From Accumulibacter sp. (GTDB lineage Bacteria; Pseudomonadota; Gammaproteobacteria; Burkholderiales; Rhodocyclaceae): DNA of 64,000 nt. The stretch is from NCBI RefSeq assembly GCF_023806625.1, contig NZ_JAMTDX010000072.1, positions 7,687 through 71,686 on the forward strand, read 5' to 3'. This document shows, in pieces, positions 1 to 64,000 of the stretch (position 1 is the stretch's first letter; each line of letters starts with the position of its first letter). The notes beneath the pieces are model-generated. The model searched no databases. It was not told the DNA's origin and saw only the letters and a list, made by a program, of their open reading frames with translations. Position numbers and translations under genes: made by a program.

Positions 1-290
1 TCAATCCCGGCTGGAACGACTCGGCCTACGACTTTACCGGAGTCAACGCCTTGCTGAACATCCCGCACACGGCCAGCTCGGCGATCGTTCGCTTCTTCGC
101 CAGCGGCGCCGGCTGGCAGGGCGGCGCCCCGCTGGTGAACGGCGTGGGCGGCGGCGACGAGTCGTTCGGTCTGGACCAGATCACGATCAGCATCAACACC
201 GCCGACCAGGTTCCGGAACCCGGCACGCTGGCGCTGCTCGGGCTTGGTCTCGCCACGCTCGCAGCGCGCCGGCGCAGCGCGAAGGCCTGA
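1..290 (+). CDS. PEP-CTERM sorting domain protein, C-terminal part (5' end outside window)
   Basis: This frame is open from the left edge to a stop at 288-290. The visible 95 or so residues end in VPEPGTLALLGLGLATLAARRR. That is the tripartite PEP-CTERM tail: a VPEP motif, a hydrophobic helix and an Arg cluster. Such proteins are exported by Sec and then processed by an exosortase (EpsH/XrtA), usually in EPS-forming bacteria. The start and any upstream box lie outside the window, so the role of the mature domain cannot be judged. An 8-bp-arm hairpin follows at 311-338. Confidence 0.85.
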   Translation, partial: NPGWNDSAYDFTGVNALLNIPHTASSAIVRFFASGAGWQGGAPLVNGVGGGDESFGLDQITISINTADQVPEPGTLALLGLGLATLAARRRSAKA

Positions 291-310
291 GCTCCGCCGC
301 AGAGCGGTCC

Positions 311-338
311 CGCCTGGCGCCTTTGCCGGAGCCAGGCG
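311..338 (+). terminator. Hairpin downstream of the PEP-CTERM gene
   Basis: Perfect 8-bp arms CGCCTGGC and GCCAGGCG surround a 12-nt loop, 20 bp after the stop of the PEP-CTERM gene. It lies between two convergent genes, so it may serve both. There is no clear T-tract, so intrinsic termination is only a possibility. Confidence 0.35.
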
Positions 339-410
339 ACCGACCCGCGAGGCACTGGCGAGTCGATGCCGCTTGCCGGAATCCCCGGGTCGGTCGGCCT
401 GAAGAGCCCG

Positions 411-2057
411 TCAGGCGGGCGACGGCGCTCCGCCTGACGGTCCTTCGGCCAAGCGGAGCACGATCCCCTCGTCGGGTCCGAGTTGCAACCGGTCGACCAC
501 GACCGCTTCCTCGGGCAGACGGCAGGTGGTCGACAGGAGAATCCGCGAGTCACCGAGGCCCCGCGGCAGCGTCAGGCGACGCGTGCCGCCGGCAAAGTTG
601 AGAACGACCAGCAGGCGACTCTCGCCATCGCTGCGCAGATACGCGTAGACGTCGTCGGCAACGGCGTCGATCGACCGATAGGCACCGACGCCGAGCGCCG
701 GCTCGGACCGACGCAGCGCGGTCAGTGCCCGGAAGAAGCTCAAGATCGATTGGGGATCCGCCGACTCGGCAGCGACATTGACCGTCCGGTGGTCGCCCGC
801 GACCGGCAGCCAGGGGAGTACGCCGGCTGCGGCGAAACCCGCGTTCGCCGACGAGTCCCACTGCATCGGCGTGCGTTCGGGGTCGCGGCCGAGAAGGTGG
901 GCGATCTGCGGCTGGTTGATCGCCACCGGGTCACGCCAGCACTCGCGCGGCAGCGCCACGTCGCGCAGGCCGATTTCGTCGCCGTAATAGCAGGTCGGCG
1001 TACCGCGCAGCGTCAGCAGCAGCATCGTGGCGACGCGCGCCTGCGCCAGGCCGACGCGCGTCGCCAGCCGATGCTGGTCGTGATTGCCGAGCACCCAGTT
1101 CGGCCAGGCACCGGGCGGCAGCGCCGCCTCGTAGGCGTCCACCTTCGCCCTGACCTCCCCGGCCTGCCAGGGAGTCGAGATCAGCTGGAAGTTGAACGGC
1201 AGATGGCACTCGGGAGCTTCCGGGCCGCCATAGAAGCGCATCAGTTCGGCATTCGGCAGATAGACCTCGCCGACCATCATCCGCGCGTCGCGCGAATCGA
1301 GCAGCGCGCGCATCCGGCGGATCAGCCCGTGTACTTCGGGCAGGTTGCCAGTGTGAATGTGTCTCAGGCTGGCGTACTGGCGCACGCCATCCCAGGCGGG
1401 ATTCGGCGGCTCATCGCGAAAGAGCGGATCCTTGAGGAGCAGCGAGATCACGTCGACGCGGAAGCCATCGACGCCGCGGTCGAGCCAGAAGCGCATCACC
1501 TCGAGCAGCGCTTCGAACACCTCGGGGTTGCGGTAGTTGAGCTCGGGCTGCTGGCGGGCGAACTGGTGCATGTAGTACTGGCCGCGGCGCTCGTCGAAGG
1601 TCCACGCCGGACCGCCGAAATGGCTCAGCCAGTTGTTCGGCAGTCCTCCCCCGGGCGCCGGATCGCGCCAGATGTACCAGTCGCTCTTCGCATTGTCGCC
1701 GTCGCGGCGGCTCTCGACGAACCACGGATGCTCGTCCGAGGTGTGGTTCGGGACGAGGTCGACGATCAGGCGCATTCCTCGCCGATGGATCTCGACGAGC
1801 AGTTCGTTGAAGTCGGCCATCGTCCCGAAGCGCGGATCGATCGCACAGTAGTCGGCGACGTCGTAACCGAAGTCGTGCATCGGGGACGGGTAGATCGGCG
1901 ACAGCCAGATCGCGCCGACGTTGAGGCTGGTGAGGTAGTCGACGCGAGAAAGGATGCCGCGCAGGTCGCCGACTCCGTCGCCGTTGCTGTCCTGGAACGA
2001 ACGCGGGTAGATCTGGTAGATGATCTCACGCTGCCACCAGGCGTACGCTCGGCTCAT
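411..2057 (-). CDS. GH13 alpha-glucosidase / oligo-1,6-glucosidase
   Basis: This 548-residue protein has the full GH13 (alpha-amylase clan) signature set. VDLVPNHTS lies near residue 99 and GFRVD near 198, with the nucleophile at D202. GEVY near 263 supplies the acid/base E264, and NHD near 325 supplies the transition-state stabiliser D327. The N-terminus (WWQREIIYQIYPRSFQDSNGDG) is typical of alpha-glucosidases and oligo-1,6-glucosidases that cut small alpha-glucosides from the non-reducing end. There is no signal peptide, so it is probably cytoplasmic. The exact substrate (maltose, isomaltose, sucrose or trehalose) cannot be read from the sequence. The gene follows the HerA-like ATPase gene on the same strand after about 120 bp. 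Confidence 0.9.
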   Translation of the reverse strand: MSRAYAWWQREIIYQIYPRSFQDSNGDGVGDLRGILSRVDYLTSLNVGAIWLSPIYPSPMHDFGYDVADYCAIDPRFGTMADFNELLVEIHRRGMRLIVDLVPNHTSDEHPWFVESRRDGDNAKSDWYIWRDPAPGGGLPNNWLSHFGGPAWTFDERRGQYYMHQFARQQPELNYRNPEVFEALLEVMRFWLDRGVDGFRVDVISLLLKDPLFRDEPPNPAWDGVRQYASLRHIHTGNLPEVHGLIRRMRALLDSRDARMMVGEVYLPNAELMRFYGGPEAPECHLPFNFQLISTPWQAGEVRAKVDAYEAALPPGAWPNWVLGNHDQHRLATRVGLAQARVATMLLLTLRGTPTCYYGDEIGLRDVALPRECWRDPVAINQPQIAHLLGRDPERTPMQWDSSANAGFAAAGVLPWLPVAGDHRTVNVAAESADPQSILSFFRALTALRRSEPALGVGAYRSIDAVADDVYAYLRSDGESRLLVVLNFAGGTRRLTLPRGLGDSRILLSTTCRLPEEAVVVDRLQLGPDEGIVLRLAEGPSGGAPSPA

Positions 2058-2180
2058 CGCCGGGATCCTTCTTCGGCTTGCCCGCTCCCGCTGCCAACGA
2101 CGTCCATCAGGGGCAGCGCCCGCCCCGGCTGCCCCAACCTGAAGCGCTCCCGGCCGCGCTGGCGATTTCCCGCGAGCCGC

Positions 2181-3701
2181 TCAGCGGCGATTCGAGCCGC
2201 CGAGGATCGAGCCAAGAACGCCACGGATGATCTCGCGCCCGACCTGCGAACCAATCGCCCGGGCGGCGCTCTTGGCCGCCGTTTCGAGGACCGAATCGCC
2301 CCGCCCGACGCGCCGCTCCCCGCCGCCACCACCGAGCAGGTCTCCCAGCGAGCCTAGCCATCCGCCGCCGGTTGCCTCCCGAGTCGGCGCGCCGGCTCCC
2401 GGCTGGCTGCCAGCGGGGTGCGCGGCGGCCGGTGCTCCCTTGAGCCGCTCGTACGCCGATTCGCGATCGACGGCGGCCTCGTAATGCCCGTAGATCGGCG
2501 AACTGCGGATCACTGCCTGCCTCTCCTCGGCGGTCTGCGGTCCGATTCGCGAACTCGGTGGCAGGATCGAGGCACGCTCGACGACCGTCGGCCGGCCCTT
2601 TTCGTCGAGGAAAGAGACCAGCGCCTCGCCGACGCCGAGTTCGGTGATCGCCGCCTCCGCGTCGAACTTCGGGTTGGCGCGCAGCGTCTGCGCAGCCGCC
2701 TTGACCGCCTTCTGGTCGCGCGGGGTGAACGCGCGCAGCGCATGCTGGACGCGATTGCCGAGCTGCCCGAGCACGGTGTCGGGAATGTCCAGAGGGTTCT
2801 GGGTGACGAAATAGATCCCGACGCCCTTCGAGCGGATCAGCCGGACGACCTGCTCGATTTTTTCGAGCAGCGCGGGCGGCGCCTCGTTGAACAGCAGGTG
2901 GGCCTCGTCGAAGAAGAAGACGAGCTTCGGCTTGTCCAGGTCGCCGACCTCCGGCAGCTGCTCGAAGAGTTCCGAGAGCAGCCAGAGCAGGAAGGTCGAG
3001 TACAGGCGCGGCAGGCCCATCAGCTTCTCGCCGGCCAGGATGTTGACCACCCCCCTGCCCTCGTCGGTCTGCATCAGGTCGGCCATGTCGAGCATCGGTT
3101 CGCCGAAGAAGATCTCCCCACCCTGCTCGCCGAGGGTCAGCAGACCGCGCTGGATCGCCCCGATCGACGCCGCCGAAACGTTGCCGTACTCGGTCGTGAA
3201 GCTCCGGGCGTTCTCACCGACGTACTGGATCATCGCCCGCAGATCCTTGAGGTCGAGCAGCAGCAGCCCATTGTCGTCGGCAATCCGGAAGACCAGTTGC
3301 AGCACCCCCGCCTGCGTCTCGTTGAGGTTGAGCAGTCGGGCGAGCAGCACCGGACCCATGTCCGAGATCGTCGCGCGTACCGGGTGACCCTGGGCGCCGA
3401 AGACGTCCCAGAAGACGACCGGACACTTCGCCGGCGCGAAATCGTGTACGCCGAGCGCCTCGAGGCGCTGCTGCAGCTTCGGCGTCAGCGTACCGGGAGC
3501 GGCGAGCCCCGAGAGGTCGCCCTTGACGTCGGCCATGAACACCGGAACGCCGATCGCCGAGAAACGCTCGGCGAGAAGCTGCAAGGTGACCGTCTTGCCG
3601 GTTCCGGTCGCCCCGGCGATCAGCCCATGCCGGTTAGCGAGCGCCGGCAGCAAGGCGAGTTCGACGTCTTCATGTCTGGCGATCACGAGCGGTTCGACCA
3701 T
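2181..3701 (-). CDS. HerA/YjgR-like ATPase (DUF853 family)
   Basis: This 506-residue protein starts [10 protein letters not shown]. Walker A is GATGTGKT at residues 30-37. A Walker B-like [12 protein letters not shown] lies mid-protein. The layout matches the DUF853/YjgR family of HerA-related P-loop ATPases, whose E. coli member is about 500 residues and whose role is unknown. The C-terminus is low-complexity (Gly/Ala/Pro-rich) and ends in a hydrophobic Ile/Gly stretch. The frame stays open for 116 codons upstream of this start, but that stretch crosses the divergent promoter region and looks non-coding. The gene is divergent from yebC. Confidence 0.85.
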
Positions 3702-3742
3702 CTTCGACTCCGGGAAACGGCAAAGGGCAGAAACGGACGAAA

Positions 3743-3751
3743 TGTTACAAT
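3743..3751 (+). promoter_or_regulatory. Candidate extended -10 promoter for yebC
   Basis: TGTTACAAT matches an extended -10 (TGn followed by TATAAT-like TACAAT). It lies in the divergent gap between the HerA-like gene and yebC, about 87 bp before the yebC start. I found no good -35 at 17 bp, which is usual for extended -10 promoters. It was found by eye only. Confidence 0.4.
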
Positions 3752-3837
3752 GCGCGGCTCGATTATCGACCATCCGGGGCGAATTTTGTTTCCCCGCGGG
3801 TCGGCTTGGCAGGCAGAGCAACGACGAGAGGCAGAGC

Positions 3838-4563
3838 ATGGCAGGACACTCGAAATGGGCAAACATCCAGCACCGCAAGGGCAAGCAGGATGAGAAGCGC
3901 GGCTTATCCTTCTCCAAGGTCGCCCGGGAAATCACCGTCGCGGCGAAGGCCGGCGGCGGCGACCCTTCGTTCAACCCGCGCCTGCGCCTGGCGATCGATC
4001 GGGCCAAGGGCGTCAACATGCCCAAGGACAAGATCGACAACGCGATCAAGAAGGGAACCGGCGAACTCGAAGGCGTCGATTACGTCGAGGTCCGCTACGA
4101 GGGCTATGGCATCGGGGGGGCGGCGGTGATCGTCGACTGCCTGACCGACAACCGCACGCGGACGGTCGCCGACGTCCGCCACGCGTTCAACAAGTACGGC
4201 GGAAACCTCGGCACCGACGGCTGTGTCGCCTTCCAGTTCCGGCATTGCGGGCAGATCGTCTTCGCCCCCGGGATCGACGAGGCCGCGCTGATCGACGCGG
4301 CGATAGAGGCCGGCGCCGACGACGTGCTGGCCAACGACGACGGCTCGGTCGAAGTAATCACCGCGCCGAACGACTACATGACGGTCAAGGAAGCGCTCGA
4401 GGCCGCCGGATTCCGGAGCGAGTTCGGGGCGGTGACGATGAAGCCCGAAAACGAGACGCCGCTGACCGGAGACGACGCCCAGCGGATGCAGAAGCTGATC
4501 GACGTACTCGAAGGTCTCGACGACGTCCAGGAAGTCCATACGAGCGCGGTGTTCGATGACTGA
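3838..4563 (+). CDS. yebC: YebC/PmpR-family protein
   Basis: This 241-residue protein begins [21 protein letters not shown], the near-invariant N-terminus of the YebC/PmpR family. Members are described as transcriptional regulators; some have been linked to relief of ribosome stalling at proline-rich stretches. The length equals the family norm. The start is set by that N-terminus, with a purine-rich GAGAGG upstream. Many relatives lie beside ruvC, but no ruvC follows here: the next gene is a PEP-CTERM gene with its own regulatory sites. Confidence 0.95.
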
Positions 4564-4580
4564 CGCCGGGGCTGATCGCT

Positions 4581-4598
4581 TGTCGGAATTCTTTACAG
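4581..4598 (+). promoter_or_regulatory. PEP-CTERM box (putative sigma-54 enhancer site), copy 1
   Basis: TGTCGGAATTCTTTACAG matches the boxes at 55776 and 58418 at most positions (shared pattern TGTCGRAAWWYTTTACA). It starts 80 bp before a -24/-12 element at 4661. It is probably the upstream site for the PEP-CTERM-associated response regulator (PrsR type). That regulator is not in this window. Confidence 0.65.
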
Positions 4599-4660
4599 GG
4601 CTGGGCGCGCGGCCCTCGTCAATGCCCTGCAAAAGGTTGTTCTCCAAGGCCTTTTCTTTC

Positions 4661-4677
4661 CTGGCACGCGACGTGCT
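4661..4677 (+). promoter_or_regulatory. Sigma-54 (-24/-12) promoter of PEP-CTERM gene
   Basis: TGGCACGCGACGTGCTT has GG and GC separated by exactly 10 nt, the RpoN promoter geometry, and a perfect TGGCACG -24 half. The -12 half reads GTGCTT rather than TTGCT. The start codon of the downstream PEP-CTERM gene is about 80 bp away. Confidence 0.65.
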
Positions 4678-4758
4678 TGGTGGTCTGAAACAGGTGCCGC
4701 CGGAACGACGATCGATGGTCGCCACGGGCCTGCTGAAACTGAACCTGGAGACCCTGAC

Positions 4759-5478
4759 ATGCTCAAGACGATCAAGCAAAGCCTGGCTGCTGTCATGACC
4801 GTCGGACTGGCCGCTTCGGCAGCCGCGACGACGATCGGCGTTCCCGGAACGGCCGACCCATGGCTCGCCGGAATGCCGAACGGTTCGACGGCGTCGTCCG
4901 GAGATGTTGCCCCGGGACAGTCGCCGGCCCTGGTCACGGGACTGTCTTTTGCCGCCGGAGATCTGCTCGTCTTCTCGGCGTCTGGATCGACCGATCACTG
5001 CACCTCGGGAGGCTGCGGACTCGCCGGCGCCGAAGGCGATGCGAACGAAGGACCGACCGGCCACAGCGGGGGCGCCGAGAACGGCATCGGCAACGTCGTC
5101 TCGCCGATCGACGCGCTGATCGGCGTGTTCCTCGACGGCTCGCAACCGAGCCTGACAGCGGCGCCCTCGACGGTCCTCGACTTCAGCACCGCCTTGGCAC
5201 GGGATTTCGCCTCGCTGGCCCCCCTGCTCAAGCAACCGTTCTTCATCGGCGACGGCCGGCGCAACGACGGCGTCACGGTCCAGACCTTTGCCGTCCCGAC
5301 CGGAGCCACCCGGCTCTATCTGGGTACGATGGATGGTTACGGCTGGTACAACAATGTCGGCAGCCTGACGGTCAGCGTGGACATCCAGAATGCGGTTCCC
5401 GAACCGGCGACCCTGCCAATCGTTGCCGCCTCGGTGCTCGGACTCCTGCTCAGGCGACGTCGCCCGCTCGCCGGCTAG
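4759..5478 (+). CDS. PEP-CTERM sorting domain protein, function unknown
   Basis: This 239-residue protein starts [23 protein letters not shown], a clear Sec signal peptide. It ends [23 protein letters not shown], a PEP-CTERM tail. The mature region of about 185 residues is Gly/Ala/Ser-rich and acidic, with one CTSGGCG pair, and I recognise no enzymatic motif. It is expected to be exported and processed by an exosortase. An upstream box at 4581 and a sigma-54-type promoter at 4661 suggest control together with the two PEP-CTERM genes near 56 and 59 kb. Confidence 0.85.
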
Positions 5479-5676
5479 GGAATCTTCGCAGCGCCGCCCA
5501 CTTCGTTGGCCGGCGCGTCGCCTCGCCCGCAGCCGCCAAGCGCAGCCCCGGTTCCGGCACGCGCGACTCCCCGGCGTCGCGCGTGCCCAGGATTGCTCCA
5601 CCCCGCGGCAGCGTGCGCCGGCACGGCATTTGGGGGATAATGCGTCCTCGACGAATTCGCAGCACAGGACGCCCCC

Positions 5677-6781
5677 ATGGAAGCCGAACAGATCAACGCC
5701 ATCGAAAACCGCCTGGCCGACCTTGCGGGGCGCGCCGCCGCATTGCGGAGGTATCTTTGACTACGATCAGAAGGCTGATCAGCTAAAGACCGTCGCCCGC
5801 GAGCTGGAAGACCCGAAGGTCTGGGACGACGCCGAGCGCGCGCAGGAACTCGGCCGGCAAAGGCGATCGCTCGAGAACGTCGTCCTGACCCTCGATCGCG
5901 TCGGCAATTCTCTGAGCGACTCCGGCGAACTCTTCGCGATGGCCCGTGAAGAGGACGACGACGAGACGCTCGCCGCGCTCGCCGGCGACCTCGACGACAC
6001 CGACAAGGAACTCGCCGCGCTCGAGTTCCGCCGGATGTTCAACAATCCAGCCGACCCGCTGAACTGCTTCCTCGACATCCAGGCCGGTGCCGGCGGCACC
6101 GAAGCACAGGACTGGGCAGCGATGCTGCTGCGCATGTACCTGCGCTACGCCGAGCGCAAGGGCTTCTCCGTCGAAGTGCTCGAGGAGTCCGAGGGCGAGG
6201 TCGCCGGCATCAAGACGGCGAGCGTCAAGATCTCCGGGGACTACGCGTACGGGATGCTGCGCTCCGAAACCGGCGTCCATCGCCTGGTCCGCAAGTCGCC
6301 GTTCGACTCGAACGCGCGGCGGCACACGAGCTTCTGCTCGGTTCAGGCGTACCCCGAGATCGACGACTCGTTCGAGGTCGAGATCAACCCGGGCGACCTG
6401 CGCATCGACACCTATCGAGCTTCGGGCGCCGGCGGCCAGCACATCAACAAGACCGACTCGGCCGTGCGCATCACCCACCTGCCGACGAACATCGTCGTCC
6501 AGTGCCAGAACGACCGCTCGCAGCACCGCAACCGCGCCGAAGCGATGGCCATGCTCAAGTCGCGGATCTACGAAGCCGAGATGCGCAAGCGCCAGGCCGA
6601 ACAGCAGAAGCTCGAGGACGCCAAGTCGGACATCGGCTGGGGTCACCAGATCCGTTCCTACGTCCTCGATCAGTCGCGGATCAAGGACCTGCGCACCAAC
6701 GTCGAGATCGGCAACACCCAGGCCGTGCTCGACGGCGACCTCGACCCGTTCATCGAAGCCAGCCTCAAGCAGGGTGTCTGA
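5677..6781 (+). CDS. prfB: Peptide chain release factor 2, with programmed +1 frameshift
   Basis: RF2 recognises UGA and UAA stop codons and triggers peptide release. The reading frame is 5677-5757 (27 codons ending LRRYL), then an in-frame TGA, then 5759-6781 after a +1 shift ([10 protein letters not shown]...). The total is 367 residues, against 365 for E. coli RF2. The second part has the stop-recognition tripeptide SPF ([14 protein letters not shown]) and the catalytic GGQ ([15 protein letters not shown]). The gene precedes lysS by about 50 bp, a common pairing. It is autoregulated: low RF2 slows reading of the UGA and favours the shift. Confidence 0.97.
5747..5761 (+). promoter_or_regulatory. 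prfB programmed frameshift site
   Basis: GGAGG, a Shine-Dalgarno-like stimulator, is followed directly by TAT CTT TGA C. This is the classic RF2 recoding signal. The ribosome slips from CTT to TTT, reads GAC in the +1 frame and bypasses the TGA at 5758-5760. Confidence 0.95.
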
Positions 6782-6832
6782 GCACCCTAGGCCGTTCCCG
6801 CCCGCGCAGAGTTCGTCGAAAAGTCCCCGATC

Positions 6833-8347
<1,515 letters not shown>

Positions 8348-8371
8348 GCGGCAGCCGGCGCAGGCGCTTCG

Positions 8372-9592
8372 ATGGACCGCCGGGCGATCGTCGTCGGTGC
8401 CGGACTCGCCGGGACCGCCGCTGCCGCGGCACTCGCCGCGCGCGGCTGGCGAATTTCGCTGATCGACGCCGAGCCAGGACCGGGCCAGGGCGCCTCGGGC
8501 AACCGTGCGGGCGTCCTCCGGCCGCTGCCCTCGGTCGACGACAACCGGCTCGCCCGGCTGACCCGGGCGGCCTTTCGCCAGGCCGTCGATCACCTGCACG
8601 CGCTGGCGCGAAGCGGCGCGCCCGTGCGCTGGCAGCAGACCGGCGTGCTCCACCTGGCGCGCGACGCGCGCCACGAGGCGACCCAGCAGCGCGTCGTCGC
8701 CGAACAGCGCCCAGCCCCGGGCGAGTTCTGCTTCGTCGACCGCGAGCCGGCCAGCCGTCTGACCGGCTGGCCGGTGAGCAGCGGCGGCTGGTGGTTTCCG
8801 GGTGGCGGCTGGGTCGATCCGGCCTCGCTCTGCCGCGCGAACCTCGCGCGGCACGCATCGGCGATCGCCACCCACTTTTCCCGACCGGTCGACACGATCG
8901 CCTTCGACGCCGGTCTCTGGCGGGCCTGTGATGCCGCCGGGCAGCCGATCGGCGAAGCGCCGGTGCTGGTCCTCGCCAACGCGGCCGCTGCGCGGCGCTT
9001 CGCCGTCGCCAGCCATCTGCCGCTGCGCGAGGCGCGCGGACAGGTCACGCACCTGCCCGCCGCACCTGGCTCGCCCCCCCCAATCGTCGTCTGCCGGCTC
9101 GGCTACGTCACGCCACCGGTCGACGACCTGCGCTGCGCCGGCGCAACCTTCGCGATAGGCGACCGCGATTCCGGGCTGCGTGAAGCCGATCAGCGCGAGA
9201 ACCTCGCCCGGCTGGAGCTGATGCTTCCGGGGTTCAGGAGCGACGTCGACCCTGATCGCCTCGGCGGCCGGGTCGGCTTCCGTCCGCTCTCGCCCGACCG
9301 GCTGCCGATGATCGGACAGATCGCCGACGCTCGGGAAGCCACCGCCGGCAGGCCGGCGCGCACGCTCGACCAATTGCCGCGCGTTCCCGGCCTGTACGTC
9401 GTCGACGGTTTCGGCGCCCGGGGCATCGTCTGGTCGGCGCTCGCCGGCGAGCTGCTCGCCTGCCAGATCACGGGCGAACGCCTCCCGCTGGCCGACGAAC
9501 TCGTCGCCGCCGTCGACCCCGGCCGCTTCGTCCTGCGCCCAAGGCCGGTACCACCAGGAGGCCAGAATGGAAGGAAGACTTGCGGGAACTGA
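8372..9592 (+). CDS. FAD-dependent oxidoreductase, stand-alone MnmC C-domain (MnmC2)
   Basis: This 406-residue protein begins with a dinucleotide-binding GAGLAGTAAAAALAARGW and continues GASGNRAGVLRPL, GGWWFPGGGWVDPASLCRA and RPLSPDRLPMIG. These are the landmarks of the C-terminal FAD domain of bifunctional MnmC, which removes the carboxymethyl group from cmnm5(s2)U34 of tRNA. The N-terminal methyltransferase half (MnmD, about 250 residues) is missing, and nothing like it lies beside the gene. A generic DadA/GlyOx-type oxidase is the alternative, but the GASGNRAG and WVDPASLC motifs favour MnmC2. Confidence 0.8.
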   Translation: MDRRAIVVGAGLAGTAAAAALAARGWRISLIDAEPGPGQGASGNRAGVLRPLPSVDDNRLARLTRAAFRQAVDHLHALARSGAPVRWQQTGVLHLARDARHEATQQRVVAEQRPAPGEFCFVDREPASRLTGWPVSSGGWWFPGGGWVDPASLCRANLARHASAIATHFSRPVDTIAFDAGLWRACDAAGQPIGEAPVLVLANAAAARRFAVASHLPLREARGQVTHLPAAPGSPPPIVVCRLGYVTPPVDDLRCAGATFAIGDRDSGLREADQRENLARLELMLPGFRSDVDPDRLGGRVGFRPLSPDRLPMIGQIADAREATAGRPARTLDQLPRVPGLYVVDGFGARGIVWSALAGELLACQITGERLPLADELVAAVDPGRFVLRPRPVPPGGQNGRKTCGN

Positions 9593-9934
9593 GAGCCTTT
9601 TTCGCCGGCCCGTCCTTAGCACCGCTGGTACCCCGCGGACTATCGAGCGCCGGACCCCGCCAGCAGCGGTTGGCAATTCGGCTGCCACGCGCGCGAGGCA
9701 CTCGTCGACCGCGTACGCTCTCCCTGGCCCGACGGGGCTCAGCACCGTCCGGCCCGCGAGCACTGCGATGACCGCCACGGAATCGAGGCACCTCAAAGCC
9801 CGGCCATGATTCGCTACCCCTCTCGCAGATTCTCCAGCCCGGAACGCATTGGCCTTTGCCCGCAGTGCTCTGCCCGTCGGCCATGCCCAGAGCGAGCCGG
9901 ATGCGCATCTGCGACGCAACGGGGATTCTCGGGT
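9593..9934. other. Intergenic gap without recognised features
   Basis: This gap of about 340 bp lies between the MnmC2-like gene and the convergent XRE regulator gene. Open frames inside it have no recognisable protein character. I see no tRNA, repeat array or strong hairpin with a T-tract. Confidence 0.5.
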
Positions 9935-10252
9935 TCACGGAGTCTCCAAGAGAATCCTGGCAGTCCTTAGCAGATCCTGGCGCTGGCCACTGTCCAGCCT
10001 TCCAATGACCAGGATCAGCTCGGCCAGCGTCTCGTCGGACGTGTAAAGATACCCAACGGGTACGCCCAGAACCTCGGCGAGACGCTCTGCGGTGGCGAAA
10101 TCCGGATGGTGCTTGCCTCGTTCGTACTGATTCACTCGCGCGCTCGCCGAATACTCGTCTATTTTGGCCATGACGCCCAGCTGCATCTGCGTCAGCCCCG
10201 AACGCACCCGCGCTGCCCTGAGGCGAGAGCCAAACACGGAAGCGTTGGACAT
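9935..10252 (-). CDS. XRE-family helix-turn-helix regulator
   Basis: This 105-residue protein has a Cro/CI-type HTH covering residues about 8-65. Recognisable pieces are SRLRAARVRSGLTQMQLGVMA, RVNQYERGKHHPDF and AERLAEVLGVPVGYLY. The remaining 35 residues carry no sensor domain. The gene is divergent from the lipoprotein pair at 10394-11757, with about 140 bp between starts, so it may control them. Its targets and signal are unknown. Confidence 0.85.
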   Translation of the reverse strand: MSNASVFGSRLRAARVRSGLTQMQLGVMAKIDEYSASARVNQYERGKHHPDFATAERLAEVLGVPVGYLYTSDETLAELILVIGRLDSGQRQDLLRTARILLETP

Positions 10253-10298
10253 AAAGCAAACATTTTGAAGAGCCAGCTAAGAGAATCTGAGTTTTCTG

Positions 10299-10327
10299 TT
10301 GACCGCGAATTAAGGAGTTCTTAGTAT
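10299..10327 (+). promoter_or_regulatory. Sigma-70-type promoter for the lipoprotein pair
   Basis: TTGACC, a 17-bp spacer and TAGTAT form a good -35/-10 pair 66 bp before the lipoprotein start. The short inverted halves CTAAGA (10278 region) and TCTTAG (overlapping the -10) flank it and could be a binding site for the divergent XRE regulator. Confidence 0.5.
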
Positions 10328-10393
10328 CTAGCCCACGCTGATCCCGGCCTAGGGGGGCCGGACACGGCGAGACCAACCATCACGGAGGATTCG

Positions 10394-11164
10394 ATGAAGA
10401 CGTTCTTGCTGGGCGCGCTCGTTGTAGCCGTCGGTGGCCTGTCGGCATGCGCCTCGCGTTACGCCGACGCGCCTGCCCCAACGCGATTCGCGAATGCGAC
10501 GCAGCAGAAAGTTCAGGCGGCAAGCCACTGGCAGATGATCGCCGAGCACGTAGCCGGGCAGCTCAACCGTGATCTGAGCGCGAAGCTGAACGGTCGCTCG
10601 CTTTTCGTTCCTCAGCCGGGTGGAGAACAACCCTTCGTCGAAGGATTCAGGGAACTGCTGATCACGGCTCTGGTTGCACAGGGACTTCCGGTGGCGATCG
10701 ATCCGCGCGGCGCTCTGGCGGTGGACGTCCGCTACTCGATCTACCGGTTCCGGCCTGACCGACTGAAGGATACGTACTACTTTGGCGAAGCGACCGCGCT
10801 CGCGGCGGGCCTTTGGGCCGTAGGTGGAGTCGTCGCCGCAACAGCCAACGCGTCCCCGCCGGGAGTGGCCGTCGGCGCCACGCTGCTGACCGTGGCCGCC
10901 GCAGCCGACGGTTTTGGCTGGGCATGGACCGAAGCTCATGGCTCAGGGAAGTATGCGTCGGGCCCGGCTCCCCGATCGGAGATTCTGCTGACTGCGACGG
11001 TTGCCGATGGCGGCCGTATCGTCAGCCGGGCGAGCAACATCTATTACACGGCTGACGAAGACGATGCCCTGTACTGGAACCGGGCATCGTCAGCCTACTC
11101 GGGCGGAGGCCTGGTTTCGGTAGTCGGCGATTGTGGCGGAGGGAGAACGACGTGCGGCCGGTGA
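10394..11164 (+). CDS. Lipoprotein of unknown function
   Basis: This 256-residue protein starts MKTFLLGALVVAVGGLSAC, a type II signal peptide with lipobox LSAC and acylated Cys19. The mature part begins with about 110 residues including HWQMIAEHVAGQLNRDL. A hydrophobic Gly/Ala stretch follows around residues 135-175, and a C-terminal region has NIYYTADEDDALYWN. I recognise no family with certainty. The stop overlaps the beginning of the FlgO-like gene, so the two products are probably made together at the cell envelope. Confidence 0.75.
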   Translation: MKTFLLGALVVAVGGLSACASRYADAPAPTRFANATQQKVQAASHWQMIAEHVAGQLNRDLSAKLNGRSLFVPQPGGEQPFVEGFRELLITALVAQGLPVAIDPRGALAVDVRYSIYRFRPDRLKDTYYFGEATALAAGLWAVGGVVAATANASPPGVAVGATLLTVAAAADGFGWAWTEAHGSGKYASGPAPRSEILLTATVADGGRIVSRASNIYYTADEDDALYWNRASSAYSGGGLVSVVGDCGGGRTTCGR

Positions 11165-11757
11165 CATTTCCCCTGTTGGTTCTTTCAGCCGTCCTGCTGA
11201 CTGCTTGCGAGACCACCTCGAGGAGTTCTTCCTATCAGGCGACGCAGTCTCCCGAGCCGACCTATGAACAGGCGCAGAACAGCGCTTTCAATGCCGCCAA
11301 CTACAATGCGGTAGCGGAGCTCATGCGGCGCTATCAGGTCCCAGTTTCGGCAAACAATCTGCCTGGCGCTGGGGGAGCTGGAGCGCCCCTGATCGTCACC
11401 ACACTGGTCAACATTGATCAGCTGGAACAGTCGTCGACGTTTGGCCGACTGATTTCTGAGCAGATTTCCTCGCGCCTCGCGCAGATGGGTTATGGCGTTG
11501 TGGAGTTGAAAGTTCGCAACGGCGTGTATATGAAGCGCAACGAGGGTGAGTTCATGCTGACCCGAGAGATCAAGGAGGTTGCTTCAGCGCACCGTGCGCA
11601 GGCCGTGATCGTCGGCACCTACGCCGAGAGCTCGACGCTGATCTACGTCAGCCTCAAAGTCGTCGATCCTGGCCGGAGCATGATTCTCGCGGCCTACGAC
11701 TACGCGCTGCCGATGGACAAGCAGGTTCGTAGCCTCCTCAGGAAATCGCCGCAATGA
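11152..11757 (+). CDS. FlgO-like outer-membrane lipoprotein
   Basis: This is 201 residues from a GTG start at 11152, which has GGAGGG upstream; GTG 11161, overlapping the previous stop, is an alternative. The signal peptide ends LLTAC (lipobox). The mature protein contains TTLVNIDQLEQSSTFGRLISEQISSRLAQMGYGVVELKVRNG, which resembles the FlgO domain. That domain is known from Vibrio flagellar outer-membrane proteins and also found in non-flagellar loci. No flagellar gene is visible in the window, so an envelope role outside motility is likely. Confidence 0.7.
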   Translation: MRPVTFPLLVLSAVLLTACETTSRSSSYQATQSPEPTYEQAQNSAFNAANYNAVAELMRRYQVPVSANNLPGAGGAGAPLIVTTLVNIDQLEQSSTFGRLISEQISSRLAQMGYGVVELKVRNGVYMKRNEGEFMLTREIKEVASAHRAQAVIVGTYAESSTLIYVSLKVVDPGRSMILAAYDYALPMDKQVRSLLRKSPQ

Positions 11758-12121
11758 GCTCAGGCTTGGCCGTGCGCCCGGAGAGCGTCTCGGGGAATCT
11801 GTTCAGTTGCGGCACGGATCGAAATAGTCGCCGACCTCGGTACCTATAGCCCACCATCGACTGCTCCGCAATGCGTTTCGGAGAAGGTCTCAGACCTTCT
11901 CGGCAACCGGGCTACGGACGAGAACTCCCGCTGCCTGACCGGACGCATCGGGACTGATAAGCGCGCCCGCCCGGGGCTCTGCGGGCCGTAAGTATGAGCC
12001 CGAGACCCGAGGGCAACGTCAAGCGTTGCATTCGCCCGAGTGTCGGCGCGTGACCCGCAAGCGCAGCGGTCGCTGGTCCGCGCATACAAGCGACCGTCAC
12101 CACGGCCCGGCCGTAGCCGGG
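11758..12121. other. Intergenic gap with a 21-bp palindrome
   Basis: This gap of about 360 bp lies between the FlgO-like gene and the convergent Lrp/AsnC regulator gene. It contains no credible open frame. The only notable structure is the perfect palindrome at 11881-11901. Confidence 0.5.
11881..11901. repeat. Perfect 21-bp palindrome
   Basis: GAGAAGGTCT and AGACCTTCTC flank a single central C. With a 1-nt loop it is a poor RNA hairpin and has no T-tract, so a protein-binding site is as plausible as a terminator for the lipoprotein pair. Confidence 0.55.
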
Positions 12122-12592
12122 TCAGCGCTCGGGGATCGGAATCGCCGTCTTGTTGATCACGCGGCGCAGGACGAAGCTCGAATGGACTCCGGTCACCCCG
12201 CGGATTCCGGTGATGCGATTGAGCAGCAGATCCTGATACGCGTCCATGTCCCTGACGATCACCTTGAGCTGGTAGTCGGCGGCCTGCCCGGTGATCAGCA
12301 GACACTCCATGACCTCGGGGATCTCGCCGATCGCGGCCTCGAGCTGGCTGAAGCGCTCGGGAGTGTGCTGGTCCATCGAGATCTGGATCAGCGCCATCAG
12401 CGACAGGCCGAGCGGCTTCGGATCGACGAGCGCGCGGTAGCCGATGATCAGCCCGGCCTCCTCGAGCACGCGCACCCGCCGCAGGCACGGTGAAGGCGAC
12501 AGGCCGATGCGCTCGGCGAGTTCCTGATTGCTGATCCGGCCGTCCTTCTGCAGTTCCCTGAGGATCTGGCGGTCGTAGCGGTCGAGCTGCAT
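12122..12592 (-). CDS. Lrp/AsnC-family transcriptional regulator
   Basis: This 156-residue protein has an N-terminal winged HTH ([47 protein letters not shown]) and a C-terminal RAM/AsnC effector domain (about residues 65-145). Length and layout match feast/famine regulators that sense amino acids. It is divergent from leuA, with starts about 170 bp apart. A near-perfect 20-bp palindrome lies between them, so local control of leuA and of itself is a reasonable inference. Confidence 0.92.
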
Positions 12593-12639
12593 GGGTGCGC
12601 ACCCTTGTCCAGGGAAAAAGCAGATTATGCTGTTTCAAC

Positions 12640-12659
12640 ATGATCCTGCGCAAGATCAT
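12640..12659. promoter_or_regulatory. Candidate Lrp/AsnC operator
   Basis: The 20-bp inverted repeat is ATGATC-c-TGCGCA-a-GATCAT, symmetric except for one base pair. It lies in the divergent gap between the regulator and leuA, 48 bp from the regulator start and 107 bp from the leuA start. Position and symmetry suit a dimeric regulator. Confidence 0.45.
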
Positions 12660-12765
12660 CGCTCAACACCGTCGTTCGGCGGTCGACAACGCAAGCACCT
12701 GCCGGACCATTGCCGGTACCATGGACTCATTGCAAACACCCGACCACTCTCAGGAGAGCACAGCG

Positions 12766-14457
12766 ATGTTGAAAGACCCTTCGACCAAGTATCGAGCGTT
12801 CCCGGCCGTCGGGCTCGTCGACCGGCAGTGGCCCAGCCGCACGATCGGCGCAGCGCCGATCTGGATGAGTACCGACCTGCGCGACGGCAATCAGGCACTC
12901 TTCGAGCCGATGAACGCCGAACGCAAGCTGCGCCTGTTCCACACGCTCTGCGAGATCGGCTTCAAGGAAATCGAGGTCGCCTTCCCGTCGGCGTCGAAAA
13001 CCGATTTCGACTTCGTCCGCGAACTGATCGACGGGCGCCACATCCCCGACGACGTGACCATCGAGGTGCTGACCCAGGCGCGCGAGCACCTGATCCGGCG
13101 CACGATCGAGTCGCTCGCCGGCGCCCGCCGGGCGATCGTCCACGTCTACAACGCCACCTCCCGACCGTTCCGCGAGCACGTTTTCGGAATGAGCAAAGCC
13201 GAGGTCATCGACATGGCCGTCGCCGCGGTCAGACTGATCCGTGAGCTGACCGCCGAGCACCCGGAAACCCGGTGGGTACTCGAGTACAGCCCCGAGACCT
13301 TCACGGCCACCGAACTCGACTTCGCCCTTGAAGTCTGCGACGCGGTGACCGCAGCGTGGGGAGCGACTCCCGACGACAAGGTGATCCTCAACCTGCCGAC
13401 GACCGTCGAAGTGACGACGCCGAACGTCTACGCCGACCAGATCGAATGGATGCATCGGCGTCTCGCGCGCCGCGACAGCGTGATCCTCAGCATCCATCCG
13501 CACAACGACCGCGGAACGGCCGTCGCCTCGGCTGAGCTCGCTCTGATGGCCGGGGCCGAGCGCGTCGAAGGCTGCCTGTTCGGCAACGGCGAGCGCACCG
13601 GCAACGTCGACCTGGTCACCCTGGCGCTGAATCTGTACACCCAGGGCATCTCGCCCAGCCTCGATTTCTCGGACATCAACGCCGTCGCGCGGACCGTCGA
13701 ACACTGCAGCCGACTGCCGATCCACCCGCGCCATCCGTATGTCGGCGACCTCGTGTTCACCGCTTTTTCGGGTTCGCACCAAGACGCGATCCGCAAGGGC
13801 CTTGCGGTGCAGCCGGCCGACGGACCGTGGAGCGTCCCGTACCTGCCGATCGACCCGGCCGACGTCGGGCGCAGCTACGATTCGGTGATCCGCGTCAACA
13901 GCCAGTCCGGGAAGGGAGGAATCGCCTTCCTGCTCGAGTCCGAATACGGGGTCGTCCTGCCTCGCCGCCTGCAGGTCGAGTTCTCGAGAGCCGTTCAGGA
14001 GCACACCGACACGCACGGCGGGGAAATGACCGCCGCCGAGATCTGGCAGCTCTTCGCGCGCACCTATCTCGAGATCGACAGGCCGATCCGCTACCTCGAG
14101 CACCACCTGTACGAGCACGGCGCGGCGCAGGGGATTCGCCTGAAGCTCGAGATCGGCGGCCGGGTCCATCTGCTGAGCGGTGAAGGGAACGGCCCGATCG
14201 ACGCCACGGTCCATGCCCTGCGCGGCATCGGACTGATCGTCGAAGTGCGCAGCTACGAAGAGCGGTCGATGGCCGGCCGCGGCAGCGACGCCAGCGCGTG
14301 TGCGTTCCTCGAACTGGCCAGCGCGGGCCACGCCGGAGAATGTTACGGCGTGGGAATCGACGGCAACATCGTCACCGCCTCGGTTCGCGCGCTGATCAAC
14401 GGCGTCAATCGACTGCCGATGGTCGCCATCGACGACCTCGACGTCCAGGCCGCCTGA
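12766..14457 (+). CDS. leuA: 2-isopropylmalate synthase, long form
   Basis: This 563-residue enzyme condenses acetyl-CoA and 2-oxoisovalerate, the first committed step of leucine synthesis. [12 protein letters not shown] (residues 33-44) is the substrate/metal loop, and HPHNDRGTA and [12 protein letters not shown] follow. A C-terminal region (about 430-560) resembles the LeuA regulatory dimer domain, so leucine feedback is likely. At about 560 residues it matches the yeast/actinobacterial length class rather than the 523-residue E. coli form. The start is the ATG after CAGGAG at 12751; the frame is open upstream, but that stretch is promoter DNA. Confidence 0.95.
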
Positions 14458-14572
14458 CGGGAAGCGAGCTCGCTGCCGTTGGCCAGCGGCTCGCACCCCT
14501 CCGACGCCGGCGGTCGGGAATGCTAAGATGCGCGCTTCGCCGCACCGTCCCAACCCGCTACGGAGACCCCAG

Positions 14573-15856
14573 ATGAAGCTCGAGACCCTCGCTGTCCACG
14601 CCGGCTACAGCCCGGAACCGACGACCAAGGCAGTGGCCGTGCCGATCTATCAGACGACCTCGTATTCGTTCGACAGCACCCAGCACGGAGCCGACCTCTT
14701 CGACCTCAAGGTCGCCGGCAACATCTACACCCGGATCATGAACCCGACCCAGGACGTGCTCGAAAAGCGCGTGGCGGCGATGGAGGGCGGCGTCGGCGGA
14801 CTCGCGCTGGCTTCGGGGCAGGCGGCGATCACCTACGCGATCATGACCATCGCCGAAGCCGGCGACAACGTCGTCTCGGCCTCGACGCTCTATGGCGGAA
14901 CCTACAACCTGTTCGCGCACACACTGCCCCAGTACGGAATCGAGGTCCGCTTCGCCAATCATGCCGATCCTTCGAGCTTCGAACGGCTGATCAACGGCAA
15001 GACCAAGGCGCTGTACTGCGAGTCGGTCGGCAACCCGCTCGGCAACGTCACCGACTTCGAGGAGCTCGCCGCGATCGCCCACCGCCACGGCGTCCCGTTG
15101 ATCGTCGACAACACGGTGCCGTCGCCCTATCTCTGCCGACCCTTCGAGCACGGCGCGGACATCGTCGTGCATTCACTGACCAAGTACATCGGAGGTCACG
15201 GCAACTCGATCGGCGGGATGATCGTCGATAGCGGGCGTTTTCCGTGGGCCGAGCACAAGCTCAAGTTCCGGCGGCTCAACGAGCCCGACGTCTCGTATCA
15301 CGGCGTGGTGTATACGGAAGCGCTCGGCCCCGCCGCGTACATCGGACGCGCGCGCGTCGTGCCGCTGCGCAACATGGGCGCGGCGATCTCGCCGCTGAAC
15401 AGCTTCCTGATCCTTCAGGGGCTCGAGACTCTGCCGCTGCGCATGGACCGCATCTGCGCAAACAGCGAAGCAGTCGCCGCCTACCTCAAGGGTCATCCGA
15501 AGGTCGCCTGGGTCAGTTACGCCGGCCTGCCCGAACACCCCGACCACGCGCTCGTCGAAAAGTACATGGGCGGCAAGGCTTCCGGAATCCTCACCTTTGG
15601 CGTCAAGGGCTCCGACTGTAGCGGCGTCGAGTCCGGCGCGCGCTTCCAGGATGCCCTGCAGCTATTCACCCGCCTGGTCAACATCGGCGACGCGAAGTCG
15701 CTCGCCTGCCATCCGGCGTCGACGACGCACCGCCAGCTCGCGCCGGCCGAACTCGCCAAGGCCGGTGTCTCCGAGGAAATGATCCGCCTGTCGATCGGCA
15801 TCGAGCATATCGACGACCTGATCGCCGATCTCGAACAGGCGCTGGCCGCCGCCTGA
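14573..15856 (+). CDS. metY: O-acetylhomoserine sulfhydrylase
   Basis: This 427-residue PLP enzyme of the Cys/Met metabolism family carries the Schiff-base lysine K204 in HSLTKYIGGHGNSIGG. The N-terminus (LETLAVHAGYSPEPTTKAVAVPIYQTTSY) and the length of about 430 residues favour O-acetylhomoserine sulfhydrylase (MetY) over the shorter MetB/MetC/MetZ. It would make homocysteine from O-acetylhomoserine and sulfide. A frame extension upstream exists, but the conserved N-terminus sets the start at 14573, with GGAGAC in front. Confidence 0.92.
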   Translation: MKLETLAVHAGYSPEPTTKAVAVPIYQTTSYSFDSTQHGADLFDLKVAGNIYTRIMNPTQDVLEKRVAAMEGGVGGLALASGQAAITYAIMTIAEAGDNVVSASTLYGGTYNLFAHTLPQYGIEVRFANHADPSSFERLINGKTKALYCESVGNPLGNVTDFEELAAIAHRHGVPLIVDNTVPSPYLCRPFEHGADIVVHSLTKYIGGHGNSIGGMIVDSGRFPWAEHKLKFRRLNEPDVSYHGVVYTEALGPAAYIGRARVVPLRNMGAAISPLNSFLILQGLETLPLRMDRICANSEAVAAYLKGHPKVAWVSYAGLPEHPDHALVEKYMGGKASGILTFGVKGSDCSGVESGARFQDALQLFTRLVNIGDAKSLACHPASTTHRQLAPAELAKAGVSEEMIRLSIGIEHIDDLIADLEQALAAA

Positions 15857-15968
15857 ACTCCCGGCCAGCGGGCGGGAGCCGCTGCTCGGTCAGACGCTTC
15901 CGCCGCCCCGGGCGCCTCCCGGGAACAACTGCGGGGCGCCGGGCCCGCCGAGGGGTTCCCTGAACGGC

Positions 15969-16874
15969 TCAGGGCAGTTCGTCGACCCTCAGCCAGACGC
16001 TCCGGGAATCGCTGCTCTGCGCGCGCAACGACGAGAGATTGCCCGAGCTGCCGAACTGGCTGCTCTGGCTGCTGCCGCCGAGCTCGATCCACTGGCCGAG
16101 CCGCCCGGTGATCGTCGTCACCAGGCGCTGCGTGCTGGCGCTGCCGTATCCCTGGTCGCCCGGGGTATCGAACTGCGGGCTGATCTCGAGCGTCACCCGA
16201 TCGCCCGAGACGCGCGGCGCGGCGTAGAAGCCCTGGCCCAGATCGCGATAGACGATACCCTCGCTGACCACTGCCCCCTGTGGTCCGTAGGCGACCTGGC
16301 GCAGCGCGACGGGCAGCGACTGGCCGATCTGAATCGACGCACGCCCGCCTTCGATCACCTGCACCCTTTGCGTGCCGCCGATCGCCTGGCGTCCCTGCCA
16401 GTCACCGCCCTGCGCCGTGACCACCGACGCACCGCGCCGGATTTCGATCCTGTTTCCCCCGGCCATTCCCCCTGGCGGCTGCGCCACGCGTCCCTCTTGC
16501 TCGATGACGACCCTCCCCGAGAGTTCGGCCCCCTGCTCTGCTGCCCGAACGTCGCGGTTCTGGCTGACGAGAATCAGTAGGCGCCTCGGTGGCGTATCGA
16601 TCGCTGCCAGCGCCTGCCTGATCTGCTCGCGGTTGCGCCGTGAAGCGCGCACGATCAGCTGGTCGTTCATCCCCGAGAGCGCGCCGCCGGGCTCGAGCAA
16701 CGGCTGCAACGCCGGCAGCACCTGGTCGAGCGTGCGGTGGCGAAGCGCGATGACCTCGATCTCCTGCTCGGCGAAGCCGGCCAGCGGAAAAGCCACGAGC
16801 AGCGCCAGCAGCCAGCGCCGCACCGCCGACACCGCCGGTCGGGCGACTTCCCTGCACGGGGCAGGCAGCGACAT
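15969..16874 (-). CDS. Exported secretin-like (NolW-type) protein
   Basis: This 301-residue protein has an N-terminal hydrophobic segment at about residues 20-35 (WLLALLVAFPLAGFA), consistent with export. Next comes a NolW/secretin short domain (EIEVIALRHRTLDQVLPALQPLLEPGG...LIVRASRRNREQIRQALAAIDTPPRRLLI). The rest is Gly/Gln/Ser-rich with beta-like segments such as RVTLEISPQFDTPG and RLGQWIELGGSS. It lacks a full secretin pore domain. The gene starts 14 bp after the zapE stop, so it is probably co-transcribed with it. The function is unknown. Confidence 0.75.
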   Translation of the reverse strand: MSLPAPCREVARPAVSAVRRWLLALLVAFPLAGFAEQEIEVIALRHRTLDQVLPALQPLLEPGGALSGMNDQLIVRASRRNREQIRQALAAIDTPPRRLLILVSQNRDVRAAEQGAELSGRVVIEQEGRVAQPPGGMAGGNRIEIRRGASVVTAQGGDWQGRQAIGGTQRVQVIEGGRASIQIGQSLPVALRQVAYGPQGAVVSEGIVYRDLGQGFYAAPRVSGDRVTLEISPQFDTPGDQGYGSASTQRLVTTITGRLGQWIELGGSSQSSQFGSSGNLSSLRAQSSDSRSVWLRVDELP

Positions 16875-16888
16875 GCCTGCGCCGTGGC

Positions 16889-18001
16889 CTAGGAGAGGTG
16901 CGGCAGGCCGAGGTACTCGCGGGAGCGCATCTCGGTCAGTCGACTCGCCGTGCGGAAGAACTCGCTGGCCTGCGTCCCCTGCGTATACAGCGCATCGGGA
17001 GCACAATCGGCAGTGGCGATCAGCTTGACCTTGTGGTCGTAGAGGATGTCGACCAGCCAGGTGAAGCGACGCGCCTCCGAAGCCATGCTCGGCGACATCC
17101 GCGGAATCGCCGAGAGCAGGATCGTGTGGTAACCGCGCGCGAGTTCGAGGTAGTCGTTCTGCGACCGCGGCCCGCCACACAGCGACCTGAAGTCGAACCA
17201 GATGACTCCGTGGCCACGGCGCCGGGTGGGAATTTCGCGACCGAGAATCTCCACGCTGCCGCCACTGTCTCCTTCGCTGCCGTCGATTCTGCCGAAGTAC
17301 TCGGCCATCTTGAGCTCGGCGGCGGCGTCGGCAGGGTAGTGGAAAATCTCCACCTGTTCGAGCGCACGCAGCCGGTAGTCGACGCCGGCGTCGATTTCGA
17401 GCACGTCGAGGCGCGACTTGAGCAGGGCGATCGTCGGCAGGAAGTTCTCGCGCTGCAAGCCGTGCGGATAGAGCCCGTCCGGCGGGTAATTCGAGGTCAT
17501 CACGAAGATCACCCCGCGCTTGAACAGCGCATCGAGCAGGCGACCGAGGATCATCGCGTCGGCGATGTCGGAGACGTGAAACTCGTCGAAGCAGAGCAGG
17601 CGCACTTCGCTGGCGATGCGCTCGGCGACGCGCAACAGCGGGTCGCTCTCGCCCTTGAGCTCGTTGAGCTGCCGGTGCACGCCGTGCATGAAGGCGTGGA
17701 AGTGGATCCGCCGCTTGCGCCGATACGGTACCGCGTCGAAGAAGCAGTCCATCAGGAAGCTCTTGCCGCGCCCGACGCCGCCCCAGAAGTAGACGCCCCG
17801 CGGCAGTTCGGGCGGCGCGAAGACCCGTCGCAGCGCGTTGCGCCGCCCGACCTTGAACGAGAGCAGGTCGTAGTAGAGCCGCTGCAGCCGCTCGGCGGCG
17901 GCCCGCTGCGCAGGATCCGCCCGGAACTTGCGCACCGCGAGCATCCGCTCGTAGGCTTCGATCATTCCCCGCTCGGGGACTTTCAGGACTCGGTGAGGCA
18001 T
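16889..18001 (-). CDS. zapE: Cell division protein ZapE (AFG1-like ATPase)
   Basis: This 370-residue AAA-type ATPase has Walker A GGVGRGKSFLMD and Walker B LLCFDEFHVSDIADA. It also has the AFG1/ZapE landmarks VIFVMTSNYPPDGLYPHGLQRENFLP and WFDFRSLCGGPRSQNDYLELA. ZapE associates with the Z-ring and acts late in division in E. coli. The length matches the family. It heads a likely two-gene unit with the secretin-like gene. Confidence 0.93.
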   Translation of the reverse strand: MPHRVLKVPERGMIEAYERMLAVRKFRADPAQRAAAERLQRLYYDLLSFKVGRRNALRRVFAPPELPRGVYFWGGVGRGKSFLMDCFFDAVPYRRKRRIHFHAFMHGVHRQLNELKGESDPLLRVAERIASEVRLLCFDEFHVSDIADAMILGRLLDALFKRGVIFVMTSNYPPDGLYPHGLQRENFLPTIALLKSRLDVLEIDAGVDYRLRALEQVEIFHYPADAAAELKMAEYFGRIDGSEGDSGGSVEILGREIPTRRRGHGVIWFDFRSLCGGPRSQNDYLELARGYHTILLSAIPRMSPSMASEARRFTWLVDILYDHKVKLIATADCAPDALYTQGTQASEFFRTASRLTEMRSREYLGLPHLS

Positions 18002-18130
18002 CGGCGTCTATCCGCTAGCCAGGCAGCCGGCTGGCCCGGGGTCGTTCGACGGTGCGCCAGGCCGACACCCGTCCGCACGCCGGGGCCACCTCGCACAGCT
18101 CCGCCATTCTAAACCATCGCCGGCGAAGCG

Positions 18131-18919
18131 TCAGACCGCCGCGCCGGCCAGTGCCTCGGGCAGCGGTACGAGCTCGACGCCAAGCGCTTCGAGCGCGGCG
18201 CGAACGGCAGTCGCGACGGCGAGCGCCCGCGGCCCGTCGCCATGGACGCAGATGCTCTGGAACGTCGTCCGGATCCGCCGGCCGCTGACGCTGACCAGGC
18301 CGCCCGTCTCGAGCATGCGCTCGACCTGCGCGACGCACTCGGCGACGTCGTCGAGGACGGCACCGGCCTGACCTCGCGGAAGCAACTGGCCGCCATCGTC
18401 GTACGCGCGGTCGGCGAAGACCTCGGCGGCGACCGCCAGGCCGGCGTCCTCTCCGGCGATCGCCAGTTGCGACATCGCCGGCGCGAGCAGGATCAGCGAC
18501 CGGTCGAAACTGCCGATCGCGGCGACCACGCACGCGGCCAGCGCCGCGTCGCGGCAGGCCATGTTGCTCAGCGCGCCGTGCGGCTTGACGTGCGTCAGCC
18601 TGGCGCCCTCGGCCTGCGCGATTCCGGCGAGAGCGCCGATCTGGTAGAGGAGCATCGCTTCGAGTTCGGCGGGAGGGATATGCATCGCCCGCCGCCCAAA
18701 GCCCTGCAGGTCGGGGAACGACGGATGCGCGCCGACGCTGACCCCGGCAGCGAGCGCGTCGCGAACCGTCCGCCGCATGACCAGCGGGTCTCCGGCATGA
18801 AAGCCGCAGGCGATGTTCGCCGTGCCGACGACGCGCAGCAGTTCGGCGTCGCAGCCCATCTGCCAGGCGCCAAAGCTTTCGCCGAGGTCGACGTTGAGGT
18901 TGATCCTTCGCGGCTTCAT
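18131..18919 (-). CDS. pxpA: 5-oxoprolinase subunit A
   Basis: This 262-residue protein of the LamB/YcsF family is recognised from INLNVDLGESFGAW, NIACGFHAGDP and HVKPHGALSNMA. With PxpB and PxpC it forms the ATP-dependent bacterial 5-oxoprolinase that opens 5-oxoproline to glutamate. Its start overlaps the pxpC stop by 4 bp; the transcription order is pxpB-pxpC-pxpA. Confidence 0.95.
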   Translation of the reverse strand: MKPRRINLNVDLGESFGAWQMGCDAELLRVVGTANIACGFHAGDPLVMRRTVRDALAAGVSVGAHPSFPDLQGFGRRAMHIPPAELEAMLLYQIGALAGIAQAEGARLTHVKPHGALSNMACRDAALAACVVAAIGSFDRSLILLAPAMSQLAIAGEDAGLAVAAEVFADRAYDDGGQLLPRGQAGAVLDDVAECVAQVERMLETGGLVSVSGRRIRTTFQSICVHGDGPRALAVATAVRAALEALGVELVPLPEALAGAAV

Positions 18920-19998
18920 GGCTGCTCCTGCGCAGCGCCGCGTGCGCCGCCAGCCCGCCCCGGGCAGGCATCGACGACCCCGCTGATCAGATTGGCCCCG
19001 CCGTAGAGCGCCTGGAGGTCGGCTTCTCCGCGGTGGGGGAGTTCGACGATCGCACTGATCGCCGCGCGCAGCGCCGCCTCGCGAGCGCGCGCCAGATTCT
19101 CGGCAGCCGAAACGGCGACGGCCGTAAAGCGAACCGTCTGACCCGGCGCCAAGACTGCGAGCCGTGGCAGATCGGCCGAAATCACCGTGGCGATCTTCGG
19201 GTAGCCGCCGATCGTCTGGCCGTCGGCAAGCAGGACGATCGGCAGCCCGTGGCCGGGAACCTGGATCGACCCGGGCACCGTCGCGTCCGAGACGATCTCC
19301 GCGCCCTTCCCCGCGGCGTGCCTGAGCCGCGGACCTTCGAGACGGAGGCCCATCCGGTCGGCATCGCCCGAAACCCGATACGCGGTGTCGAGGAAGCGGG
19401 CCAGCGACCGTCGCTCGAAGTGGTCGTCCTGCGGACCGAGGACGACGCGAATCGGCTCCGCTTCGCTTTCCGGCGCTGCCGCGAGCCGGCGTTCGCTGCC
19501 GTCGATCAGTGCACCCGGGATGCGGTCTCCGGGACCGAGCAGCTGGCCGTCGAGGCCCCCGAGCGCAGCCCGCGGACAGGTCGAGGCGCTACCCAGGCGG
19601 CGCGGCACGTCGATCCCGGCGAGCGCCAGATAGCCGACGCGCGCACCGGAGAGCATCACGCAGCGCAGCGTCTCGCCCGGTGCCAGCGTCAGGCTGCGCC
19701 ACGACGGCAGGCGACGCCGGCTGCCGGTGCCACCGACCTCGGCCGAGAGCCTGCCGGCCAGCGCCACCTGAAGCGGCTCGCCGAGCGCCCTGACGACGAG
19801 CCCGCCGCCGATCATCTCGATCGCCGGACAGTCTTCGGCATTGCCGAGCAGCGCGTTGGCCAGTCGCAGCCAGCCCGGCTCGAGCGCGCCGGACCTCGGC
19901 ACGCCGATCCGCCGCAGGCCCGGCCGGCCGAGATCCTGCAGCGAAGCCCAGGCTCCCGGATGGACGATTTCCAGCAGGCCAGCAGTGCGAGAACTCAC
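18916..19998 (-). CDS. pxpC: 5-oxoprolinase subunit C (biotin-dependent carboxyltransferase-like)
   Basis: This 360-residue protein of the KipA/AHS2 family is recognised from ASLQDLGRPGLRRIGVPRSGALE, RVVLGPQDDHF and GLPIVLLADGQTIGGYPKIATV. It is one half of the carboxyltransferase-like core of 5-oxoprolinase. It is coupled to pxpB upstream and pxpA downstream, each by a 4-bp overlap, which implies one mRNA and balanced subunits. Confidence 0.95.
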   Translation of the reverse strand: MSSRTAGLLEIVHPGAWASLQDLGRPGLRRIGVPRSGALEPGWLRLANALLGNAEDCPAIEMIGGGLVVRALGEPLQVALAGRLSAEVGGTGSRRRLPSWRSLTLAPGETLRCVMLSGARVGYLALAGIDVPRRLGSASTCPRAALGGLDGQLLGPGDRIPGALIDGSERRLAAAPESEAEPIRVVLGPQDDHFERRSLARFLDTAYRVSGDADRMGLRLEGPRLRHAAGKGAEIVSDATVPGSIQVPGHGLPIVLLADGQTIGGYPKIATVISADLPRLAVLAPGQTVRFTAVAVSAAENLARAREAALRAAISAIVELPHRGEADLQALYGGANLISGVVDACPGRAGGARGAAQEQP

Positions 19999-20774
19999 CG
20001 CCGCCTGCCTGCGGCGCCGGCGGCCCGGAACTCGCGCTCGAGTCGATCGATGCTCTGACCATCGCCGATCCGGGTGATCAGTGAATGGTACTCGCCGACC
20101 CCGACGGCACGAAAACGGACGCGGTCACCGGGCTGCAAGAGCGCCGCCCGCGCCCAGTCAGCCGAGAACAGCGGAACCGGGCAGCGTCCGATCAGGTGCC
20201 AGCCGCCGGGGCTGTCCCACGGATAGATCCCGGTCAAGGCGCCCGCCGTCGCTACGCTGCCGGCCGGAACGCGCACGCGCGGCTCGACGCGGCGTGGCCG
20301 CGCGAGTCGCGTGGACAGGTCGCCCATGAACGGGAAGCCGGGCAGGAAGCCGATCAGGTGGACCTCGTAAGCGACTCCCGAGTGCAGTTCGACGACCTCG
20401 GCCGGCGTCAGACCGCAGTGCTCCGCGAGGTCAGCGAGGTCGGGCCCGGCCTCGGGCAGCTGGTCGCCGTAGCACACCGGGAACTCCCACAGCGCGCCCT
20501 GCCGCGCGACGGCTGACGCCGCCTGCTCGAGCGCCGAGCGGATCAACGGCTCGAGCGCCGAGCGGCTGGTACGCAGCGGATCGTAGATCACGGTCAGTGA
20601 GCGAAAGGTCGGCACGGTTTCGACGACGCCGGCCAGCCGGCCAGCGGCGACGCGCTGCGCCAGGATCTCTTCGGCGGCAGCCACGCGGGCGAGCAGGCGC
20701 CGGTCGACCGTCTCGCCGAACTCGATGGTCAGCGCCGTATCGCCCGCGTCGAGCAGCCGGAAGTCCATCGGCAT
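19995..20774 (-). CDS. pxpB: 5-oxoprolinase subunit B (KipI/AHS1 family)
   Basis: This 259-residue protein (MPMDFRLLDAGDTALTIEFG...) belongs to the AHS1/KipI family, seen from VIYDPLRTS, HLIGFLPGFPFMGDL, RVRVPAGSVATAG and YPWDSPGGWHLIG. It partners PxpC in 5-oxoproline cleavage. Two in-frame ATGs, at 20774 and 20768, are possible starts. Further upstream the frame runs into queD DNA and is not coding. Confidence 0.93.
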   Translation of the reverse strand: MPMDFRLLDAGDTALTIEFGETVDRRLLARVAAAEEILAQRVAAGRLAGVVETVPTFRSLTVIYDPLRTSRSALEPLIRSALEQAASAVARQGALWEFPVCYGDQLPEAGPDLADLAEHCGLTPAEVVELHSGVAYEVHLIGFLPGFPFMGDLSTRLARPRRVEPRVRVPAGSVATAGALTGIYPWDSPGGWHLIGRCPVPLFSADWARAALLQPGDRVRFRAVGVGEYHSLITRIGDGQSIDRLEREFRAAGAAGRRR

Positions 20775-20814
20775 TGTCCGGACGGGTCCGCCGCAGGCAG
20801 CAGTCGCGCCGGCG

Positions 20815-21258
20815 TCAGTCACGCGACGCGTCGGCCCAGCAGTTCGGCGTCTCGTAGAGCCGCACGCGCTCGAGCCGCAACCGGTTCCCGTAGGTATCGC
20901 GGTAGACGCCGTCGAGAATCCGGAAGGCCTCCCTGGCGAGGTTTTCGGCCGTCGGAACGCAGTCGAGGACGACCGTCCGGTGCTCCGGCAGCGAGGCCAG
21001 GAAACGGACGACCGGCAGATCGCCCGCATGCACGAGAAAGGCGTGATCCCAGGCGTCGACGAGGTGCTGCCTGGCCAGCGCGCGGACTTCCGCAAAGTCC
21101 ATCACCATGCCGTTCGCGGCGTCGCCGGGTCGGCTGATGATCTCTCCGGCCAGCGTGATCTCGATCGCGTAGCGGTGTCCGTGCAGGTGGCGGCACTGAC
21201 TCCGGTGATCGGGAATCCGGTGTCCGGCGTCGAACTCTAGGCGACGGGTAATGAGCAT
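20815..21258 (-). CDS. queD: 6-carboxytetrahydropterin synthase QueD
   Basis: This 147-residue protein of the 6-pyruvoyltetrahydropterin synthase fold carries zinc ligands H13, H26 and H28 and catalytic C22 in AGH...CRHLHGH. NGMVMDFAEV and DHAFLV follow. QueD converts dihydroneopterin triphosphate to 6-carboxytetrahydropterin, an early step to 7-deazaguanine and queuosine. It lies 40 bp upstream of pxpB on the same strand but has no metabolic link to it. queF, a later step in the route, lies at 32.5 kb. Confidence 0.92.
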   Translation of the reverse strand: MLITRRLEFDAGHRIPDHRSQCRHLHGHRYAIEITLAGEIISRPGDAANGMVMDFAEVRALARQHLVDAWDHAFLVHAGDLPVVRFLASLPEHRTVVLDCVPTAENLAREAFRILDGVYRDTYGNRLRLERVRLYETPNCWADASRD

Positions 21259-21343
21259 CGTCGGGACGGGCGACTGGGGCCGCTGATTATAGCATCGGCA
21301 CCCGCCGCACCTGCGGCGCGGCTCCGGCCGGCCTGCCGTCGTT

Positions 21344-22207
21344 TCAGGCCTCGGCCAGGCGCTCGTATTCGGCGATCACCTGCGCCCCGAGGAGGATCAC
21401 CGTCGCCGCGATCTCCAGGCTGAACAGCGCGACGACCGCGGTGGCCAGTGGCCCGTAAACGACACTCGCCTTGGACAGCGTGGAAAAGAACCAGACCAGC
21501 ACGTGGCGGATCACCTCCCAGATCGCAGTCGCCGTGAACCCGCCGAACAGCGCATGGCGAAGCTGCAGATGGCCGACCGGCATGACCAGATAGATCGCCG
21601 TCAGGATCAGGCCCTCGGCGCCGAGGCCGAGCAGGTAGAGCAATTCACCCGAGAAGCCGCGCAGCGACCATTCGTAGCCGAAGACGACGACGCTCTCGCG
21701 GGTGATCGCCTCGAGGGCGATCGAGGCGATCGTCACGCCGAGCAGCGCGACTCCGAGCAGCAGGACGAAACAGTAGGGGAGCAGCGCCGAGGTCAGAAAG
21801 TGGCGTTGCTGGGTCTCGGCGCGGTGCGCGAAGATCACTGCCATCGCCTTTTCGAGCACCGAAAAGGCCAGCGAGCTGAAGAAGAGCATCGTCGCCAGCA
21901 ACACCGCGCCGACCGCCGTCCGGTTCTCGAGGAACACCGATATCTCGCGCAGGAAGGTCGCCGACTGGCTCGGCACCAGCCATTCGAGATAGCGCTCGAT
22001 CGTCGCCAGCAGTTCCGCTTCGCTGACCAGGTGCGAGAGCGCGACCACCGACAGGATCAGCAGCGGAACGACCGAGAGCAGCGCGTAATAGGCGATCGCC
22101 GCGGCGAGCAGCAGACCCTGATTCCTGCTGAAGCTGCGCAGCGTCTGCAGGGCAAAGGCGGCCGGGTGCTTGATGACCCGCTCGGTCGACGGGCTGATGA
22201 CGCGCAT
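21344..22207 (-). CDS. YihY/BrkB-family inner membrane protein
   Basis: This 287-residue protein has about six hydrophobic segments. The first is LLLAAAIAYYALLSVVPLLILSVVAL, the typical YihY/BrkB opening. It is annotated across bacteria as the YihY/virulence factor BrkB family; an old link to RNase BN was withdrawn, and its role is unclear. The C-terminus ends VILLGAQVIAEYERLAEA, also typical. It is divergent from the NUDIX gene. Confidence 0.88.
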   Translation of the reverse strand: MRVISPSTERVIKHPAAFALQTLRSFSRNQGLLLAAAIAYYALLSVVPLLILSVVALSHLVSEAELLATIERYLEWLVPSQSATFLREISVFLENRTAVGAVLLATMLFFSSLAFSVLEKAMAVIFAHRAETQQRHFLTSALLPYCFVLLLGVALLGVTIASIALEAITRESVVVFGYEWSLRGFSGELLYLLGLGAEGLILTAIYLVMPVGHLQLRHALFGGFTATAIWEVIRHVLVWFFSTLSKASVVYGPLATAVVALFSLEIAATVILLGAQVIAEYERLAEA

Positions 22208-22391
22208 GCTGGACGAGAATGGTCTGACTGAGGCCTGTTGCCGGGGCGGGCGAGCCGGAACGTCCGGCAGTATGCCTCATTCCCGGCCAGCCCGTCAGCC
22301 CCGACCGCCTCCGCCCCCGGAAGGTGCAGGCGACTGGCGACGCAGGCTGCCGCAGATCGACTACACTCGACCCCCGAAAGGAGTCCAGGCG

Positions 22392-23015
22392 ATGAGCAAC
22401 CGGGATCTCGAGATCATCGAACGCAGGGTCTGCTACCAGGGCTTTTACCGGCTCGAGAGCCTGCGCCTGAGTCACCGCCTGTTTGGCGGCGGAATGAGCC
22501 CGCCGATCGTCCGCGAGGTGATCGAGAAAAGCGACGTCGCCGCCGTTCTGCTCTACGACCCGGCACGCGATGAAGTGGTGATGATCGAACAGTTCCGCGT
22601 CGGTGCCCGCTCCGACCCGCGCGGCCCGTGGCTGATCGAGGTCGTCGCCGGGCTTATCGAAACCGGTGAGACACCCGAAGACGTGGCCCGGCGCGAAGCG
22701 ATCGAGGAGGCAGGGTGCACGGTCAGCGAACTCCTGCCGATAAGCACCTTCTATACCAGCCCGGCGAAGACCTCGCAGCGCATCCATCTCTTCCTCGGCA
22801 GGACCGACAGCGCTGGCGCCGGAGGGATCCACGGACTCGCCGAAGAGGGGGAGGACATCCGCGTCCTCTGCCTGCCCGCCGAAGAGGCGCTGGCCCTCGT
22901 CGAACAGGGACGAGCCGATTCGGCGTGGCCGCTGATCGCGCTGCTCTGGTTTGCCGGTCACCGCGAACGGACTCGGCAGCTCTGGCTCGGGACGGCCGCG
23001 TCGCCCGCCGGCTAG
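22392..23015 (+). CDS. nudF: NUDIX hydrolase, ADP-ribose pyrophosphatase type
   Basis: This 207-residue protein has a Nudix box beginning GLIETGETPEDVARREAIEE and continuing AGC, near residue 90. The context YRLESLRLSHRLFGGGMSP and VIEKSDVAAVLLYDP matches NudF/ADP-ribose diphosphatases. It would hydrolyse ADP-ribose to AMP and ribose-5-phosphate. The start at 22392 gives the normal length; the frame is open further upstream without family similarity. Confidence 0.88.
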   Translation: MSNRDLEIIERRVCYQGFYRLESLRLSHRLFGGGMSPPIVREVIEKSDVAAVLLYDPARDEVVMIEQFRVGARSDPRGPWLIEVVAGLIETGETPEDVARREAIEEAGCTVSELLPISTFYTSPAKTSQRIHLFLGRTDSAGAGGIHGLAEEGEDIRVLCLPAEEALALVEQGRADSAWPLIALLWFAGHRERTRQLWLGTAASPAG

Positions 23016-23022
23016 GCCGGAA

Positions 23023-23508
23023 TCAGAACCTCCCGACGCCGCCGCGGGCGAGTTCGGTGATCAGCCCCGCGGCGGCGAGCTCGCAGAGATCGACGACGCG
23101 ATCGAAGCCCGACTCGGCGCCGTAATAGGGATCCGGGATATCGGTGAGCCCAAGCCCGGCGGCGTAGGGCAGGAAAAGGGCGAGCTTCGGCCGATGCGCT
23201 TCGGCCGAGCGACGACGCAGATCGGCGAGATTCGACTCGTCCATCGCCAGGATCCGGTCGAAGCGTTCGAAATCGGTGTCCGAGACGGCCCGGGCGCGCA
23301 GCCTCGACAGGTCGTAGCCGCGCCTCGCCGCGACGCGGCGCGCCCGTGGGTCGGGTGCCTCGCCGGCGTGATAGTGGCCGTGCGTGCCGGCCGAGTCGAA
23401 AGCGAACAGCGACGAGAGACCCTGACGCTGCGCCATCGTCCGGGTGACGACCTCGGCGATTGGCGACCGACAGATGTTGCCCATGCACACGAAGAGGATC
23501 CGGACCAT
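23023..23508 (-). CDS. Low-molecular-weight protein-tyrosine phosphatase
   Basis: This 161-residue protein has the active-site loop VCMGNICRSP (nucleophile C8, Arg14) close to the N-terminus. The general-acid segment IPDPYYG lies near residue 125. It dephosphorylates phosphotyrosine; in Gram-negative bacteria such enzymes often act on polysaccharide co-polymerases, but no such partner is nearby. An upstream in-frame ATG at 23553 would add 15 non-conserved residues, and the conserved MVRILFVC start is preferred. The gene start lies just downstream of the peptide deformylase stop region. Confidence 0.9.
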   Translation of the reverse strand: MVRILFVCMGNICRSPIAEVVTRTMAQRQGLSSLFAFDSAGTHGHYHAGEAPDPRARRVAARRGYDLSRLRARAVSDTDFERFDRILAMDESNLADLRRRSAEAHRPKLALFLPYAAGLGLTDIPDPYYGAESGFDRVVDLCELAAAGLITELARGGVGRF

Positions 23509-23539
23509 GCCGACGGCGCTCTGTGGCCTGCGCTGACGC

Positions 23540-24073
23540 TCACTCGGCGACACCGGCGCCTCCGGCTGGAAACAGTTCGTCGACGAAACCGAAGCGCGTG
23601 AAGTCGCGGATGCGCATCGGGTAGAGGATGCCGTCGAGGTGGTCGCATTCGTGCTGCACGACCCGCGCGTGGAAGCCGGCTACCGTGCGCTCGATCGGCT
23701 GGCCGAGGGCATCGCGGCCGACGTAGTGCACCCGGCTCCAGCGTGGGACCCAGCCACGCAGGCCGGGAACCGACAGGCAGCCCTCCCAGCCCTCCTCGGT
23801 CTCCGGCGAGAGCGGCGAGAGGCGCGGGTTGATCAGCACCGTGCGCGGAACGACCTCGGCGTCGGGATAGCGCGGATTGCCCTCGACGGCGAAGATCACC
23901 ACGCGCAGATCGACGCCGATCTGCGGCGCGGCGAGCCCGGCACCCGCGAGATCGCGCATCGTGTCCTCCATGTCGGCGATCAGCGCGTCGAGTTCCGGCG
24001 TGTCGAAGTGCTCGACTTCCCTCGCCCTGCGCCACAGGCGCGGGTCCCCCATGCGCAGCACCGGCCTAATCAT
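23540..24073 (-). CDS. def: Peptide deformylase
   Basis: This 177-residue metalloenzyme removes the formyl group from nascent N-termini. Motif 1 is GLAAPQIG (46-53), motif 2 is EGCLS (97-101), and motif 3 is HECDH (141-145) with its two His metal ligands. Such a copy away from fmt is often a second deformylase. The stop of the MTAP/MTIP gene overlaps its start, so it is co-transcribed with the purine salvage genes. Confidence 0.95.
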
Positions 24074-24809
24074 CGCCGGTCACCAGCGCTTCGATGATCG
24101 CCCGGACGCGCCCCATCGCGGCATCGAGGACGGCGTGGATGTCGTCGATGCGGATCGCCTGGCGGCTGCCACCCCGACCGGCGGCACGGTTGGCGACGAC
24201 GTTGATCGCCGCGTAAGGAAGCGCCAGCTCCCTGGCCAGCGCGGCTTCGGGCATCCCGGTCATGCCGACGACGTCGGCGCCCTCGCGTTCGAGTCGGTCG
24301 ATCTCCGCCGCCGTCTCGAGTCGCGGCCCCTGGGTCGCCGCGTAGACCGCCGAATCGCTGACTGCCAGACCGAGCGTTGCGGCGACCTGGCCGATCCTGC
24401 TGCGCAGACGCTGGTCGTAGGGCTCGGTGAAATCGACATGCGCGACGGGCCGCTCCGGCCACTCGTGGTAGGTCGACTCGCGTCCCCAGGTGTAGTCGAT
24501 GATCTGGTGCGGAATGACCAGATCGCCGGGCTCGAGGTCCGCCCGGATGCTGCCGACGGCAGCGACGGCGACGATGCCCGCCGGCGCACAGCCGGCAATC
24601 GCCCAGAGGTTCGCCCGGTAATTCACCTGATGCGGCGGGATGCGGTGCTCGTCTCCGTGTCGCGCGAGGAAGACGGCCGGCCGGCCGGCGATCCGGCCGA
24701 AGGTCAGCGCCGCCGATGGCTCCCCGTACGGGGTTTCGGGCAGCTGTCGGTGCGACACCTCGAGACTGTCCAGGCGGGAGAGCCCGCTACCACCGATGAT
24801 CGCCAACAT
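24066..24809 (-). CDS. S-methyl-5'-thioadenosine/thioinosine phosphorylase
   Basis: This 247-residue protein belongs to the MTAP branch of purine nucleoside phosphorylases. It begins [10 protein letters not shown] (phosphate loop) and has [22 protein letters not shown] and [21 protein letters not shown]. It would recover purine base and 5-methylthioribose-1-phosphate. Some proteobacteria use methylthioinosine instead of methylthioadenosine, and I cannot settle the choice by eye. The start has GAGGGAG upstream. It overlaps the deformylase gene by 8 bp and follows hpt by 11 bp. Confidence 0.88.
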
Positions 24810-24820
24810 CCCCCGCTCCC

Positions 24821-25369
24821 TCAATTCTCGCGCAGCGCATAGATCGCCGGCAGGTTGCGCCACGCGCCGCGAACGTCCATCCCGTAACCGAAGAGAAAGC
24901 GGTCGGGTACCGTCAGGGCGACGAAATCGGCCTCGATCGGTTTCTTCCTGCCGATCATCTTGTCGGCGAGAACCGCCGTGTAGCAGGCCCGCGCGCCGCG
25001 CTGCAGCAGGCGGTCGCGGATCGCGGCGAGCGTCAGCCCTTCGTCGAGGATGTCGTCGACGAGCAGAACCGTCCGCCCGGCGACCGGGAGCATCGGCTCG
25101 ACGCGCCACGAGATCTCGCCGCCGGCCGTCCGCTGGCCGTAACGGCTGACCTGGACGTAGTCGAAATCGAGCGGGAAGGTGAGCAGGGTCATCAGCTGAC
25201 CGGCAAGCGGCAGGCCGCCGTTCATCACGCAGAGCAACAGCGGGTTGCTCTCGCGCAGCCGCTCGCTGATCTCGCGCGCGACGCGGCCGACCGCCGCGGC
25301 GACCGTCTCCGCCGAGTGGATCATGTCGGCCGCCGCGAGGATGGCCAGCGACTGTCTCGGGTCGGTCAT
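24821..25369 (-). CDS. hpt: Hypoxanthine-guanine phosphoribosyltransferase
   Basis: This 182-residue type I phosphoribosyltransferase has the PRPP-binding motif VLLVDDILDEGLTL. A PPi-loop region is CVMNGGLPLAG. It converts hypoxanthine or guanine plus PRPP into IMP or GMP. The MTAP/MTIP gene directly downstream supplies a purine base, so the pair forms a salvage unit. Confidence 0.9.
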   Translation of the reverse strand: MTDPRQSLAILAAADMIHSAETVAAAVGRVAREISERLRESNPLLLCVMNGGLPLAGQLMTLLTFPLDFDYVQVSRYGQRTAGGEISWRVEPMLPVAGRTVLLVDDILDEGLTLAAIRDRLLQRGARACYTAVLADKMIGRKKPIEADFVALTVPDRFLFGYGMDVRGAWRNLPAIYALREN

Positions 25370-25451
25370 CGCTGTGGACGCCCCGCCCGGCGCGCCGCGC
25401 TGGCCGGCACCGGCCGCGCCCGCGTGGTCGACCGGTGCACCGGGTGCGGCC

Positions 25452-27491
<2,040 letters not shown>

Positions 27492-28748
27492 TCAGGCAAA
27501 CAGGCGCTGCGCCAGCGCCCGGCCCGCCGGCAGGTGCCGCAAGGCCATCGACGCCTGGAACTGCGCCACCTGGCGGCGGATCGGCTCGATCGCCGCGTCG
27601 GACAGCGGACGGCGGTTGTCGTCGACGACCGCACCGTGCAGCGCGTCGGCGAAGCGCCGCGCCTGCTCGACCATCTGGATGAGCACGCGATCACCGTTGC
27701 CGACCCGGGGCACGTCGAGCAGGAAGGTCACCCCGTGGGTCGCCAGGCTGCGCATCGTCTCGGTCGAAAAAGGCTGGTCTTCCTGATTGAGGAGCACATA
27801 GAGGACGTTGCCTTCGTCGTCGCAGCGCGCGAAGCGCCCTTCCCCGTCGAGAACCATGCCGGCCGACTCGGCCAGGCCGCGCAGCTTGGTTCCCGCGAAG
27901 ACCTGTCCCTGGCTGACCACGTTGATGCCGATCTGGATATCGACGCCGGCGCAGAACTCGTCGAGTTCGGCGGCCATCGCCAGCGCCGGTTCGCGCAGGG
28001 GCAGCTCGACGACCCCGAGCAGTTCATCGGCGAGTTCCTGCATCGCCACGTGAAAGACCGACAGGTCACCGTCACGAACCGGACCCTTGCGGTCGACGAG
28101 CTGCAGGCCGACGCGAATGTGCCGATACGCACAGTCGCTGTCCTCGGCGATCGGCTCCCACTCGTGCGACTCCTCATTGAAACCGATCCAGTTGACCGGT
28201 TTGCCGAGCCGGGCAATCGCCGCCCGCTGCGCCTCGAAGATCTGGTACGCTCCCGCGGACTCGGACAGTTCGATCGCCGCGATGTAGTCGATCGCCGGCG
28301 ACAGCAGGTACAGCGGCGCCGTTCCGGACCTCGGGTCCGGCCGCTCTTCGCCGCCCGGTTTCCGCGCCGGCTCGCGCCTGGCCGACTGAGAAACGACCGG
28401 CCTTTCGGCTGGCGACTGGAATGGCGGGGTCTGCAGGGTCGCCGCCGTCTCGCCTTCTGCGCCGTCCTCTGCGAAGTCTGCCTCGCCACGCAGCAAGGGT
28501 TCGACGCGCTGCTCACCCGGGCGCCTGGCCGCGCCGCCAACGGCCGAGCGCGCCCCGGCGTCGCCGGGCGACTCGTCAGCCGCGGCACCGCTGTCGAACC
28601 CGTCGTCGAGCAGGACGTCGGTCTGCCTCGAGCTGAGCAGTTCGTCCGCCAGCTTGCGATGCCGGCGCTCCTGCCACTTGTTGTAGATCACGACGCCGAT
28701 CACTGCGGCGGCGCCGAGGCCGATCATCCCCATCTGCAAATCGGTCAT
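27492..28748 (-). CDS. zipA: Cell division protein ZipA
   Basis: This 418-residue protein has an N-terminal membrane anchor (residues about 5-22, MGMIGLGAAAVIGVVIYNKW) and a charged, Pro/Ala-rich linker. The C-terminal ZipA FtsZ-binding domain covers about 280-418, with the segment IQIGINVVSQGQVFAGTKLRGLAE. ZipA tethers FtsZ to the inner membrane. It lies 8 bp downstream of smc and 18 bp upstream of ligA. Confidence 0.9.
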   Translation of the reverse strand: MTDLQMGMIGLGAAAVIGVVIYNKWQERRHRKLADELLSSRQTDVLLDDGFDSGAAADESPGDAGARSAVGGAARRPGEQRVEPLLRGEADFAEDGAEGETAATLQTPPFQSPAERPVVSQSARREPARKPGGEERPDPRSGTAPLYLLSPAIDYIAAIELSESAGAYQIFEAQRAAIARLGKPVNWIGFNEESHEWEPIAEDSDCAYRHIRVGLQLVDRKGPVRDGDLSVFHVAMQELADELLGVVELPLREPALAMAAELDEFCAGVDIQIGINVVSQGQVFAGTKLRGLAESAGMVLDGEGRFARCDDEGNVLYVLLNQEDQPFSTETMRSLATHGVTFLLDVPRVGNGDRVLIQMVEQARRFADALHGAVVDDNRRPLSDAAIEPIRRQVAQFQASMALRHLPAGRALAQRLFA

Positions 28749-28756
28749 CCTGATTC

Positions 28757-31700
28757 CTAAACGAGTTGCTCGCGCATGCGTAGCGCTTCTTCCATGTCGA
28801 CTTCGACGATCCGCGACACTCCGGACTCCTGCATCGTCACGCCGACGAGCTGTTGCGCCATCTCCATGGTGATCTTGTTGTGGCTGATGAACACGAACTG
28901 CGTATTGGCCGACATCCGCCGGACCATGTCGCAGAAGCGTTCGGTATTCGTATCGTCGAGCGGCGCGTCGACTTCGTCAAGCAGGCAGAAGGGCGCCGGA
29001 TTGAGCTGGAACATCGAAAAGACCAGGGCAATCGCGCTCAACGCCTTCTCTCCGCCGGAAAGCAGCTGAATCGTCGAGTTCTTTTTGCCCGGCGGCTGCG
29101 CCATGACCTGCACGCCGGCGTCGAGGATCTCGTCGCCGGTCATGATCAGGCGCGCCTCCCCGCCGCCGAACAGCGAGGGAAACAGCTCGCCGAAGTGGCG
29201 GTTTACCGAATCGTACGTACTCTGCAACAGGTCACGCGTCTCGCGATCGATGCGCCGGATCGCGTTCTCGAGCGTCTCCATCGCCTGCGTCAGATCCTCT
29301 GACTGCTCGTCGAGGTAGCCCTTGCGCTCACGGGCCGCATCGAGCTCGTCGAGCGCCGCGAGGTTGACCGCGCCGAGCGCATCGATCGACCTCTGCAGCG
29401 CAGCAATCGCGTTCTGCAGACCGCCCGGGCGCGTCGCTCCGAGTTCGGCGGCGAGGCTCTGCTCGTCGGCACCGACCGCGGCGAGCTGAGCGGCAAACTG
29501 CTCGAAGCCGAGCAACGCCGCCTGCTCCTTGAGCCGCAGTTCGCCGATCCGCTCGCGCAACGGTTCGAGGCTCTGCTCGACGACCAGACGCTGCTCGTCG
29601 AGCGTGCGCAGACCAGCCGCCGCTGCTTCGAGTGCGTCGCGCGCCTCGGCCAGCGCGTGCTCGGCGGCGACGCGCTGCGCCAGCGCAGCCTGCAGCCTCG
29701 GCTCGAGGTCTTCGGCCTGGAGCGCCAAGGCGTGCTCCTCGCAGCGCGCCAGCTCGTCAGCGATCCGCTCGAGTTGCTGGCTGGCCAGAGTGCGGTTGCC
29801 GGCCAGTTCGTGCAGCTTGTTCCGGCATTCGCGCTGCGAGAACTCGGCCTCGCGCAGCGCGCGTTCCGCGCCGCTCGCCTGTTCGCGTTCGCCGCGCAAC
29901 TCGCGCTCCGCCTCCTCGTGCTGCTCGCGCAGCGAAAGCATGACGCCGCGCAGTTCGCCCAGCTGGAGGTCGATCGCTTCGATCGCCTCTTCGGCGATGA
30001 CCAGACGCTCCCTTTCGGCTTCCTGCTCGGCGACCATTTCGGCGAGGCTTTCGTCGATCTGTGCCTGCCGCTCGCGGAAGCGCTCCTGCGCCTGGGCCAG
30101 CTTGAGCGCCTCGACTTGCAGACCATGAGCCCTGTCCTGGAGTTCGCCGACGCGCTGCCGGGAATCGTGCACCGCGCGCTGGGCGTCGGCCAGTTGCTGC
30201 TCGGTCGCCGCAAGGCTCTGCTGGGCGTGCGCGACGGTCGCCTCGCGCTCGGCGATCACGCCGACCAGCGAGTCGATTTCGCGCTGGCGCTCGAGCAGTC
30301 CGTGCGCGCTGCTGTCCGGCGCGAAGAAAGTGATGCTCTGCCGCGTGACGATGTCGCCTCCAGGCGTCACACAGCATCCGCCGGAAGGCAAGTGCCGGCG
30401 CCGGGCGAGCGCAGTCGAGAGATCCGGGGCGGTGAACACGGATTCGAGCCATTCGGCGACGACCGAGGCCCACTGGGGGTGAGCGCAACGGATGCGCGCG
30501 AGCAACCGCTCGGCTCCGGCCGGCGTCGCTCCGGCCGGCGTCTCTCCGGCCGCCCCAGCGGCTTCGGCAATCAGCAGCGTCAATCGCGCCCCCGGCCGCT
30601 CGCGACTCCACGCGGCGTCGGCTGCCGCTGCGGGCAGCGCCGCCAGCCTCTCACGGAGCAGTGCTTCGACCGCGTCTTCCCAGCCTGCCTCGACGTGCAG
30701 CGACCGCCACAGCGGCTGCGCGTCATCGAGCCGGTGCCGGCGCAGCCAGTCGCCGAGTTTGCCGTCGTTCTGCAGGCGCTGCTGCAGCTGCTGCAGCGCC
30801 AGGCGCCGGGCATTGGCCTCGGCGCGCTCCTTCTGTGCGTGCTGGACTTCCGCGAGCACTTCCCGCCGCCGCTGCTCGAGACGTGGCAGCTCATCCTGCA
30901 GGCGCTTCTGGCTCGCCTGAGCCTCGCCGATGCGCATGCGGAGTTCGCCGAGTTCCTCGTGCCGGTCGGCCAGAGCGGCCGCGTCGGGAACCGGCATCGC
31001 CTGGCGCTCGTGCGCCAGGCGATCCTTGCGGCTGACGATGATCTGCAGCGAACGCTGGGCATGCCCGCGGTTGGCCTGCTCGACGTGCAGACGCTGTTCG
31101 GAACGGGCGATCTCCGCGCGCTGACGATTGAGCGCTTCGAGCGCCTTGGCGTGTCGGTCCTCGGCGAGCGGCAGGCGCTCCTGGCGGGCTTCCCAGCGCA
31201 GCCTTCCGTCCTCGACGCGAGCATCGGCGAGCGCCTGCAACTCCAGCCAGCGCTCCTCGTCGGCGGACAGCCTCGTCGCCTGCGCCTGCCAGTGCGCCTG
31301 GTCGTCGGCGAGTTGGGCCAGCCGAGTCTCGTACTCGCGACGCGACTCTCGGCGATGGCGGATCTCGGCCTCGAGTCGCGCGACTTCGGCGTTCGCCGTG
31401 AACAGCGCGGCCTGCGCCGAATGCACGCCGTCGCTCGCCGAAAAGTGCGCCTCGCGAGCTTCCTCGACGACCCGCTCGAGGTGACGCAAGCGCGCGTTGC
31501 TCGCCTCCAGGTCGGCGCTGGCCTGTCCGACCTCGCTGGCCAGCCGATCAGCTTCGCTGCGCGCCTCGTTGCGCCGGATCAGCCAGAGCAGCTGCTGTTT
31601 GCGCGCGAGCTGGTCGCTATACTCGCGATACTGCCGAGCGACGCCGGCCTGTTCCTCGAGGCGCTCCATCTGCGCGGCGAGTTCGAGGCGGATGTCCTCG

Positions 31701-32281
31701 ACGCGAGCCAGGTTCTCGCGCGTGTCGGCCAGCCGGTTCTCGGTCTCCTTGCGCCTTTCCTTGTAGCGGGTCACCCCGGCGGCCTCCTCGAGGAATACCC
31801 GCAGTTCGTCGGGACGCGCCTCGATGATCCGCGAGATCGTCCCCTGGCCGATGATCGCGTAGGCCCGCGGGCCGAGACCGGTGCCGAGGAAGAGATCGGT
31901 CACGTCCTTCCGCCGGACGTGGAGGTTGTTGATGTAGTACTCGGACTGGCCGTTGCGGGTAAGCAACCGCCTGACCGAGAGTTCGCCGTACTGCGACCAT
32001 TGGCCGCCGAGCCGGCCGAGCGAGTTGTCGAAGACCAGTTCGACCGAGGCCCGCGAGACCGGCTTGCGCGTCCCCGAGCCGTTGAAGATCACGTCCTGCA
32101 TCGACTCTCCGCGCAGTTCGGAGGCCTTCGACTCGCCGAGCACCCAGCGAACCGAATCGATCACGTTCGACTTGCCGCAGCCGTTCGGACCGACGACGCC
32201 GACGAGCTGACCGGGAAAGGCGAGCGTCGTCGGATCGACGAAGGACTTGAAGCCGGCGAGTTTGAGCTTGGTCAGGCGCAT
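28757..32281 (-). CDS. smc: Chromosome segregation protein SMC
   Basis: This 1174-residue SMC ATPase has Walker A GPNGCGKSN near residue 32 and long coiled coils. A hinge lies at about residues 500-670. The C-terminal ABC signature LLSGGEKALSAIAL is followed by Walker B CLLDEVDAPLDDTN. SMC with ScpAB organises and separates chromosomes. The start at 32281 gives the conserved N-terminus MRLTKLKLAGFKSFVDPT; the 61 codons open upstream are promoter DNA. A short 15-bp tandem repeat at 30513-30552 lies in the hinge coding region. Confidence 0.97.
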   Translation of the reverse strand: MRLTKLKLAGFKSFVDPTTLAFPGQLVGVVGPNGCGKSNVIDSVRWVLGESKASELRGESMQDVIFNGSGTRKPVSRASVELVFDNSLGRLGGQWSQYGELSVRRLLTRNGQSEYYINNLHVRRKDVTDLFLGTGLGPRAYAIIGQGTISRIIEARPDELRVFLEEAAGVTRYKERRKETENRLADTRENLARVEDIRLELAAQMERLEEQAGVARQYREYSDQLARKQQLLWLIRRNEARSEADRLASEVGQASADLEASNARLRHLERVVEEAREAHFSASDGVHSAQAALFTANAEVARLEAEIRHRRESRREYETRLAQLADDQAHWQAQATRLSADEERWLELQALADARVEDGRLRWEARQERLPLAEDRHAKALEALNRQRAEIARSEQRLHVEQANRGHAQRSLQIIVSRKDRLAHERQAMPVPDAAALADRHEELGELRMRIGEAQASQKRLQDELPRLEQRRREVLAEVQHAQKERAEANARRLALQQLQQRLQNDGKLGDWLRRHRLDDAQPLWRSLHVEAGWEDAVEALLRERLAALPAAAADAAWSRERPGARLTLLIAEAAGAAGETPAGATPAGAERLLARIRCAHPQWASVVAEWLESVFTAPDLSTALARRRHLPSGGCCVTPGGDIVTRQSITFFAPDSSAHGLLERQREIDSLVGVIAEREATVAHAQQSLAATEQQLADAQRAVHDSRQRVGELQDRAHGLQVEALKLAQAQERFRERQAQIDESLAEMVAEQEAERERLVIAEEAIEAIDLQLGELRGVMLSLREQHEEAERELRGEREQASGAERALREAEFSQRECRNKLHELAGNRTLASQQLERIADELARCEEHALALQAEDLEPRLQAALAQRVAAEHALAEARDALEAAAAGLRTLDEQRLVVEQSLEPLRERIGELRLKEQAALLGFEQFAAQLAAVGADEQSLAAELGATRPGGLQNAIAALQRSIDALGAVNLAALDELDAARERKGYLDEQSEDLTQAMETLENAIRRIDRETRDLLQSTYDSVNRHFGELFPSLFGGGEARLIMTGDEILDAGVQVMAQPPGKKNSTIQLLSGGEKALSAIALVFSMFQLNPAPFCLLDEVDAPLDDTNTERFCDMVRRMSANTQFVFISHNKITMEMAQQLVGVTMQESGVSRIVEVDMEEALRMREQLV

Positions 32282-32407
32282 GAGCACGATAGCGGCAGGG
32301 CGAGCCGCGCCCGGAGAGAAGCCGGGCGGTTTCCGCATGGACGACCCGCCCCACTGCCCGGAACCGGCCGACGCCAACCCGAGCCGCGGAATGCGGCCAT
32401 CGCGAAT

Positions 32408-32413
32408 TATAAT
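32408..32413 (+). promoter_or_regulatory. Shared -10-like AT-rich element between smc and queF
   Basis: AATTATAATAT around 32405-32415 contains TATAAT on the plus strand, and a -10-like hexamer can also be read on the minus strand. It is the only AT-rich stretch in the smc-queF divergent gap and sits about 50 bp before queF. No convincing -35 was found for either direction. Confidence 0.35.
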
Positions 32414-32463
32414 ATCATCCTCGTCGCAGGCTTCGCCCGTCAGAGAATACCCTTGAAAAATCA

Positions 32464-32892
32464 ATGAGCACCACGCCGTCCACGAGGCTCGACACGTTCC
32501 CCAACCCGGCGCCGCACCGGGATTTCCACATTCACATGGAGATTCCCGAGTTCACCTGCCTGTGCCCGAAGACCGGACAACCCGATTTTGCCACGCTGCT
32601 CCTCGACTACATTCCCGAGGCGACGTGCATCGAACTGAAGAGCCTCAAGCTGTACATCTGGTCCTTCCGTGACGTAGGCTGCTTCCACGAAGACGTCACC
32701 AACCGCATCCTCGACGAACTCGCTGCAGCGACCCGGCCCCGCTACATGCGCCTCACCGCCCGGTTCTACGTGCGCGGCGGCATCTACACCACGGTCGTCG
32801 CCGAGCATCGCCAGGAAGGCTGGACACCGGCTCCGGCGGTCGACCTCGGCGCATTTCCGCACCAAAAAACCGGGACAGACCACGTTTTCTGA
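32464..32892 (+). CDS. queF: NADPH-dependent 7-cyano-7-deazaguanine reductase
   Basis: This 142-residue type I (single-domain) QueF reduces preQ0 to preQ1 in queuosine biosynthesis. The catalytic Cys34 is in [14 protein letters not shown], with D41 nearby. The signature IELKSLK lies at 57-63 and CFHEDVTN near 73-80. The final nine residues or so (QKTGTDHVF) and the stop are encoded by a REP-like repeat, so the natural C-terminus has been replaced or extended by that element. The core is intact, so activity is probably retained. Confidence 0.93.
32864..32890. repeat. REP-like half element at the queF 3' end
   Basis: The 27-bp sequence contains the core GGGACAGACC followed by ACGTTTT, with A-runs before it. 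It matches one arm of the palindrome at 33646-33699. It lies upstream of the REP-associated transposase and overlaps the last queF codons. Confidence 0.65.
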
Positions 32893-32932
32893 TAGACTGA
32901 TCGCTCTCCGCGGCCCGTTCGACACCTCGACC

Positions 32933-33646
32933 ATGCCCCGCCGTGCGCGCATCGCGCCCCCCGGCTTTCCGTTGCACATCATTCAACGCGGCAATAACCG
33001 TCAGGCGTGTTTTCGTGCCGACGAGGACCGCAGCCGCTACCTGAGCTGGTTTGGCGAATGCGCCGAGAGGGCCGGTTGCCGGATCCACGCCTTCGTGCTG
33101 ATGAACAACCACGTTCATCTGCTTTGCTCGGCTGACGCTGCACAGGCCCCGGCACAACTCATGAAGGCGGTTGCCCAACGCTATGCCCAGTACTTCAACC
33201 GGCGCTACGATCGCAGCGGAACGCTCTGGGAGGGCCGCTTCCGGTCCTGTGTCGTGCAGACCGAGCGCTACCTCCTCGTCTGCCAGCGGTACATCGAGTT
33301 GAATCCGGTCCGTGCCGGCCTGGTCACCAACCCCGCCGATTACCGCTGGTCGAGCTATCGTGCGAACGCTCTCGGCGAGACAAGTGACCTCCTGACACCC
33401 CACGAGACTTATCTGGCGCTCGGCGCAGACGGTCCGAATCGACGAAGCGCCTATCGGGAGTTGTTCCGCGACGAGTTGGGTGCGGCGATCGTCGATGAGA
33501 TCCGCAAGGCGACCAATGGCAACTACGCGCTCGGCGACGCAAGCTTCACCAACGAAATCGTTCGCGCGACCGGACACCGGGCGACACCAGGCACGCCCGG
33601 GCGACCGCGCAAGGTCGACCAACCCGAACCTGGCGGACCCGGCTGA
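32933..33646 (+). CDS. REP-associated tyrosine transposase (RAYT, Y1-Tnp)
   Basis: This 237-residue protein begins MPRRARIAPPGFPLHIIQRGNNRQACF. It has the HUH-type motif FVLMNNHVHLLC near residue 60. The conserved block AQRYAQYFNRRYDRSGTLWEGRF carries the likely nucleophilic Tyr, and RYIELNPVRAGLV follows. These are the landmarks of RAYT enzymes that mobilise REP sequences. It is flanked by REP-like repeats at 32864-32890 and 33646-33699. The gene looks intact. Confidence 0.9.
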   Translation: MPRRARIAPPGFPLHIIQRGNNRQACFRADEDRSRYLSWFGECAERAGCRIHAFVLMNNHVHLLCSADAAQAPAQLMKAVAQRYAQYFNRRYDRSGTLWEGRFRSCVVQTERYLLVCQRYIELNPVRAGLVTNPADYRWSSYRANALGETSDLLTPHETYLALGADGPNRRSAYRELFRDELGAAIVDEIRKATNGNYALGDASFTNEIVRATGHRATPGTPGRPRKVDQPEPGGPG

Positions 33647-33699
33647 AAAATAGGGACAGACCCCGTTTTTTTAAAAAAACGGGGTCTGTCCCCATTTTT
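33646..33699. repeat. 54-bp near-perfect REP palindrome
   Basis: Two 27-bp arms (33646-33672 and 33673-33699) meet with no loop and differ at one position. The core is GGGACAGACCCCG with T/A runs. The first base overlaps the transposase stop. It may be the RAYT substrate and could also terminate transcription in either direction (a T-run follows each G/C core). Confidence 0.85.
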
Positions 33700-33725
33700 C
33701 GATGCACACTGTCTTCGCTTATAAT
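33697..33725 (+). promoter_or_regulatory. Candidate dapC promoter abutting the REP palindrome
   Basis: TTTCGA (33697-33702), a 17-bp spacer and a perfect TATAAT (33720-33725) lie 28 bp before the dapC GTG. The weak -35 shares its first three bases with the REP palindrome. Confidence 0.5.
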
Positions 33726-33753
33726 CGCGCTACGTCAAGAGACGCAGAAGGCC

Positions 33754-34962
33754 GTGAATCCTTTTCTCCGCAAGCTGCAGCCCTACCCTTTCGAGAAGCT
33801 GCGTCGGCTATTTGCCGGGGTGATTCCATCCGCGGGGCAGCGCGAGATTCGACTGTCGATAGGCGAGCCGCAACACGCCACTCCGGCAGTGATCAGCGAC
33901 GCGTTGACTGCCGCGATCGGCGGTCTGGCGACCTATCCGGCGACACTCGGCAGCCCGGAGTTGCGGCTGGCCATCGCCGGCTGGCTCGAGCGGCGCTACG
34001 GTCTCGAGGGGATCGACCCCGATACCGAGATCCTCCCGGTCAATGGCTCGCGCGAAGCTCTGTTCGCGTTCGCCCAGACGGTCGTCGATCCGTCGCGCGG
34101 CGATTCCCCGCTGGTCGTCAGCCCGAATCCGTTCTACCAGATCTACGAAGGCGCGGCTTTCCTCGCCGGAGCCGAACCGCGCTTCCTCAACACTCTGCCC
34201 GAAAACGACTTCCGCCTCGATCTGTCGGCGCTCGACGAGTCCGAATGGCAGCGCGTCCAGTTGCTCTACGTCTGCTCGCCGGGAAACCCGACCGGCAAGG
34301 TCCTGACGCTCGACGACTGGCGGGAGATCTTCGCGCTGGCCGATCGCCACGGCTTCGCGATCGCCTCTGACGAGTGCTACTCGGAGATCTACCCCGACGA
34401 GGCCGCGCCCCCGCTCGGCTGTCTGCAGGCCGCTCGGCTCCTCGGCCGCGACTTTGAGCGCCTGGTGATGTTCTCGAGTCTGTCGAAGCGATCGAACGTC
34501 CCGGGGATGCGCTCGGGTTTCGTCGCCGGCGACGCGCGGATCCTCGCCTCGTTCCTGCTCTACCGGACCTATCACGGCAGCGCGATGAACCCGGCGGTGC
34601 AGGCAGCGAGCGTCGCCGCCTGGAACGACGAAGCGCACGTGATCGACAATCGCCGGCAGTATCGCGCGAAGTTCACCGCGGTGATCGACCGCCTTGCCGA
34701 AGTGCTGCCGGTGACCCAACCCGACGCCGGCTTCTATCTCTGGGTCAGAACGCCGATCAGCGACACCGATTTCGCGCGCCGGCTGCTCGCCGAGAGCAAC
34801 GTCGTCGTCCTGCCGGGCAGTTACCTCGCGCGCACGGCACAGGGCGTCAACCCCGGCGCCGGCTTCGTACGCATAGCGCTCGTCGCACCGCTCGCCGACT
34901 GTCTCGAGGCAGCCGGAAGAATCCGTTCCTTCAGCTCAGCACTCCAGGAAAGACAGGCATGA
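33754..34962 (+). CDS. dapC: N-succinyldiaminopimelate aminotransferase
   Basis: This 402-residue class I PLP aminotransferase has the substrate/PLP segments [17 protein letters not shown] and SDECYSEIY. The Schiff-base lysine is in [17 protein letters not shown]. The next genes are dapD and, after pilU, dapE, so it is assigned to the succinylase branch of lysine/DAP synthesis. The start is GTG 33754 with AGAAGG upstream. It overlaps dapD by 4 bp. Confidence 0.92.
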
Positions 34963-35780
34963 AAGCCATTCAGCAGATCATCGACGAGGCATGGGAAGAC
35001 CGGGCTTCGCTGCAACCCGGAAAGGTTTCGGCAACGGTCAATGAGGCCGTCGCCGAGGTTCTCGCTCAGCTCGACGAGGGCAGGCTGCGCGTCGCCGAGC
35101 AGATCGATGGCCAGTGGTTCACCCATCAGTGGCTCAAGAAAGCCGTCCTGCTGTCGTTCCGGATCCACGACAACCGTCTGATCGATGGCGGCGAGATGCG
35201 CTATTTCGACAAGGTTCCAGGCAAGTTCGCCGACTACGACGGCGAGCGATTCGCCCGCGGCGGCTTTCGCGTCGTCCCGCCGGCAGCCGTGCGACGCGGC
35301 GCGTTCATCGCCCGCAACGTCGTGCTGATGCCCTCGTACGTCAACATCGGCGCCTACGTCGACGAGGGAACGATGGTCGACACCTGGGCGACCGTCGGCT
35401 CGTGCGCACAGATCGGCAGGAATGTCCATCTTTCGGGTGGCGTGGGCATCGGCGGCGTACTCGAACCGTTGCAGGCCAACCCGACGATCATCGAGGACGA
35501 CTGCTTCATCGGGGCACGCTCCGAAGTCGTCGAAGGGGTCATCGTCGGCGCGGGGTCGGTGCTCTCGATGGGCGTATACATCGGCCAATCGACGAAGATC
35601 CTCGATCGCGAGACCGGCGAGATCAGTTACGGGCGGATTCCTCCGGGGTCGGTCGTCGTCTCCGGCAACCTGCCGGCCGCGGATGGCCGCTACAGTCTGT
35701 ACTGCGCGGTGATCGTCAAGAAGGTCGACGCCAGGACGCGGGCCAAGACGAGCATCAACGACCTGCTGCGCGGAGACTGA
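34959..35780 (+). CDS. dapD: Tetrahydrodipicolinate N-succinyltransferase
   Basis: This 273-residue enzyme succinylates tetrahydrodipicolinate using succinyl-CoA. An N-terminal helical region is followed by left-handed beta-helix hexapeptide repeats at about 100-240 ([40 protein letters not shown]). The length equals the family norm. It is translationally coupled to dapC by ATGA. Confidence 0.96.
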
Positions 35781-35916
35781 AAGCTTGTCAGGCAATCGTC
35801 ACGAGGAGGCAACACCGCAGATCGGTTGCTGCAGCTCCATCCGCGAGTTCTGACCGGTCGTTCCGTCGGGAACCCGCGACGGCCCCCGGTACCTTTCACC
35901 ATCCGGCGGAGAGAAC

Positions 35917-37098
35917 ATGGTCCTCGACAAACTCTTTCAGGCGATGGCCGACCGGCAGGCGTCGGACATCTTCATCTGCGCCGGCGCACCGATTCACATC
36001 AAGATTCTCGGCCAGGTGATGCCGATCAATCAGCAGGTCATGGACCGGGCGATGATCGAGAAGATCGCCCACGAGCTGCTGAGCCCCGAGCAGATGGACG
36101 CCTTCATCTCCGGCAAGGAAATGAACCTGTCGTACGGCGTCGCCAATCTCGGCAACTTCCGGATCAACCTCTTCCGCCAGCGGGCGTCGGTCTCGATCGT
36201 CGTGCGCTATGTGATGGGCAACATCCCCGCGCTCGATTCACTCGGCCTGCCAGCGGTGCTCGCCGACCTGGTCATGGAAAGAAGAGGGCTGATCCTGATC
36301 GTCGGCTCGACAGGCTCAGGCAAGTCGACGACGCTCGCCTCGATGCTCGATTACCGGAACGAGAACTGCACCGGGCACATTCTGACCATCGAGGATCCGA
36401 TCGAGTACCTGTTCCGGCACAAGAAATCGATCGTCAATCAGCGCGAGATCGGCATGGACACGCTTGGCTGGGAGAATGCGCTGAAGAACGCGATGCGCCA
36501 GGCTCCCGACTGCATCCTGATCGGCGAGATCCGCGACCGCGAGACGATGCAGGCGGCGATCGCCTACGCGCAGACCGGCCACCTCTGCCTCGGCACGTTG
36601 CACGCGAACAACAGCTACCATGCGCTGAACCGGATGATCAACTTCTTTCCGATCGAGAGCCGCAACGCGCTGTACATGGACCTCTCGGTCAGCCTCAAGG
36701 CGATCGTTTCGCAGCGGCTGGTCAAGAAGAAGGACGGCAAGCGCGCCCCGGCCGCCGAAGTGCTGCTGAACAGCTACCACGTCCAGGAACTCATCGAGCA
36801 AGGCGACATCCCGGCGCTCAAGGAGGCGATGGAGCAGAGCCTCGCCCCCGGTTCGAGGACCTTCGAGCAGGACCTCTACCGCCTCTATCGCGCCGACGTC
36901 ATCACCCTCGAGGAAGCGCTGCTCAACGCCGACTCGCCGACCAACCTGTCGTGGCTGATCAACAACAAGCAGGCGCCGCTCGCACCGGCTCCTTCCGAAA
37001 AGCCCCACGACGCCGTCTACGACCTCGTCGCGTCGAACCCCGGCGGCCCCTCGTACAAGGAATTCACGATCAGCCTTGAAGACAGCGCCGAAAAATGA
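35917..37098 (+). CDS. pilU: Type IV pilus retraction ATPase PilU
   Basis: This 393-residue PilT/PilU-type ATPase has Walker [10 protein letters not shown] at 130-138. ASP/HIS-box regions are seen in [11 protein letters not shown] and [20 protein letters not shown], with [13 protein letters not shown] between. The N-terminus ([27 protein letters not shown]) and the longer C-terminal tail favour PilU over PilT. It powers pilus retraction with PilT. It sits between dapD and dapE and overlaps the putative dapE start. Confidence 0.9.
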
Positions 37099-38278
37099 AT
37101 CGCCTGCGGCCGGCGCGATCGATCGCGTCGACTTGCTGGCCAGCGATCCCACTCTCGCGCTGGCCGGGCAACTCGTCTCGCGGCCCTCGATCACCCCGGA
37201 CGATGCCGGCTGCCAGACGATCATCGCCGAGCGCCTGCAGGCGATCGGCTTCGTCGCTGAGCGCTTCGACCGTGGCGGGGTGAGCAATCTCTGGCTCCGC
37301 CGCGGCAGCGGCCGCCCGCTGCTCTGCCTCGCCGGGCACACCGACGTCGTGCCGAGTGGCCCGCGCGACGAATGGCTCAGCGACCCGTTCGTTCCCCAAT
37401 GCCGCAACGGCCTGCTCTACGGGCGCGGTTCGGCGGACATGAAAGGCTCGCTGGCCGCTTTCGTGACCGCGATCGAAGCGTTCGTCGCCGCACGACCCGC
37501 GCATCGCGGGTCGATCGCCCTGCTGCTGACCGCCGACGAGGAAGGCGAGGCGATCGACGGCACGGTGACGGTCACCGAGGCGCTGCACGAGCGCGGCCAA
37601 CGGATCGACTACTGCATCGTCGGCGAACCGACCGCGACGCACCGCCTCGGCGACACGATCAAGAACGGCCGGCGTGGCTCGCTCTCGGGCCGGCTGACGG
37701 TTCGCGGAATCCAGGGCCACGTCGCCTACCCGCATCTGGCGCGCAACCCCGTCCATCTCGTCGCTCCGGCGATCACGACGCTGGCGACGACGACCTGGGA
37801 CGAGGGCGACGCCTGTTTCCCTCCGACGACCTGGCAGATCTCGAACATCCACGCCGGCACCGGCGCCGGCAACGTCATCCCGGGTAGCGTGGTCATCGAC
37901 TTCAACTTCCGTTTCGGCACCGCGAACACCCCCGAAGCGCTGCAGCGCAGGCTCAGCACGCTGCTCGACGATCACCGGCTCGACCACGAGATCGTCTGGA
38001 CGCTTGGCGCACGGCCTTTCCTGACCGCCGAGGGCACCCTGGTCGGCGCGGCCCGACGCGCGATCCGTGACGAGTTGGGCATCGAGACCGAGCTGTCGAC
38101 GACTGGCGGCACCTCGGATGGCCGCTTCATCGCCGCAGTCTGCGACGAGGTCGTCGAGATCGGCCCGGTCAATGCGACGATCCACAAGGTCAATGAATGC
38201 GTCGAGGTCGCCGCGCTGACACAGCTCTCGGGAATCTACCGGCGAATTCTCGAACAACTGCTGCCCGCCGATGTCTGA
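37076..38278 (+). CDS. dapE: Succinyl-diaminopimelate desuccinylase
   Basis: This protein of up to 400 residues (M20 peptidase family) is seen from [39 protein letters not shown] and [14 protein letters not shown]-like [14 protein letters not shown]. It hydrolyses N-succinyl-LL-DAP to LL-DAP and succinate with two zinc ions. No ATG precedes the conserved region. TTG 37076, inside pilU, and TTG 37133, just before [19 protein letters not shown], are both possible; the second gives the more typical length. Confidence 0.93.
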
Positions 38279-39164
38279 CGCGGCCCGCGACGAACTGCTC
38301 ACGCTGCGCGACCTGCTGCGCTTCGCGGTCAGTCGCTTCGGCGAGGCGCAACTGTTCTTCGGCCATGGATCCGACAATGCCTGGGACGAAGCCGCGTACC
38401 TGCTGCTGCACGGCCTGCACCTGCCGCTCGACCGGCTCGAACCCTTCCTCGACGCCAGACTGACGAGCAGCGAGCGCGCCAGGTTGCTGGCGATCATCGA
38501 GCGCCGGGTCGGCGAGCGCCTGCCCGCGGCGTACCTGACTCAGGAAGCCTGGCTCGGCGACTACCGCTTCCACGTCGATCAACGGGTGATCGTTCCGCGC
38601 TCGTTCATCGCCGAGTTGCTCCGCGAGCAGTTCGCCCCGTGGATCGACGACCCTGAAGCGGTCGGCGCCGTCCTCGACCTGTGCACCGGCTCGGGGTGCC
38701 TGGCGATCATCGCCGCGCACGCTTTCCCCCGGGCGATCGTCGATGCCGTCGACGTCTCGCCCGACGCGCTTGCCGTCGCCCGGCGAAACGTCGCCGAGCA
38801 CGAGCTCGCCGGGCGCGTCCACCTCTGCGAAGGCGACCTCTTCGAGCCGCTCGGCCGCCGCCGTTACGACCTGATCGTCGCCAATCCGCCGTATGTCGCC
38901 GCCGATTCGCTGGCCGCATTGCCCGCCGAGTACCGGCACGAGCCGCGGCTCGCGCTGGCTGGCGGCGAGGACGGTCTCGAGGTGACCCGCGCGATCCTCG
39001 CCGGCGCACGCCGGCACCTGACCACGAAAGGCCTGCTCGTCGTCGAGATCGGCCACAACCGGGAGGCTCTCGAGGCGGCCTTTCCGGATCTCGCGTTCAC
39101 CTGGCTCGAGACGAGCGCCGGCGACCAGTACGTCTTCCTGCTCCACCGCGACGACCTGCCGTGA
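38271..39164 (+). CDS. prmB: Ribosomal protein L3 glutamine methyltransferase
   Basis: This 297-residue class I SAM methyltransferase has the SAM site [14 protein letters not shown] and the catalytic NPPY ([12 protein letters not shown]). The N-terminal region ([22 protein letters not shown]) separates PrmB from PrmC. It methylates a Gln side chain of ribosomal protein L3. It overlaps dapE by 8 bp and the SGNH gene by 4 bp. Confidence 0.93.
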
Positions 39165-39820
39165 GCCGCAGCCCCCGGCATCGGAAGACCTGGGGCCTGC
39201 TCGCGCGGCTCCTGCTGGTCATCGCGCTGCTCCCCGGCTGCCGCCAATCGACTCGCCACGCGCCGCTGCCCGAAGGCAGCACGGTGCTCGCCTTCGGCGA
39301 CAGCATCACCTGGGGCACCGGCGCGGAACCCGGAGAGGACTACCCGAGCCGGCTCGCAGCGGGGAGCGGCTGGCGGGTGGTCAACGCGGGGATTCCCGGA
39401 GACACCGCCGAACGGGCTCGCGGCCGGATCGCCGAGACGCTGGCGGTGACCCGCCCCGCGCTCGTGCTCGTCGAACTCGGCGGCAACGACTTCCTCGGAC
39501 GACGACCCGAGGCCGCGGTCAAGGACGACCTGCGGCAGATCGTCGCTGCGATCCGGCAGAGCGGAGCGCAGGTCGTGCTGATCGCCGTTCCCCGCTTCTC
39601 GGTCGTCGGAGTGATCAGCGGCAGGCTGCCCGATTCGCCGATCTACGCCGAACTGGCCGGCGAGGAGAAGCTCCTGGTCATCGAAGCCCTGCTCGGCAGG
39701 ATCCTCGCCGACGCCGAGCTGCGCGCCGACCCGATCCACCCGAACGCCCTCGGCTACCGGAAGATGGCCGAGGGCATCGCCAACGAGCTCGGCCGCGTCG
39801 GCCTGCTCGTCAGGCGCTGA
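39161..39820 (+). CDS. SGNH/GDSL hydrolase lipoprotein (TesA/arylesterase-like)
   Basis: This is 219 residues from a GTG overlapping the prmB stop. The N-terminus has a hydrophobic stretch ending ALLPGC (lipobox), so it is likely a lipoprotein. SGNH blocks are FGDSITWGTG (Ser), NAGIPGDTAE (Gly), LGGNDFLG (Asn) and DPIHPNALGY (Asp/His). It should be an esterase or lysophospholipase/thioesterase of the TesA type; the substrate is unknown. Confidence 0.88.
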   Translation: MSRSPRHRKTWGLLARLLLVIALLPGCRQSTRHAPLPEGSTVLAFGDSITWGTGAEPGEDYPSRLAAGSGWRVVNAGIPGDTAERARGRIAETLAVTRPALVLVELGGNDFLGRRPEAAVKDDLRQIVAAIRQSGAQVVLIAVPRFSVVGVISGRLPDSPIYAELAGEEKLLVIEALLGRILADAELRADPIHPNALGYRKMAEGIANELGRVGLLVRR

Positions 39821-39874
39821 ACCGCCCCGCCGCACCAGTCGGCGGGGATCCCCCTTCCCAGCCTGGAGTTGCCG

Positions 39875-42520
39875 ATGAATCCCGAGACCCCGGCGAGAAT
39901 CCATCGCCAAGACTACACGCCACCCGCGTTCCTCGTCGACGAGGTCGATCTCGACGTGCACTTCCTCGCCGGTGAGGTTCGCGTCAACAGCCGGCTGGCG
40001 ATCCGCCGCAACCCGGCGGTGCGCTCCGCCGAGCCATTGCGCCTCGATGGCCATGGCCTCGAGACGATCGGCGTCGCGCTCGACGGCGTGCCGCTCGCGC
40101 GCGACGGCTACCGGTGCACCGACTCGCTGCTGACCATCGACGCCGTACCCGAGCGCTTCACGCTGGCCACCGAGGTGCGCGTCGATGCCGATCACAACAC
40201 CAGTCTGACCGGCCTGTACCGGGCGAAGGACGGCTATTTCACGCAGTGCGAAGCGCAGGGCTTCCGGCGGATCACCTGGTTTCCCGATCGCCCCGACGTC
40301 ATGTCGCGCTACGTCGTGACGATCCACGCCGAGCGGGCCAGCCTGCCTGTCCTGCTCGCCAACGGCAACCCGACCGGGAGCGGCAGCGAAGGCGCCGACC
40401 GGCACTGGGCGCGCTGGGAGGATCCCTTCCCCAAGCCCTGCTACCTGTTCGCGCTCGTCGCCGCACGGCTCGAAGTGCTCCGCGACCAGCTGACCACCGG
40501 TAGCGGCCGGCGCGTCGAGCTGTCGGTCCATGTCGAGCCCGGCAAGCTCGACCAGTGCGCGCACGCGATGGACGCGCTGAAGCGCGCGATGCGCTGGGAC
40601 GAGCAGGTCTTCGGACTCGAATGCGACCTCGACCACTACATGATCGTCGCCGTCGGCGACTTCAACATGGGGGCGATGGAGAACAAGGGCCTGAACGTCT
40701 TCAACACGAAGTACGTGCTTGCCCGTGCCGACACGGCGACCGACGGCGATTACCAGAGCATCGACCGCGTCGTCGCCCACGAATACTTCCACAACTGGAC
40801 CGGCAATCGCGTGACCTGCCGCGACTGGTTCCAGCTCTCGCTCAAGGAAGGGCTGACCGTCTTCCGCGACCAGGAATTCGGAGCCGACCAGCACAGCCGG
40901 GCGGTCACCCGGATTCGCGAGGTGCGCGACCTGCGCGCGACCCAGTTTCCCGAGGACGCGGGCCCGATGGCGCACCCGGTGCGCCCCGACTCGTACATCG
41001 AGATCAACAACTTCTACACCAGCACCGTGTACGAAAAGGGCGCCGAGGTGGTGCGGATGATCCGCACGCTGATCGGCCGCGACGCGTTCCGGCGCGGCAT
41101 GGACCTCTACTTCGCGCGCCATGACGGTCAGGCGGTGACCTGCGACGACTTCTTGGAGGCGATGGCCGACGCCTCGGGAGTCGATCTCGTGCAGTTCAGC
41201 CGCTGGTACGACCGCCCCGGAACGCCGCATCTGCGCGCCCGCGGCGAGTACTCACCGGAAACGCGGCGCTACCTGCTGGTGCTCGCGCAGTCGCGACCGT
41301 CCGACCCCGAACAGCCAGCCGAGCCCCTGCACATTCCGGTCGCTGTCGGCCTGATCACCCGGCAAGGGACCGAACTGCCGCTGCGCCTCGCCGGCGAAAC
41401 GACCGCCTTGGGAGACGCGCCGACGACCCGCGTGCTGTCGCTGACCCGGCACGAGCAGCAGTTCGTCTTCGAGGACATCCCCGAAGCGCCCGTGCCGTCG
41501 CTGCTCCGCGACTTCTCGGCGCCGGTGCTGCTCGACTGCGACTGGCACGACGACGAACTCGCCGACCTGCTCGCCAGCGACAGCGATCCGTTCAACCGCT
41601 GGGAGGCCGGACAGCGGCTGACCGGTCGGCTGATCCTCGCGGCGGCCAGCGAGATCGCCGCCGGACGCGCACCGCACTGGCCGGCGAGCGCGAGCGCGGC
41701 TGCGGCGCAGGTCCTCGCCACGGCGGTCGCCGACCCGGCGTTCGCCGCCGAAGCGTTGACGCCGCCCGGCGAAGCGACTCTCGCCGAACAACTCGATTGC
41801 GTCGACCCCGATGCGCTGCACGCCGCCCGAGTCGGGCTTCTGCGCCATCTCGCCGAGGCGCTCGACGCGCAGTGGCGAAGACTCCACGACACACTGGCCA
41901 GCGCAGGCCCCTATCGCCCGACGCCCGAAGCCGCCGGCCGGCGCGCGCTGCGCAACCTCTGCCTGGCTTATCTCGCCGAACTCGATACGCCCGATACGCG
42001 CCGCCTGGCGATGCACCAGTTCACCACCGCGGACAACATGACCGATCAGTTCGCGGCACTCGCGACGCTCGCCCAGCACGACTGCGCCGAACGCGGCGAG
42101 GCGCTCGCCGCTTTCCGGCGCCGCTGGCAGAACGAGGCGCTGGTCATCGACAAGTGGCTCGCCGTTCAGGCTGGCAGCCGTCTGCCGGGCACCCTGGCGA
42201 TCGTCGAAGGGCTGCTCGACCACCCGGCTTTCGACCTGCGCAACCCGAACAAGGTGTATGCGCTGCTGAACACCTTCGGCAACAACCACGTCCGCTTCCA
42301 CGCCGCCGACGGCGCCGGCTACCGCTTCCTCGCCACGCAGATCGCCACGATCGACGCGCTGAACCCGCAGGTCGCGGCACGCCTCGCGCGCCGCTTCGAC
42401 CGCTGGCGAAAATTCGACGCGGTCCGCCAGGGGCACGCCCGCGCCGCGCTCGAGGCACTTGCCGCGCGGCCAGGCGTGTCACCCGACGTCTCGGAGATCG
42501 TCGGCCGGGCGCTCGGCTAG
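39875..42520 (+). CDS. pepN: Aminopeptidase N (M1 family)
   Basis: This 881-residue zinc aminopeptidase has the substrate exopeptidase motif GAMENKGLN and the zinc site HEYFHNWTGNRVTCRD...LKEGLTVFRDQEF (HEXXH plus a distal Glu). The length matches the E. coli-type PepN (about 870). The start is ATG 39875 with GGAG six bases upstream. It cleaves N-terminal residues from peptides in the cytoplasm. Confidence 0.96.
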   Translation: MNPETPARIHRQDYTPPAFLVDEVDLDVHFLAGEVRVNSRLAIRRNPAVRSAEPLRLDGHGLETIGVALDGVPLARDGYRCTDSLLTIDAVPERFTLATEVRVDADHNTSLTGLYRAKDGYFTQCEAQGFRRITWFPDRPDVMSRYVVTIHAERASLPVLLANGNPTGSGSEGADRHWARWEDPFPKPCYLFALVAARLEVLRDQLTTGSGRRVELSVHVEPGKLDQCAHAMDALKRAMRWDEQVFGLECDLDHYMIVAVGDFNMGAMENKGLNVFNTKYVLARADTATDGDYQSIDRVVAHEYFHNWTGNRVTCRDWFQLSLKEGLTVFRDQEFGADQHSRAVTRIREVRDLRATQFPEDAGPMAHPVRPDSYIEINNFYTSTVYEKGAEVVRMIRTLIGRDAFRRGMDLYFARHDGQAVTCDDFLEAMADASGVDLVQFSRWYDRPGTPHLRARGEYSPETRRYLLVLAQSRPSDPEQPAEPLHIPVAVGLITRQGTELPLRLAGETTALGDAPTTRVLSLTRHEQQFVFEDIPEAPVPSLLRDFSAPVLLDCDWHDDELADLLASDSDPFNRWEAGQRLTGRLILAAASEIAAGRAPHWPASASAAAAQVLATAVADPAFAAEALTPPGEATLAEQLDCVDPDALHAARVGLLRHLAEALDAQWRRLHDTLASAGPYRPTPEAAGRRALRNLCLAYLAELDTPDTRRLAMHQFTTADNMTDQFAALATLAQHDCAERGEALAAFRRRWQNEALVIDKWLAVQAGSRLPGTLAIVEGLLDHPAFDLRNPNKVYALLNTFGNNHVRFHAADGAGYRFLATQIATIDALNPQVAARLARRFDRWRKFDAVRQGHARAALEALAARPGVSPDVSEIVGRALG

Positions 42521-42674
42521 CCTTCCTCTGGCGCGCGATTCCCGACGATCGCGCGCCCTGACGCGGACGAGCAGGGTCGTCAGCGGATGGCGGCTTACCG
42601 GAGCGCCCGCGCTGCCCTAAACTGCAGGTTTACGATGCCCCGGCGCCGGGGCGTCCTCCCGAGGGTGATCAGCA

Positions 42675-43628
42675 ATGGAAGCATCCGCGCCCGAACCGCC
42701 AGGCGTCCTCGCAAGCTTCAAGGGCTTTCTGCTCTGGGTCGGCGGCTCGCTGGCCGGGATCACCGCGCTGCTCTACGCGACCGGCTATCTGGTGACCCGT
42801 GCGCACCTGTCGATGCTCGGCCTTCACGGGCTCGTGGAGGTGAGCAGCGACCAGTTCCTCCAGGAAGGCGCCAAGCTGATCCTCGCCGCCGGCTACACGG
42901 TCCTCAGGACGACCCTCGCGCTGGGCGCTCTCGCCGGCGTCGTCGTCTTCGTTGCGATGCTCCTCGGACGGCTGCTCGACCGCGTCGCCGCCGGTCGGCG
43001 TTGCGTCGACTGCGCGACGCGAGTCGCCAGTTCGAAGGGGCTGCGCCATCTCCTCTTCGCCGGGCTCTTTGTCGCGCTCGCGCTGCACGCCGATCACTAT
43101 CTGCGCGTGGCCGAGCAGCCGCTCGCGGCGATCGATCTGCTCTACGTCGATCCGGCGAGCCTCAGCGTCGAGCCGGGAACGGGCAACCGCGTCGCCGTGT
43201 GGATCCTCGGCGGCGACAGCCAGCAAATGGATCGCGATTTCGACGATCTGCTGCTCGGCGCGATCCTCGCCGGCCTGCTGGCGTTCGGCGCGTGGCGGGT
43301 CGTGGCGCCCTGGCCGCTGCGCCCGTGGCTCGTCGCCCCCTTCGTCGCCGCGCTCGGGATCTCCCTGGTCACGCTGCCGATGGCCTACGGCGTCCTGCAG
43401 CGGCCGGCTCACTACCCAATCGTCTCGCTGACCCTCGACCACGACGAACCGGCGGCGCGCGGATCGCTGTTCCTGCTCTCGCGCACGCCGGACGCTTTCG
43501 TCCTGTGGAACCCCGAGGCGCGTCGCGTGCTCTGGCTGCCCGCAGGAGCCGTCCGACGCGCCGAGATCGGCGCGGTGAAGAACCTTTTCGCGGCAAGCCG
43601 CTTACCCCATACGGAGAACGCCAGATGA
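42675..43628 (+). CDS. Five-helix inner membrane protein of unknown function
   Basis: This 317-residue protein has hydrophobic segments near residues 18-40, 70-100, 124-140, 190-210 and 216-240. The loop at 141-189 follows helix 3, and a soluble C-terminal tail of about 75 residues contains LWNPEARRVLWLPAGAVRRAEIG. A CVDC pair lies at 110-113. I recognise no family. Its stop overlaps the start of the cysteine-repeat lipoprotein gene (ATGA), so the two are made together and may form one envelope system. Confidence 0.75.
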   Translation: MEASAPEPPGVLASFKGFLLWVGGSLAGITALLYATGYLVTRAHLSMLGLHGLVEVSSDQFLQEGAKLILAAGYTVLRTTLALGALAGVVVFVAMLLGRLLDRVAAGRRCVDCATRVASSKGLRHLLFAGLFVALALHADHYLRVAEQPLAAIDLLYVDPASLSVEPGTGNRVAVWILGGDSQQMDRDFDDLLLGAILAGLLAFGAWRVVAPWPLRPWLVAPFVAALGISLVTLPMAYGVLQRPAHYPIVSLTLDHDEPAARGSLFLLSRTPDAFVLWNPEARRVLWLPAGAVRRAEIGAVKNLFAASRLPHTENAR

Positions 43629-45241
43629 ACCCCTTCGCCAGAGTGCTGAGCCTCGTCGCGCTGCTCGCCGTCGCCGCCTGCACGCCCTTGCCGCACTTCC
43701 AGAGCGGCCAGGAACACATCGGGACGGTTGCCACGGCCGGTCCGAACGTCTTGCTCAACGGCGCGCGACCGCGCGACGGCGACCGCGTCTTCGACGGCGA
43801 TACGCTGACCACCGGTGCCGGCACGAGCGTTCGCGTCTACCTGCGCGAGGGCGGCTACGTCCAGCTCGACGAGAACACCGACCCCGAGTTCCGGATCTTC
43901 CGCGAGGGCGGCTGCATCCTGATCCGGATGCTCACCGGCCAGATTTTCGTCGACGCCAGGCGGGTGTGCATCTCCGACCCGAACATCGAGGTCGCACTGA
44001 ACAGCCGGGTCAATGTCCAGGTCGCCGACCAGCAGACGACGCTGACGGTGATCGAGGGCGAGGTGACGATGAGCCGGCCGGTTCGCCGCAACCTCGACGC
44101 GCTGCACCGGTACTCGGTGCTCCGCGGAGCGATCGCTAGCGCTGTCCGCCTGTCGCCGGCCCAGGCGGAGAGGACGGCGAGCTGGACGACCCGTTACTTC
44201 GGCACCAGCGACCAGGCCTACGGGATCTCGGGCTGGTGCTGCACGGCGAGTGGGCTGTCGCGCGCGACCGAAGACGTCTGCGAACAGGCCGAGGGCCGTT
44301 TTTCGCTCGACGAGCGGACCGCCCGCCGCAGCTGCGCTACGCCACCGTCCGAGCCGGTCTGGTGCTGTGCGCGCGGCAGGGTCGCCCAGCTCACGGCCGA
44401 ACGCTGCGCGGCAGCCCGCGGCCAGGCCTTCGACGAACGCGACGCCGCGCTCGACGCCTGCAGCCGGCGGGGAACGCCCTCGGCGGTGCTCGGCTGGTGC
44501 TGCCGCGACGGAGGACTGGCCCGGCTGACCGAAGAGATCTGCCGCCAGGCCGGGGGCAGCTTCACGATCGACGAACGGATCGCTCGCCGCAGCTGCGTTC
44601 CACCCGCACCCGACCTCGTCTGGTGCTGCGCGCGCGGCAAGGTCGCCCAGACGACGCCCGAGGGCTGCGCCGCGCGCCAGGGCCTGCTCTTCGATGACCC
44701 CGACGCCGCCTGGGCTGCGTGCGCCCAGCGGCCCCCGCCGACGCCATCCGGGGAAGTGATCGGCTGGTGCTGCGCGGGCGGCAGACTCGCGCGAACGACA
44801 GCCGAAGACTGTCGCCAGACCCGGGGCCGCTTTTCGCTCGACGAGAGCAGCGCGAGGCGCAGTTGCGTCGCCCATCCGCTCGAACCCGGCTGGTGCTGCA
44901 TCAGAGGCCAGGTCTCGAGCTTGCCCGCCGAGCGCTGTCGCGCCATGGGCGGGCGGGACTTCGCCGACGAAACGAGCGCGCACAACGCCTGCCCGGCGCC
45001 CGCGCCTTCCGGCCAGTCCGGCACTGGCAGTAGCGCGCCGATATATCAGGTGCTGCCGCTGATCCTGCCGCCGCCGGCGAAGAGCGGCGTAACAGGCGCC
45101 GACCCGGCGCCGACCGTCGCGCCCGGGTGGTGCTGCATCGGCGAATCGCTCTCGCCGGAAACCGCCGCCCGCTGCCGGGCCGCCGGGGGACGCTACTACG
45201 ACTCCGAACGGGAGGCACGCCGTGCGTGCACACTGCGCTGA
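43625..45241 (+). CDS. FecR-like lipoprotein with seven WCC-x12-C-x17-C repeats
   Basis: This 538-residue protein starts MNPFARVLSLVALLAVAAC, a lipoprotein signal with Cys19. Residues about 32-150 resemble a FecR-type domain (VNGARPRDGDRVFDGDTLTTGAGTSVRVYL-like, with VQLDENTDPEFRI and VIEGEVTMSRP). Seven repeats follow, with Trp at 204, 246, 291, 333, 381, 423 and 502. Each has exactly WCC, 12 residues, Cys, 17 residues, Cys. The first six alternate between two versions. A Pro/Gly/Ser linker (about 457-500) precedes the last. The four Cys per repeat suggest two disulfides or a metal site in the periplasm. I do not recognise the repeat family. Confidence 0.85.
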   Translation: MNPFARVLSLVALLAVAACTPLPHFQSGQEHIGTVATAGPNVLLNGARPRDGDRVFDGDTLTTGAGTSVRVYLREGGYVQLDENTDPEFRIFREGGCILIRMLTGQIFVDARRVCISDPNIEVALNSRVNVQVADQQTTLTVIEGEVTMSRPVRRNLDALHRYSVLRGAIASAVRLSPAQAERTASWTTRYFGTSDQAYGISGWCCTASGLSRATEDVCEQAEGRFSLDERTARRSCATPPSEPVWCCARGRVAQLTAERCAAARGQAFDERDAALDACSRRGTPSAVLGWCCRDGGLARLTEEICRQAGGSFTIDERIARRSCVPPAPDLVWCCARGKVAQTTPEGCAARQGLLFDDPDAAWAACAQRPPPTPSGEVIGWCCAGGRLARTTAEDCRQTRGRFSLDESSARRSCVAHPLEPGWCCIRGQVSSLPAERCRAMGGRDFADETSAHNACPAPAPSGQSGTGSSAPIYQVLPLILPPPAKSGVTGADPAPTVAPGWCCIGESLSPETAARCRAAGGRYYDSEREARRACTLR

Positions 45242-45282
45242 CTCCCTGAGCGCAGCGCGCCCGAGAGAGGCCGCCCGCGCCA

Positions 45283-45301
45283 GGCGGCGGTCTTCGCCGC
45301 C
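45283..45301 (+). terminator. GC hairpin after the cysteine-repeat gene
   Basis: GGCGGCG and CGCCGCC pair perfectly around a 5-nt loop, about 40 bp after the stop. No T-tract follows, so it is a weak candidate. Confidence 0.35.
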
Positions 45302-45353
45302 CCCTGGCTGCCCTCGGCAAGGGCAAGCTGAACCGCTGGGCGCAAAATTCCGC

Positions 45354-45382
45354 TTGAGCCGATCCTGGGACATCGGTACAAT
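45354..45382 (+). promoter_or_regulatory. Sigma-70-type promoter of tRNA-Arg
   Basis: TTGAGC (45354-45359), a 17-bp spacer and TACAAT (45377-45382) end 21 bp before the mature tRNA 5' end. The spacing and position suit a tRNA promoter. Confidence 0.65.
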
Positions 45383-45403
45383 TGCTGCCTCGTCAGTGGC
45401 ACT

Positions 45404-45480
45404 GCGCCCGTAGCTCAGCTGGATAGAGTACTTGGCTACGAACCAAGGGGTCGGGCGTTCGAATCGCTCCGGGCGTGCCA
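45404..45480 (+). tRNA. tRNA-Arg (anticodon ACG)
   Basis: This 77-nt cloverleaf has acceptor GCGCCCG/CGGGCGT (one terminal G-U pair) and D-arm region GCTCAGCTGGATAGAGT. The anticodon stem CTTGG/CCAAG encloses the loop CTACGAA (anticodon ACG). The T-loop is TTCGAAT, and CCA is encoded. A34 would be edited to inosine to read CGU, CGC and CGA. Confidence 0.95.
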
Positions 45481-45787
45481 GTTGGAACAAGGGCTTGGAT
45501 ATCCTCATCCAGGCCCTTGTGCCGTTTACGGGCGAAGACGGGGAATGTGGGAATGTGCCTCAAGCGGGCGCTGGTTGACCCGCATCCTCGACGTCGAGCC
45601 TGCCGCCACTGCCTGTTCTCGACCTCCCGGAATCGGGTAAGATTCTGCCCAGGCGACAATGGCTTGCGCGGGCCTTGAGCAGTGGGGAAAGCCATCACCG
45701 TCGCCTCGCCCCGGGACCGTCCCCCACCGGCGAAGAGGGGTGGTCCATCGCTCGCTCGCGCGACTTTCACGGGAAGGCAAGACGAAA
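45481..45787. other. Intergenic gap after tRNA-Arg with one hairpin
   Basis: A hairpin at 45487-45520 (arms ACAAGGGCTTGGAT and ATCCAGGCCCTTGT with 6-nt loop; one internal mismatch region) may end the tRNA transcript, but it lacks a T-tract. I see nothing else before the permease gene. The frame open upstream of 45788 shows no protein character. Confidence 0.45.
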
Positions 45788-47092
45788 ATGGTCGGAACTC
45801 GCGAGACATCGGCGAAATCGGTGGACAGCGCCTGGTGGCACGGCCAGGCGGCAACCACCGCGCGCTCGATGTGGACCAGTTATCGAAGCGCCTTCCGCAA
45901 CATCACTCGGCAGTATCGGCGAAGTGCCATGGGAATGGCTGCGGTCACCTTTGGCGTGGTCGCCCTGATCCTTGCCGAAGGCTTCGTCGAATGGATGTTC
46001 TGGGCGGCTCGAGAAGGGGCGATCCAGAGCGGGCTCGGCCACATTCACGTGGTGCGCGCGGGCTACCTCGAGAACGGTCAGGCCGATCCTGTGCGCTATC
46101 TGTTGCCGGACGACCGCGTCGAACGGGAAGCATTACGGAGCTTCCCGACGGTCCGCACACTCGCGCCGCGGCTGGCTTTCACCGGAATGGTCAGTCACGG
46201 CGAGGCAAGCGTGTCCTTCCTCGGCGAGGGAATGGACCCGGAAGCCGAGAAGATCGTCAGCTACGTCATGAGTCTGACCTCGGCCGGCGAGGTGCTGTCG
46301 AGCGACGATCCGACGGGGATCACTCTCGGACGCGGTCTCGCCGAGAACCTCGGCGTCGGGGTCGGTGACAAGGTCGTGCTCCTGGCAACGACGGGCTCGG
46401 GCGGGATCAACGCCGTCGAGGCCACGGTACGGGGCTTGTTCGTCTCGGCGAGCAAGGCCTACGACGACTCGGCCTTGCGCGTGCCGATGCCTCTGGCACA
46501 GCGCTTGTTGCGTCTGTCGGGCAGTCACCGCTGGATTCTCGCGCTGAACGACACGAGCCAGACGACCGGCACTCTCCTCGCCCTACGCGAAGGCTTCCGC
46601 GATCACGGCCTGCAGTTCGTGCCGTGGTACGATCTTGCCGACTACTATCGCAAGACGGTCGCCTTGCTGAGCAGGCAGGTCTCGGTCGTCGAACTGATCA
46701 TCGCCACGATCATCATCCTGAGCATCTCCAACACAATAATGATGAACGTTCTCGAACGGACGGCGGAGATCGGGACCTGCATGGCCATCGGGCGGCGCAG
46801 GAAGCAGATTCTCCTCGAGTTCGTCTGCGAAGGCATGACGATCGGAATGATCGGCGGTCTCCTCGGTCTGGTCTTCGGTGGTCTGCTGAGCCAGCTGATC
46901 TCCTATGTCGGCATCCCGATGCCGGCACCGCCCGGGATGTCGCAGGGTTACCCTGGGCAAATCCGGCTGACAGCGGCGCTGCTCGTCAGGGCGTTCCTGC
47001 TCGCCATGGGCACGGCCACCCTCGCCAGCATTTATCCGGCCTGGAAAGCCTCCCGTCTCGAGATCGTCAACGCCTTGCGCCACAACCGCTAG
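45788..47092 (+). CDS. ABC transporter permease, FtsX/MacB type (first of pair)
   Basis: This 434-residue protein has one N-terminal helix (about 49-70) and a periplasmic MacB-PCD-like domain (about 75-290). Three C-terminal helices include VVELIIATIIILSISNTIMM, and the protein ends PAWKASRLEIVNALRHNR, the classic FtsX ending. Such permeases of type VII ABC systems work with a cytoplasmic ATPase in lipoprotein or envelope transport or mechanotransmission. A second permease follows after 15 bp; no ATPase gene is nearby. Confidence 0.88.
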   Translation: MVGTRETSAKSVDSAWWHGQAATTARSMWTSYRSAFRNITRQYRRSAMGMAAVTFGVVALILAEGFVEWMFWAAREGAIQSGLGHIHVVRAGYLENGQADPVRYLLPDDRVEREALRSFPTVRTLAPRLAFTGMVSHGEASVSFLGEGMDPEAEKIVSYVMSLTSAGEVLSSDDPTGITLGRGLAENLGVGVGDKVVLLATTGSGGINAVEATVRGLFVSASKAYDDSALRVPMPLAQRLLRLSGSHRWILALNDTSQTTGTLLALREGFRDHGLQFVPWYDLADYYRKTVALLSRQVSVVELIIATIIILSISNTIMMNVLERTAEIGTCMAIGRRRKQILLEFVCEGMTIGMIGGLLGLVFGGLLSQLISYVGIPMPAPPGMSQGYPGQIRLTAALLVRAFLLAMGTATLASIYPAWKASRLEIVNALRHNR

Positions 47093-47107
47093 CGCGGAGA
47101 TTCGACC

Positions 47108-48319
47108 GTGCTCAAACTCGCCCTGCGCAACCTCTTCCGCAACCCTGGCCGGACCTTGATGACGCTGGCTTCGATTGTCTTCGGCGTCGTCAGCCTGATC
47201 CTCAGTGGCGGCTTCGTTCAGGACGTCTACGAGCAGCTCGCCGAGGCACTCATCCACTCGCAGTCGGGACACATTCAGGTATCGCGGGCTGGGTTTCATG
47301 CCCGGGGAACGCGGAACCCGGAAAACTTCCTGATCGAAGACCCGGAAGGAATCCGGCGCACGATCCGTCAGCAGCCGGGCGTCGCAGGTGTGATGGCGCG
47401 AATCAGCTTTTCGGGCCTGCTCAGCAACGGGCGAACCGACTGGCCGATCGTCGGCGAAGGGGTCGAGCCAGAGAAGGAGGCCGCGCTCGGCAGCCAACTG
47501 CGGATCACTTCGGGAGAACAGCTTGCCGCCGACCAGCCAAATCAGATTCTGGTGGGCGACGGCGTCGCGAGGACGCTGGGCCTGCACACTGGAGATCAGG
47601 TCACGGTGCTGCTGAGCACGGCCGAAGGCGCGCTGAACAGCATCGACCTGCGCGTCGTCGGGACGTTCCAGAGCTTCTCTTCGGATTTCGACGCCCGCGC
47701 GGTGAGGATTCCGCTCGTCGCCGCGCAGGAATCGCTCGGAACGCGCGGCGCCAATTCCCTGGTCGTAGCGCTGCAGCAGACCGATCAGACCAACGAAGCC
47801 CTGCGCGGTCTGCGCCAGCGAATCGACACGAGAATCTTCGAGGTCCTCGCCTGGCCGGAACTGAATCCGTTCTACGAAGGCGTCGTCGCAGTCTATGAGA
47901 GACAGTTTGGCGTCTTGCAGGTGATCATCCTGCTGCTCGTCCTGATCAGCGTGGCCAACAGCGTGAATATGAGCGCATTCGAGCGAGTTGGCGAGTTCGG
48001 CACGATGATGGCACTCGGCGACCGGGGAGGAGCGCTTTTTCGGCTGCTGGTGGTCGAGAACGTCCTGCTCGGGAGTGGCGGCGCACTGGTCGGAGTCGTC
48101 CTGGCGGTCCTGCTTGCCCTGGCCATTTCGGCAATCGGCATCCCGATGCCTCCGCCGCCGGACGCCAACGTCGGCTACACGGCGCATATCCGCATCGTCC
48201 CCAGGGTGCTGGTCGAGGCTTGCCTCGTCGGGTTCAGCGCGACCGTTGTCGCTGCGCTGCTCCCCGCCTGGCGGATCGCCAGGATTCCGGTCGCCGAGGC
48301 ACTGCGGCAGAATCAGTAA
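47108..48319 (+). CDS. ABC transporter permease, FtsX/MacB type (second of pair)
   Basis: This is 403 residues from a GTG start (MLKLALRNLFRNPGRTLMTLASIVFGVVSLILSGGF). It has the same layout as its neighbour: helix at about 17-40, periplasmic domain, and three helices near the C-terminus, ending PAWRIARIPVAEALRQNQ. The pair are probably paralogues that form a heterodimer. The ATPase partner is presumably encoded elsewhere. Confidence 0.88.
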   Translation: MLKLALRNLFRNPGRTLMTLASIVFGVVSLILSGGFVQDVYEQLAEALIHSQSGHIQVSRAGFHARGTRNPENFLIEDPEGIRRTIRQQPGVAGVMARISFSGLLSNGRTDWPIVGEGVEPEKEAALGSQLRITSGEQLAADQPNQILVGDGVARTLGLHTGDQVTVLLSTAEGALNSIDLRVVGTFQSFSSDFDARAVRIPLVAAQESLGTRGANSLVVALQQTDQTNEALRGLRQRIDTRIFEVLAWPELNPFYEGVVAVYERQFGVLQVIILLLVLISVANSVNMSAFERVGEFGTMMALGDRGGALFRLLVVENVLLGSGGALVGVVLAVLLALAISAIGIPMPPPPDANVGYTAHIRIVPRVLVEACLVGFSATVVAALLPAWRIARIPVAEALRQNQ

Positions 48320-48462
48320 CTATCGTTATTCCGCGTCAGCGCAGAAGGAGCCCGCCGCGCCACTTTCGATAGGGTGCACGGGAAGCGCAGGGACGGGTCG
48401 GTGCACCGTGCCACGAGTGTGCCGTTCAAGAAAGCCCGCGAGCGTAATTGCGAGACGACACA

Positions 48463-49161
48463 CTAGACCGAACCGCAGGCCGTTGCTACCCCTTGCTCCG
48501 CGCGGTGGCCGATTCGCCGCGCCGGAACGCCAGCCCAGATCTCGCCCGGACCGATCCGGGTGCCCTTGGTGACGATTGCTCCGCAGGAGACAATCGCTCC
48601 ATCGGCGACCTCGACGCCGGGCATGATGATCGCGTGGCCGCCGATGGTCACGTCGTTTCCGATCTTCACGGTCAGCAGCTCGAAGCGGCCCCCTTCGATG
48701 ACGTGCGCAGCGACAATCGCGTCGTGCCCGATGACGCAGCGGTCACCGATAGAGGTCAGCGCGGGATCCATCAGCGCGCCGGCAGTGTAACTGTCTTGCC
48801 CCATACGCGCTCCGAGCCCCAGGTAAACGAAACGCATCAGCGGTACCGGCAGAACGTGTCCCCACACCAGGTGGTTGAAGATCATCAGGTAAAAGAGAAT
48901 ATTGATCTGTGCGAGAAACTCGGCACGCGAACCGGGGCGCACCTCGCCGAGCTCGAGCGGCAGGATCCAGAAGAAGACGCGATAGACGAGGATCGCATAG
49001 ACGTGGATCAGCACCAACGCGATCAGGAAAATCGTGACTCCCCGGAAATCGCCGAGCTCGGCATTGCCAAAGCAGAGCCAAGTAGTGGCGATCGCCAAGG
49101 TCAGGATTACCATTGACAGAAGCAGGAAGCAGAAGATCTGCCACGTCTTGATCTTGCGCAT
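48463..49161 (-). CDS. Membrane-anchored hexapeptide-repeat acyltransferase
   Basis: This 232-residue protein has two N-terminal membrane segments (about 8-30 and 41-66) and an amphipathic region. A left-handed beta-helix of hexapeptide repeats follows (DPALTSIGDRCVIGHDAIVAAHVI...VKIGNDVTIGGHAIIMPGVEVADGAIVSCGAIVTKG). It ends WAGVPARRIGHRAE, as in CysE/maa-type acetyltransferases. The acceptor is unknown. The start at 49161 has a strong GGAGGGAAAG ribosome site. The gene is convergent with the permease pair. Confidence 0.8.
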   Translation of the reverse strand: MRKIKTWQIFCFLLLSMVILTLAIATTWLCFGNAELGDFRGVTIFLIALVLIHVYAILVYRVFFWILPLELGEVRPGSRAEFLAQINILFYLMIFNHLVWGHVLPVPLMRFVYLGLGARMGQDSYTAGALMDPALTSIGDRCVIGHDAIVAAHVIEGGRFELLTVKIGNDVTIGGHAIIMPGVEVADGAIVSCGAIVTKGTRIGPGEIWAGVPARRIGHRAEQGVATACGSV

Positions 49162-49670
49162 TTTCTTTCCCTCCAGGGCGTAGCGATCGTCCGACCGTAC
49201 TGCAGCGCGGCACGATCGAAACTGCCGCGGCGGGGCAGTCAGCGACTGGTTCGCGATCTCGCGCACGGCCTAATGCTACCTAACGGCGAGCCTGCCGGCA
49301 ATCACCTTCCCGGCGTCAGAGTGGTTCGCACGCGGATAGGCTGTGGAACCTGAGGGCAAGAAGGCGGCGGCAATGATACCAGATACGCTCAGGCGCTCAA
49401 GGATCGGGTGGTGGCGAAGCTACTGCTAACGGGGTGTGCGGCGGTAGAGAAGCCATCCCGGCAAGTCGGAATCTCGCTGGCGGCGCCAGAGCGTCGTCGG
49501 GCGGACGCGCGCTCCTGGCCAACTCCAGACCCGGCTACCCTCGAAATCCTTCCAATATGTTCCACCAACGCCATTCCGAGATCCGCTCGCTTGATCATAC
49601 CCCGGAGCCGCTGACTTCCTTTCGCCTCACCGGATTCATCATCACCGCACCGCCGGCTGCCTCGACAAAC
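49162..49670. other. Intergenic gap at the left border of the accessory island
   Basis: This gap of about 500 bp lies between the acyltransferase start and the GMC oxidoreductase stop. Only short frames without family character are present. The base composition shifts from the GC-rich background here. I could not identify an attachment site or repeat. Confidence 0.45.
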
Positions 49671-51356
49671 TCATAGCCTTCTCCCGCGAACCCCGGTCGC
49701 GCAAGGCGTGACCTCGCGCAATGCCGCGTCATTGTCTTCCTTCACGATATGTCGCGCCACCCGGAGCGCGTTGGCGGCAACCGTGAGTGCCGGATTGGTT
49801 CCTCCACTCGACGGGAAGAACGAGGCATCGACAATATAGAGGTTGGACATCCCATGTGCCCGATTATAGCTGTCCACTACACTTCCCGTCGGGTCGATAC
49901 CCATTCGGCACGTCCCGCAGACATGCGCCAGCCGCCTGTTGTTTTCCGCCTGTTCGACACAGATGTATTTGCATCGTCCGAGAATCTTGGCCATCGATCG
50001 CCGGAACAGCGCAATCCGCTCTGCTTCCTCTTTCCGCACCCGGTATCGGAAGACAATCTTCCCCCCGCCGATAATCGACGATGCCTCTGATACCAGGACC
50101 TGATTCTCCTCGAACGGCGCATCCTCCAATATGCTGGCCAACACCACCCCACCCGCAAATCTTCGGGAAATTGCTCGCCTCAGTATCGGCTTGATCATCC
50201 TAAGCCCATTCTTCAAGACTTTCCCGATCCGCCCGGTCATCATCCCTTCCAGCTCTGCGATCATCACCTCGAACGGCGGCAGACCTCCGAATGACTGGAT
50301 CGTCCCCAGCTTTTGCCCATCCGACAGGTACAGGTCATTGCAGCCAATTTCCTTCCGCTCTCCTCCCTCGCACCGCCGAGGATACACCACGTACAAATCC
50401 ACATAGTGCCGCATGAGATTCTTTCCCACCTGTCCTGATCGGTTCGCCAATCCCTCGGGCCATTCCTCCGATTTTGATTGCAACAGGATCCGCGGGGTCT
50501 CCAGAGCTCCGGCCGCGAGAACGACTTTCCTGGCCGACACTACCGCTCTTTGTCCCGCTCGCTCACATACCACCTCTGTCACTCTGTCTCGGCTCGCGTT
50601 TAGCTTGAGCACAGTACATTCCGCCCACAACTCCGCCCCATACTCTTCGAGCGCTGGCCTCAAACACACCTCCGCGCTATCCCCCTTCCCATGGGTGGGG
50701 CAGAGAACACCTTGGCAACCGGGACAGGTATCCCTGCTCTTATGGGCCACGGGCAGTCGGTAGGGATGCAGGCCCTTCTGGGTAAGCAAGTCCCAGATTT
50801 CCTTTGACGCCGGGCTCAGCGGCGGGAGCGACATTTGGCCGTTGCTCACACCATACAACTCCTCGGCGTCCCTGTAATAAGGAACAAGCTCCTCGTAGCC
50901 GATGGGCCAGTGCGCCGGAAGCGTCGTTTGTTGGGGAGCGGGGTGATACTGACGGGGCGAAAAATCTTCCGGATGTAATCGTTCCAGCACCGCGCCATAG
51001 AGGGCTGATGATCCCCCACTGCCACACCCGATGAATGGCAAAAATCCCTTGGGCTTGCCCCCCGAAATATCCCAGACAGCTTCCGTGGCCCGGCCCGACG
51101 CTCGAAAGACATCGCCTCTCCGGTCATCGGGAGATTGCCCGGCCAGCGTTTCGGGATACTGGCCGCGTAAAGCGTCTGCCGCGGACAGATGCGACCGGCC
51201 TTTCTCTAGGAACAGAACTCGCTGCCCCGCTTTGGCGAGTTCATAGCCCATCGTCGCCCCGCCCATCCCGGTACCAATCACGACCACATCCCAATTCTCA
51301 GCTGAAGGCCGTGAGCCGATCGGCAACGCCCCAGCGCGATTTTCCAGATCTGTCAT
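49671..51356 (-). CDS. GMC-family FAD oxidoreductase
   Basis: This 561-residue protein has an N-terminal FAD-binding VVVIGTGMGGATMGYELAKAG (about 25-45). GCGSGGSSALYGAVLERLHPEDF and CPGCQGVLCPTHGKGDS follow. The C-terminal GMC signature is HVCGTCRMG...NLYIVDASFFPSSGGTNPALTVAANALR. It oxidises an alcohol group of an unknown substrate; sterol/polyol-type GMC enzymes are the nearest comparisons by eye. A spot count of one line here gives 34/60 GC, well below the background. The IS630 transposase stop lies 2 bp upstream of its ATG, so its native promoter is lost or displaced. Confidence 0.85.
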   Translation of the reverse strand: MTDLENRAGALPIGSRPSAENWDVVVIGTGMGGATMGYELAKAGQRVLFLEKGRSHLSAADALRGQYPETLAGQSPDDRRGDVFRASGRATEAVWDISGGKPKGFLPFIGCGSGGSSALYGAVLERLHPEDFSPRQYHPAPQQTTLPAHWPIGYEELVPYYRDAEELYGVSNGQMSLPPLSPASKEIWDLLTQKGLHPYRLPVAHKSRDTCPGCQGVLCPTHGKGDSAEVCLRPALEEYGAELWAECTVLKLNASRDRVTEVVCERAGQRAVVSARKVVLAAGALETPRILLQSKSEEWPEGLANRSGQVGKNLMRHYVDLYVVYPRRCEGGERKEIGCNDLYLSDGQKLGTIQSFGGLPPFEVMIAELEGMMTGRIGKVLKNGLRMIKPILRRAISRRFAGGVVLASILEDAPFEENQVLVSEASSIIGGGKIVFRYRVRKEEAERIALFRRSMAKILGRCKYICVEQAENNRRLAHVCGTCRMGIDPTGSVVDSYNRAHGMSNLYIVDASFFPSSGGTNPALTVAANALRVARHIVKEDNDAALREVTPCATGVRGRRL

Positions 51357-51358
51357 AA

Positions 51359-52423
51359 TCAACCTACCCAGCAATGAACGATGATCCTCGAGACGCTTTG
51401 GGCGCACTCGGGACGCCCAAAGAACCCTCGCACGATCTCTGGCAAGCCCTGCAGACGTTGCAGCGCCGCCTGAATCAGGCGGCGCATGCTGGACGTGTCG
51501 ACCGGCTCTTTTTCGGCCACCCGCTCGTTGACGTTCTCCCACACCGGCTCGTCGGGGTTGAACTGGGGCGAGTCGGGCGGCAGGAAGTGCAACTCGAGCA
51601 TCCCGCTGGTGGACGCGACGTATTCGCGAACCAGTTGGCCTCCATGCATCGAATGACCATCGACGACCATGAATATCGGCTGCGTCGCTCCGAGCTTGAG
51701 TTGTCCGAGGAAAATGCGGAATACCGTGGCGTTGACCAGGCCCTGGTGGAGCATGAATTGCAATTGGCCGCCCGCGCCAATCGCCGAGAGCATCTGGAAG
51801 GAGACGCGCTGTCCGCCAGCGCCGACGACCGGCGTCTGGCCGCGAGGCGCCCAAGTTGTGCGGGCATGGCAATCCGAGCGCATCCCGGCCTCGTCGGCGA
51901 ACATGATCCACGCCGCGCGCGCCCTGGCGCGCGCGTGCAGCGCCGGGTACTCTTCCGTGTGCCAGCGCTGCACCAGCGTGCGATCCTGTCGATCGGCACG
52001 GTAAAGACGACACTGCGCCGTGAATCCGAGTTGCCGCATCACCTTGGCCAGCGTGCGCCGGCTCAGCGTCATTTGCAACTGTCGCTCGATGAGCCTGCCG
52101 ATCAAGCGCAAGGACCACGACCCAAACGCGAACCTCACCTGCTCGGGCGTGCGCCCCCGAACCGCATCGGCCGTCCAGCGCGACTGCTCAGGGCTGACTT
52201 TCGGCGGCCGACCGGCGCCTTCGCCTGCGCGCAACCCATTCTGACCGCCCCCGCAAAATGCCGCCACCCATTTGCCTACGCCACGCCAGCCCACATGCAA
52301 ATGGCGCGCCACGTCACTCACGGGCCTGCCCGCGCGAACCATTTTCCCGCTTTCCCTGCCCACCCATTGTTGTTCCATCCGCCGCGCACTGAAAACCGGG
52401 CGTCCGGGTATGCGGTAGTCCAT
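51359..52423 (-). mobile_element. IS630-family transposase (insertion sequence)
   Basis: This is 354 residues from ATG 52423 (MDYRIPGRPVFSARRMEQQWVG...). It has an N-terminal HTH (GRPVSDVARHLHVGWRGVGKWV) and a DDE catalytic core. The core acids are in MFADEAGMRSD, VVDGHSMHGG and PQFNPDEPVWENV, the IS630/Tc1-mariner pattern. The gene appears intact. It separates the dehydrogenase-methyltransferase gene from the GMC gene, all on one strand. I could not define terminal inverted repeats or the TA duplication by eye. Confidence 0.85.
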
Positions 52424-52463
52424 GCCCCCTGGCCTACAACAGAGATACGGCGCGCCAATATGC

Positions 52464-52478
52464 AAATGCACTGCATTT
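52464..52478. repeat. 15-bp palindrome near the IS630 5' side
   Basis: AAATGCA-C-TGCATTT is perfectly symmetric. It lies between the transposase start and the stop of the dehydrogenase-methyltransferase gene. It may belong to the IS end or regulate the transposase. Confidence 0.4.
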
Positions 52479-52534
52479 CTCGATTTGCTGGCAACCGCAG
52501 ATGTCACGCCCGTCGCTTCTCCCCGGGCATTGCC

Positions 52535-54385
52535 CTATCCCGGCTTGCGCAGTATCACCGCCGGCTCGAAGGCCGATGGCAGGAAATACCCAAAGCAGGC
52601 GTAAAACAGCAGCCACGGCCTCTTCAGGATTACCAACCCCGCCGCCGGGCTCATCGCCTGCTCCATATCGTGGCCATGGGCCTTGAGCAACTCATCCAGG
52701 AACCGGTAATTTGCAAACGGGCGCAGTGTATCGTGGTACGAACGCTCGAAGGTCTTGATGCATTCCACCCCTTGCTCCCTGCCCAACTCCCTGATCGCCA
52801 TGTGGCTGGCGATCAGCCGGTGATAAGGCTGATGCAGCTTTGTGATTTGCGCCTCGAGGTTGGCCATGTCGACCATGCGCGTGTCCGGAGTCCCTATGTA
52901 CAGGTAGCCACCTGGCTTGACAAGCTCAAGAGCCTCCCGCACCATTCCCTGGAAGTCATCGGCATGTTCGATGGTGTCATTCAACACCACCCAATCGTAC
53001 TCCGCCCCACTCGCCGGTTTGCTTTTGAACGGGTCAACAAACGGGTCGTAGCCGTCGACCCGGGTGAACCCGCGCTCCTTGAGGAAATTCATGAACAGCC
53101 CATTCCCACACCCATAATCCAGAACCCGGTGCTGCGTCGCCAAACCAGATCCCTGAAGCCGGCCCAACAAGTTGCTCATCGTGGCTCGGGCGAAAAAATC
53201 CGGCTTTCGTTTGTTCAACGGGTAATCCCGGTAGATATCTTCATAGGACACCGGGTCGATATTCTGCAGGCTCAGACATTGCGGGCAACGCCAGATGCGG
53301 AAGCGGCTGTCCTTGAAGCGATGGGTGTTACCCTGCACCAGCCCAAAATCCTTTGCCGCGGGATGGCGGTCGCAGAACTTGCAGAACTTGCAGGCGACGG
53401 GCTCTTCGAAGTTGGTTGTGCCCCGGTAGAGGTAGTGGAGTGTCTTCTTGACTCCTTCTGCAAAGGCGACGGGGGTCCATCCCAGCTCTCGTTGGGCCTT
53501 CAACGATGACGGTCGGCTCTCGAACTGGAAGAACTCATAGATCGACTTGAAGATCAGAGGCGGCCTCTTGGTCCATTTCGAGACAATATCCATCCCCTGG
53601 ACGCAAATCCTGCCCAGCCAATTCGGAAGAACCCAGGGCACCTTCTCCATACCGAGTTCCTCGGCGACGACTTGGCCCATTTCGGCCCAGGCCATATACC
53701 GCTCGTTCAAGATGAATCGCTCGCCGGGGCGTCCCTTCTCTTCCGCAGCCAGACATCCTGCGGCCACGTCTTCGACATACACCAGCGGCAGCCCCCCAGA
53801 AGTCAGGGCGGGAATCCTGTTCGCCCGAAAATCCATCAGGAACTTGATGAACCAGGACTCGATTGGATGGGGACCATACATCGCCGTGGGGTGAATGAAG
53901 ACGGCGGGAAGGCCGCGCTCGAAAGCCCTCCACACCTCCTGATCGGCGAGTTGCTTGGAACGGGCGTAGGCAAACGGCTTTGGCTGCAACATCATGCAGC
54001 TTTCGTCCAGGGTGCCGGCCTGCTCGGTTCGAAATGTTTCGATGGTCGAAACATAGACAAATTTCTTGAGTGCTTTCCCCTGGAGAGCGATGAGAAGATT
54101 CTGCGTCCCTTGGAAATTGACCTGGTGAAAAAGGTGGGGATCGAGAACCCATTGATCGGGCATTCCCGCCGCGTGATAAACCACGGCCACGTCCTCCGCT
54201 GCCTTCTTGAGGCTGGCGACATCGGAAAGGTCCCCTTCACAAACTTCAACCGCAGATGGAAAGAGGCGCCGGGCCTTTGCCATGGAGCGCACCAGAAGGC
54301 GAACGCGCCTGCCGTCTCTGAGAAGGCGTTGGACGAGGTGATAGCCCAAGAAGCCGGTTGCGCCAGTAACGAGAGTGATGTCCAT
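52535..54385 (-). CDS. Fusion protein: NAD-dependent epimerase/dehydrogenase + zinc-ribbon + SAM methyltransferase
   Basis: This is 616 residues from ATG 54385, preceded by GGAGGA. Residues 1-320 are an extended SDR: GATGFLG at 8-14, S113, and Y140-x3-K144, like 3-beta-hydroxysteroid dehydrogenase/epimerase enzymes. Cys332, 335 and 338 (CKFCKFC) and Cys367 and 370 (CPQC) look like a zinc ribbon. Residues about 400-560 are a class I methyltransferase with motif I LDYGCGNGLF at 422-431 and VLNDTIEHADDF. A hydrophobic tail near 585-605 (LLFYACFGYFLPSAF) could attach it to the membrane. Local GC is low (35/60 in one line). The substrate is unknown. Confidence 0.85.
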   Translation of the reverse strand: MDITLVTGATGFLGYHLVQRLLRDGRRVRLLVRSMAKARRLFPSAVEVCEGDLSDVASLKKAAEDVAVVYHAAGMPDQWVLDPHLFHQVNFQGTQNLLIALQGKALKKFVYVSTIETFRTEQAGTLDESCMMLQPKPFAYARSKQLADQEVWRAFERGLPAVFIHPTAMYGPHPIESWFIKFLMDFRANRIPALTSGGLPLVYVEDVAAGCLAAEEKGRPGERFILNERYMAWAEMGQVVAEELGMEKVPWVLPNWLGRICVQGMDIVSKWTKRPPLIFKSIYEFFQFESRPSSLKAQRELGWTPVAFAEGVKKTLHYLYRGTTNFEEPVACKFCKFCDRHPAAKDFGLVQGNTHRFKDSRFRIWRCPQCLSLQNIDPVSYEDIYRDYPLNKRKPDFFARATMSNLLGRLQGSGLATQHRVLDYGCGNGLFMNFLKERGFTRVDGYDPFVDPFKSKPASGAEYDWVVLNDTIEHADDFQGMVREALELVKPGGYLYIGTPDTRMVDMANLEAQITKLHQPYHRLIASHMAIRELGREQGVECIKTFERSYHDTLRPFANYRFLDELLKAHGHDMEQAMSPAAGLVILKRPWLLFYACFGYFLPSAFEPAVILRKPG

Positions 54386-54433
54386 GTGTTCCTCCATTCG
54401 CATGGGAAGGCGCTGGCCCAAGGTTGGCGAGCA

Positions 54434-55507
54434 CTAATAGACCAGGCGGGCAAGGTTTCGGCCGTCGACATGAATGCCCACTTTCCCCGCCCCGCTTGAT
54501 GGAGCAGGCACCGCTTCGCCTACCGGAAGTGACTTGGGCATGCGCAGGGAGGTGACGGGGTCGAGGCCCGGTGGCGGTGTTTGGTCATGTCCAGACGTCG
54601 TCATGCGCGGCGCGCGGCCGATGCAGCGCCGATTGTCGGCGGCTGCGCCGGCGTCCCCAAACGGTGTCCCCGAGGCCGCAGCCCACCGCCCACCACCGAA
54701 AGGCACCACCCGCAATGGGAAGGCGCCCGTCCGACGGACGCCGAGGGCGCGCGGCTGGATGGTTCCCCGCGCGCCCCGTTCCCCCGTCGCCGCATGGCAG
54801 CCGTAGCTGTCGCAGGCCCCGTCGGTCGAAACTTGCGAGACGTCCCTGTCGACCTGGCCGAGCGGCCCCGGCAGGACTTTGCTGTCCCCCGAAGCGGCGG
54901 TAGTCCCTTCGATGCCGATGATGTTCTTGCCAGCCTCACCGACTGCGAGACGAAGCTTGCGCCAGGTGCAACGTTCGCGCACCCCGTGCTGACCCACTGT
55001 CCCACGGTCGGTTGTGCACAGTCGACCGCTTGCAGCGGCGGGAAGCAGTGCTTCCCGAGACCCCGCTTTCGCCCACTGGCCCTCGCCGAAAATCTTCAGC
55101 GCCGTCGAATCGACGACCCCATACGTCGGACCCCTGCGCGGGCTCCGCGCAATGTTCACCGAAAGCTGCGCGGCCCGTCGCGACAGGTGCGTGTGGGCCG
55201 GCACCGACAAGTCGAGTTGCGCGAGCCGCATCAGCGACTTCGCCAGCCCTTCCGTCGCCCACCAAGGCAACGGCAACAGCTCCTCGATCGTCAGACACGT
55301 CAGGATCAAGGTCTTCGAACACGCGGCGGGCTTGCCGACGCCCCCTGGCAGCAGCGCTGTCCACTGCTGCCGAATGCTCGCTTCCTCGAACCAGAGCGTC
55401 AGATTGTCCCGATTGACCAGCGCCCGGTGGTAGCCCGACCAACTGTTCACACGATAGCGCTGCCCGACGCCTACCTCGACTCTGTCCGGCTTCACCCGCA
55501 TCGCCAC
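54434..55507 (-). pseudogene. IS5-family transposase remnant
   Basis: The 357-residue frame begins MAMRVKPDRVEVGVGQRYRVNSWSGYHRALVNRDNLTLWF, typical of an IS5-group transposase. EELLPLPWWATEGLAKSLMRLAQLDL, VVDSTALKIFGEGQWAK and RCTWRKLRLAVGEAG follow. An unusual insert of about 25 residues sits after GEGQWAK. The last 90 or so residues no longer resemble the family, and the usual C-terminal motif block is missing. It is probably decayed by frameshift and truncation. Confidence 0.65.
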
Positions 55508-55775
55508 GTGCCACCTCCTTCAACTGCCAGGCCCGGCCGCACCGGGGATGATGCCAGGATATTACAGCAGCGCCATGGTCGGGAGAACGTGTGCGGACCC
55601 GCCGCCGGGTCGATCCTTCCCTTCGCGGTCAATGGCAAGGAGCGGGTTGGGCCGTCGTCGCCTGCGGGGGGAACCTCGCAGCTCCGCCTCTGCGGCTCGT
55701 TGCCCGAAGCGGAGCACCAGCCTGGACACCGGCCATGGACCCGCTTTGCGTGATCGTGAACGTTTTCACGAAAAC

Positions 55776-55795
55776 TGTCGAAAAATTTTACACAG
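55776..55795 (+). promoter_or_regulatory. PEP-CTERM box (putative sigma-54 enhancer site), copy 2
   Basis: TGTCGAAAAATTTTACACAG is identical over 20 bp to copy 3 at 58418 and similar to copy 1 at 4581. It begins 81 bp before the -24/-12 element at 55857. Confidence 0.75.
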
Positions 55796-55856
55796 TGCCA
55801 ACGGGGTCATCGGGACAGGCATCGTAAGCCTCTGTTTTTATGCCCTTCGATGCTTT

Positions 55857-55873
55857 TGGCACGGGGCTTGCTT
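55857..55873 (+). promoter_or_regulatory. Sigma-54 (-24/-12) promoter of PEP-CTERM gene
   Basis: TGGCACGGGGCTTGCTT is a full match to the RpoN consensus TGGCACG-N4-TTGCT, with GG and GC 10 nt apart. The downstream start codon is 50 bp away. Confidence 0.85.
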
Positions 55874-55922
55874 AGTGTCTGCTGCCAGCACATCGCAGGC
55901 TCACTTTTAAGAGGAAACAGAC

Positions 55923-56783
55923 ATGAACTCTATCAAGAAACTGGCTGCGGAATTGGGAGCCGTGGGTCTGCTCGCTGTGGCAGCACCGGTTCTTGCCTCA
56001 CCCCAGCTGACCTTCACGACGGCCAACTACGGTACGCAGAGCGTCGATCCGTTCGGCGGGTTCGACTGGGACTCGGCCGGAACGGCGGTCTCCAGCGGTT
56101 ACGACGTTACCAAGGACTTCAACGTCATCACGACGTACTACTGGGCTTCCGCGGTTGGGTTGAAGGACAAGCTCGGCAATACCTTCTCGACCCCGGGCAT
56201 TACCCCTCCCCCTGGATCGCCGACCGGGTGGGAGTTCACGATCCGCGCGACCATCACGGAGACCAACTTCTGCCTGTTCCGTCCGGGCGGTCCGGGCACG
56301 CCTTGCGCGGTGGAGTCGTTCTCTCCGCAAGCCGGTTCCTGGGATATCTACTTCGATCCTCTGGCCAATGCCAACCAGGTGACCGGGGCGGGTATCACTA
56401 ACGGCACGAAGATTCTCTCCGGTAACGTCTCACCCGCACTGATCGGCGGGACTTTCTCCGCGGACGCACTCGGCGGATCTGGCGCGTTCAACTTTTTTGG
56501 CAACGTTACCTGGGCGGACCCGGCTTACTTCGACAACACGGGCTATCTGGTCCTGACCAATGCCATTGCAACCCTGCAGAACGGTAACAGGGTGACGGGC
56601 TGGAATTCACCGACATCCATGCCGGATGCGAATGGCCAAACGCAGGCCCTGCCGGGAGACGTGAGTGTTTATACCACGTTCCAGGCCGACGGCAACCAGA
56701 GCTTCGTTCCCGAGCCCGGTTCGCTGGCGCTCATCGGCCTCGGGCTGATCGGTCTGGTGGGCAGCGCTCGCCGCCGCAGCTGA
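55923..56783 (+). CDS. PEP-CTERM sorting domain protein
   Basis: This 286-residue protein has a signal peptide (MNSIKKLAAELGAVGLLAVAAPVLA) and a PEP-CTERM tail (VPEPGSLALIGLGLIGLVGSARRR). The mature region is rich in aromatic and Gly/Asn/Thr residues (SWDIYFDPLANANQVTGAGITNGTKILSG, NFFGNVTWADPAYFDNTGYL) and looks like a beta-sandwich. That layout recalls flocculation-associated PEP-CTERM proteins such as PepA of Zoogloea, but I cannot confirm the match. It has a sigma-54 promoter with an upstream box and a strong terminator. Confidence 0.9.
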   Translation: MNSIKKLAAELGAVGLLAVAAPVLASPQLTFTTANYGTQSVDPFGGFDWDSAGTAVSSGYDVTKDFNVITTYYWASAVGLKDKLGNTFSTPGITPPPGSPTGWEFTIRATITETNFCLFRPGGPGTPCAVESFSPQAGSWDIYFDPLANANQVTGAGITNGTKILSGNVSPALIGGTFSADALGGSGAFNFFGNVTWADPAYFDNTGYLVLTNAIATLQNGNRVTGWNSPTSMPDANGQTQALPGDVSVYTTFQADGNQSFVPEPGSLALIGLGLIGLVGSARRRS

Positions 56784-56804
56784 CCGGATAGTCGCATCGG
56801 TTCA

Positions 56805-56833
56805 GAGGGGCCGGCTTCCGCAGCCGGCCCCTC
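56805..56833 (+). terminator. Rho-independent terminator of the PEP-CTERM gene
   Basis: Perfect 12-bp arms GAGGGGCCGGCT and AGCCGGCCCCTC enclose a 5-nt loop, followed by the T-rich GTTGTTCGTTT. It lies 22 bp after the stop and next to the convergent glycosyltransferase stop. Confidence 0.8.
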
Positions 56834-56842
56834 GTTGTTCGT

Positions 56843-58087
56843 TTACGGACGTGCGACCGGGATTCGTGGGGATCGGACGATCGACAATGCCTCGCGGAAT
56901 CGCTCGTCGGCCCGGTACACGCTGAACCACTGGCGCACCTTCGCCGCTCCAAGCGCGAACGAGGGCTCGCCAAGCAGTCTCTCCACTTTGCTCCGGACGC
57001 GCTGGACCGTCACCTGATCGGCACGCAGCGCCAGACCCGCTCCGGAGCGGGTGATGAAGTGCATGTTGCGCAGTTGATCGAGGTTGGCGGGGATTCCCAG
57101 GACTGGCGTGCCCTGCTGCAACGCCTGATGCACCGCCGGACTGCCGCCATTGCAGACGACGACGCGTGAGATCGCCGCCATCCGATCCCCCGGAAGCATC
57201 CCAGGAATGCTGAAGTCGCCGGCATGGAGGTCCGCTTCGCGCAGTAGATCTGCCGATCCGGAGGCGACCACCCGGCATCCTGCAGCGACGGCTCCCTTGA
57301 CCACTTCACCCAGGAGGCGAGAGTCTCCGGAACTGCCGAGCGAGACGAAGGCCAGTGGCCGCTCGTCGTTCGTACCGGTCAGGCCAGAGGGCAAGGGACC
57401 ATCCGGAGCCCAGGTGACCGGGCCGATGTAGACGTAGCGCCCCGGTTGCCCGGCATCGGCGGTGGGAACGAGTTCCGGCACGTCGGCGAACAGCGTCACG
57501 TCTCCCTCGGTGAACACTCGCGTCAGATCGAAGCCGAGCGACGGCATCCCGTGGCGACGACGCAACCGGTGCATCGGCAGGCTGTGCTGCGTGAAAATCA
57601 GCGGGCGCAGCAGTTCGAAGACGCGGTTCGAAAAGCCGACCCCGAAGAGTCGGGTCGCCGCATGGACCGGGACCTCGAAAGGACCCTGCGCCAGAGGGCT
57701 CCAGTAGGCGTTGGAAATCGCCAGATAGGGAACTCCGGAGAGACGAGCGCTGACCGCGAGCGACAGGCGGAAGTCGCCGACGATGATCTCGGGACGGGCG
57801 TGTTCGATCACGCGCAGGTCATCCTCGACGTAGCGCTCGAGTACGTCGTAGGGAAACACCGGGCGGCCAGCGTCCACGGCAGCGAGATAAGCGCGGGTGC
57901 CGATGCACCGGAGATCATGAACTTCCAGGCCGGCAGCATCGACATGGCTGCGGAAATCGGCACCGGTGGCAAAGGTCACCTGATACTCGCCCGGATCGAG
58001 GCTTCGCGCGAGCACGAGCGGCCGAACGACATGCGCCAGAGTCGCCGGTTCGGCGAAAAAGACGATGCGCTGGCGCCGGTCGGTCAT
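56843..58087 (-). CDS. Glycosyltransferase, GT1/MGT-like
   Basis: This 414-residue protein starts MTDRRQRIVFFAEPATLAHVVRPLVLARSL. It has a two-domain GT-B layout with the acceptor domain at about 1-210. The donor domain carries PLAFVSLGSSGDSRLL, VVCNGGSPAVHQALQQGTPVLGIPANLDQLRN and FITRSGAGLALRADQ, the UGT/MurG-like nucleotide-sugar site. It transfers a sugar to an unknown acceptor. It faces the PEP-CTERM gene convergently and is close to PEP-CTERM loci, so a surface or EPS-related role is possible. The frame is open another 69 codons upstream, without family character. Confidence 0.82.
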   Translation of the reverse strand: MTDRRQRIVFFAEPATLAHVVRPLVLARSLDPGEYQVTFATGADFRSHVDAAGLEVHDLRCIGTRAYLAAVDAGRPVFPYDVLERYVEDDLRVIEHARPEIIVGDFRLSLAVSARLSGVPYLAISNAYWSPLAQGPFEVPVHAATRLFGVGFSNRVFELLRPLIFTQHSLPMHRLRRRHGMPSLGFDLTRVFTEGDVTLFADVPELVPTADAGQPGRYVYIGPVTWAPDGPLPSGLTGTNDERPLAFVSLGSSGDSRLLGEVVKGAVAAGCRVVASGSADLLREADLHAGDFSIPGMLPGDRMAAISRVVVCNGGSPAVHQALQQGTPVLGIPANLDQLRNMHFITRSGAGLALRADQVTVQRVRSKVERLLGEPSFALGAAKVRQWFSVYRADERFREALSIVRSPRIPVARP

Positions 58088-58417
58088 CGACTTGCTCCCG
58101 GCAGAGGAAGGTACACTGACCGAACGCCCCGATCGATCGCGCCCGGCGGGGGGCGCCCGACGAGCAATGCCCGCTCGCCGGATGAGCCGGGAAGGCAGCG
58201 GTTTCCCGCTTGACGGGGCAGGTTTTCGGCGCAACCGATCACCGCTGAATCGTACAGCAAAAACCGGTTCCGACGCGCGAAAAGCTGTTGCCACCGGCTT
58301 GGCCGCATTCCGGCCCGCGAGGGATCCGCCTCGCGGGGAGCATCGGCCGATACCTCCCGGCGCACCGGCGTGGCCGAAGCATGGCCGGGCCGACCACCGA
58401 CCCGTTCGACCATCCGT

Positions 58418-58437
58418 TGTCGAAAAATTTTACACAG
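58418..58437 (+). promoter_or_regulatory. PEP-CTERM box (putative sigma-54 enhancer site), copy 3
   Basis: TGTCGAAAAATTTTACACAG is identical to copy 2 and begins 80 bp before the -24/-12-like element at 58498. The rest of the gap 58088-58632 shows nothing else. Confidence 0.75.
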
Positions 58438-58497
58438 CACCGTAGAAGGGGCTCTCGCTCATTTCAAGGACTATTAAGATCAGAGACTTAGCGAAGC

Positions 58498-58513
58498 GTG
58501 CATGGTTTTTGCT
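58498..58513 (+). promoter_or_regulatory. Sigma-54-like promoter of the SGNH PEP-CTERM gene
   Basis: GTGCATGGTTTTTGCT matches TGGCAYG-N4-TTGCT except in the first two bases, so the usual GG reads TG. Its position relative to the box (80 bp) is the same as at the other two loci, which supports the assignment. Confidence 0.5.
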
Positions 58514-58632
58514 ACGTTTTTCCTCTGGGCAGACTGGAGGTCGCGAAGCCCTACGGCGAGAAGCGGCAGATGGGCCAGGCGACTCCGGTCATCTTGTTGA
58601 TGGAAGAAACACACTATGGGAGGGGATATACG

Positions 58633-59712
58633 ATGAAGAAACTCTTTGGCGTACTTGCGCTGAGCGCCTCGCTGGCTTCGCCGCTTTCGGCCGAGGCTGC
58701 ACTGCAGCAGCTGTCGAATCTGTTCGTCTTCGGCGACAGCCTCTCGGATGGCGGCAATAGTGGGTTGATCAGCCAGTCGGTCGTGCCGGGACTGGTCTAC
58801 CCGCCGCCGCCCTATTGGAACGGGCAGTATTCGAACGGCCCGGTTGCCGTCGAGTACCTCTGGAATCTCTATAATCCGGGCGACAAGAGCTTCAAGCCCT
58901 CGCTGGCCGGCGGCACGAACTACGCGGTCGGGGGCGCGACCACCGGCTCGACCAGCTTCAACTCGGTCTCGTCGACGGTTCCGCCATTCCTGCAACCCGC
59001 GTACGTCGGGACGAGCAATGCCGGCCAGCTGTTCGGTGCCAGTCCCGGTTTTCCCGGCTTTTTCGCAAATCAACCGGCGTTTGACCCGGCGACTTCACTG
59101 TTTACCGTCTGGCTGTTTCCGAACGACGTCTTCAACTGGGCGACAACCGGAACCTTGCCCGGCGCAGCAGTGCCAGGCTGCGGTGCTCCGGTGAACGGAA
59201 ATGATGCGGCTGCACTGATCACCAACGGCGTGCAGAACATCGTCTGCACCGTCCTCGCGCTCGAGGCAGCCGGGGCGCAGCACTTCCTGGTGCCAAACCT
59301 CCCCGACCTCGGAAGCATCCCGGGAGCCGGGCCGGGGGGCGACCCCGCCTATACCGCTCTTTCGGCCGCCTTCAACGCCGCGCTGGCTGGCGCGCTGACG
59401 CCTCTGGACAACGCGGACCCGTCGATCGAGATCACCCAGTTCGATACCTTCGGGCTGCTGCACAGTGTCCAGGCGAATCCGGGTGCCTACGGCTTCACCA
59501 ACGCGACCGACGCGTGCCTGTACGACCCGACCTGCGTCAGCGACCCGACGATGTGGAACCAGTACGTGTTCTGGGATGAAGTTCATCCGACGACCCGGGC
59601 GCACCAGATCATCGGCAACGCCTTCTACGCCGCCGTTCCCGAACCGACGAGTCTTTCGCTGCTGGCGCTGAGCCTGTTCGCCGTCTTCGGCGTCCAGCGC
59701 CGTCGTTCCTGA
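58633..59712 (+). CDS. Secreted SGNH/GDSL hydrolase with PEP-CTERM tail
   Basis: This 359-residue protein has a signal peptide (MKKLFGVLALSASLASPLSAEA). The SGNH blocks are FVFGDSLSDGGN (Ser), NYAVGGATTG (Gly), WLFPNDVFNW (Asn) and WDEVHPTTRAHQ (Asp/His). It ends AVPEPTSLSLLALSLFAVFGVQRRR, a PEP-CTERM tail. It is probably an exosortase-processed esterase or lipase at the cell surface or in the EPS matrix. A GGAGGGG ribosome site precedes the ATG. It has its own box and sigma-54-like promoter, and a terminator at 59819. Confidence 0.92.
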   Translation: MKKLFGVLALSASLASPLSAEAALQQLSNLFVFGDSLSDGGNSGLISQSVVPGLVYPPPPYWNGQYSNGPVAVEYLWNLYNPGDKSFKPSLAGGTNYAVGGATTGSTSFNSVSSTVPPFLQPAYVGTSNAGQLFGASPGFPGFFANQPAFDPATSLFTVWLFPNDVFNWATTGTLPGAAVPGCGAPVNGNDAAALITNGVQNIVCTVLALEAAGAQHFLVPNLPDLGSIPGAGPGGDPAYTALSAAFNAALAGALTPLDNADPSIEITQFDTFGLLHSVQANPGAYGFTNATDACLYDPTCVSDPTMWNQYVFWDEVHPTTRAHQIIGNAFYAAVPEPTSLSLLALSLFAVFGVQRRRS

Positions 59713-59818
59713 CGTCCAGCAGGGACTCCTTCTGCCGCTGAAGGTCGTCCGTCGTCGATGACCGGTGCTTCGCGTGCTGGCGGGGGCATCGCGGAGCACA
59801 GGGCCTGACCGGTGTGAC

Positions 59819-59852
59819 GAGCCTTCTGCGGCCGAAGTCCCGCAGAAGGCTC
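59819..59852 (+). terminator. Terminator hairpin of the SGNH gene
   Basis: Perfect 13-bp arms GAGCCTTCTGCGG and CCGCAGAAGGCTC enclose an 8-nt loop. The run after it (ACTTTGCTCTCTCTT) is T-rich. It lies about 105 bp after the stop. Confidence 0.65.
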
Positions 59853-60267
59853 AGTGACTTTGCTCTCTCTTGTCTCCGGCCGTCGCTGATCACCCTGGAC
59901 CATCGGGAAGTCCCTGGCCAGCTCGACGCCGCGATTGTCAAGGTCTGGCCCGTCTCCCCTCACCCCGAACCCTCGCCCCGATCGGGACGCTCGGAGCTTC
60001 GGGGATCGCCGGGCGACTGCCGCGCTGAACCGTGAGGACTCCTCGGGAGTCTTTGCTTGTGGTACGCTCTGTGCCCGTCTCGCTCGGCACCGGCCCGTGG
60101 TCGTCACGTCGCGGCCGGGGTGCATCCTGGGTCGTCGGCAATCTGCCGGTCGATGATTCCTTGCTCGAAGTTCGCCGTGGACCGGCGCGTTGAGCGTTTG
60201 CGGCAACCCGGCTGGCCGGAGCAAGGTGGCCACTGACCGGGAAGATCCGGCGATGGCTCGGGTTTGC

Positions 60268-60299
60268 CAGCCTGGACGCTGAGCAGCCTGGACGCTGAG
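60268..60299. repeat. 16-bp tandem duplication
   Basis: CAGCCTGGACGCTGAG occurs twice in direct succession in non-coding DNA upstream of the PP-loop gene. Confidence 0.7.
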
Positions 60300-60493
60300 T
60301 CATTGGCTCGGGGACCTCGCGCTTCGCCCCGATCGGGCAGAGGGCGCGGTGGAGCGAAGCGGGCATGACGTTGATCATTGCGGCGCTCCGGACCATGGCC
60401 ATGCCCTTCAGTCGATCAGCCGCCGGCCGCCGGGGTCGACGAACAGGCACGAGCGCAATCCGCAGGGAGTCAGGGGACTGGAGAAGACTGCGA

Positions 60494-61576
60494 ATGAAGA
60501 GATGCCGAAACTGCCTGCTGCCCGAGCGCGTTCCCGGGGCCGCTCTGTCGGACGACGGCGTGTGTCGGCTGTGCCGCGACAAGGCAGGGCTCGCCCGACA
60601 GGCGGCAGCCGACGAGCAAGTGCGCCGTGCCAGTGAGGAGGATCTCGAAAGGACGCTTGCGGAATGGCGCGGCCGTGCCGAATATGACTGCCTCGTGCCG
60701 CTCAGCGGGGGAAAGGACAGCATCTATCTGCTCCATCGCCTGGCCGTCGAACGTAAGCTGAAGGTACTCGCCTTCACCGTGGACATCAACATCCCGCCGC
60801 TGGCCTGGGACAACATCCGGCGTGCGCTGGGCAAGCTGAACATCGATCACTTCAGCTACGCGCCGGCGAACGACTTCTACCGCAAGACCTTCCGCTATCT
60901 GCTGCGCAATCAGGAAGAGCGTGGCGCCGTCTATACGCTCTCCTATGTCTATGCTCCGCTCTTCGAGGGCGATGCGATCCGCCTGGCGATCCAGAAAGGC
61001 ATCCCGCTGGTGCTGGCCGGCTACTCGCCTGGCCAGCCCGAAGCAGAGCGCATGCTCTACGAGTTCTCGCGACAGCTGATCTGCCACACCGACTGGACGC
61101 CGCCGGAACTGGCCGCCTGCGGCGAGTTCACCGCCGACGAACTGACCCGCTTCCACAACCCGAAAAGCTATCCGCCAGGAACCGCTTTCCCGCGCTACCT
61201 TGCCCCGTTCCATGCCTGGCCCTACAATCAGGATGAAATCATGCGTACGGTCGTCGAGCAAGGACTGGTCGCCTCGAGCAGGCACGCCAGCCCGATCCAC
61301 AGCAACTACCCGATCAACTGGCTGCTGATGTATTCAGATCTTCGGACCTTCGGCTACAACCCCTACGCGCCGGAATTCGCCAGCCTGATCCGGCATGGCA
61401 AGGCGAACCTCAATTACTGGCGGCTCATGGCGCCGGTCGTCGATTTCCTGATCCGCCGGCGACTCGGGCCGGCCCGGGAGGTCACCCGCAGTCTCGACTG
61501 GCTCGGGTTGACGGCCGACGAATTGCGCATCACCCGCCCTCGCGGCGCCTACGACCCGGTGCCCGGTCGATGCTGA
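60494..61576 (+). CDS. PP-loop ATPase, N-acetyl-sugar amidotransferase-like
   Basis: This 360-residue protein starts MKRCRNCLLPERVPGAALSDDGVCRLCRD, an N-terminal zinc-binding Cys pair set. The PP-loop PLSGGKDSIYLLHRL lies near residue 70. AFTVDINIPPLAWDNI and AGYSPGQPEAERM follow. It belongs to the adenine nucleotide alpha-hydrolase group that includes WbpG-type sugar amidotransferases, which adenylate a substrate before amination or thiolation. No sugar-nucleotide genes are adjacent; an AMP-forming ligase and a reductase follow, so the real substrate may differ. Confidence 0.8.
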   Translation: MKRCRNCLLPERVPGAALSDDGVCRLCRDKAGLARQAAADEQVRRASEEDLERTLAEWRGRAEYDCLVPLSGGKDSIYLLHRLAVERKLKVLAFTVDINIPPLAWDNIRRALGKLNIDHFSYAPANDFYRKTFRYLLRNQEERGAVYTLSYVYAPLFEGDAIRLAIQKGIPLVLAGYSPGQPEAERMLYEFSRQLICHTDWTPPELAACGEFTADELTRFHNPKSYPPGTAFPRYLAPFHAWPYNQDEIMRTVVEQGLVASSRHASPIHSNYPINWLLMYSDLRTFGYNPYAPEFASLIRHGKANLNYWRLMAPVVDFLIRRRLGPAREVTRSLDWLGLTADELRITRPRGAYDPVPGRC

Positions 61577-61619
61577 GCCGCGCAACCCCGGGAGACTCTT
61601 CTCGGCGCAAGACACCGCG

Positions 61620-63431
61620 GTGAGTCGGTGGACGCTGACCGATCCGGTGCTCTCAGCCAGCGGCTGGACCGTTCCCGGGATACTCGAGGCGCGCAGCGAA
61701 CTGACGCCCGACGAGCCGGCGCTTTTCTATCTGGCCGCGGACGGGAGCTGGGTCGGAATCCACTGGCGTAGCTACCGGGATAAGGTGGCGGCGATCGCCA
61801 ACGGGCTACGCGAGCGGGGCCTGTTGCCTGGCGAGCGCGTCGGGATCATGGCGCCGAGTTGTCCGGAGTGGGACTTCGTGCAACTGGGAACGCTGGCCGC
61901 CGGTGGCGTGGCCGTCGGCCTCGACCCGTACGCGCGCGACGAGCATCTCCGCGAGATCGGGCGCTGTTGCGGGTTCGCAGCCCTGGTCGTCGCGCACCCG
62001 TCGTTGCTCGACAGGATCGGCGACGGGTTGCGCCAGCGTTTGCGCTTCGTCGTCTGTTTCGATCCGGCGGGACGGTCGGACGTCGTCTCGCTGGCCACGC
62101 TCCTGGCGGCCAGCCCACGGGCAGGGCAGTGGAACGAGGCGCAGCCCGACGCGCCGGCGACGATCGTGTTCACCTCGGGAACGACCGGCGAGCCCCGCGG
62201 CATCGAGTACAGCCATCGCCAGATGTGTCTGGCCTGCTCGTCGATCCTGTCCACCTTCCCACAGGTTGCTGCGGGTAGCCGGCTGGCCTGCTGGCTGCCC
62301 TTGTCCAACCTGTTCCAGCGGATGATCAATCTGTGTGCCATCGGTCGCGGCGCGCAGACCTTCTACGTCGGCGACCCCCGCGAGATCATGCGCCACGTCC
62401 GGGACATCGCTCCGGACCTGTTCATCGGTGTGCCACGCTTCTACGAGAAGCTTCACGCGGGGATCGAAGAGGCCATCGCTGCACAGCCGTCCTGGCGGCA
62501 GCGGCTCGCGCGTTGGGCCTGGCGGGTCGGCGACCGGCACGCGGCGGCCTGCCGTGACCGGCAAGGCCCCGCTGCCATCGATCGGCTGCAGTTTGCGCTT
62601 GCCGACCGGCTCGTCCTGCAGCCCATGCGCGCTGCGCTGGGAGGCAAGCTGTCGTTCATGGTCAGCGGCTCGGCACCGATGCCGGTGTGGCTGCTCGAGC
62701 GCTTTCACGCCCTCGGGCTGCCGGTGCTCGAAGCCTACGGCGTGAGCGAGAACATCATTCCCGTGGCGATCAACCGGCCGGACTGCTTCCGGCTCGGCAC
62801 CGTCGGGCAGCCGGCGCCGGGCAGCGAGATCAGGCTGGCCGACGACGGCGAATTGCTGGTGCGTGGGCCGGGCGTCTTCGCCGGCTACCTCGGCGAGGAC
62901 GCCCGGCCGCCAACGCTCGACTCCGACGGCTATCTGGCGACCGGCGACTTCGCGCGGATCGACGACGACGGGTTCGTCACGCTGATCGGCCGCAAGTCCG
63001 AGGTGTTCAAGACCTCGACTGGCCGCCGCATCGCCCCGAGCGCGATCGAGAACCGGCTGCAACAGGTGGCGCAAGTCGAACAGGCGGTCGTCTTCGGGGC
63101 CGGCCGGCCGCGGCCGGTGGCACTGCTGGTGCTCACCGAGGCGGCATGGCGGGAGGGTGGCGGGAGCGCCTTCGCCGACGTGAGGCGGGCACTGGCCACG
63201 GCGAGCAATTCGCTGCCCGCGCACGAACGCCCCGCCGGGTTCGCGTTCACCGCACAGGCCCTGACCATCGATGGCGGCGAACTCACCGCCAACCTGAAGC
63301 TGCGCCGGCACGTCATCGCGAGCCGGCGCAGTGCCGCGGTGCAGGCGCTCTACGACGATCTCGACGCTGCCCGGGACGCGCCTTTCGCGGCCTGGAGCGG
63401 TGATCGCCAGACCTTCCACTGCAGCGCATGA
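61620..63431 (+). CDS. AMP-forming acyl-CoA synthetase/ligase
   Basis: This is 603 residues from GTG 61620. The P-loop-like TIVFTSGTTGEPRG lies near 181-194. Further ANL motifs are LSFMVSGSAPMP...LEAYGVSEN, GYLATGDFARIDDDGFVTLIGRKSEVFKTSTGRRI and a C-terminal Lys in LTANLKLRR. It resembles long-chain acyl-CoA synthetases (FadD15 type) and would activate a carboxylic acid as the adenylate. Its stop overlaps the start of the reductase gene, implying a coupled activate-then-reduce pair. Confidence 0.88.
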   Translation: MSRWTLTDPVLSASGWTVPGILEARSELTPDEPALFYLAADGSWVGIHWRSYRDKVAAIANGLRERGLLPGERVGIMAPSCPEWDFVQLGTLAAGGVAVGLDPYARDEHLREIGRCCGFAALVVAHPSLLDRIGDGLRQRLRFVVCFDPAGRSDVVSLATLLAASPRAGQWNEAQPDAPATIVFTSGTTGEPRGIEYSHRQMCLACSSILSTFPQVAAGSRLACWLPLSNLFQRMINLCAIGRGAQTFYVGDPREIMRHVRDIAPDLFIGVPRFYEKLHAGIEEAIAAQPSWRQRLARWAWRVGDRHAAACRDRQGPAAIDRLQFALADRLVLQPMRAALGGKLSFMVSGSAPMPVWLLERFHALGLPVLEAYGVSENIIPVAINRPDCFRLGTVGQPAPGSEIRLADDGELLVRGPGVFAGYLGEDARPPTLDSDGYLATGDFARIDDDGFVTLIGRKSEVFKTSTGRRIAPSAIENRLQQVAQVEQAVVFGAGRPRPVALLVLTEAAWREGGGSAFADVRRALATASNSLPAHERPAGFAFTAQALTIDGGELTANLKLRRHVIASRRSAAVQALYDDLDAARDAPFAAWSGDRQTFHCSA

Positions 63432-64000
63432 GCGAGTATTTCGTAACCGGCGCCACCGGAGCGATCGGCAGTGCGCTCGTGCCGCTGCTGCTGCAGTTGC
63501 CGGAGACCCGGCTGACACTGCTGCTGCGCGCGCAATCCGCTGACGACCTGGCGTCGCGGATGGACGAGCTTTGGCGCTTCTGGCGCATTCCGGAGGGGGA
63601 TGACCCGCTGCGAACGCGGGTGCGCGCGTTGCGCGGCGACGTCACGGAGGCCAACTTCGGCCTCGCCCCCGAGGACTATCGCGAGCTTTGCGCCGCCTGC
63701 ACGCACATCGTCCATTCTGCCGGCAACGTCCGGATGAACCTGCCGATCGAGCAGGCGCGTCGCTCTTCGGTGGATTCGGCAAGACAGGTCGTCGAGCTGG
63801 CCCACGCCTGCCCGAAACTCGAGAAGGTCGAGTTCGTCAGCACGGTCGGTGTCGGCGGGCGCACCCGTGGCACGATACCCGAAGAGTGGTTGCGCGACCC
63901 GCGCCAGTTCCACAACAGCTACGAGCAGGCCAAGGCCGAAGCCGAGGAGGTCGTCCGCGCCGAAGTCGAGAGCGGCTTGCCCTTGACGGTGCATCGGCCG
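63428..64000 (+). CDS. Thioester reductase-like NAD(P)-binding protein, partial (3' end outside window)
   Basis: The first 191 residues begin MSEYFVTGATGAIGSALVPLLLQL, an extended-SDR Rossmann motif. RVRALRGDVTEANFGL, HIVHSAGNVRMNLP and VEFVSTVGVGGRTRG follow, as in the NAD_binding_4/thioester-reductase and fatty-acyl-CoA reductase group. The NSYEQAKAEAEE segment supplies the YxxxK. It is coupled to the ligase by ATGA. It may reduce an acyl-CoA or acyl-carrier thioester to an aldehyde or alcohol. Confidence 0.82.
   Translation, partial: MSEYFVTGATGAIGSALVPLLLQLPETRLTLLLRAQSADDLASRMDELWRFWRIPEGDDPLRTRVRALRGDVTEANFGLAPEDYRELCAACTHIVHSAGNVRMNLPIEQARRSSVDSARQVVELAHACPKLEKVEFVSTVGVGGRTRGTIPEEWLRDPRQFHNSYEQAKAEAEEVVRAEVESGLPLTVHRP

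Follow-up and report, generated by a model that had tools for sequence, protein, structure and literature searches.

FecR domains act in periplasmic signalling, and the typical FecR regulator carries a cytoplasmic anti-sigma part in front of the membrane helix and is encoded beside a sigma factor. A different arrangement is described in Burkholderiales, where a LysM-FecR protein and a CHASE2 histidine kinase are encoded in one operon that is interrupted in a biofilm-less strain; the FecR protein is there called a probable sensor (PMC5192318). In Sinorhizobium, CHASE2 adenylate cyclases respond through the outer-membrane protein NsrA (PMC13001267). Pairs of FecR and CHASE2 proteins are known but poorly understood.

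Here we describe a locus from a 64,000-nucleotide stretch of Accumulibacter DNA (hereafter, the window) that encodes a predicted FecR lipoprotein with a C-terminal array of seven cysteine-rich repeats and, immediately upstream, a membrane protein with about five hydrophobic segments (hereafter, the 5-TM protein). The lipoprotein is apparently a variant of the FecR envelope proteins that contains an apparently undescribed repeat, and not a new kind of system. The features of the locus are listed in the table.

Features of the lipoprotein locus (positions are those of the window; residues are those of the lipoprotein)
Feature	Positions	Strand	Basis
Upstream partner, 317-aa membrane protein, about five hydrophobic segments	42675..43628	+	ORF list, hydropathy, co-occurrence
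Lipoprotein (signal peptide, FecR domain, seven WCC repeats), 538 aa plus stop	43625..45241	+	translation
Lipoprotein signal peptide and lipobox, VAAC with Cys19 at the end	43625..43681	+	sequence
FecR domain, Pfam PF04773, residues 59-147	43799..44065	+	Pfam
WCC repeat 1, residues 204-237	44234..44335	+	pattern match in translation
WCC repeat 2, residues 246-279	44360..44461	+	pattern match in translation
WCC repeat 3, residues 291-324	44495..44596	+	pattern match in translation
WCC repeat 4, residues 333-366	44621..44722	+	pattern match in translation
WCC repeat 5, residues 381-414	44765..44866	+	pattern match in translation
WCC repeat 6, residues 423-456	44891..44992	+	pattern match in translation
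Pro/Ser/Gly-rich linker between repeats 6 and 7, residues 463-496, low confidence, pLDDT <50	45011..45112	+	structure prediction
WCC repeat 7, residues 502-535	45128..45229	+	pattern match in translation

The VAAC motif of the window protein fits the lipobox rule for bacterial lipoproteins, so that the protein is a putative lipoprotein by motif, as the first-pass annotation had proposed. A loose lipobox pattern is fitted by 13 of the 14 members of the family described below. The one-repeat protein of Sulfuricella sp. T08 (L008/L116) has a signal-like start without a recognisable lipobox, and its close relative in Sulfuriferula differs. The FecR-like domain noticed in the same annotation is confirmed by Pfam, with 25.6 bits for PF04773 (gathering cut-off, 24 bits) and 29.7 bits in a six-frame search, and the predicted fold of this part agrees with the solved FecR signalling domains. 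The Pfam cut-off for FecR is passed by one of the six scanned relatives (L080). A long open frame on the minus strand over the lipoprotein gene was rejected as a gene given the conservation of the family and the low dN/dS in the plus frame; long antisense open frames are common in high-GC DNA, and no finding of the analysis speaks for this one. A tRNA-Arg(acg) gene is located shortly 3' of the lipoprotein gene (window positions 45404-45480) and is followed by two tandem genes for MacB/FtsX-type permeases (45788-48319). The products of the other scanned neighbours include peptidases, a GDSL lipase, a methyltransferase, a secretion ATPase and a hexapeptide protein. The eight scanned neighbours include neither a sigma factor nor a TonB receptor, and no histidine kinase is encoded among the scanned window neighbours.

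All seven repeats of the window protein, which start with the tryptophans at residues 204, 246, 291, 333, 381, 423 and 502, fit the pattern WCC-x12-C-x17-C exactly, as reported originally, and a looser pattern reveals no extra copy in this protein. When the repeat unit is taken as 35 residues numbered from one residue before the Trp, Gly22 and Ala31 are present in all seven copies, in agreement with the conserved Gly and Ala positions noted before. Among 20,000 shuffles of residues 20-538, two contained a single match to the pattern and none contained more than one. Repeats 1, 3 and 5 are mutually alike (20-22 identical residues of 35), as are repeats 2 and 4 (22 of 35), and the array has therefore probably grown in part by copying of a two-repeat unit. 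The closest matches of repeats 1-4 are found within the same protein (63-66% identity, versus 44-50% to the best repeat from another genome). Repeat 5 is 62% identical to repeat 2 of other Accumulibacter proteins, about equal to the 63% shared with repeat 3, and the best matches of repeats 6 and 7 are at 51% within the protein and 47-50% outside.

The same succession of elements, hairpin-helix-strand-helix, is predicted for each of the seven repeats, with pLDDT of 85-91 in the 14 ten-residue blocks that lie wholly inside repeats; a two-repeat model built from 32 aligned rows has a mean pLDDT of 87.6. The structure prediction supports the small repeated folded unit that had been suggested. The earlier failure to assign this unit to a known family also held in the library searches: with E-values up to 10, FecR is the sole Pfam family listed for the window protein, which leaves no LysM match, six relatives give FecR together with non-significant rows only, and NCBIfam returns no match to the repeat. 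A search of PDB sequences yielded three non-significant rows for the whole protein and none for the repeat tail of a relative (L057) or for the repeat profile. The two-repeat model has no match in BFVD and no structural match in PDB at E 0.001; Foldseek sent just 89 chains to the second aligner, so the unit may still have a known fold. A keyword search of the literature retrieved no description of the repeat, so that its novelty refers to this search and to the family libraries. The WCC unit seems to form a compact domain outside the cytoplasm, one that is apparently absent from Pfam and NCBIfam.

The set of relatives assembled here consists of 14 proteins from 14 genomes, with 49 repeats in total. 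The window protein has the longest array, another Accumulibacter protein contains five repeats and five others contain four each; the four proteins from the genera g212 and g201, which belong to the same family as the window genome, contain four, four, four and two repeats, and those of Sulfuriferula, Sulfuricella and the MAG RBC049 have one each. Three genomes make do with a single repeat, so the array need not be long. In all 14 proteins, the WCC unit is found behind an FecR-type domain, in some cases one that scores below the Pfam cut-off, and nowhere else. The exact spacing, which holds for seven of seven repeats in the window protein, does not extend to the family, where x12/x17 is seen in 12 of the 49 repeats (nine of these 12 also with Trp). 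Twelve residues separate the second and third cysteines, except that six proteins each have one repeat with 13; the spacing to the last cysteine varies from 14 to 17, and the first position is occupied by Trp in 42 repeats and by Tyr in seven. Given these ranges, the family rule is [WY]CC-x12/13-C-x14-17-C; Gly and Phe commonly precede the second helix, and an Ala lies in it. The repeats are maintained by purifying selection: comparison of the five similar Accumulibacter proteins L003-L007 (10 pairs) gives dN/dS values of 0.14 in the FecR part, 0.22 in the repeats and 0.57 in the short tail.

All four cysteines are present in 49 of 49 repeats, a conservation that is partly built in because the selecting pattern demands them. 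Nevertheless, none of the 14 proteins contains a repeat that has lost just one, two or three cysteines, nor any further CC or cysteine outside the complete repeats after the FecR part. The 31 cysteines of the window protein are the 28 in the repeats, the lipobox Cys19, and Cys97 and Cys115 in the FecR part. The ten proteins of the window's type (the window protein, L002-L009 and L045) have an even number of cysteines beyond the signal peptide and the lipid-bearing cysteine, two of them in FecR, whereas the total is odd in the four g212/g201 proteins, whose FecR domains contain one unpaired cysteine; the counts were corrected by eye for signal-peptide cysteines in L079, L080, L081 and L009. The even count indirectly favours disulfides in proteins of the window's type, and the odd count of the g212/g201 type does not. 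The unpaired cysteine is located at residues 154-164 in L057, L079, L080 and L081.

A whole-protein search detected the lipoprotein in nine of 61 genomes, and a contig scan resolved eight loci, in five Accumulibacter MAGs, Sulfuriferula multivorans TTN, Sulfuricella sp. T08 and RBC049; two genomes each of g212 (two of the ten genomes of this genus) and g201 are further carriers. Absence from a genome in these counts is not proof, because the first look scored only part of the candidates in many genomes. A profile built from the window repeats only (A1) found full repeats in the window genome alone among 399 genomes of the order, and the partial matches that it gave elsewhere (11 genomes, E 8.8e-4 to 0.01) were dropped as chance. 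This profile is insensitive, since it missed three genomes (G050, G052 and G322) that a second profile, A3, found in an equal-sized sample, although the recovery of G050 and G052 is by construction because A3 includes their repeats. The first-pass annotation had named hits across EPS-forming betaproteobacteria as support for a new family; the observed distribution is narrow, with seven of 28 genomes of the genus, the window included, and five of 399 genomes of the order by profile A3, one of these a marginal partial match (G198). In 369 genomes of the class, A3 matched the window genome and gave two marginal partial rows (G879 and G820), which were dropped together with G198. The repeat tail of L057 has no match in plasmids or in phages, and none of the four stretches of viral contigs that fitted the window-protein pattern encodes a relative.

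The gene for the 5-TM protein ends in four bases that also begin the lipoprotein gene (ATGA), and it lies directly upstream of the lipoprotein gene in eight of eight cases by coordinates. The profile of this protein matched eight of the 61 genomes: all of the nine lipoprotein carriers except RBC049 (G052), and not one of the remaining 52. In Sulfuriferula, the 5-TM gene is again directly upstream, with a match that ends at the lipoprotein start and 89% identity to the Sulfuricella protein. The outer neighbours of the pair are of three kinds, one in the window, one common to two other Accumulibacter genomes and one in Sulfuricella. Because the two genes co-occur and are adjacent while the outer neighbours differ, the pair persists as a unit; the co-occurrence represents about three lineages rather than eight because the Accumulibacter copies are related. 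The five hydrophobic segments were delineated from hydropathy and merged by eye. The 5-TM protein has no match in Pfam or NCBIfam and contains no recognised signalling domain, and PADLOC returned no match for P0001 or for the 5-TM protein. The motifs FLL-x2-T-x3-F and ARRVLW-x-P are invariant in four aligned members, and many of the invariant positions fall within the last 75 residues. Judging from the loop charge, this C-terminal part may be periplasmic.

A different upstream partner is found in other carriers. In all four g212/g201 loci, the lipoprotein gene directly follows and overlaps a gene for a TIR-CHASE2 protein, in which both domains score above the Pfam cut-off, and in RBC049 the TIR-CHASE2 gene likewise comes first, separated from the one-repeat WCC lipoprotein gene by a plain FecR gene. 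None of these five loci encodes a 5-TM partner. The five TIR-CHASE2 genes are located at L110:5455-7206, L111:5978-7729, L112:2772-4547, L113:6896-8695 and L117:4046-5749. Assignment to Thoeris was considered and rejected, as the TIR part of two scanned proteins fits the Thoeris TIR models partly and below the curated NCBIfam cut-off. We also observe FecR genes without WCC repeats just upstream of TIR-CHASE2 genes in the Accumulibacter genomes G021, G005 and G011 (L123:3913-7210, L124:4226-7295 and L126:2814-5880), in the reverse gene order compared to the WCC loci. On contig C93 of the window genome (L127, L128), a small FecR gene is followed downstream by a gene for a CHASE2-adenylate/guanylate cyclase. 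This is the one CHASE2 gene found in the window genome, which contains two FecR matches in all, and it is not beside the lipoprotein gene.

The lipoprotein is probably the outer half of an envelope sensor because it contains an FecR domain and its relatives are encoded beside genes for inner-membrane partners. We give an approximately even chance to a fuller reading, namely that two genes encode an envelope sensing module and that the lipoprotein is its periplasmic half, probably anchored in the outer membrane. In such a module, the FecR domain would be the signalling part, and the seven WCC units would be independent disulfide-stapled beads on short linkers that form a ligand-catching or spacing arm in the place of LysM. 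The upstream membrane protein, 5-TM here and TIR-CHASE2 in g212 and g201, would receive the state of the lipoprotein and pass it to the cytoplasm; signal transfer through the 5-TM protein is proposed by analogy only because this protein has no recognised signalling domain. A broader generalisation, which we put forward tentatively and consider somewhat doubtful, is that the WCC unit is a disulfide-stapled, exchangeable sensory arm of FecR lipoproteins and that these could feed an outside signal into an unrecognised trans-envelope TIR pathway, from FecR-WCC to TIR-CHASE2 with the cytoplasmic TIR domain as the effector, the undescribed 5-TM protein being used instead in Accumulibacter, Sulfuricella and Sulfuriferula. 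It is rather unlikely that the lipoprotein is a passive envelope protein whose repeats bind peptidoglycan, polysaccharide or a surface protein and thus anchor or coat the cell, in which case FecR would be a spacer and no signalling would take place.

The cysteines themselves suggest two further readings. The array might report the periplasmic redox state, with the CC of each bead exchanging with the other two cysteines, for instance in the aerobic-anaerobic cycles that are the way of life of Accumulibacter. We regard such a thiol-redox sensor as improbable: the adjacent CC is indeed found in every repeat, and the extra unpaired FecR cysteine of the four g212/g201 relatives would suit it, but adjacent cysteines are common in plain structural disulfide domains and the repeats contain no CXXC. 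The first-ranked structural neighbour of the two-repeat model, ADAM17 (residues 594-641), points in the same direction, as its membrane-proximal Cys600 is reported to act as a switch by exchanging its disulfide partner (PMC8100128), but the match covers 28 columns and is below significance (E 0.92). Binding of zinc, copper or iron by the four cysteines of each bead seems very improbable, even though four cysteines in 34 residues and the zinc fingers among the non-significant structural neighbours would be compatible with it. No column of the repeat has His as one of its four commonest residues, the compartment is oxidising, the even cysteine count of the ten window-type proteins fits disulfides, and metal sites of the CXXC type are unlike an adjacent CC with gaps of 12-13 and 14-17.

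A lipoprotein of one kind with two different membrane partners provides a handle on the passage of signals across the envelope by such modules, and if the TIR link is functional, periplasmic signals could drive TIR proteins. The WCC unit, with its confidently predicted fold, should be simple to express and test. The spread of the family is narrow, yet it is a clean module with an unexpected link to TIR.

Compared to the FecR/PupR regulators (PF04773; 6ovk, 4m0n), the window protein starts with a signal peptide and lipobox where a cytoplasmic anti-sigma part would be typical, carries the C-terminal WCC array, and has no sigma factor or TonB receptor gene among the scanned neighbours; a role as an FecR-type anti-sigma regulator was rejected on account of this start and the lack of a neighbouring sigma factor. 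The Sinorhizobium NsrA system is similar in that CHASE2 receptors respond through an outer-membrane component, and differs in that NsrA is a predicted beta-barrel and the output is cAMP, whereas here the component is an FecR lipoprotein and the output is TIR or unassigned (PMC13001267). The closest counterpart is the LysM-FecR protein (COG4254) of the Burkholderia BiofilmReg operon (PMC5192318). There, LysM stands where the window protein has WCC repeats, and the partner is a CHASE2 histidine kinase, unlike the 5-TM protein of the window, which lacks CHASE2 and has no histidine kinase among its scanned neighbours. In both cases, a periplasmic FecR domain is combined with a second small module and the gene adjoins that of a membrane sensor, which in five relatives of the window gene is likewise a CHASE2 protein.
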